Assembly: GCA_002393705.1 (NCBI GenBank) | Contig: DGTH01000033.1 | Span: 578-29,236, forward strand | Origin: Prevotella sp. UBA4341 | Lineage (GTDB): Bacteria; Bacteroidota; Bacteroidia; Bacteroidales; Bacteroidaceae | Direction of reading: 5' to 3' | Length of the DNA: 28,659 bases | In this document: piece by piece, positions 1 through 28,659 of the stretch | Numbering within the stretch: the stretch's first letter is position 1 | Layout: each line of letters starts with the position of its first letter | Notes under the pieces: model-generated | The model's database searches: none | Seen by the model: only the letters and a program-made list of their open reading frames with translations | What the model was told of the DNA's origin: nothing | Program-made: the position numbers and the translations under genes

Positions 1-411
1 CAGAACATCGTGGCCATCAAGGAAGCTTCCGGCAATCTCGAGCAGGTCGATGAAATCATCAAGAACAAGCCTCACGACTTCGACGTCATCAGTGGCGACG
101 ACTCGCTGACGTTCCCCATGGTCAGTTGCGGAGCCGTCGGTGTCATCAGCGTCATCGGCAATGCCCTGCCCAAGGAGTTCTCTAAGATGATTCGCCTGCA
201 GTTCCGTGGTGAGTACGAGGCAGCCCGCAAGATTCACCACCGCTTTACCGACCTTTTCTCGCTGCTCTTCATCGACGGCAACCCGGCCGGCGTGAAGGCC
301 ATGCTGCACGAAATGGGTTTCATAGAGAATGTGCTCCGCCTGCCGCTTGTGCCTACGCGCATCTCTACGCTGCAGAAGATGAGCGAAATTATGAAGGAAC
401 TGAAGATCTGA
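1..411 (+). CDS. dapA: 4-hydroxy-tetrahydrodipicolinate synthase, C-terminal part (5' end outside window)
   Basis: The reading frame is open from base 1, so this is the last 136 residues of a gene that begins upstream. The family condenses pyruvate with aspartate semialdehyde in the cytoplasm, the first committed step to lysine and diaminopimelate. The visible part begins at the Schiff-base lysine motif AIKEASGN (Lys at visible residue 7), followed by ISGDDSL and GAVGVISVIGNALP, which are typical of the C-terminal half of the barrel, and then the helical C-terminal domain (GNPAGVKAMLHEMG). The stop is 9 nt before the next start, so the AraC-type regulator downstream is probably on the same transcript. 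Family identity is secure; the start cannot be judged. Confidence 0.95.
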   Translation, partial: QNIVAIKEASGNLEQVDEIIKNKPHDFDVISGDDSLTFPMVSCGAVGVISVIGNALPKEFSKMIRLQFRGEYEAARKIHHRFTDLFSLLFIDGNPAGVKAMLHEMGFIENVLRLPLVPTRISTLQKMSEIMKELKI

Positions 412-420
412 AGCCTTGCT

Positions 421-1296
421 ATGGAGATTATTCACGAAATATCCCCCCTTGGCGGACGCGACGTCCTCTACATAGCCGACCGTCATAAAAAGGAATTCGA
501 CTACCCCATACATAACCACGACGTCTATGAATTGAACTTTGTCGAGCATGCCTCAGGCGTGCGCCGCATTGTGGGCGACTCTTCTGAGGTCATTGCCGAC
601 TACGACCTCGTGCTCATTACCTCGCCCGACCTGGAGCATGTCTGGGAACAGCACGAGTGCCACTCAGCCAACGTACACGAAATCACCATCCAGTTTGACT
701 TCGACATCAGTGATGACGGCATTATGGGCAAAAACCCCTTCCGCAGCATTCGTACCATGCTTCAGGAGGCACGCAAGGGCCTGGCTTTCCCCCTTTCGGC
801 CATCATGCACGTCTATCCGCTGCTTATCAGCTTGAGCGAGGTAAAGGACGGGTTCTATGCCGTTCAGCAGTTTATGAGCATCCTTTACGAGCTCTCCCGT
901 CAAGATGGTGCCCACACGCTGGCCACCAGCAGCTACGCCAAGGTCGATGTAGAGAGCGACTCCCGCCGCGTGCTGAAGGTGAAGAACTACATCTCCACCC
1001 ATTATCAGGACGACCTGCGCCTGCCCGAACTGGCCAGCATAGCAGGCATGAGTCCTTCGGCCTTTAGTCGTTTCTTCAAGTTGCATACCAGCAGGAACCT
1101 CTCCGAGTACATCATCGACCAGCGTCTGGGCTACGCCAGTCGCCAGTTGGTCGATACGGCCAAGAGCATCAGTGAGATTTGCTTCTCTTGCGGTTTCAAC
1201 AACCTTTCCAACTTCAACCGTATCTTCAAGAAGAAGAAGGGTTGCAGCCCCACGGAGTTCCGTGAGAACTATCACAAGACGCGCATCATCGTATAG
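421..1296 (+). CDS. AraC-family transcriptional regulator with N-terminal cupin domain
   Basis: A 291-residue cytoplasmic DNA-binding regulator. Residues about 15-100 look like the AraC cupin sensor domain (IHNHDVYELNFV carries the HxHxxxE pattern), and residues about 185-288 hold the double helix-turn-helix: LPELASIAGMSPSAFSRFFK for the first helix pair and SISEICFSCGFNNLSNFNRI for the second. Length is normal for the family. It starts 9 nt after the dapA stop with no room for a promoter, so it probably shares the dapA transcript. The family usually answers to small ligands such as sugars. Nothing here identifies the ligand or targets, and the link to lysine synthesis may be positional only. 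Confidence 0.9.
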   Translation: MEIIHEISPLGGRDVLYIADRHKKEFDYPIHNHDVYELNFVEHASGVRRIVGDSSEVIADYDLVLITSPDLEHVWEQHECHSANVHEITIQFDFDISDDGIMGKNPFRSIRTMLQEARKGLAFPLSAIMHVYPLLISLSEVKDGFYAVQQFMSILYELSRQDGAHTLATSSYAKVDVESDSRRVLKVKNYISTHYQDDLRLPELASIAGMSPSAFSRFFKLHTSRNLSEYIIDQRLGYASRQLVDTAKSISEICFSCGFNNLSNFNRIFKKKKGCSPTEFRENYHKTRIIV

Positions 1297-1323
1297 GCAC
1301 GAATCTACTTGATAGAAACGAGG

Positions 1324-1371
1324 GGTGCATTGCAAATGCACCTGTCGGCAACATCGGCATTTCAAATGCTG
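1324..1371. repeat. Pair of short perfect hairpins
   Basis: Two adjacent inverted repeats. The first has an 8-bp stem, GGTGCATT (1324-1331) with AATGCACC (1335-1342), and a 3-nt loop. The second, around GCATTT (1357-1362) and AAATGC (1364-1369), is close to a perfect palindrome. Both contain a GCATT core. They follow the AraC gene by about 30 nt and could help end its transcript, but no U-tract follows either one. Confidence 0.55.
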
Positions 1372-1379
1372 ATAAACGA

Positions 1380-1506
1380 AGTGCCGTTTCTCTCGGAGAG
1401 AAGTGCCGTTTCTCCCAGAGAGAAGTGCCGTTTCTCCCAGAGAGAAGTGCCGTTTCTCCCAGAGAGAAGTGCCGTTTCTCTCAGAGAGAAGTGCCACTTC
1501 TCTCAG
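1380..1506. repeat. 22-bp tandem repeat, about six copies
   Basis: Units start at 1380, 1402, 1424, 1446, 1468 and 1490, each of the form AGTGCCGTTTCTCYCRGAGAGA, with the last copy diverging after about 17 nt. Each unit contains complementary TTCTC and GAGAA halves, so the array can fold into several alternative hairpins. No spacers separate the units, so it is not a CRISPR array. It sits in non-coding DNA between the AraC gene and the tRNA. Open reading frames through it show repeated SERSAVSPREKCRF-like peptides and are most likely artefacts. Confidence 0.85.
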
Positions 1507-1548
1507 TGCCGGATTATGGCTTACGTGCCACGAGGTTCACCATTGGGC

Positions 1549-1588
1549 AAAAAAAAGAGAGAGATAAACTTGCGTTGTATCTCTCTCA
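1549..1588 (-). terminator. Rho-independent terminator of the tRNA-Arg gene
   Basis: Read on the minus strand, a perfect 10-bp stem GAGAGAGATA/TATCTCTCTC (plus-strand arms 1557-1566 and 1578-1587) with an 11-nt loop is followed by eight T residues (A-run 1549-1556 on the plus strand). It starts 6 nt after the tRNA 3' end. Confidence 0.85.
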
Positions 1589-1593
1589 TTTTG

Positions 1594-1667
1594 TGACTCC
1601 CGCGGGATTCAAACCCACAACCTTCTGATCCGTAGTCAGATGCTCTATTCAGTTGAGCTAGGGAGCC
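1594..1667 (-). tRNA. tRNA-Arg (anticodon ACG)
   Basis: A 74-nt cloverleaf on the minus strand. Acceptor arms GGCTCCC and GGGAGTC pair with one G-U. The anticodon arm is TCTGA, loop CTACGGA, TCAGA, giving anticodon ACG (decodes CGN arginine codons after A34 deamination). The T arm is GTGGG/CCCGC around the loop TTTGAAT. The 3' CCA is not encoded. A promoter lies just upstream (1688-1719) and a terminator just downstream, so it is a single-gene transcription unit. Confidence 0.95.
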
Positions 1668-1687
1668 TCATTTCTTGTAAGCGGGTG

Positions 1688-1719
1688 CAAAGGTACGTAG
1701 TTTTTTTGTAACCGCCAAA
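1688..1719 (-). promoter_or_regulatory. Bacteroidetes-type promoter of tRNA-Arg
   Basis: On the minus strand there is a -33 TTTG (1716-1719) and a -7 TACCTTTG (1688-1695) separated by exactly 20 nt, matching the Bacteroidetes sigma-70 consensus TTTG-N19-21-TAnnTTTG. It lies 20 nt upstream of the tRNA 5' end. Confidence 0.8.
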
Positions 1720-1786
1720 CTTTTTCCTTGTTTTTTTTCGTTTTTTTTTCTTCCGGCCTGTGGCTGGCGAATTTTCGGGCTATTTC

Positions 1787-1818
1787 TTTGGCCGTTTCGC
1801 AAATAGTCTTTACCTTTG
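1787..1818 (+). promoter_or_regulatory. Promoter of the TlpA/DUF6029/Omp28 cluster
   Basis: TTTG (1787-1790) and TACCTTTG (1811-1818) are separated by 20 nt, the Bacteroidetes vegetative promoter pattern. The start codon at 1850 follows by about 30 nt, leaving a short A-rich leader. Confidence 0.8.
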
Positions 1819-1849
1819 CAAGAATAAAACTAAACATATAGAGAAGAAT

Positions 1850-2341
1850 ATGAGAAAGAAGTTACTTTTTTTATTGTTTTTAGTTCTTACCCTCGGCCTG
1901 CTGCCTGCTGCAGCCCAGTTGCCAGCCGTTACCCTGAAGACCATTGATGGGGGCACTGTCCGTACCGACACGCTCAACAATGGGGGCAAGCCGTTTATCA
2001 TCGATTTCTTTGCTACCTGGTGCAAGCCCTGCAACCGCGAGCTTGACGCCATCAGCGAGGTTTATGCCGACTGGCAAGCCGAGACGGGTGTGAAGATATT
2101 TGCCGTGTCCATCGACCAGGCGCAGAACATAAATAAGGTAAAGCCCCTGGTTGACAACCATGCCTGGGAGTACGACGTGTTGCTTGACCCCAACAGCGAC
2201 TTCCGCCAGGTTCTGGGTGCGCAGATGATTCCCTTCGTCATCATTTGCGACGGCAAGGGTAACATTGTCTATCGCCACTATGGCTACACCGACGGTGCCG
2301 AGACAGAGCTTATAGAGAAAGTACGTGAACTCTTGAAGTAA
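1850..2341 (+). CDS. Exported TlpA-like thioredoxin-fold protein
   Basis: A 163-residue protein with a signal peptide (MRKKLLFLLFLVLTLGLLPA, cleavage near AAAQ) and a single thioredoxin-like domain. The active site is WCKPC with cysteines at residues 58 and 61, preceded by FIIDFFAT. The cis-proline loop is probably the IPFVIICD segment. TlpA/ResA relatives reduce or shuffle disulfides on exported proteins in the periplasm. I chose ATG 1850 rather than the longer frame from 1760 because it follows the promoter and begins directly with a signal peptide. The stop codon abuts the start of the DUF6029 gene, so the two are probably translated together. The client is unknown; the Omp28 proteins downstream with their own CxxC pairs are plausible partners. 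Confidence 0.88.
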   Translation: MRKKLLFLLFLVLTLGLLPAAAQLPAVTLKTIDGGTVRTDTLNNGGKPFIIDFFATWCKPCNRELDAISEVYADWQAETGVKIFAVSIDQAQNINKVKPLVDNHAWEYDVLLDPNSDFRQVLGAQMIPFVIICDGKGNIVYRHYGYTDGAETELIEKVRELLK

Positions 2342-4099
2342 ATGGCCATGCGTATTTGTAATAAGGGTGTTAGGTGTTGGGTGTTGGGTGTTAGGTGTTG
2401 GGTGCTGGGTGTTAGGTGTTGGGTGTTGGGTGTTAGGTGTTGGGTGCTGGGTGTTGGGTGTTGTGTGTTGGCGCTTATCCCTTTCACGGCCCAGGCTCAG
2501 GTGACGCTGTCGGGAAGCATACAGACCGACATGCTGATACCTCAGACCGACGACGCCATCGGCGCTGTGAAGGAGGAAGACTTCCAGACCAATACCTACG
2601 TTGACCTCCATCTGGGCAGCAAGTATGTCGATGCCGGTGCCCGTCTGGAGTACCTGGAGCACCCGCTGCCCGGTTTCGAGAGCGACTTCAAGGGGTGGGG
2701 CGTGCCTCACTTTTACGTGAAGGGAAAGTTGGAACGTGCAGAGTTGACGCTCGGTACGTTCTACGAGCAGTTCGGTTCAGGCTTCGTGCTGCGTAGCTAC
2801 GAGGAACGCTCCATCGGTGTCGATAACTCTCTGCTCGGTGCCAAGCTCGTGCTGAAGCCCACCGACGGACTGACCATCAAGGCCCTCTCGGGCAAGCAGC
2901 GCCGCTACTGGAAGTGGAACAAGGCCCTCGTCAGCGGTGCCGACGTAGAGGCCGACTTTGGCGAGTGGATTCCCTCTCTGAAGAAGAGCGACACCCACCT
3001 TACCTTGGGCGCCTCGTGGGTCAACCGCTACGAGCAGTCCGACGAGGAGGTCTTTGCCGATGCCACCCACAAGGTTAACTTCCCCAAGTTCGTTAATGCC
3101 TGGGACGTACGCCTCAGTTTCAACAAGGGTCCCTGGAGCGTGCTGGCCGAGTACGCCCAGAAGACGGCCGACCCCTCCTTTGCCAACGGCTACATCTTCC
3201 GCCGGGGTTCGGCAGCCATGATTTCGGGCTCTTATTCCAAGAAGGGACTCAGCATTCTTCTGCAGGCCAAGCGCAGCGAGAACATGTCGTTCAAGAGTAC
3301 CACCCAGACGGCCAAGGCCATCGGCACGTCCTCTTACATCAACCACCTGCCGGCCTTTACCACTGAGCATACTTACGACCTGGCAGCCCTGTACCCCTAC
3401 GCCACGCAGCTGGCCGACGGCGAGTGGGCCTATCAGGCAGAGGTGGGCTACAACTTCAAGCGCAACACCGCGCTGGGCGGACGCTACGGCATGAATGTCA
3501 AGCTGAACTACAGCTACGTGCGGGGCATCAAGCGCGACTTCCAGGGCGGCCAGATACTCAACACCCTGACGGGAACCACCCTGCTGGCCGGAACCGACGG
3601 CTACACCACCTCCTTCTTCGGCTGGGGCGACCATATCAACTATCAGGACCTGAACCTGCAGCTTTCGCGCCGCTTCAGCAAGGCCTTCCGCCTACAGCTC
3701 ATGTATATGAACCAGCGTTATAACGCCCTCGTCATTGAGGGCCATGGCGACATGATGCACAACAACATCCTCGTGGCCGACGCCAAGTACCAGTTCTCGC
3801 CCAAGGTGACGCTGCGCGGCGAGGCACAGTACATGTTCAGCGACGGCCCGGATGGCGACTGGGCCTTTGGCCTGCTGGAGCTCTCGCTCGTGCCCCACTG
3901 GATGATTACCCTGAGCGACGAGTACAACGTGGGCAACCACCTGCACTACTACATGGCACAGCTCACCTTCACCACCGGAGCCCACAACATCATGGCCGGA
4001 TACGGCCGCACCAGCGAGGGCTTCAACTGCTCGGGCGGTGTCTGTCGCTACATTCCGTCGTACAGGGGTTTTACGTTGTCCTATAATTATAACTTCTGA
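2342..4099 (+). CDS. DUF6029-type outer-membrane beta-barrel protein with a repeat-built signal peptide
   Basis: A 585-residue protein. After the signal region the sequence alternates hydrophobic and polar residues with many aromatics (for example LTLGTFYEQFG, LNLQLSRRF, FTLSYNYNF) and ends in Phe, as expected of an outer-membrane barrel; it resembles the Bacteroidales DUF6029 family, whose role is unknown. The signal peptide is unusual: residues 9-43 are encoded by about 14 copies of a 7-bp unit, giving GVRCWVL repeated, followed by a normal-looking cleavage region ending TAQAQ. ATG 2342 directly follows the TAA of the TlpA-like gene; a second in-frame ATG lies at 2348. The Omp28 gene follows after 5 nt. 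Confidence 0.82.
   Translation: MAMRICNKGVRCWVLGVRCWVLGVRCWVLGVRCWVLGVGCCVLALIPFTAQAQVTLSGSIQTDMLIPQTDDAIGAVKEEDFQTNTYVDLHLGSKYVDAGARLEYLEHPLPGFESDFKGWGVPHFYVKGKLERAELTLGTFYEQFGSGFVLRSYEERSIGVDNSLLGAKLVLKPTDGLTIKALSGKQRRYWKWNKALVSGADVEADFGEWIPSLKKSDTHLTLGASWVNRYEQSDEEVFADATHKVNFPKFVNAWDVRLSFNKGPWSVLAEYAQKTADPSFANGYIFRRGSAAMISGSYSKKGLSILLQAKRSENMSFKSTTQTAKAIGTSSYINHLPAFTTEHTYDLAALYPYATQLADGEWAYQAEVGYNFKRNTALGGRYGMNVKLNYSYVRGIKRDFQGGQILNTLTGTTLLAGTDGYTTSFFGWGDHINYQDLNLQLSRRFSKAFRLQLMYMNQRYNALVIEGHGDMMHNNILVADAKYQFSPKVTLRGEAQYMFSDGPDGDWAFGLLELSLVPHWMITLSDEYNVGNHLHYYMAQLTFTTGAHNIMAGYGRTSEGFNCSGGVCRYIPSYRGFTLSYNYNF
2366..2470 (+). repeat. Coding heptanucleotide array, 14-15 units of GGTGTTR
   Basis: Consecutive 7-bp units begin at 2366 and continue every 7 nt to 2464. 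Most are GGTGTTA or GGTGTTG, two are GGTGCTG, and the last is degenerate. Three units make 21 bp, or seven codons (GVRCWVL), so the frame survives any change of three units but not of one or two. One of the three frames contains TAG stops where the A-type unit occurs. The G-rich strand could also form quadruplexes. Confidence 0.95.
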
Positions 4100-4104
4100 A
4101 GCTT

Positions 4105-4947
4105 ATGAAACAATCAGTATATTTTTCCCTCCTCAGGTGTTGGGGGTTGGATGTTAGGTGTTGGGGGTTGGGTGTTAGGTGTTGGATGTTGGGTGTCGGG
4201 TGTTGGCTCATGGCCTCCTGCAGCAACATCAGCGACGACGAACGGCTCATCTACGTCAAACCCGCACAGGTCAGCCGCAGCGTGCTCATAGAGGACTTCA
4301 CCGGTCAGCGCTGCGTCAACTGCCCCAATGCCTCGCAGGAGATTCACCGCCTGCAGGAGCAGTACGGCGCCGACGCCGTCATTGCCGTAGCTATCCACTC
4401 CGGGCCCCTCGGCTTCAAGACCAACGATCGCTTCGTGGGCCTGAAGACCGACGTGGGCGACCTGTACTATAACCACTGGCACCTGGAGTACCAGCCCGTT
4501 GGCATGGTTGACCGCACGGGTGTCTCCGACTTCACGTCGTGGGGTGCCCATGTGCACGACGAGCTCCAGCGGCCGGCTCCCGTCAGCATCACCCTCAGCG
4601 TCGCTGAGGACGCAGGCCGCTACACCGTCAGCGCCACGGTCATAGGCACCGACGGCTCCACCTCGGGCCACCTACAGCTCTGGCTCATCGAGGATGGCGT
4701 CACCGCCTTCCAGCTCATGCCCGACGGCACGCGTCAGGATGACTACCTGCATCAGCACGTCTTCCGCGAAGCCCTCAACGGCACGTGGGGCCAGGAGCTC
4801 AGCGTCCGCGAGGGCGAGACGGCCACGCTCTCAGCCGAACCCTTCACGCCCTCCTTCGACTATAACGCCGACAACCTCTCGGTCGTTGCCTTCGTCTATG
4901 ACGACAGCGGTGTCAAGCAGGTAGCCAAAACCAAGTTAAAACAATAA
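4105..4947 (+). CDS. Omp28-related surface lipoprotein with CxxC motif
   Basis: A 280-residue exported protein. It carries a lipobox-like MASC with the acylated cysteine at residue 39, then an Omp28-type domain beginning SVLIEDFTGQRCVNCPNA with a C70-x-x-C73 pair in a thioredoxin-like context (AVIAVAIHSG follows), and a beta-rich C-terminal part (residues about 150-280). Residues 11-34 of the signal peptide come from a second 7-bp repeat array. Omp28 proteins are Bacteroidetes outer-membrane lipoproteins of unclear role. The gene starts 5 nt after the DUF6029 stop and is followed after 16 nt by a T9SS-type cargo gene. A redox partnership with the TlpA-like protein is inference. Confidence 0.85.
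   Translation: MKQSVYFSLLRCWGLDVRCWGLGVRCWMLGVGCWLMASCSNISDDERLIYVKPAQVSRSVLIEDFTGQRCVNCPNASQEIHRLQEQYGADAVIAVAIHSGPLGFKTNDRFVGLKTDVGDLYYNHWHLEYQPVGMVDRTGVSDFTSWGAHVHDELQRPAPVSITLSVAEDAGRYTVSATVIGTDGSTSGHLQLWLIEDGVTAFQLMPDGTRQDDYLHQHVFREALNGTWGQELSVREGETATLSAEPFTPSFDYNADNLSVVAFVYDDSGVKQVAKTKLKQ
4136..4205 (+). repeat. Second coding heptanucleotide array, 10 units
   Basis: Ten 7-bp units run from 4136 to 4205: GGTGTTG, GGGGTTG, GATGTTA and variants. It is less uniform than the array at 2366-2470 but is read in the same frame relative to the A-ending unit (GTT AGG TGT TGG), giving RCWGLDV-like repeats in the signal peptide. Confidence 0.93.
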
Positions 4948-4963
4948 TAAACATGATAAGCGT

Positions 4964-5611
4964 ATGAAGAAACTTTACTTGATTCTTTTCTCCCTTTTAT
5001 TGATGACTAACATCAATGCCCAGGACCTGAATACCATTGTCTTTGTTGACAAGAACGGTAATCAGTTTGCAGATGGTTCCACCATTATTGCTAATTCAGC
5101 AGTAGAAGACGACTTTGGCGATATGGTTGTTCATTCCGGTCTGTACGTCAAGAACATATCCACAGAAGCCATAGGCGTAAGAATCCATGTTGACGTGAAG
5201 ACGTTGGAGAGTGGTATGTTCCAGATATGCTTTCCTATTGCTTGTATAGCTAAGTCAGCAACGGTAAACTTTGAGACAGGCTCCGACTTGATGAGTGCCG
5301 GTGAGCAGCGCGACCTCCAGACGGAGTGGATTCCCCAGACGTATGGCAAGGCCACGGTAACCTATCAGATAGAGTTGATGAAGCAGTTGTCTGGTTTCCC
5401 GCCTCAGTTTGAATCGTTGGCAATGGGGCCGAAGGTTACCGTAGAGTATCTTTATGCTGACCCTACGTCCATCTGTATTGCCGATGCCGACGGGACGGCT
5501 ATTGTCGTTGCCCGTTATGGTGTTGACGGCCGTGAGCTGTCAGCTCCTCAGCGAGGCCTGAATATTGTCCGTTACAGTGACGGCCGCGTCGTTAAGACTT
5601 TTGTTCGTTAA
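4964..5611 (+). CDS. Secreted protein of unknown function with a T9SS-type C-terminal sorting tail
   Basis: A 215-residue protein with a clear signal peptide (MKKLYLILFSLLLMTNINAQ). Residues about 21-165 look beta-rich and match no family I recognise; a globular all-beta domain is likely. The C-terminus, YGVDGRELSAPQRGLNIVRY followed by SDGRVVKTFVR, is nearly the same as the end of the next gene and resembles the Prevotella form of the type IX secretion sorting domain, which takes proteins across the outer membrane. Its codon use looks less G+C-rich than that of its upstream neighbours. It sits 16 nt after the Omp28 gene and 32 nt before the next, so it is probably part of the same operon. 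Confidence 0.78.
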   Translation: MKKLYLILFSLLLMTNINAQDLNTIVFVDKNGNQFADGSTIIANSAVEDDFGDMVVHSGLYVKNISTEAIGVRIHVDVKTLESGMFQICFPIACIAKSATVNFETGSDLMSAGEQRDLQTEWIPQTYGKATVTYQIELMKQLSGFPPQFESLAMGPKVTVEYLYADPTSICIADADGTAIVVARYGVDGRELSAPQRGLNIVRYSDGRVVKTFVR

Positions 5612-5643
5612 TCATATTCATACTAAACAAAGATTCAGTAATC

Positions 5644-7602
5644 ATGAAGAAAGTTTTACTTTTAGCAGCAGCATGTCTGCTTACACTGGGTGTCAGCGCC
5701 CAGTCATTGGTAAAGCCTTGGTCTGATGCAGCGGGAGCTATCAAGTCGTCGCGGGTTTCAGCCAAGGCCAATGGTGCCGTCAATAAAGCACCTTCAAAGG
5801 CTCTGGAAGCCAACCAGTATTATTGCGGACTCTATACGTCCGACGAGATTGCCGAGTATGGCTCAGGCATGGCATATGCTGGTATTAGCAGGACAGCCAC
5901 TATTTTCGGAAGTGATGTTTACGGGTCCTACGTCGGATTCAAGGTGGTAGGTATGCGTGTCGCACTGTGTGCCGACGTTACCGACTTCGGCGTATTCGTC
6001 GCCACCTCCTCTACTTCGAGTATCGACGACAAGCTCGTCAAGACCATCGGCAAAGGCAGTCAGGGGTGGAATACTGTCATGTTCGAAGAAAGCGAACAAT
6101 TTGAGATTCCCTCCGACGACACCGAATTTATTACGGGCTACATCTATATGCAGAACAATACTCCTGACCCGAATTACCCCGGCTATATGACAGACGATTG
6201 CTACAGCATGTCCATTCTAAGCAATCAGGAGAAGAGCAACGTCATTCTTTGGTACGGCAACATTCCTGCCACGCAGGGCGGCAGCGGCTTAGGATGGTAT
6301 CAAATAGGTACAGGCACACTTTCCGTGCAATGGATTGTAGAAGGCGAGCTTCCCGGCCAGAAGCTGATCATTGGTTCCTTCGGTCCGCAAAAGAATTTCT
6401 TCGCAAAAGACGAGGAAGTCACTTGGGCTATGGACGTTACCAATATGGGCAGCAACACGGTGTCCTCTGTCGATGTGGATATACAGCTTGACGGAAGCCC
6501 CCTGACCAGTACAACCATCCCCACGACATTGGCATCTACCGGAAAGAAAACCCTGACTTCTTCGTTTGCTCTGCCTTCCGACATTACGGTAGGCTCGCAC
6601 ACGTTCCAGGTTAAGGTTACCGGTGTTGACGGCGCTACGCCTACCGGCGAAATCGTGGGTAATGAAAAAACAGCCGCCTTCAAGGTCTATGTTGAGTCCG
6701 TCGCCCGTCAGAAACAACTCATCGAGCATATCACTTCATGGACCTGCACCTACTGTTACCTGGGTTACAACGTGCTCCGTAAGATGGAGACCGACTATGA
6801 CGACATTGCCTGGGTCGCCGTCCATGGCAATCAGTCTTCTCAGACAGACCCGTACTATTTCGCTGCTTGCAACCAGATCATTTCAAACCTCAATTCTGGT
6901 TCTTTCCCCTCGGCGGCCTTTAATCGTTCCTTCATAAGCGAACTGGCTGATGGTGATGCTACGTTGGCTTACGGCCTTGGCTACAACGCTTCCTATCTGA
7001 ACCAGGTGGTACCCTACCTGCGTGGTTTTATCGATGCAGCTTCTGCCAACAATCCTTCCTTTGTCACACTTGACATTGCCCAGGAATTTGATGTTGACAG
7101 CCGTGTTCTCAACATAACCGTCAACGGTACAGGTGTGGAGCAGGCTGCACAGCTTCTCAGTGACTGCGGCATGAACATTTACATCACAGAAGAGGGACTT
7201 ACCGGACGTCAGTACAGCAGTGGCTCCTGGCAAAACGATTTCGAGCATAACAACACGCTGCGTGCTGTGCTTACCAGTCCGAATGGCGATGATATTTCGT
7301 GGAGTGGCGACAATTTCAGCTTCACCGCCTCTTATACCATTCCCGACTCATACGTTGTGGAGAACCTGAGTATCACGGCTTTCGTCGCCCCACATCCTGG
7401 TGATATATATAATATGACGGTCAACAACTGTGAACGTGTGGCTGTCGAAACGGCTGCTACCGGCATCAGCCTTGTCCGTGACGAGCAGGCCGTTCCCGCC
7501 GAGTACTACACCATCGACGGCCGCCAGCTCAGTGCTCCGCAGCCGGGCCTGAACGTTGTCCGCATGAGCGACGGCACGTCGCGCAAGGTCGTCATCCGAT
7601 AA
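5644..7602 (+). CDS. Large Omp28-domain secreted protein with CxxC and T9SS-type sorting tail
   Basis: A 652-residue exported protein: signal peptide (MKKVLLLAAACLLTLGVSAQ), a beta-sandwich N-terminal half, a CARDB/Ig-like stretch around residues 240-345 (FFAKDEEVTWAMDVTNMGSN), an Omp28-type thioredoxin-like domain from about residue 350 with IEHITSWTCTYC (C368 and C371), and a C-terminal tail DGRQLSAPQPGLNVVRMSDG like that of the preceding gene. The smaller Omp28 protein at 4105 instead has a lipobox, so the operon appears to send related CxxC domains to the surface by two routes. A strong terminator follows the stop by 25 nt. The role is unknown; thiol chemistry at the cell surface is inference. 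Confidence 0.82.
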   Translation: MKKVLLLAAACLLTLGVSAQSLVKPWSDAAGAIKSSRVSAKANGAVNKAPSKALEANQYYCGLYTSDEIAEYGSGMAYAGISRTATIFGSDVYGSYVGFKVVGMRVALCADVTDFGVFVATSSTSSIDDKLVKTIGKGSQGWNTVMFEESEQFEIPSDDTEFITGYIYMQNNTPDPNYPGYMTDDCYSMSILSNQEKSNVILWYGNIPATQGGSGLGWYQIGTGTLSVQWIVEGELPGQKLIIGSFGPQKNFFAKDEEVTWAMDVTNMGSNTVSSVDVDIQLDGSPLTSTTIPTTLASTGKKTLTSSFALPSDITVGSHTFQVKVTGVDGATPTGEIVGNEKTAAFKVYVESVARQKQLIEHITSWTCTYCYLGYNVLRKMETDYDDIAWVAVHGNQSSQTDPYYFAACNQIISNLNSGSFPSAAFNRSFISELADGDATLAYGLGYNASYLNQVVPYLRGFIDAASANNPSFVTLDIAQEFDVDSRVLNITVNGTGVEQAAQLLSDCGMNIYITEEGLTGRQYSSGSWQNDFEHNNTLRAVLTSPNGDDISWSGDNFSFTASYTIPDSYVVENLSITAFVAPHPGDIYNMTVNNCERVAVETAATGISLVRDEQAVPAEYYTIDGRQLSAPQPGLNVVRMSDGTSRKVVIR

Positions 7603-7627
7603 ACCTTACATCTGTTTTTTCATAGCT

Positions 7628-7664
7628 AAAGGCCCGCCCCGGCATTTCCCTGGGGCGGGCCTTT
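7628..7664. terminator. Bidirectional terminator between convergent genes
   Basis: A perfect 13-bp G+C-rich stem, AAAGGCCCGCCCC (7628-7640) with GGGGCGGGCCTTT (7652-7664), and an 11-nt loop. It lies between the plus-strand Omp28 cluster and the minus-strand DUF4249 gene and can serve both, although the T-runs are short. Confidence 0.85.
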
Positions 7665-7689
7665 ACATGTTTGCTGTAGCTTATGTAGC

Positions 7690-8553
7690 TTACCTCGATG
7701 AGCGTATCGCGTCGTACCTGAAGACGAGCGTGTCGGCATGGGTGACGCTGGCCGCCGTGAAGTAGCCCAGGCAGCCGTCGCCCCTGATGTTGCCTGCGGG
7801 GTTGGCGCCGTTTCGCTGCCCCGTTCTCAGCGAGTGCAGGTAGTCGTAGGTGGCCCGGTCTATGACCATGAGCCTCAAGGTGACGGTGTCGCCCTCATAG
7901 AGAATGTCGTCCCAGTCCTCCTTCTCGTCGTCCTCGGCAGTGCGTTCGCTCATGCACAACACGTCGCGCATGACAAGGCCCGGCGGACAGCCACGGTCGT
8001 CGAACACGTTCCAGCGGTAGGCGTCGTGGGTCGTCTTATTGGCAAAGTGCGGATGATGAAACGTTCGGTCCACCCGGTACCAGTAGTAGTTGCGCGAGTC
8101 GGGCTGCGGGTCTTTAGCCCACAGTTCGTAGGCCAGCATACGCTCCTGGTTGATGGACTGCCAGAGAAACTCTGCCCCCGTCAGCGGTGCCGGCGGGTAC
8201 ATCAGTGAGGTGGCCTCATAGTGGCGTCCCTCCAGCTCCACCGTCAGCCGGTACGTAGTGCCCGGCCTTCCCTTCAACGGCGAGCGGTAGTAGCCCGTGG
8301 CCTCGTCGTAGGTCAGTCGCTCTTGCTCAGCGTCGGTGCTCACCACGACCTCGGCCCCCCGCAGTCCCTTCGGCTTCACCGGGTCATAGACGGAGCGCGT
8401 CCTGCTGATGAGCACCTCCGTGCCCTCGTTGGTCACCCGGCCTTCTATCATCACCAGCGGTTCCACCTCGTCGTAGTCGAAGCTTATCTCCTTCTCGCAG
8501 GCGGTCATCGTCGCCAAACCTATTATGGTATAAAGTATCTTTCTCATGTGCAT
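7690..8553 (-). CDS. DUF4249 outer-membrane lipoprotein, TonB-receptor partner
   Basis: A 287-residue lipoprotein: signal MRKILYTIIGLATMTAC with the acylated cysteine directly before EKEISFDYD, then the DUF4249 pattern (VMIEGRVTNEG, VLISRTRSVYDP, GAEVVVSTDAEQE). Members of this Bacteroidetes family are normally encoded right after a TonB-dependent receptor, as here: the receptor stop is 3 nt before ATG 8553. An ATG two codons later (8547) is equally plausible. The two proteins probably form an outer-membrane uptake pair; the substrate is unknown. It ends facing the bidirectional terminator at 7628-7664. Confidence 0.85.
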   Translation of the reverse strand: MHMRKILYTIIGLATMTACEKEISFDYDEVEPLVMIEGRVTNEGTEVLISRTRSVYDPVKPKGLRGAEVVVSTDAEQERLTYDEATGYYRSPLKGRPGTTYRLTVELEGRHYEATSLMYPPAPLTGAEFLWQSINQERMLAYELWAKDPQPDSRNYYWYRVDRTFHHPHFANKTTHDAYRWNVFDDRGCPPGLVMRDVLCMSERTAEDDEKEDWDDILYEGDTVTLRLMVIDRATYDYLHSLRTGQRNGANPAGNIRGDGCLGYFTAASVTHADTLVFRYDAIRSSR

Positions 8554-8556
8554 AAA

Positions 8557-10626
8557 TCAGAATTTCAGGGTCAGCGCTACCGAGGGCACGATGCCGAAGA
8601 GCGACGTCTGCACGGCCTTGGTGCCCGTTGGCTTCTCGTCGTCATTCTCGAAGCGTATCACGTAGGGGTTATAGTGGCAGTAGGCATTGTAGAGTCCAAC
8701 CGACCAAATGCGGGTCATCCGGCGCAGCTTCTTGGTGTGGGTGGCGCTGATGTCCAGCCGGTGGTAAGCCGGCGCGCGGTATCCGTTGCGCTCGGCATAA
8801 AAGTAGTAGGTGGTGCCGTCCACCTCATATTTCGCACTGGGAGCCGTCAGCGCCTGTCCCGTGTTGTAGCGCCATACGGCCGACAGCTCCCATGCCCCTG
8901 TCAGCTGGTAGATGCCCACCAGTGCCAGGTCGTGGCGGCGGTCGTTGGCGGCGGTGTACCACTGCCCCCGGTTAATGCCCTCAATCTTGTTCTCCGACCA
9001 CGACAGCGTGTAAGCCAGCCAGCCCGTCAACCGTCCCGTGTTCTTGCGGGCGCAGATTTCCAGTCCGTAGGCCCGTCCCTTGCCGCCCAGCAGCAGTCGC
9101 TCCATCTCTATTTCCGAGAAGGGCGACTTCCCGTCGCGGTAGTCATAGACGTTGCTGATGTGCTTGTAGTACGCCTCTGCCGTGAAGTCGTAGCCGCCGT
9201 CGCGCGTAATGCCCGTCCACCCTATGGCCACCTGGTCGGCCCGCTCCGGCGCCACGATGTTGCTGGTCATGGTGTAACGGTCGAAGGGCATTGACATGGC
9301 CCCCGCACTGACGGCGTGCACGTCCTGCGACGTTCGGCTGTAGCCTATGCGCAGGCTGTTTCTCTCGTCGATGCTCCATTTCGTGCTGATGCGCGGCTCC
9401 AGCTCCACGTAAGTCTTCACTACGGTGCCGCCCGCTGGGTGCGTGGTGGCGGTTATGTTGCCCTCCCGGTCTATGCTGTAGTAGGGCGCACCCCCCAGCA
9501 CCGAGAAGTGGTGCAGTCGAAGCCCTGCCGAGAGAGTCATGCCCCGCGTTACGGCCCACTCGTCGCCTACCCACAGTGCCGAGGTCCAGGCGTTGCGCTT
9601 CTCGCGCTGGTGCAGCAGAATGATGTCCCACTCGGCCGACTGCAGCTGCAGGTAGGTCGTCTCCAGTCCCATGTTCAGCTGGTGGCGGCCCAGCGTCAGC
9701 AGCTGACGGTGGCGTAGCGTGGCGTGGCGTATGTATCCCTTCAGCCTGTAGTTGAAGCTGAGCATATCTACGCCTATGTCGTCGGCAAAGTCGCTGTATA
9801 TGAGCTGCGTGTTCGCATAGTGAGCCGCACTGAAGGTGTGCAGCCAGTTGACCGTCGCCGTGGTGTTGCCCCAGTCCATGTCCATCAGGCCGTCCAGCCC
9901 CATGTTGTCGTGCCCCCGGAAGAGTGCCACCGTCAGGCGGTCGCGCTCCGACAGCTTGAAGTTCAGTCGCAGGTTCACGTCGTAGAAGTTCAGCGTGTTA
10001 TTGCGGTATTTCTTCGTCGCCTTCAGAAAGAGGTCCAGGTACGAGCGTCGTCCGGCAAAGAGGAACGACGACTTGTCGCGCTTGATGGGGCCTTCGGCCG
10101 TCACCTTTGCCGACAGCAGGCCTATGGTGGCGCCGCAGTGGTAGTGCTGCAGGTCGCCCGGGCGCGTCGTTGCGTCGAACACCGACGACGAGCCGCCGCC
10201 CAGCTGAGCCGGTACGAGGCCCTTGTAGAGCGTTGCTCCCGCCAGCGCGTCGTCGTTGAAGGTGGAGAAGAGCCCCATCAAGTGGCCCGCGTTATACACC
10301 GTGGCGCCGTCCAGCAGCATCAGGTTCTGAGCCGCCGTGCCACCGCGCACCTGGTATCCGCTGCTCCCGTCGCCGTCGCTCTTCACGCCGGGCAGCAGCT
10401 GCAGACTCCTGATGATGTCCTTTTCGCCGAACATGGCCGGCACCTTGGCCAGCGTGGCCACATCCACCTGCTCAGCGCCTATCTGCACCTCGCTGATGCG
10501 TTTTTGTGCAGAGTGCGACGTGACGGTCACTTCGCCCAGCGAGTCCTCGCGGACTATTGTGTCCGTCTGCCCGTTTGCTGCCGTTGCCCACAGCAGGCCG
10601 GTGAGTATGATGATGGTTTTATTCAT
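8557..10626 (-). CDS. TonB-dependent outer-membrane receptor
   Basis: A 689-residue receptor that would import a ligand across the outer membrane using TonB energy. It has a signal peptide (MNKTIIILTGLLWATAANGQ), a plug domain at about residues 30-145 (DIIRSLQLLPGVKSDGDGSS, YQVRGGTAAQNLMLLDGATV) and a beta-barrel that ends in a terminal Phe (VALTLKF). I chose ATG 10626 instead of the longer frame from 10725 because the extra 33 residues are basic, lack a signal, and lie upstream of the likely promoter. The N-terminal carboxypeptidase-like regulatory domain common in SusC-type and DUF4249-paired receptors is absent. No SusD gene is present; the partner is the DUF4249 lipoprotein 3 nt downstream. 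Substrate unknown. Confidence 0.92.
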   Translation of the reverse strand: MNKTIIILTGLLWATAANGQTDTIVREDSLGEVTVTSHSAQKRISEVQIGAEQVDVATLAKVPAMFGEKDIIRSLQLLPGVKSDGDGSSGYQVRGGTAAQNLMLLDGATVYNAGHLMGLFSTFNDDALAGATLYKGLVPAQLGGGSSSVFDATTRPGDLQHYHCGATIGLLSAKVTAEGPIKRDKSSFLFAGRRSYLDLFLKATKKYRNNTLNFYDVNLRLNFKLSERDRLTVALFRGHDNMGLDGLMDMDWGNTTATVNWLHTFSAAHYANTQLIYSDFADDIGVDMLSFNYRLKGYIRHATLRHRQLLTLGRHQLNMGLETTYLQLQSAEWDIILLHQREKRNAWTSALWVGDEWAVTRGMTLSAGLRLHHFSVLGGAPYYSIDREGNITATTHPAGGTVVKTYVELEPRISTKWSIDERNSLRIGYSRTSQDVHAVSAGAMSMPFDRYTMTSNIVAPERADQVAIGWTGITRDGGYDFTAEAYYKHISNVYDYRDGKSPFSEIEMERLLLGGKGRAYGLEICARKNTGRLTGWLAYTLSWSENKIEGINRGQWYTAANDRRHDLALVGIYQLTGAWELSAVWRYNTGQALTAPSAKYEVDGTTYYFYAERNGYRAPAYHRLDISATHTKKLRRMTRIWSVGLYNAYCHYNPYVIRFENDDEKPTGTKAVQTSLFGIVPSVALTLKF

Positions 10627-10646
10627 ATCCTTGTTCCAATCGTGCG

Positions 10647-10654
10647 CAAAGTTA
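10647..10654 (-). promoter_or_regulatory. -7 element of the TonB receptor promoter
   Basis: TAACTTTG on the minus strand matches TAnnTTTG, about 20 nt upstream of the chosen start codon. I see no clear TTTG at -33, so the promoter may be weak or activator-dependent. Confidence 0.55.
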
Positions 10655-10740
10655 CAACATCTTTTCCACACCCCTGCCACTTTGTGCCCCCTTTTATGTT
10701 TTATTGGGATTTTTCGTGATGACACTCGGGTTGGGTTTAT

Positions 10741-10763
10741 CGAGTCCGGTCAGACCTGACTCG
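10741..10763. repeat. Imperfect palindrome downstream of the comEC-like gene
   Basis: CGAGTC (10741-10746) pairs with GACTCG (10758-10763), and GGTC (10748-10751) pairs with GACC (10753-10756), with one mismatch between the two helices. It lies 24 nt beyond the comEC-like stop on the minus strand. No U-run follows, so a role as a terminator is uncertain; an operator for the divergent side is also possible. Confidence 0.35.
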
Positions 10764-10786
10764 TTAGACTTCACTCGCCTGCAGAT

Positions 10787-12265
10787 CTATTTGGCGACCC
10801 GATGAATGGCAAAATAGCGGAGGATAGCCCACGAGGAAAGAATAATAAGGTAAAGCAGCAGGACGTGCAGGACGGTGGGCTTCAGACCGCCGATGCTGGC
10901 CGAGGGCAGCGCCGCCACCCAGCGAGTCCACGCGCTGAGCCAGGAGGCCAGCGTGGCCGGAACGCTGATGAGCAGGCTCAGGGCCTGCGGCCACCAGCAG
11001 CAGAGCAGGCTGAAGAACATGGTGTAAAGGATGAGCATGGCCAGGGGGATGCTGACGTAGTTGGCCAACAGGAACCAGGGGCTGAAGCGGCCGAAATGGT
11101 AGGCCACCAGGGGGGCGGTGCCTATTTGGGCTGCTATGCTGACCGTGGTCATGGTGACGAGGAAGGAGGAGTGGGGCAGGCGGGGAACAGACTGAGGAAA
11201 CAGGGGGACAAACAGCAGAATGGCTGCCACCGAGGAGAAGGACAGCTGGAAGCCCACGTCGAAGAGCGAGTAGGGACGGGCAAGCAGCATGAGACCGGCC
11301 GTGAGCACGAGGGTGTTGAGGGGGGCCCGGCCCCGGTTCAGCAGGAGGGCGAGGGCGTAGAGGCTGATCATGGTGGCCGAGCGGACTACGCTGAGCGGCA
11401 TGCCCGCCAGCAGGACGAAGGCCCAGACGGCGGCCAGCAGGAGTAGCTGGCTGAGGCCCTTCAAGCGCCGGCGCGGGAGGAGGCGGGCCAGCAGCATGTA
11501 GATGATGCCGAGGTGCAGGCCGCTGAGGGCTAACAAGTGAGAGGTGCCCGCCGTGGAGAACTGCTCCTTCTGCTCGCGGCTGACGGCCTGCTTGTCGCCT
11601 AAGGCCATGGCGGCCAGGAGGGAGTAGGCCTCGTCTTCGCCGACACGCGCCCTGACCAGCCTGAGCAGGCGGCCCCGCTGCTGGAGAAAGAAGATGCGCA
11701 CCCGGTCAGTCAGGCTGATGCCGCCGGCCTCGAACGAGGCGTGCTGCCAGTCGTCGTACCAGACGAACGCCTCGCCCGCGTAGCCTTGGCACTCCAGGTA
11801 GGTACGATAGCTGCCGTGAACTGAGAGAGGCTTGACGGTGGAGCATATCTCCAGACAGTCGCCTGGGGCGAGCTGACAGCTACGCTCGTCGTTCATCAGT
11901 CGTAACTGAATTTTCCTGCCCGTCCGGCTGAGGAGGGCGTCCATGCTGACGGTTTTTCCACGGGGTGAGGGGTTGGAGGAGACGACGACGTGCCAGTAGC
12001 CCCGCTGCGGGGGCCAGTCGGCGTGGAGCTGCATCTTGTAGTGGGCTGAGAGCAGGTAGCCCAGCATGGTGCAGCAGAGGCAGAGGAGCAGCGACTGGAG
12101 CTTGTGCCAGCGGGAAAGGAAAAAAGCCAGAAGCAGAAAAGCTAATAACAAGCCGCCCACAAGGAGGGGAGGGAGGCCTTCCGGCTCCCTGCCTCCTGTA
12201 ATGCCCAGGGCCAAAGAGACGGTGGGTAGCAGCAGGGGGGCGAGGATGGGCTTAGGGCTCTTCAC
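10787..12265 (-). CDS. ComEC/Rec2-family membrane protein (DNA uptake channel)
   Basis: A 492-residue polytopic inner-membrane protein. Residues about 5-60 are hydrophobic, about 65-185 form the soluble OB-like DUF4131 region, and the rest is the competence domain with several membrane helices, including the typical GTSHLLALSGLHLGIIYMLL and GMPLSVVRSATMISLYAL segments. ComEC carries single-stranded DNA into the cytoplasm during transformation. There is no C-terminal metallo-beta-lactamase domain, as in the shorter members of the family. The first 14 nt overlap the end of uvrA, so translation is probably coupled. Family call is secure; whether this organism is naturally transformable is not shown. 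Confidence 0.88.
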   Translation of the reverse strand: MKSPKPILAPLLLPTVSLALGITGGREPEGLPPLLVGGLLLAFLLLAFFLSRWHKLQSLLLCLCCTMLGYLLSAHYKMQLHADWPPQRGYWHVVVSSNPSPRGKTVSMDALLSRTGRKIQLRLMNDERSCQLAPGDCLEICSTVKPLSVHGSYRTYLECQGYAGEAFVWYDDWQHASFEAGGISLTDRVRIFFLQQRGRLLRLVRARVGEDEAYSLLAAMALGDKQAVSREQKEQFSTAGTSHLLALSGLHLGIIYMLLARLLPRRRLKGLSQLLLLAAVWAFVLLAGMPLSVVRSATMISLYALALLLNRGRAPLNTLVLTAGLMLLARPYSLFDVGFQLSFSSVAAILLFVPLFPQSVPRLPHSSFLVTMTTVSIAAQIGTAPLVAYHFGRFSPWFLLANYVSIPLAMLILYTMFFSLLCCWWPQALSLLISVPATLASWLSAWTRWVAALPSASIGGLKPTVLHVLLLYLIILSSWAILRYFAIHRVAK

Positions 12266-15215
12266 CGTCGTCGGGCATGAGCCGGCCCATGCTGATGAGC
12301 TCCTCCTTGAGGAAGCGGGGCGTGAAGCCCAGGGGGCTGCGGGCTACCTCAAGGGGCGAGCCGGTGGTAAGAACCTGACCGCCCCGGCGTCCGCCTTCGG
12401 GGCCCATGTCGATGATGTGGTCGGCCTGGGCAATGACGTCGAGGTTGTGCTCGATGACGATGACGGTGTTGCCACGGTCAACGAGGCGGCGCAGGACGGA
12501 CATGAGGATGCGGATGTCCTCGAAGTGCAGGCCGGTGGTGGGCTCGTCGAGGATGTAGAGGGTGCGGCCGGTGTCCTTCTTGGAGAGTTCGGCGGCGAGC
12601 TTGACGCGCTGGCTCTCACCGCCGGAGAGGGTGGTGGAGGGCTGCCCGAGCTTGATGTAGCCGAGGCCCACGTCCTGCAGAGTCTTGATGCGACGCAGTA
12701 TGTCGGGCACGGCGGCGAAGAACTCCACGGCCTGGTTGATGGTCATGTCGAGGACGTCGGCAATGCTCTTGCCCTTGTAGCGCACCTCGAGGGTCTCGCG
12801 GTTGTAGCGGCGGCCGTGGCACTCCTCGCAGGGCACGAGGACGTTGGGCAGGAAGTTCATCTCGATGGTCTTATACCCATTGCCCGAGCAGGCCTCGCAG
12901 CGGCCTCCCTTGACGTTGAAGGAGAAGCGGCCGGGCTTGTAGCCGCGAATCTGGGCTTCGGGCAGGTGGACGAAGAGGTTGCGAATGTCGCTGAAGACGC
13001 CGGTGAAGGTGGCGGGGTTGGAGCGCGGCGTGCGGCCAATGGGGCTCTGATCGACGTTGATGACCTTGTCGAGCAGCTCGAGTCCCTCTATGCGTTCGTA
13101 GGGCAGGGGCTGCTTGAGGGCGCGATAGAAGTGGCGGGCCAGGATGGGGTAGAGGGTCTCGTTGATGAGGGTACTCTTGCCGGAGCCGCTGACGCCGGTG
13201 ACGACGATGAGCCGGCCGAGCGGAAACTCGACATTGACGGAGCGCAGGTTGTTGCCGGTGCAGCCCTGGAGGGTGAGGGTTTGAGATTTCTCGCACCTCG
13301 CACCTCGCACCTCGCACTTCGTCTCCTCGCACCCCGCACCTCGCACCTCGCACCTCGTCTCCTCGCACCCCTTCTCGCGGCGCAGGTAGCGGGCGGTGAG
13401 CGTGTCGGCCTGGAGGAGCTGGGCGGGGGTGCCCTGGAAAACGACTTCGCCGCCACGGCGACCGGCACGGGGGCCGATGTCGATGACGTAGTCGGCGGCG
13501 AGCATCATGTCGCGGTCGTGCTCGACCACGATGACCGTATTGCCGATGTCGCGCAGGGCCTTGAGTGAGCGGATGAGGCGTTCGTTGTCGCGCTGGTGCA
13601 GGCCGATGGAGGGCTCGTCGAGAATGTAGAGCACGTTGACGAGCTGGGAGCCTATCTGGGTGGCCAGACGAATGCGCTGGCTCTCGCCGCCGGAGAGGCT
13701 GGCCGTGGGGCGGGAGAGCGAGAGGTAGTCGAGTCCGACCTGCAGGAGGAAGTCGAGCCGGGTGCGTATCTCCTTGAGGATTTCGGCAGAAATCTGCAGC
13801 TGCTGGCTGCTGAGCAGGGGGGCGGGGCCGGCGGTGACACCGTCGAGCCAGAGGCGGAGCTCGGAGAGGTCCATGCCGGCGAGCTGGGCAATGTTCTTGT
13901 CGGCGAAGCGGTAGGAGAGGGCTTCGCGGTTGAGGCGCTGGCCGTGACACTCGGGACAGGTGCAGTCGGCCAGGAACTGGTCGGCCCACTTTTGGGAGGC
14001 GCTGGAGTCGTCGTTCTCGACGACGGAGCGCAGGTACTTGACGACGCCGTCGAAGGAGACGAAGTAGTCGGAAGAGGTATGGACAAGCTCCTTGTCGATG
14101 CGCACGTTCTGCAGCGAGCCATAGAGAATCTCTCCCAGACACTCCTCGGAGAGTTCAGCGACGGGCGTCTTGAGCGTGCAGTCGTAACGGTGCAGAATGG
14201 CGTCAATGTGCCAGAAAATCATCTGCGAGCGATACTTGCCGAGGGGTACGATGGCCCCGTCGTGGATGGAGAGCGAGCGGTTGGGTATGACCTTGGCGAG
14301 GTCTATCTCGCTGACCACGCCGAGGCCCTTGCAGCGGGGGCAGGCCCCCTGGGGCGAGTTGAAGGAGAAGAGGTTGGGTGCGGGGTCGTTATAGGAAATG
14401 CCGGAGGTGGGGCACATGAGGCGGCGCGAGAAGAACTTGCACTCGCTGGTGGCATGGTCCATGATGAGGATGAGGCCGTCGCCCTCCTTCATGGCCGTGT
14501 GGACCGACTTCTTGAGGCGGTCGCTGGCCTCGGTGAGGGGCTCCTCGGGCAGGGAGAGACGGTCGATGACGACCTCGATGTTGTGGTTCTTGTAGCGATC
14601 GACCTTGAGGTCAGGCACGATTTCGCGCAGCTCACCGTCGATGCGCGCGTGGAGGTAACCCTTATGGCGAAGGCTCTCGAAGAGTTCGCGGTAGTGGCCC
14701 TTGCGGCTGCGCACGACGGGGGCCAGCAGGAGGAACCGGCGGCCCCGGTAGTCGCTGAGAATCATCTCGACGACGCGCTCCTCGGTATATTTGACCATGG
14801 GCTCGCCGGTCACGTAGCTGTAGGCACGGCCGGCGCGGGCGTAGAGCAGGCGCAGGAAGTCGTAGATCTCGGTGGTGGTGCCTACGGTGGAGCGGGGGTT
14901 GCGGTTGGTCGTCTTCTGCTCGATGGAGATGACGGGCGAGAGCCCGGTAATCTGGTCAACGTCAGGACGCTCGAGGCCTCCGAGAAAGTTGCGGGCGTAG
15001 GCTGAGAAGGTCTCGATGTAGCGGCGCTGTCCTTCGGCGAAGATGGTGTCGAAGGCCAGCGACGACTTGCCGGAGCCGCTGAGTCCGGTAATGACGGTGA
15101 GCGACTGGCGGGGAATAGAGACGTCGATGTTCTTGAGGTTATGGACGCGTGCGCCGAGCACGACGAGGTCGGCGGCGGCGGTGTGGGGCTTACTGCTCGG
15201 TTGTGCTGCTTCCAT
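12252..15215 (-). CDS. uvrA: UvrABC excinuclease subunit A, with a repeat-encoded linker insertion
   Basis: A 987-residue DNA-damage sensor ATPase of nucleotide excision repair. It shows two ABC modules: Walker [10 protein letters not shown] near residue 43 and GVSGSGKST near 672, and signature motifs [12 protein letters not shown] and [12 protein letters not shown]. The second zinc finger is intact (CEAC then CEEC). The first reads MCPTSG before ACPRCKG, so one cysteine of the usual CPxC pair is Ser, as I believe is common in Bacteroidetes UvrA. The protein is longer than the usual roughly 940 residues; part of the excess is a 27-residue stretch at about 616-642 made of 7-bp DNA repeats ([12 protein letters not shown] twice). 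The start overlaps the preceding gene by 26 nt and the end overlaps the comEC-like gene by 14 nt. Confidence 0.97.
13290..13368 (-). repeat. Heptad array inside uvrA (GGTGCGA type)
   Basis: On the plus strand, CTCGCAC units start at 13290, 13297, 13304 and 13311, then a CTCGTCT-type unit plus one extra base, and the whole motif recurs with a 36-bp period (13318 to 13354, 13326 to 13362). On the uvrA strand the unit is GGTGCGA. Because 36 is 12 codons the insertion keeps the frame and adds repeats of [12 protein letters not shown] between the first nucleotide-binding module and the second. Confidence 0.92.
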
Positions 15216-15633
15216 CGTCGTTGGGTTTGCCTCTTAAAAGATTAACGTCGCGCCGGATGGTGTGCGTCTCGCCGTCGCTGCCCTTGGCCTTGATGAGCAC
15301 GAAGTAGGTGCCCTGCTTGGCGGGCCGGCCGCCTATGTTGCCGTCCCAGCCGCCGTCGAGGGTGTCCCACTCATAGACCTTGTGGCCCCAGCGGTTGAAG
15401 ATGATGGCGCGGAACTCGGTGATGCCCTGTGAGGAGGTGACGCGCAAGACGTCGTTGATGTCGTCGCCGTTGGGCGAGAAGCCGTTGGGAATCTTGATGT
15501 AGCTCTTGGCCTTGGAGTCGTCGCCGTCGCCAGAGGAGGGGTCGGTGGTGTCGTCGCCGTCGTCGCTCTGGGCGAAGGCCAGCAGGGGGCAAAGAGCCAG
15601 GATTGCCGTGAAAAAGAGTTGTCTTAGTACCAT
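15190..15633 (-). CDS. Small exported protein made almost only of a T9SS type-B sorting domain
   Basis: A 147-residue protein: signal peptide ([20 protein letters not shown]), an acidic low-complexity linker ([17 protein letters not shown]), then the gliding-motility-associated C-terminal domain (CHU_C/T9SS type B) with its typical [37 protein letters not shown] and [11 protein letters not shown] motifs at about residues 47-120. In other proteins this domain is the export tag of a large passenger; here there is no passenger, and about 20 residues follow the domain. It is the first gene of an overlapping unit with uvrA and comEC. What it does, and whether T9SS recognises it, is unknown. Confidence 0.85.
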
Positions 15634-15652
15634 AATATAATGAATTATGCGG

Positions 15653-15660
15653 CAAAGGTA
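15653..15660 (-). promoter_or_regulatory. -7 element of the T9SS-B/uvrA/comEC unit
   Basis: TACCTTTG on the minus strand matches TAnnTTTG and lies 20 nt upstream of the start codon at 15633. No convincing TTTG occurs at -33; that region falls in the heptad repeat at 15668-15702. Confidence 0.6.
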
Positions 15661-15667
15661 ATAAAAA

Positions 15668-15702
15668 GTTTAGAGTTGAGGGTTGAAAGTTAAAAGTTTT
15701 TT
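15668..15702. repeat. A+T-rich heptads between divergent promoters
   Basis: Five consecutive 7-bp units, all starting GTT: GTTTAGA, GTTGAGG, GTTGAAA, GTTAAAA, GTTTTTT. They end 2 nt before the plus-strand -7 element and cover its -33 position. Confidence 0.8.
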
Positions 15703-15712
15703 TGTAATTTTG
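15682..15712 (+). promoter_or_regulatory. Promoter of the LysM-protein gene
   Basis: -7 element TAATTTTG at 15705-15712. The -33 position carries GTTG (15682-15685), which is part of the heptad array, 19 nt away. The start codon at 15746 follows by about 33 nt. Confidence 0.65.
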
Positions 15713-15745
15713 CAGGCAAATAATCGAAATACAGCAAAAAAGAGG

Positions 15746-17122
15746 ATGAAGAGAGCACTAAAATACCTGCTGGCAACGGTGGCCTTCATGGCGTGGACGA
15801 GCGACGTGGCGGCGCAGCTGAACCCTTGGCGCGACATGCACAAGGTGAAGCGCAAGGAGACGATATACAGCATAGCCCGCGACTACGGACTGACCGTGGA
15901 GGAGCTGGTGAGGGCGAACCCCGAGATGGCGGCTCCGGACTACGTGCTGAAGAAGGGAACGTTTGTCTGCATACCGTACCCGCAGCCGAAGACCAACCCG
16001 GCGACGGACACGGCCACGGTGGCGCCCCCGTCGCCCCAGCCTCGGAAGCGGGAAAAGACCGACGTGAGGAACCGCGAGGTGAGGGTGGGTGTCATGCTGC
16101 CCCTGCACAAGCAGAACGGCGACGGGCGCCGCATGACGGAGTACTACCGGGGCGTGCTCATGGCCTGCGACAGCCTGAAGCAGAACGGCATATCGGTGGA
16201 CATGTACGCATGGAACGTGGCCGAGGACACGGACATAGCCAGGTTCCTGACCGACGAGGCGGCGCAGCTGGACCTGGTGATAGGGCCGCTGTACTCGAAG
16301 ATGATGCCGCAGCTGAGCCAGTGGGCGAAGGAGAACGACGTGAAGGTGCTCATACCCTTCTCCATTGACGCACCGCAGCTGAAGGAGAACAGACAGCTGT
16401 TTCAGGTGTATCAGGCTCCGCAAGACTTCAACCAATCGACGGTGGAGCGCTTCGTGCAGCACTTCAGGGGCTGCCACCCGGTCATCATAGACTGTCAGGA
16501 CTCGACGAGCACGAAGGGCCCCTTCACGACGGCACTGAGAAAGAAACTGGAGGAGGAGGCCGTGGAATACGGGCTGACATCGCTGACGGTGAACGACCAG
16601 CGCTTCGTGCAGAACTTCAGCATGGCGCAGCGCAACGTGGTGGTGCTGAACTCAGAGCACTCGAAGGAGCTGAGAAAGGGACTCTCCAGACTCTCGGCGC
16701 TGCTGACCGACCACCCCGAGCTGGAGGTGACGCTCTTCGGATATACGGACTGGATGCTCTACACGCAACGCAACATAGAGAACTTCTACAAGCTGGACGT
16801 ACACATACCGGCGGCCTTCTACTACGATGCGCAGTCGGCCCGCACAAAGCGGCTGGAGCAGAAGTACCGCTGGAACTTTCATGCAGACATGATGAACTCG
16901 CTGCCGCGATTTGCGCTGACGGGCTTTGACCACGCGTACTTCTTTATTAAAGGGCTGCACATGTACGGCAAGCACTTTACGGGAGCCAGCGGCATGGTGG
17001 GGTACCCGGCCGTACAGACGCCGCTGCAGTTTGAGCGGTCGGGACAGGGCGGTTTGGAGAATAAGAACCTGATGTTTATTCACTACACGCCGGAGAAGCG
17101 CATAGAGACCATAAAGTTTTGA
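15746..17122 (+). CDS. LysM-domain protein with a type 1 periplasmic-binding fold
   Basis: A 458-residue exported protein. After a signal peptide (KRALKYLLATVAFMAWTSDV) there is one LysM domain at about residues 32-78 (HKVKRKETIYSIARDYGLTV, EELVRANPE, LKKGTFVCIPYP), which binds peptidoglycan, then a Pro/Thr linker and, from about residue 112 (VRVGVMLPLHKQ), a fold like ABC-type amino-acid or receptor ligand-binding proteins (LVIGPLYSKMMPQLSQWAKE, DVKVLIPFSID). The layout recalls penicillin-binding-protein activators of the LpoA kind, but that is only analogy. ATG 15746 is preferred over a start at 15683 because the latter lies upstream of the promoter. A PorT-like barrel gene starts 2 nt after the stop. 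Confidence 0.85.
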   Translation: MKRALKYLLATVAFMAWTSDVAAQLNPWRDMHKVKRKETIYSIARDYGLTVEELVRANPEMAAPDYVLKKGTFVCIPYPQPKTNPATDTATVAPPSPQPRKREKTDVRNREVRVGVMLPLHKQNGDGRRMTEYYRGVLMACDSLKQNGISVDMYAWNVAEDTDIARFLTDEAAQLDLVIGPLYSKMMPQLSQWAKENDVKVLIPFSIDAPQLKENRQLFQVYQAPQDFNQSTVERFVQHFRGCHPVIIDCQDSTSTKGPFTTALRKKLEEEAVEYGLTSLTVNDQRFVQNFSMAQRNVVVLNSEHSKELRKGLSRLSALLTDHPELEVTLFGYTDWMLYTQRNIENFYKLDVHIPAAFYYDAQSARTKRLEQKYRWNFHADMMNSLPRFALTGFDHAYFFIKGLHMYGKHFTGASGMVGYPAVQTPLQFERSGQGGLENKNLMFIHYTPEKRIETIKF

Positions 17123-17124
17123 AG

Positions 17125-17904
17125 ATGAAACATATGTCTTTACACCTTGCACCTCGCACCTACTGCCTCCTGCTGATGCTGCTCTCACTGCCCTTGGGCC
17201 TACAGGCGCAGATAGGGCAGCACAGAGACGAGTTTGCAGTGGGCGTGAGTGGCGGATACGTGATGAGCCAGATAAACTTCAAGCCCGACGTGCAGCAGGG
17301 CTGGATGGGCAGTCCCATGGTGGGACTGACCCTGAGATATACCACGGAAAAGTACTTCAGCAGCGTGTGTGCCATCGTGGGCGAGGTGAACTACGTGAAG
17401 ATAGGCTGGAAGCAGAAGATACTGACGCTGACGGACGAACCCGTCATCAACACGGTGACGAACGAGGCCGAGGAGTACGAGCGGCGCATAGGCTACGTGC
17501 AGGTGCCGCTGCTGGCCCGGCTGGGCTGGGGCCGCGAACGCAAGGGAATGCAGTTCTTCTTCCAGATAGGCCCGCAGGTGGGCTTCTACCTGAACGAGAA
17601 GACGGAGGCGAACTACGAGCTCTCCAAGCGGAACATCGGCATGCGCTCGTCGGTGGTCATAGAGCAGGAGACGATGCCCGTGGAAAACAAGTTCGACTAT
17701 GGCATAGCCGGCGGCATAGGCCTGGAGTACTCGCACCCCAAGCTGGGCCACTTCCTCCTGGAGGGGCGCTACTACTTCGGTCTGGGCAACATATACGGCA
17801 ACACGAAGCGTGACTACTTTGCACGCTCGAACTACGCCAACATCATGGTGAAGGCCAGCTGGCTCTTCGACATAGCGAAGACCAAGAACGAGAAGGTGAA
17901 GTGA
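17125..17904 (+). CDS. PorT-family outer-membrane beta-barrel protein
   Basis: A 259-residue protein with a signal peptide ending LPLGLQAQ, followed by an eight-strand-type outer-membrane barrel pattern (FAVGVSGGYVMSQINF, GSPMVGLTLRY, VQVPLLARLGWG, FFQIGPQVGFYLNE, YGIAGGIGLEYSH, NIMVKASWLF). PorT proteins include a component of type IX secretion, but many paralogues have other or unknown roles. The start is ATG 17125, 2 nt after the previous stop; ATG 17134 is an alternative. The start of the signal peptide (LHLAPRT) is encoded by three 7-bp repeats. It is probably co-transcribed with the LysM gene, pairing a wall-binding protein with an outer-membrane barrel. Confidence 0.82.
   Translation: MKHMSLHLAPRTYCLLLMLLSLPLGLQAQIGQHRDEFAVGVSGGYVMSQINFKPDVQQGWMGSPMVGLTLRYTTEKYFSSVCAIVGEVNYVKIGWKQKILTLTDEPVINTVTNEAEEYERRIGYVQVPLLARLGWGRERKGMQFFFQIGPQVGFYLNEKTEANYELSKRNIGMRSSVVIEQETMPVENKFDYGIAGGIGLEYSHPKLGHFLLEGRYYFGLGNIYGNTKRDYFARSNYANIMVKASWLFDIAKTKNEKVK
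17140..17160 (-). repeat. Three heptads in the PorT-like signal peptide
   Basis: On the minus strand GGTGCGA, GGTGCAA and GGTGTAA follow each other without gap. They are the reverse orientation of the units in uvrA and encode LHLAPRT on the plus strand. Confidence 0.7.
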
Positions 17905-17941
17905 ACGAAAACATATAACAATAAAAAAAGAAAACAAAGTC

Positions 17942-19501
17942 ATGTTTAAAAACCATCCTAAAGGACTGCTGCTGGCAGCCCTCAGCAACATGGGAGAGCG
18001 CTTCGGCTACTACATCATGAACGCCGTGCTGGTGCTCTTCCTCTGTTCGAAGTTCGGTCTCTCGGACGAGACGAGTGGTATCATCTACTCCTGCTTCTAT
18101 GCAGGCATCTACGTGTTAAGCCTCGTGGGAGGCATCATAGCCGACCGCACGCAGAACTACAAGGGCACCATCATGACGGGACTCGTCATCATGGCATCGG
18201 GCTACGTCATTCTCTCGGTGCCGGTGCTGGCCACGGCAGGCAACATTGGCTGGCTGCTGCCCCTGACGTGCCTGGCGCTTTTCCTGATAGCCTTCGGCAA
18301 CGGACTCTTTAAGGGGAACCTGCAGGCCATTGTGGGACAGATGTACGACAACCTCGAGGCAGAGGCTGCCAAGAAGGGCGACGAGGCGCTGCGCTTGGCG
18401 AAAAGCCGGCGTGACTCGGGCTTCCAGATTTTCTACGTCTTCATTAATGTGGGCGGCCTGATAGCTCCCTTCGTGGCGCCGCTGCTGCGCTCCTGGTGGC
18501 TGAAGACCAACGGACTGGACTATAACGCATCGCTGCCGGCCTTGTGTCATAAGTACATCAACGAGGGGAGTGCCATGCAGGCCGACGCGCTGCAGAACCT
18601 GAACGAGCTGATAGGCAAGGTGGGCGGTCAGACGGCCGACCTCGGGGCTTTCTGCTCGCAGTATCTGGACATCTTCAATACGGGCATACACTTCTCGTTC
18701 ATTGCCTCGGTGGTGGCCATGCTCATTTCGCTGTTTATCTTCTTCTTCTCGCGTAAGATATTCCCCACGCCGGGCAAGAAGGAGGCCGTAGTGTCGGAGA
18801 ACTACACCGAAGAGGAGAAGAAGGCCATGGCTACGGAAATCAAACAGCGCATGTATGCCCTGTTTGCAGTGCTGGGCATAGCCGTCTTCTTCTGGTGGTC
18901 GTTCCACCAGAACGGCACGTCGATGTCACTCTTTGCACGCGACTACGTCAACACGTCCATCTTCCCGCCAGAGATATGGCAGGCCGTCAACCCCTTCTTC
19001 GTCATTGTACTGACGCCCGTCATCATGTGGATATTCAGCACGCTGACCCGAATGGGCAAGGAGATTTCTACGCCGATGAAGATAGCCTACGGCATGGGCA
19101 TAGCAGGCATTGCCTACCTCTTCATGACCGTGTTCTGCTACATGCAGGGCTACCCCTCGGCCGAGGAGTTTACCGCACTGGACACCAACGTGGCCGCCGG
19201 CATGAAGTCGGGAGCTTGGGTGCTCATTGTCTATTACTTCTTTATGACCGTGGCCGAGCTGTTCATATCGCCACTGGGGCTGTCGTTCGTTTCGAAAGTG
19301 GCACCGAAGAACCTGCAGGGACTCTGTCAGGGCTTGTGGCTCGGGGCAACGGCCGTGGGCAACGGCCTGCTGTGGATAGGTCCGCTGATGTATAACAAGT
19401 GGCCCATCTGGGAGTGCTGGGCTGTCTTCCTGGTAGTCTGTGTGATTTCGATGGGCGTGATGTGGGCAATGGTAAGCTGGCTGGAGCGCGTAACAAAATA
19501 A
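17942..19501 (+). CDS. POT-family proton-dependent peptide transporter
   Basis: A 519-residue polytopic inner-membrane protein of the major facilitator superfamily, POT/PTR branch, which takes up di- and tripeptides with protons. Helix 1 carries NMGERFGYYIMNAVLV, the family ExxERFxYY motif with Asn in place of the first Glu; FGNGLFKGNLQAIVGQMY and GGLIAPFVAPLL are typical of helices 4 and 5. The longer loop near residues 190-240 and the late motif VAELFISPLGLSFVSKVAP also fit the family. The gene begins 37 nt after the PorT-like gene with no recognisable promoter, so it may be read from that unit. A possible weak terminator follows. Specificity cannot be read from sequence. Confidence 0.92.
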   Translation: MFKNHPKGLLLAALSNMGERFGYYIMNAVLVLFLCSKFGLSDETSGIIYSCFYAGIYVLSLVGGIIADRTQNYKGTIMTGLVIMASGYVILSVPVLATAGNIGWLLPLTCLALFLIAFGNGLFKGNLQAIVGQMYDNLEAEAAKKGDEALRLAKSRRDSGFQIFYVFINVGGLIAPFVAPLLRSWWLKTNGLDYNASLPALCHKYINEGSAMQADALQNLNELIGKVGGQTADLGAFCSQYLDIFNTGIHFSFIASVVAMLISLFIFFFSRKIFPTPGKKEAVVSENYTEEEKKAMATEIKQRMYALFAVLGIAVFFWWSFHQNGTSMSLFARDYVNTSIFPPEIWQAVNPFFVIVLTPVIMWIFSTLTRMGKEISTPMKIAYGMGIAGIAYLFMTVFCYMQGYPSAEEFTALDTNVAAGMKSGAWVLIVYYFFMTVAELFISPLGLSFVSKVAPKNLQGLCQGLWLGATAVGNGLLWIGPLMYNKWPIWECWAVFLVVCVISMGVMWAMVSWLERVTK

Positions 19502-19521
19502 GCGGAACGCACACACAGAAG

Positions 19522-19566
19522 AACCTGTAAACTGCAAAGCGGAGTTGACAATGTGACAGGTTTTTG
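19522..19566 (+). terminator. Possible weak terminator after the POT gene
   Basis: AACCTGT (19522-19528) pairs with ACAGGTT (19556-19562), followed by a short T-run that ends at 19565. The loop is long (27 nt), so the call is tentative. Confidence 0.35.
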
Positions 19567-19595
19567 GGGCATAACAGTGAATAATTGCTCAAAAG

Positions 19596-19627
19596 TTTGG
19601 TCATAAGAAATAAAAAGTGTAACTTCG
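19596..19627 (+). promoter_or_regulatory. Promoter of serC
   Basis: TTTG (19596-19599) and TAACTTCG (19620-19627) are 20 nt apart. The -7 box differs from TAnnTTTG at one base. The serC start lies 52 nt downstream. Confidence 0.65.
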
Positions 19628-19679
19628 CAGCGCTTTTACGAAACATAAGGTTAAACATCATAATAAAACAAAGAAAGAA

Positions 19680-20747
19680 ATGAAGAAGTACAACTTTAAC
19701 GCAGGTCCGTCGATGCTTCCACGGGAAGTCATCGAGAAGACCGCACAACAGTGTTTAGACTTCAATGGCTCGGGTCTCTCCCTGATGGAGATCAGCCACC
19801 GTGCAAAGGACTTCCAGCCCGTGGTCGATGAGGCCGTGGCACTGGTCAAGGAACTGCTTCAGGTGCCCGAGGGCTACTCGGTCATCTTCCTTGGTGGCGG
19901 AGCCAGTCTGGAGTTCTGCATGATTCCCTACAATTTCCTGATTAAGAAAGCTGCCTATCTGAACACGGGCGTATGGGCCAAGAAGGCCATGAAGGAAGCC
20001 AAACTCTTTGGCGAAGTGGTGGAAGTGGCTTCTTCGGCCGATGCCAATTACACCTTCATTCCGAAGGACTGGTCGGTGCCTGCTGACGCTGACTACCTGC
20101 ACATTACAACGAACAACACCATCTATGGCACAGAAATGCGTAAGGACCTGGACGTGCCGGTAAGACTGATAGCCGACATGTCGAGCGACATCTTCTCAAG
20201 ACCCATCGACGTGGCGAAGTATGACGCCATCTATGCCGGTGCGCAGAAGAACCTGGCCATGGCCGGTGTGACCATCGTCATTGTGAAGGATGACGCGCTG
20301 GGCAAGGCTCCGCGAGAGATTCCCACCATGTTGGACTACCGTACGCATGTGGAGAAGGGCTCCATGTTCAATACTCCGCCCGTAGTACCTATATATAGTG
20401 CACTGGAGACGCTGCGCTGGCTGAAGGCTAAAGGTGGCGTAAAGGCTATGGACAAGCTGGCTCATCAGCGTGCCGAGATTGTGTATGGCGAAATAGACCG
20501 CAACAAGCTCTTCCGTGGTACTGCCAAGGAGGAAGACCGCTCGCTGATGAACATCTGCTTCGTCATGGCCGACGAGTACAAGGAACTGGAGAAGGAATTC
20601 CTGGACTTCGCTACCCAGAAGGGCATGGTTGGCGTGAAGGGCCACCGGTCGGTAGGCGGTTTCCGCGCCAGCTGCTACAACGCACAGACCATTGAGGGCT
20701 GCGAGGCACTGGTAGCTTGCATGAAGGAGTTTGAGGCACAGCACTAA
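19680..20747 (+). CDS. serC: Phosphoserine aminotransferase
   Basis: A 355-residue cytoplasmic PLP enzyme that converts 3-phosphohydroxypyruvate and glutamate to phosphoserine, and also serves the phosphohydroxythreonine step of pyridoxal phosphate synthesis. The N-terminus [11 protein letters not shown], the [12 protein letters not shown] motif, and the PLP lysine in [10 protein letters not shown] (Lys190) are all present, as is the substrate-binding [17 protein letters not shown] near the end. Length matches the family. serA follows after a 107-nt spacer full of repeats, and the two give the first two steps of serine synthesis. Confidence 0.97.
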
Positions 20748-20749
20748 AT

Positions 20750-20854
20750 GATTTACGATTTACGGATTTTCGATTGACGATTAATCGGAAATCCGTAAAT
20801 CATTATTTACATACTAATCAATCGAAAATCGAAAATTTGTAAATCGTAAATAAA
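20750..20854. repeat. Facing heptad arrays and long hairpin between serC and serA
   Basis: GATTTAC-type heptads start at 20750, 20757, 20765, 20772 and 20779 (one extra base at 20764). Reverse-complement-type heptads (AATCGAA twice, AATTTGT, AAATCGT, AAATAAA) run from 20820 to 20854 and end exactly at the serA ATG. Between, 20757-20769 pairs perfectly with 20789-20801, one T-G wobble follows, and 20771-20775 pairs with 20783-20787, giving a stem of about 19 bp with a 7-nt loop. No U-run follows. It may lower read-through into serA or protect serC mRNA. Confidence 0.8.
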
Positions 20855-21772
20855 ATGAAGATTCTTGTAGCAACAGAGAAGCCGTTTGCAGCAGCAGCTG
20901 TAGAGGGCATAAGGAAGGAAGTAGAGGCAGCCGGCCACGAGCTGGCGCTGCTGGAGAAATACAGCGAGAAGCAGCAGCTGCTGGACGCTGTGAAGGATGC
21001 TGACGCCATGATTATCCGCTCGGACAAGGTGGATGCTGAAGTACTCGACGCCGCCAAGCAGCTGAAGATTGTGGTACGTGCCGGTGCCGGCTACGACAAC
21101 ATTGACCTGGCAGCTGCCACGCAGCACAACGTGGTGGCCGAGAACACGCCGGGGCAGAACGCCAACGCCGTGGCAGAGCTGGTCTTCGGACTGCTGGTCA
21201 TGGCCGTACGCGGTTTCTACAATGGCAAGAGCGGCAGCGAGCTCCTGGGCAAGAAGCTCGGCATTCTGGCCTTCGGCAACGTTGGTCGTAACGTGGCCCG
21301 CATAGCCAAGGGCTTCGGCATGGAGGTGTATGCCTACGATGCCTACTGTCCTGCTGAGGTGATAGAGAAGGCCGGCGTGACGGCTGTGGCTAACCAGGAT
21401 GCGCTGTTCGAGACATGCGACGTAGTTTCGCTGCACATACCCGCAACGGCTGAGACCAAGCAGAGCATAGGCTATGCCCTGGTGGGTAAGCTGAAGAAGG
21501 GTGGCGTGTTGGTGAACACGGCCCGCAAGGAGGTCATCAACGAACCTGAGCTGCTGAAGCTGATGCAGGAGCGTGAGGATCTGAAGTACGTCACCGACAT
21601 CATGCCCGACACGAACGACGAGTTTCTGAAACTGGAGGGTCGCTATTTCTCGACCCCGAAGAAGATGGGTGCACAGACAGCCGAGGCCAACATCAATGCC
21701 GGCATCGCTGCTGCACGTCAGATTAATGCCTTCTTCAAGGATGGTGACACGAAGTTCCAGGTAAATAAGTAA
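20855..21772 (+). CDS. serA: D-3-phosphoglycerate dehydrogenase, short form without ACT domain
   Basis: A 305-residue cytoplasmic NAD-dependent enzyme that oxidises 3-phosphoglycerate to 3-phosphohydroxypyruvate, the first step of serine synthesis. The substrate/catalytic segment VVRAGAGYDNIDLA, the Rossmann motif LAFGNVGRNVARIAKGFG, and NTARKEVINE are clear. The active-site His of the usual TPHxGAxT motif is replaced: the sequence reads TPKKMGAQTAEA, with Lys269 at the His position. I recall the same change in Bacteroides and Entamoeba enzymes, so it is likely a lineage trait. There is no ACT or other regulatory domain, so serine feedback by that route is not expected. A perfect 21-bp hairpin follows the stop. 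Confidence 0.95.
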   Translation: MKILVATEKPFAAAAVEGIRKEVEAAGHELALLEKYSEKQQLLDAVKDADAMIIRSDKVDAEVLDAAKQLKIVVRAGAGYDNIDLAAATQHNVVAENTPGQNANAVAELVFGLLVMAVRGFYNGKSGSELLGKKLGILAFGNVGRNVARIAKGFGMEVYAYDAYCPAEVIEKAGVTAVANQDALFETCDVVSLHIPATAETKQSIGYALVGKLKKGGVLVNTARKEVINEPELLKLMQEREDLKYVTDIMPDTNDEFLKLEGRYFSTPKKMGAQTAEANINAGIAAARQINAFFKDGDTKFQVNK

Positions 21773-21795
21773 GCTGTCAGGAGTTTATAGTATAT

Positions 21796-21848
21796 AAAGT
21801 GAAAAGTTGATAGTTGGGATAAGTCAACAACTATCAACTTTTCACTTT
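21796..21848. terminator. Bidirectional terminator between serA and the GH5 gene
   Basis: A perfect 21-bp A+T-rich stem (arms 21796-21816 and 21828-21848) with an 11-nt loop, and A and T tracts at the stem ends. The left arm is built from 7-bp units GTGAAAA, GTTGATA and GTTGGGA. It separates two convergent genes. Confidence 0.85.
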
Positions 21849-21853
21849 TCTAT

Positions 21854-23524
21854 TTACCTGATTATGATTTTCTTTCCGTTGCAGATGTAAATGCCGCAGG
21901 TGGGATTGGCGACCCGACGGCCCTGCAGGTCGTAATAGCTGTCAGGTGACGGACGATGGGTAATAGGGGTTGGAGGTTGGATGCTTGTGACGAATGACTC
22001 GGCAATTGTGCAGCCCCAGAAACTGGTTGGGGTCATTCTCAGCTTTGTGCCGTCAGACTTGACCAGCTGAATGTCCTTAATGGTAATCTTGGCTGAAGGC
22101 AGACAGTTCTGCAGGGTGATACGCTGGATGGTAGAACCCATGGTGGCAGCGTTTAACACTAATGAGCTGGAAGCAGAGCTGACCTTTTGTACCAGGTCTC
22201 CGCTGGGACTCTTATAAACCTTATATTGGAGTGCATTCGGTGCCGGAGCCTCTGCCAGCGTCAACTCCACGCGGCTGAAGGATGATGTGTTGAGGGCTTC
22301 GGAAACCAGGTTGACCTCAGTCCATTGGCCCGTAAAAGTTACCTCATAGATAGTTTCGCCTAAATCTTCGCGTGTAGGCAAAACGGGTTGAAAACTATCG
22401 CCATACCACGCCTTGAGAATAGCCTCGGCCAGGTCGGGCTGCGTGAAGACGGGTATCGCACGGTCTGCACCGTCGCTGATGCCCATCCATTGGAATGTGG
22501 CAATGCCGTTCTCTTTTGCTTTCTTTACAAAATATTCAGCGTACTGAAGCACGTTCTGACGACGTACCATGTAGTCTGACTCCCCGTCGTTAGCCGTGCC
22601 CCATTCGCCCACTATGACGGGGCCTCCCTTACTGGCGAGCCTGTTCTTCAGAAGGCTTATCATGCCATCCACCTCGATTTTGGTGCTGTTGAGGTTTTTC
22701 ACGTTGGGGTAGAAGTGTACCTGAAAGGCTATGTGCCCTTCGCCGGCGGGGTCGTTGGGCATGGCCATCTTCGTGAGGACTTCATTCAGATGGGCGTTCC
22801 AGTTGCCATAGCCGTTGGCTGCAGCATAGGTGTTGACGACGAGATTACGATGGGCGTTGTTGCCGCCCGTGTTGCGTACGGTTGTCACGAAACTCTGGGC
22901 ATAGTTGTTAATGGCGGCATAGGCTTCGGAAGCATCAGTAGCGTTGTAGCCTCCTGGACGGTTAAAGGTAGCGAAGCACCAGGAGTCGTACTTGTCGAGC
23001 ATCTCGTTATAAGCCTCGAAGAGCAGACGTTGGTCGTAATCCTTGAACTCGGTGGCTATCTGCTGCCAGAGGTATTCATACTTCGCCTTTGTAGAGTTAT
23101 AGGTAGAGCTACTGGCGTGCAGCCAATGGAAAGAACCGTCGCCCGTATCGTGGTGAACGTTGAGCAAACAATACATGCCGGCATCGAGCACATAATCCAC
23201 CACTTCGTGGACGCGAGCCATCCACTCAGCATCTACCTTGCCGTTAGCGTCCATGTGGTTCATCCATGTTACGGGTACGCGAATGGCTCCAAAACCGGCT
23301 GTCTTCAGCATCTGCATAAGCTCGGGTTTGGTGTAGGGTTGACCCCAATAAATTTCAGACTCAAGTCCCTGACGAGCTCCATTGTTGCTGTTGGCGTCGA
23401 GCGTGTTGCCAAGGTTCCAGCCAACGCCCATGTTGGTGATGGCTTGTGTGGCGGTTTCAAAACTTTGCGCGTTGAGCAGCAGCGTGAGCGGCAAGGATAA
23501 ACAGAAAGTAAGTAGTCGTTTCAT
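21854..23524 (-). CDS. Secreted glycoside hydrolase family 5 enzyme (endoglucanase-like)
   Basis: A 556-residue exported glycosidase. After the signal peptide (MKRLLTFCLSLPLTLLLNAQ) comes a GH5 barrel at about residues 30-350: MGVGWNLGNTLDA, AIRVPVTWMNHM, LLNVHHD, the acid/base Glu in FEAYNEM, HFYPN, and the nucleophile Glu in IVGEWGTA. These motifs suit beta-1,4-glucanases such as cellulase, lichenase or xyloglucanase; the substrate is not certain. A beta-sandwich, possibly carbohydrate-binding, module follows (about 365-515), then a Pro/Thr linker from 7-bp repeats and a sorting tail (YYDLQGRRVANPTCGIYICN) of T9SS type. ATG 23524 begins directly with the signal, so I prefer it to 23581. It lies on the opposite strand between serA and the HIT gene. 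Confidence 0.9.
   Translation of the reverse strand: MKRLLTFCLSLPLTLLLNAQSFETATQAITNMGVGWNLGNTLDANSNNGARQGLESEIYWGQPYTKPELMQMLKTAGFGAIRVPVTWMNHMDANGKVDAEWMARVHEVVDYVLDAGMYCLLNVHHDTGDGSFHWLHASSSTYNSTKAKYEYLWQQIATEFKDYDQRLLFEAYNEMLDKYDSWCFATFNRPGGYNATDASEAYAAINNYAQSFVTTVRNTGGNNAHRNLVVNTYAAANGYGNWNAHLNEVLTKMAMPNDPAGEGHIAFQVHFYPNVKNLNSTKIEVDGMISLLKNRLASKGGPVIVGEWGTANDGESDYMVRRQNVLQYAEYFVKKAKENGIATFQWMGISDGADRAIPVFTQPDLAEAILKAWYGDSFQPVLPTREDLGETIYEVTFTGQWTEVNLVSEALNTSSFSRVELTLAEAPAPNALQYKVYKSPSGDLVQKVSSASSSLVLNAATMGSTIQRITLQNCLPSAKITIKDIQLVKSDGTKLRMTPTSFWGCTIAESFVTSIQPPTPITHRPSPDSYYDLQGRRVANPTCGIYICNGKKIIIR
21952..21986 (+). repeat. Heptads encoding the GH5 linker
   Basis: On the plus strand GACGATG, GGTAATA, GGGGTTG, GAGGTTG and GATGCTT follow each other without gap. 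On the coding (minus) strand they give the linker around QPPTPITHRPSP between the beta-sandwich module and the sorting tail. The resemblance to the array at 4136-4205 (GGGGTTG, GATGTTA) is close. Confidence 0.65.
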
Positions 23525-23558
23525 ACTTGAAGATGTGTCTTTAGTTATTTTCTGGTTG

Positions 23559-23566
23559 CAAAAGTA
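23559..23566 (-). promoter_or_regulatory. -7 element of the GH5 gene promoter
   Basis: TACTTTTG on the minus strand matches TAnnTTTG, about 35 nt upstream of ATG 23524. No clear -33 box, so regulation by an activator is possible. Confidence 0.55.
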
Positions 23567-23598
23567 AGTAAATATTTTCATAATTCATAATTATTTCG

Positions 23599-23606
23599 TA
23601 CTTTTG
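23599..23606 (+). promoter_or_regulatory. -7 element of the HIT/DUF1015/YigZ unit
   Basis: TACTTTTG matches TAnnTTTG, 32 nt before the HIT start codon. It is divergent from the GH5 promoter; two CATAATT heptads (23579-23592) lie between the two -7 boxes. Confidence 0.6.
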
Positions 23607-23638
23607 CAAAATCAAAAAACAAATACATCCTAAAAACT

Positions 23639-24064
23639 ATGCAAAGTGACCCCAAAACGTGCCTTTACTGCACCAACAACCAGACGCTGCACGACCTGAT
23701 GATAGAGATTTGTACTCTGCAGGTGTCGAGGGCGTTCCTCTTTAAGGAACAAACCTATCGCGGACGTTGTCTTGTGGCCTACAACGGACACGTCAACGAC
23801 CTGAATGAGCTCTCAGACGAAGAGCGTAACCTCTTTATGGCCGATGTGGCACGCGTAACGCGAGCCATGCAGCGAGCATTCAATCCGGAGAAAATCAACT
23901 ATGGCGCCTATAGCGACAAGCTTTCGCACCTGCACTTCCACCTGGCACCGAAGTATGTCGATGGGCCTGACTACGGAGGCACCTTCCAGATGAATCCAGG
24001 CAAGGTGTATCTTTCTGACGCTGAATACGCTGAAATGATTGACAAAATAAAGAAAGAGCTATGA
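23639..24064 (+). CDS. HIT-family nucleotide hydrolase/transferase
   Basis: A 141-residue cytoplasmic protein of the histidine-triad superfamily, which acts on nucleoside phosphoramidates, dinucleoside polyphosphates or similar. The triad HLHFHLAPK has histidines at residues 97, 99 and 101; H99 or its neighbour is the nucleophile by family analogy. The N-terminal CLYC pair may bind zinc, as in several HIT proteins. The stop codon overlaps the next ATG by 4 nt (ATGA), so it is translationally coupled to the DUF1015 gene. Physiological substrate unknown. Confidence 0.9.
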   Translation: MQSDPKTCLYCTNNQTLHDLMIEICTLQVSRAFLFKEQTYRGRCLVAYNGHVNDLNELSDEERNLFMADVARVTRAMQRAFNPEKINYGAYSDKLSHLHFHLAPKYVDGPDYGGTFQMNPGKVYLSDAEYAEMIDKIKKEL

Positions 24065-25308
24065 AGGTAAAGCCATTTAAAGGACTGCGCCCGCCACGTG
24101 AGCTGGTGGAGCAGGTAGAGAGCAGACCTTACGACGTGCTGGACTCTGAAGAGGCACGCCGGGAGGCTGGAACAAACGAGAAGAGTCTGTACCACATTAT
24201 CAAGCCTGAGATTGACTTCCCCGAGGGCACGTCGGAGTACGACTCTCGCGTCTATGAGAAAGCTGCCGAAAACTTCCAGAAGTTCCAGGACAAGGGGTGG
24301 CTGGTACAAGACGCGCGCGAACATTATTATATATATGCGCAGACCATGAACCAGAAGACGCAGTACGGCCTCGTCATCTGCGCACATACCGACGACTACA
24401 TGGCTGGTCGGATTAAGAAGCACGAGCTGACGCGTCGCGACAAGGAGGAAGACCGCATGAAGCATGTTCGCGTAAATGATGCCAATGTGGAGCCTGTCTT
24501 CTTTGCCTATCCCGACAACCAGGTGCTCAACGAACTCATCATGCGTTATGCACAGACGGCGGCACCGGAGTATGACTTCGTGGCCCCCATCGATGGCTTT
24601 CGTCACCAGTTCTGGGTAATTGACAACGATGAGGACATGGCGACCGTGACGCGTGAGTTTACCAACATGCCAGCGTTCTATATAGCCGACGGTCACCATC
24701 GTTCTGCTGCCGCTGCACTCGTGGGAGCTGAAAAGCAGAAGCAGAACCCTAACCATACGGGTACGGAGGAGTACAACTACTTCATGGCCGTCTGTTTCCA
24801 GGCAAGTCAGCTTACCATTCTGGACTACAACCGCGTGGTGAAAGACCTGAACGGACTCACAGGTGAGGAGTTCCTTGCTGCCTTGCAGGTTAACTTCATT
24901 GTGACAGACAAGGGTGTGGACATCTATAAGCCACAGCAGCTGCACGAGTTCTCGCTCTATCTTGACGGTCGCTGGTATAGCCTCATGGCCAAGGAGGGAA
25001 CGTACGACAATACTGACCCCATAGGCGTGCTTGACGTCGATATCTCGTCAAGACTCATACTCGACGAGATTCTGAACATAGGCGACCTGCGTTCGTCGAA
25101 GCGCATTGACTTCGTGGGCGGCCTGCGTGGACTGCGTGAGCTAAAACGCCGTGTGGATAGTGGAGAAATGCGTGCTGCCTTGGCACTCTATCCGGTTACC
25201 ATGCAACAGATTATGGACATTGCCGACTCTGGAAAGATTATGCCTCCTAAGGCTACGTGGTTTGAGCCTAAACTGCGATCTGGATTGGTCATTCACAAAC
25301 TGAAGTAA
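24061..25308 (+). CDS. DUF1015 family protein
   Basis: A 415-residue cytoplasmic protein of the DUF1015 family: N-terminus VKPFKGLRPPRELVEQVESR followed by PYDVLDSEEA, the YIYAQTMNQKTQYGLVICA segment, and the motif IADGHHRSAAAALVG. No enzyme activity is established that I know of. In Bacteroidetes the gene is commonly found next to serC and serA; here the GH5 and HIT genes lie between. It overlaps the HIT gene by 4 nt and the next gene by 1 nt (TAATG), so the three form one unit. Confidence 0.9.
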   Translation: MKVKPFKGLRPPRELVEQVESRPYDVLDSEEARREAGTNEKSLYHIIKPEIDFPEGTSEYDSRVYEKAAENFQKFQDKGWLVQDAREHYYIYAQTMNQKTQYGLVICAHTDDYMAGRIKKHELTRRDKEEDRMKHVRVNDANVEPVFFAYPDNQVLNELIMRYAQTAAPEYDFVAPIDGFRHQFWVIDNDEDMATVTREFTNMPAFYIADGHHRSAAAALVGAEKQKQNPNHTGTEEYNYFMAVCFQASQLTILDYNRVVKDLNGLTGEEFLAALQVNFIVTDKGVDIYKPQQLHEFSLYLDGRWYSLMAKEGTYDNTDPIGVLDVDISSRLILDEILNIGDLRSSKRIDFVGGLRGLRELKRRVDSGEMRAALALYPVTMQQIMDIADSGKIMPPKATWFEPKLRSGLVIHKLK

Positions 25309-25886
25309 TGTCTGACGAGTACAAAACCATAGCAGCAACGGGCGAGGGATATTATACCGAAAAACGGAGTAAGTTCCTCGCCTTTGCTCACCACGTTAAG
25401 ACTATCAACGAGGTGAAGCAGCTTTTGGCAGAGTACCGTAAGAAGTACTATGACGCACGCCACGTCTGCTATGCATACATGTTGGGAGCGGCGAGGTCAG
25501 ACTTCAGGGCTAACGACGACGGCGAGCCTTCATCGACAGCCGGGAAACCCATACTGGGACAAATCAACTCTAACGAGCTGACCGACGTACTCCTCGTCGT
25601 GGTGCGCTACTACGGGGGTGTGAACCTGGGAACCAGTGGACTCATTGTGGCCTACCGTGAGGCGGCTGCCGACGCCATAGCCCACGCCAAGGTGGAAAAA
25701 CGGCAGGTGGAGGAGGAGGTTGACTACTCGTTTGCTTACCCGCAGATGAACGATGTGATGCGTATTGTCAAGGAAATGCAGCCTCGCATTGTAGCACAAA
25801 CTTTTGATAATACGTGCCAGATACGCTTACGCATCCGACAGTCAGAAGCAGAACAGTTACGCCAACGACTTAACAATCTTTTGTAA
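25308..25886 (+). CDS. yigZ: YigZ/IMPACT family protein (UPF0029)
   Basis: A 192-residue cytoplasmic protein. The conserved block ANDDGEPSSTAGKPILGQIN and VVVRYYGGVNLGTSGLIVAY identifies the family, and the C-terminal DUF1949-like domain (about residues 135-192) completes it. The E. coli relative is implicated in stress or translation-linked functions, but the biochemical role is not settled. The start codon overlaps the DUF1015 stop by one base. It is the last gene of its unit; a repeat-bearing promoter for map follows. Confidence 0.9.
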   Translation: MSDEYKTIAATGEGYYTEKRSKFLAFAHHVKTINEVKQLLAEYRKKYYDARHVCYAYMLGAARSDFRANDDGEPSSTAGKPILGQINSNELTDVLLVVVRYYGGVNLGTSGLIVAYREAAADAIAHAKVEKRQVEEEVDYSFAYPQMNDVMRIVKEMQPRIVAQTFDNTCQIRLRIRQSEAEQLRQRLNNLL

Positions 25887-25909
25887 TTGCAGAAAGAAAT
25901 TGTCAACCG

Positions 25910-25930
25910 GAAATCAGTAAATCGTAAATA
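25910..25930 (+). repeat. Three A+T-rich heptads upstream of map
   Basis: GAAATCA, GTAAATC and GTAAATA follow directly and end 5 nt before the -7 box, so they cover the -33 position. The GTAAATC type recurs before rpmB. Confidence 0.75.
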
Positions 25931-25935
25931 TTTTG

Positions 25936-25943
25936 TACCTTTG
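25936..25943 (+). promoter_or_regulatory. -7 element of the map promoter
   Basis: TACCTTTG matches TAnnTTTG, 22 nt before the map start codon. No TTTG is found at -33, where the heptads lie. Confidence 0.65.
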
Positions 25944-25964
25944 CACCCAAATTTCAGATAAACA

Positions 25965-26837
25965 ATGAAAAAAAGATGGCGTTGCAAGCCGGGGGTACAA
26001 CCTACCGACTTTGACAAGAAAATAATGTACCTGGAGAATAAAGGCGCCTACGTACCTACACGCGAGCTCGTATTGAACGACGAGCAGATAGAAGGCATAC
26101 GCCGATCGGGTGTTGTGAATACGGGTGTGCTTGATGCTGTTCAGGCTGCAATTCGTCCAGGCATGAATACCCAGGAGATTGACGATATCTGCATGGCTTA
26201 TTGCCGTGCCCATCATGCGACACCAGCCTGTTTGGGCTATGTGGCTGACAAGAATACCCCTCCTTTCCCCAAGAGTGTCTGCACAAGTATTAATGAAGTG
26301 GTATGTCACGGTATCCCCAAAGAAGAAGACGTGCTTGAAGAGGGTGACATTATCAACGTCGATTTTACTACTATTCTTGACGGCTACTACAGCGATGCAT
26401 CGCGTATGTTCATCGTGGGTGGAAAGACAACGCCCGAGAAGGAACAGCTGGTACGCGTGACTAAAGAGTGTCTGGAGATAGGCATGGAGGCCGCCAAACC
26501 GTGGCATGGCGTGAACGGGATAGGCCGTGCCATTCAGAAGCATGCCAACAAGTATCACTACGGCGTGGTGCGTGATCTTTGCGGCCATGGCGTAGGACTG
26601 CAGTTCCATACCGATCCGGATGTTGCCCACTTCGCTCAGAAAGGCGACGGCATGTTGCTCGTGCCAGGCATGGTGTTTACCATTGAGCCTATGATTAACA
26701 TGGGCACATGGCGCGTATTCATCGATGCTGACGACCCCTTTGGCTGGGAAGTCATTTCGGAAGACGAACAGCCGTCGGCTCAATGGGAACACACACTCCT
26801 GATGACTGAGCATGGTGTAGAAATTCTAACTTATTAG
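25965..26837 (+). CDS. map: Type I methionine aminopeptidase
   Basis: A 290-residue cytoplasmic metalloenzyme that removes the initiator methionine from new proteins. The five metal ligands are present: D133 (NVDFTT), D144 (YYSDASR), H208 (LCGHGVG), E241 (TIEPM) and E275 (QWEHTLL). An N-terminal extension of about 35 residues starting MKKRWRCKPGVQ precedes the catalytic domain and is longer than in the E. coli enzyme; similar extensions occur in other bacteria. The tsaD gene starts 4 nt after the stop, so at least tsaD is on the same transcript. Confidence 0.96.
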   Translation: MKKRWRCKPGVQPTDFDKKIMYLENKGAYVPTRELVLNDEQIEGIRRSGVVNTGVLDAVQAAIRPGMNTQEIDDICMAYCRAHHATPACLGYVADKNTPPFPKSVCTSINEVVCHGIPKEEDVLEEGDIINVDFTTILDGYYSDASRMFIVGGKTTPEKEQLVRVTKECLEIGMEAAKPWHGVNGIGRAIQKHANKYHYGVVRDLCGHGVGLQFHTDPDVAHFAQKGDGMLLVPGMVFTIEPMINMGTWRVFIDADDPFGWEVISEDEQPSAQWEHTLLMTEHGVEILTY

Positions 26838-26841
26838 CCCA

Positions 26842-27876
26842 ATGAGTTCCAGTAGTCCTATTTATATCCTTGGTATAGAGTCATCGTGCGACGATACGTC
26901 TGCCGCTGTGCTCAGAGATGGTGAGTTGCTGTCAAACGTGACAGCATCCCAGGCTGTCCACGAAGCTTATGGAGGCGTGGTGCCTGAGTTGGCCAGCCGA
27001 GCGCACCAGCAGAATGTCGTTCCCGTAGTCAGCGAAGCCATAAAACGTGCCGGCATTACGAAAGAACAGCTCTCGGCCGTTGCCTTTACCCGAGGACCTG
27101 GGCTCATGGGCTCGCTTCTGGTGGGTGTCAACTTTGCCAAAGGTTTTGCTCGTTCGTTGGGCATACCGCTCATCGACGTGAATCACTTGCAAGGCCACGT
27201 GATGGCACATTTTATAAAGACCACCACAGACATTACACTAGTTCCTCCCTTCCCCTTCCTCTGCTTACTCGTTTCGGGGGGTAACTCGCAGATTGTCAAG
27301 GTAAATGCTTACAATGACATGGAGGTACTCGGACAGACCATAGACGATGCGGCAGGCGAAGCCATCGACAAGTGTTCGAAGGTCATGGGGTTGGGATATC
27401 CAGGTGGCCCTATCATTGACCGACTGGCACGTCAGGGCAACCCCAAGGCTTATCAGTTCTCGGAGCCACACATTCCGGGACTCGACTATAGCTTCTCCGG
27501 ACTGAAGACGTCGTTCCTCTACTCCATGCAGAAGTGGGTGAAAGACGACCCCGACTTTGTGGAACACCATAAGGAAGACCTGGCTGCCTCGCTGGAGTGG
27601 ACCATTGTCGATATACTGATGAAGAAACTTCGATTGGCTGTCAAACAGACGGGTATCAAGCATGTGGCAGTAGCTGGCGGTGTGAGTGCCAATAATGGTC
27701 TGCGTAATGCGTTCAATGACCATGCGCGTCGTTATGGTTGGACCATCTACATACCCAAGTTCAGCTACACCACAGACAATGCAGCCATGATAGCCATTGT
27801 GGGGTATTTTAAGTATAAGGACCACCAGTTCTGTTCCATCGATGCACCTGCTTTTTCGAAAGTCACTTTTAAATAA
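26842..27876 (+). CDS. tsaD: tRNA N6-adenosine threonylcarbamoyltransferase
   Basis: A 344-residue cytoplasmic enzyme that transfers threonylcarbamoyl to A37 of ANN-decoding tRNAs, working with TsaB and TsaE. The N-terminal GIESSCDDTSAAV, VVPELASRAHQQN, the metal-binding HLQGH (H115, H119), and the VSGGNSQIV and VAGGVSANNGLR motifs are all clear. It is placed between map and pncC with gaps of 4 and 19 nt, so the three housekeeping genes form one operon. Confidence 0.97.
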   Translation: MSSSSPIYILGIESSCDDTSAAVLRDGELLSNVTASQAVHEAYGGVVPELASRAHQQNVVPVVSEAIKRAGITKEQLSAVAFTRGPGLMGSLLVGVNFAKGFARSLGIPLIDVNHLQGHVMAHFIKTTTDITLVPPFPFLCLLVSGGNSQIVKVNAYNDMEVLGQTIDDAAGEAIDKCSKVMGLGYPGGPIIDRLARQGNPKAYQFSEPHIPGLDYSFSGLKTSFLYSMQKWVKDDPDFVEHHKEDLAASLEWTIVDILMKKLRLAVKQTGIKHVAVAGGVSANNGLRNAFNDHARRYGWTIYIPKFSYTTDNAAMIAIVGYFKYKDHQFCSIDAPAFSKVTFK

Positions 27877-27895
27877 AACAAATAATACAAAACGG

Positions 27896-28402
27896 ATGGA
27901 TTTCGAAGGAAAAATAATTAGTCGAGACATTAGTCAGTTATTGTGGGAACGTGAGGAAACCGTCTCTACGGCAGAGAGTTGCACGGGAGGCCGTATTGCT
28001 GAGGCCATGATGTCTGTGCCTGGCGCCTCCAAGTATTTCAAAGGCGGCATTATCTGCTACGTAGATGAGGTAAAAATGAATCTTCTTGGTGTTAGCCAGG
28101 AGTTGTTGGAAGAAAAAACTGCAGTCTGCGAAGAGGTGGCTGTTGAGTTGGTAAAGGGAGCATGTAAGACCTTGAATACCAACTATGCCGTAGCTGCTAC
28201 AGGCATTGCCGGGCCAACGGGTGGCACCAAGGACATTCCCGTAGGCACCATCTGGTTGGCATGTGGCAGTCCTGAACAGGTTGTCACTTGCAAGGTGGAA
28301 GAAGACCATGGCCGTGACATCAATCTTGCTATTGCCACCAACCTCGCCATGCAGATGTTTTTGGACTACCTGAAGCAAAAAGAGTCTGTTCAGGCAGAGT
28401 GA
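27896..28402 (+). CDS. pncC: Nicotinamide-nucleotide amidohydrolase, CinA C-terminal domain protein
   Basis: A 168-residue cytoplasmic enzyme. The family deamidates NMN to NaMN in NAD recycling. The catalytic Ser lies in AESCTGG (S28), with Lys60 in YVDEVKMNLLG and the ATGIAGPTGGT motif in the C-terminal half. It is the stand-alone CinA C-terminal domain, with no N-terminal MoaB-like CinA domain. ATG 27896 is preferred over the longer frame from 27797, which would overlap tsaD by 80 nt and adds no conserved sequence. I see no clear terminator after it. Confidence 0.92.
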   Translation: MDFEGKIISRDISQLLWEREETVSTAESCTGGRIAEAMMSVPGASKYFKGGIICYVDEVKMNLLGVSQELLEEKTAVCEEVAVELVKGACKTLNTNYAVAATGIAGPTGGTKDIPVGTIWLACGSPEQVVTCKVEEDHGRDINLAIATNLAMQMFLDYLKQKESVQAE

Positions 28403-28449
28403 AAAAGGCTATAGGGTGAACGATAGAGTTAAAAAATATTAAGATTGGC

Positions 28450-28485
28450 GGAAATTGTAAATAGTAAATCGTCAAATCGTAAAAT
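28450..28485 (+). repeat. A+T-rich heptads upstream of rpmB
   Basis: GGAAATT, GTAAATA, GTAAATC, an 8-nt GTCAAATC and GTAAAAT, ending 6 nt before the -7 box. The arrangement copies that before map. Confidence 0.7.
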
Positions 28486-28491
28486 ATTTAT

Positions 28492-28499
28492 TACCTTTG
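28492..28499 (+). promoter_or_regulatory. -7 element of the rpmB promoter
   Basis: TACCTTTG matches TAnnTTTG, 52 nt before the rpmB start. No TTTG at -33, which lies inside the heptads. Confidence 0.65.
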
Positions 28500-28551
28500 C
28501 ACCCTGTTTGGAATAAGTTAGTAAAAAGCATCAAGAAAAAAGTAGATAGCA

Positions 28552-28659
28552 ATGTCGAAAATTTGTCAAATCACAGGAAAGACGGCACAGCGTGGTAACA
28601 ATGTGTCGCACTCAAAGCACCGCACAAAGCGCGTCTTTGACGTAAACCTGTTCAGCAAG
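28552..28659 (+). CDS. rpmB: 50S ribosomal protein L28, N-terminal part (3' end outside window)
   Basis: The first 36 residues are visible and the frame runs off the end of the window. [20 protein letters not shown], then [13 protein letters not shown], is the L28 N-terminus as seen in Bacteroidetes; L28 is a basic protein of the large ribosomal subunit. A promoter lies about 50 nt upstream. In this phylum rpmB is usually followed by rpmG, which would be outside the window. Confidence 0.95.

Follow-up and report, generated by a model that had tools for sequence, protein, structure and literature searches.

A heptanucleotide repeat dispersed in a Prevotella-type genome lies in frame in unrelated genes and in predicted signal peptides

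Introduction

Does an array of 7-bp units at the 5' end of an outer-membrane protein gene denote a phase switch? In contingency loci, a surface-protein gene changes its frame or its expression when the repeat number is not divisible by three, and the linked heptanucleotide repeats of Haemophilus hmw1A are reportedly such a phase-variable locus. The question is raised here by the gene of a DUF6029 protein. It lies in the window, which is the whole stretch of 28,659 nucleotides that was analyzed, from the MAG of a Prevotella-type rumen bacterium (62% complete, 194 contigs). The original prediction regarded the units near the start of this gene both as the hydrophobic core of a signal peptide and as a candidate for switching.

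In one survey, heptanucleotide repeats reportedly rank first among long simple repeats in the majority of genomes, and the long heptanucleotide simple sequence repeats (SSRs) of prokaryotes are treated with reference to Mrazek et al. 2007 and to arrays of TAACTGA (PMC4679880, accessible part). Quadruplex-forming arrays of GGGNATC are described from Xanthomonas and Nostoc (PMC4692102, accessible part), and the same parts of both papers present heptamer arrays as mainly intergenic or under-represented in coding regions. In the excerpts available, a tree-of-life survey reports a high coding-region repeat density for Bacteroidota (PMC12699852), PMC12871928 surveys how tandem repeats in coding sequence affect the frame, and in-frame insertion of repeats into genes is described for the Rickettsia palindromic elements (PMC10969869).

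A heptanucleotide array in the predicted signal peptide of a DUF6029 protein

The array was detected by Tandem Repeats Finder at 2365-2471 with two periods, 7 (15.3 copies, 86% matches) and 21 (5.1 copies, 93% matches). In register, positions 2366-2470 comprise eight GGTGTTG, four GGTGTTA, two GGTGCTG and one TGTGTTG units, which are codons 9-43 of the ORF 2342-4099 and read as GVRCWVL/GVGCCVL heptapeptides, the hydrophobic strand. About 14 copies of GGTGTTR had been predicted at these codons; the array and its position are confirmed, and the count has to be corrected to 15 units, 12 of which fit GGTGTTR exactly. The A-bearing units are numbers 1, 4, 7 and 10, and this recurrence at every third position makes the array a 21-bp higher-order repeat as well. 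Its lag-7 score, the best of the window, is 62, versus 10 at most when the window was resampled 100 times under a first-order Markov model. The features of the window are listed in Table 1.

Table 1. Genes, heptamer arrays and signal-peptide region in the window, with the evidence for each.
Feature	Position	Strand	Evidence
Heptamer array, 15 units, GGTGTTR type	2366..2470	+	Tandem Repeats Finder and unit list
DUF6029 protein of 585 aa, modelled as an outer-membrane beta-barrel	2342..4099	+	Pfam PF19494, AlphaFold2, Foldseek
Signal-peptide region: n-region MRICNK, repeat-encoded core, ALIPFTAQA, likely cleavage before Q	2348..2500	+	Boundaries by inspection
Second GGTGTTG-type array, in signal peptide of next gene	4136..4206	+	Tandem Repeats Finder
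Omp28-family lipoprotein, 280 aa, array in signal peptide	4105..4947	+	Pfam Omp28 E 1.1e-37; lipobox MASC by inspection
Two arrays of a different heptamer (CTCGCAC/CGAGGTG), in frame in uvrA (12252-15215)	13290..13369	-	Tandem Repeats Finder, lag-7 scan, Pfam UvrA domains

The protein matches Pfam PF19494 in full length (residues 49-585, profile positions 21-538 of 538, E 7.1e-181). The AlphaFold2 model (mean pLDDT 75.1, pTM 0.70) displays many beta strands after a helix at residues 21-44, the confidence of which is low to moderate. The best Foldseek matches of this model are outer-membrane barrels with TM-scores of about 0.2-0.5, which supports the barrel class and no particular relative. Translation may start from ATG 2342 or ATG 2348, and a near-identical public protein, P0003, begins at the residue encoded by the latter.

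Inspection of the N-terminus reveals a charged n-region, a hydrophobic core and an AxA-type site, TAQA before Q, as in a Sec signal peptide cleaved by SPase I. The hydropathy peak of the core, VLGVGCCVLALI, reaches 2.875 (orthologue median 2.70) and sits past the last arginine of the GVRCWVL copies; a shorter allele, one heptad of which is lost, keeps the same peak. The array ends about ten residues before the likely TAQA↓Q site, too few for a signal peptide to remain if translation started downstream of it. The sequence thus supports the predicted role of the array as the hydrophobic core of a putative signal peptide, and speaks against the downstream start that had been allowed for as an objection; the public gene call of P0003 also starts upstream of the array.

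The protein resembles its family in the full-length match and the beta-barrel model, and differs from most of the DUF6029 homologues listed, which have ordinary signal peptides, in having one built of heptads. Inheritance of the array with the family was considered and rejected: of the 69 orthologue loci retrieved, 68 were read at the N-terminus and none of these has the GGTGTTR unit; the other one (L056) was left out of this reading because its sequence begins within the gene. Another period-7 stretch was found in 10 of the 68 loci, from 250 bases upstream to 180 downstream. Among the 120 DUF6029 homologues listed, the threshold for 7-residue repeats was passed by P0003 and P0065 only, and a looser heptad threshold was passed by P0101 (one of 119 listed), an orthologue with a convergent heptad signal peptide. 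In another genome, G050, a convergent signal peptide with the heptads of the own-genome arrays occurs on a different protein (L302).

Two side observations concern the barrel itself. P0065 carries a three-fold SPLTSPS heptad insertion at residues 374-392, in a loop of the barrel. The DUF6029 matches of six genomes (G028, G031, G033, G055, G065 and G080) are split in two and skip roughly residues 395-428 of the query.

A second array, with 78% matches at period 7 and 90% at period 21, lies in the signal peptide of the next gene, which encodes an Omp28-family lipoprotein. The repeat-made core of this lipoprotein is less hydrophobic, with a peak of 1.66 compared with a homologue median of 2.34.

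Dispersal of the heptamer in the genome

A pattern of three units, with up to three mismatches allowed, was found at 329 overlapping places in the own genome, versus 3 for the reversed control. The exact pattern occupies 60 places there and is present in 12 of 149 other genomes of the genus, at no more than 7 places each. Period 7 is also preferred over its neighbours: arrays of this period number 21, versus 0, 0, 2 and 9 for periods 5, 6, 8 and 9, in 868 kb made up of 69 related loci and the window, and in a 351-kb portion of the own genome they number 18, versus 0, 0, 0 and 3. The repeat is a dispersed heptanucleotide SSR, tandem beyond chance and with its unit at many genomic sites. The array is not special to the DUF6029 gene but dispersed across the MAG, where arrays are also found at the ends of contigs C7, C171 and C188. 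Neither a palindrome nor defined ends were detected in the arrays by Tandem Repeats Finder and the lag-7 scan.

Arrays inside genes

In-frame arrays were found in genes assigned by their Pfam domains to threonine synthase (ThrC), DnaX, ParE/GyrB, Mur ligase, Mfd, DnaG, a sulfatase, an acetokinase-family protein, polyprenyl synthetase, TopA and a protein kinase, and also in DNA polymerase III delta'-like and Rho-like proteins. Alignments to solved structures place the inserts of ThrC, TopA, DnaG, ParE/GyrB, polyprenyl synthetase and UvrA at or beside gaps, or between matched blocks. A total of 17 arrays in the own genome are interior to unrelated genes with the frame open through them, according to the automated rule described below. 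In G145, a two-contig assembly, an array is present in a gene that is leucyl-tRNA-synthetase-like by inspection.

Most arrays seemed at first to lie in genes. This was overturned by an unbiased sample of 55 stretches (478 kb), in which 7 of the 30 non-edge period-7 arrays are interior to genes; coding sequence is therefore avoided overall. We also considered an excess of 21-bp identity as a general mark of coding arrays. It is higher in long interior arrays than in others (one-sided p 0.007, 25 versus 23 arrays), and the effect proved modest.

The ParE array was compared in loci from 30 of the genomes with matches. The array in this loop is common to one of the 29 other loci examined (L273), and one ParE array site is common to the own genome and G134. 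L275 and L278 have AACACTCAACA, about 1.5 units, within the same loop, which is perhaps a seed or a remnant of the array.

In threonine synthase, the array site is the loop before VPSGNFG, and this loop varies in length among the homologues P0129-P0242. The same loop contains the heptamer-like strings NTQHLTPNTQ, SPFSIPNSQ and LNSQFSTINSQ in other species.

The strand of the array and the protein context

Seven and three are coprime, so that every frame of a uniform heptamer array yields one and the same heptapeptide. A uniform GGTGTTG array gives GVGCWVL, its complement gives QHPTPNT, and it is stop-free in every frame. Arrays were classified as interior when both 240-bp flanks scored best in one strand and frame and this frame was open through the array, a rule fixed after a table of arrays had been viewed. 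Of the 17 interior arrays in the own genome, 16 are of the hydrophilic strand and one of the hydrophobic strand, and the same numbers were obtained from all 27 places listed for 12 other genomes, with L214 omitted because it overlaps L157.

Combined, 32 of 34 interior arrays are hydrophilic, and both exceptions lie in hydrophobic stretches. The exception in the own genome is in a cytochrome-c assembly protein, and a hydrophobic segment is found at this site in the three orthologues of L135 that a text pattern picked from 20 other loci; the one in the other genomes (L231) precedes a PAQA↓D-like site. By comparison, all four signal-peptide arrays of the own genome (two in the window, L119:1809 and L112:2829, with the context assigned by inspection) are of the hydrophobic strand. 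Strand and context are associated with a Fisher p of 2.0e-4 when both exceptions are counted against the rule, and of 3.6e-7 when they are treated as membrane contexts. A single gene can hold both strands: the signal region of a DUF6377 gene (L112:2591-4723, +) is formed by an array of the hydrophobic strand, and one of the hydrophilic strand starts shortly after. A third array of this gene, of CAACGCT type, encodes TLNAQLS heptads near a coiled-coil-looking region.

The interior rule excluded 25 of 42 arrays of the GGTGTTG family in the own genome and 18 of 35 in the others. On inspection, the 25 comprise 11 hydrophilic arrays in coding sequence, 5 hydrophobic ones (four signal peptides and one at the edge of a contig) and 9 that are intergenic or unclear; for the 18, the hydrophilic coding arrays number 7 and the intergenic or unclear ones 11. 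Only the four signal peptides among them entered the Fisher test, to which 13 further stretches are likewise external. One array with a weak reading in the hydrophobic strand, in the unclear ORF of L200:15849, was given no class in the tally. Many arrays are in frame, with the hydrophobic strand in signal peptides or hydrophobic segments and the hydrophilic strand in soluble parts.

Length variants and the question of phase variation

The number of units varies among relatives, as anticipated. P0003 is identical to the DUF6029 protein at 574 of 576 residues, with two substitutions, and has exactly one GVRCWVL, i.e. three units, fewer. Six threonine synthase records (P0123-P0128, at least 96% identical) have lengths of 475, 461, 461, 454, 454 and 454 aa, and the differences are multiples of seven residues located in the array. 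P0243, which is 93% identical to the Omp28-family lipoprotein, also has exactly one array heptapeptide fewer. All length steps in the three genes searched are multiples of seven aa (21 bp, three units), a pattern partly ascertained since protein collections favour open frames, and one to be read with the caveat that a 21-bp higher-order repeat could collapse in assembly.

A single-unit change was predicted to break the frame, and it does: when the DUF6029 gene loses or gains one unit, the reading runs into a stop at 2502, at 2602 or already inside the array, which would abolish the mature protein, and OFF states are therefore possible. No out-of-frame allele was found among the public protein records, a collection biased against such alleles. 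The repeat is not confined to switchable, dispensable functions, as it is present in ThrC, DnaG, TopA, ParE/GyrB, DnaX, Mfd and Rho. OFF states of DnaG, TopA and ThrC should be costly, which argues against a dedicated switch. The proposal of phase variation is not supported in that form: the steps of 21-bp multiples in three of three genes, together with the arrays in housekeeping ThrC, DnaG, TopA and ParE/GyrB, suggest an array whose length varies in frame under purifying selection, and not one that acts as a dedicated ON/OFF switch.

Discussion

We propose, with a probability of about 0.72, that the array belongs to a dispersed, lineage-specific heptanucleotide family whose strand follows the protein context and whose length variants differ by three units, and that it serves here as a signal peptide without being a dedicated switch. 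The number of units would change by replication slippage or unequal recombination. Products that break the frame or come from the wrong strand would be purged by selection, which in genes would retain changes in threes and the strand whose peptide the site tolerates. In the DUF6029 gene the array appears to have turned into the hydrophobic core of the signal peptide. The functional core is probably the last, arginine-free part of the array plus ALIPFTAQA; the upstream GVRCWVL copies would be largely dispensable, so that the copy number can drift. Any ON/OFF switching would then be rare and incidental to the array.

The family can be compared with known systems. As far as the accessible texts describe them, the heptanucleotide SSRs of prokaryotes likewise have a seven-base unit, in lineage-specific tandem arrays of one unit dispersed in the genome; unlike these mainly intergenic repeats, the present arrays are in frame in housekeeping genes, have the strand matched to the context and form signal peptides. 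In the accessible part of PMC10969869, the Rickettsia palindromic elements are also repeated DNA in frame in unrelated genes, tolerated as peptide insertions; they are, however, defined families of about 150 bp, whereas we describe a plain heptamer tandem of variable length that uses both strands by context. The arrays share with contingency loci a unit that is not divisible by three and can shift the frame of a surface-protein gene, but differ in that the alleles differ by three units and the same heptamer occurs in housekeeping genes. No account of strand-by-context coding heptamers or of heptamer-made signal peptides was found in the literature searched, outside which most subscription papers lie. 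The same search gave no account of heptamer arrays in Prevotella genes, and "Prevotella" and "heptanucleotide" occurred together only in a frameshifting review.

A contingency locus, in which slippage of a single 7-bp unit switches the outer-membrane barrel ON and OFF and selection maintains the switching, would fit a surface protein with an array of variable copy number at its 5' end, where a single-unit change ends translation, and the accessible part of PMC4692102 associates SSRs near the start of genes with phase variation. We consider it unlikely in view of the 21-bp steps, the arrays in housekeeping genes and the recurrence of A-bearing units every 21 bp; that no OFF allele was seen counts in the same direction, within the bias of protein collections. 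Speculative, and of low probability, is the view of the heptamer as a dispersing, template-copied element pre-adapted to coding DNA, with its two strands as membrane-seeking and soluble peptides and thus a source of signal peptides and loops. A heptamer that is stop-free and gives one peptide per strand in every frame could enter genes in any phase.

The strand preference also bears on whether the array acts as a DNA or RNA structure with an incidental peptide. Quadruplexes can arise from G-rich heptamers, and the GGG tract that recurs here with each unit of 7 bases recalls the quadruplex-forming GGGNATC of Xanthomonas and Nostoc (PMC4692102, accessible part); yet the strand tracks the peptide tolerated, the coding sense being C-rich in 32 of 34 interior arrays and G-rich in 4 of 4 signal-peptide arrays, which makes this reading improbable. 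A true start within or downstream of the array, leaving most of it as untranslated leader, would have in-frame GTG and TTG codons inside the repeats at its disposal, but the short distance from the array to the cleavage site, the sole charged n-region MAMRICNK ahead of the repeats and the gene call of P0003 render it very improbable. We give hardly any weight to an assembly artefact of a short-read MAG. The incompleteness and fragmentation of the assembly and the arrays at contig ends would agree with one, and they are opposed by the in-frame arrays in many genes, the recurrence in other genomes including the two-contig G145, the ParE site common to G134 and the separate public protein records that carry arrays.

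The dispersed family is a case of simple repeat DNA made into bacterial protein parts, in core genes as well as export signals, and it provides a natural test of sequence tolerance in signal peptides and protein loops. It also advises caution, as a 7-bp array at the 5' end of a gene need not be a phase switch. It raises the testable question by which route one heptamer reached dozens of unrelated sites in one lineage.

Other repeats in the window and in related loci

Heptamers of other composition were encountered as well. The uvrA arrays of CGAGGTG read as RCEVRGA-type heptads, and their region corresponds to gaps in the alignment to solved UvrA. GA-rich heptamer arrays encode EERGERR-type heptads in frame in a charged protein (L131:13041-13108) and in a tRNA methyltransferase-family, MnmA-like gene (L144:15772-15903). 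The window also contains a 22-bp tandem repeat of GAAGTGCCGTTTCTCCCAGAGA at 1378-1506 (5.9 copies, 95% matches), directly after an AraC-type regulator gene.
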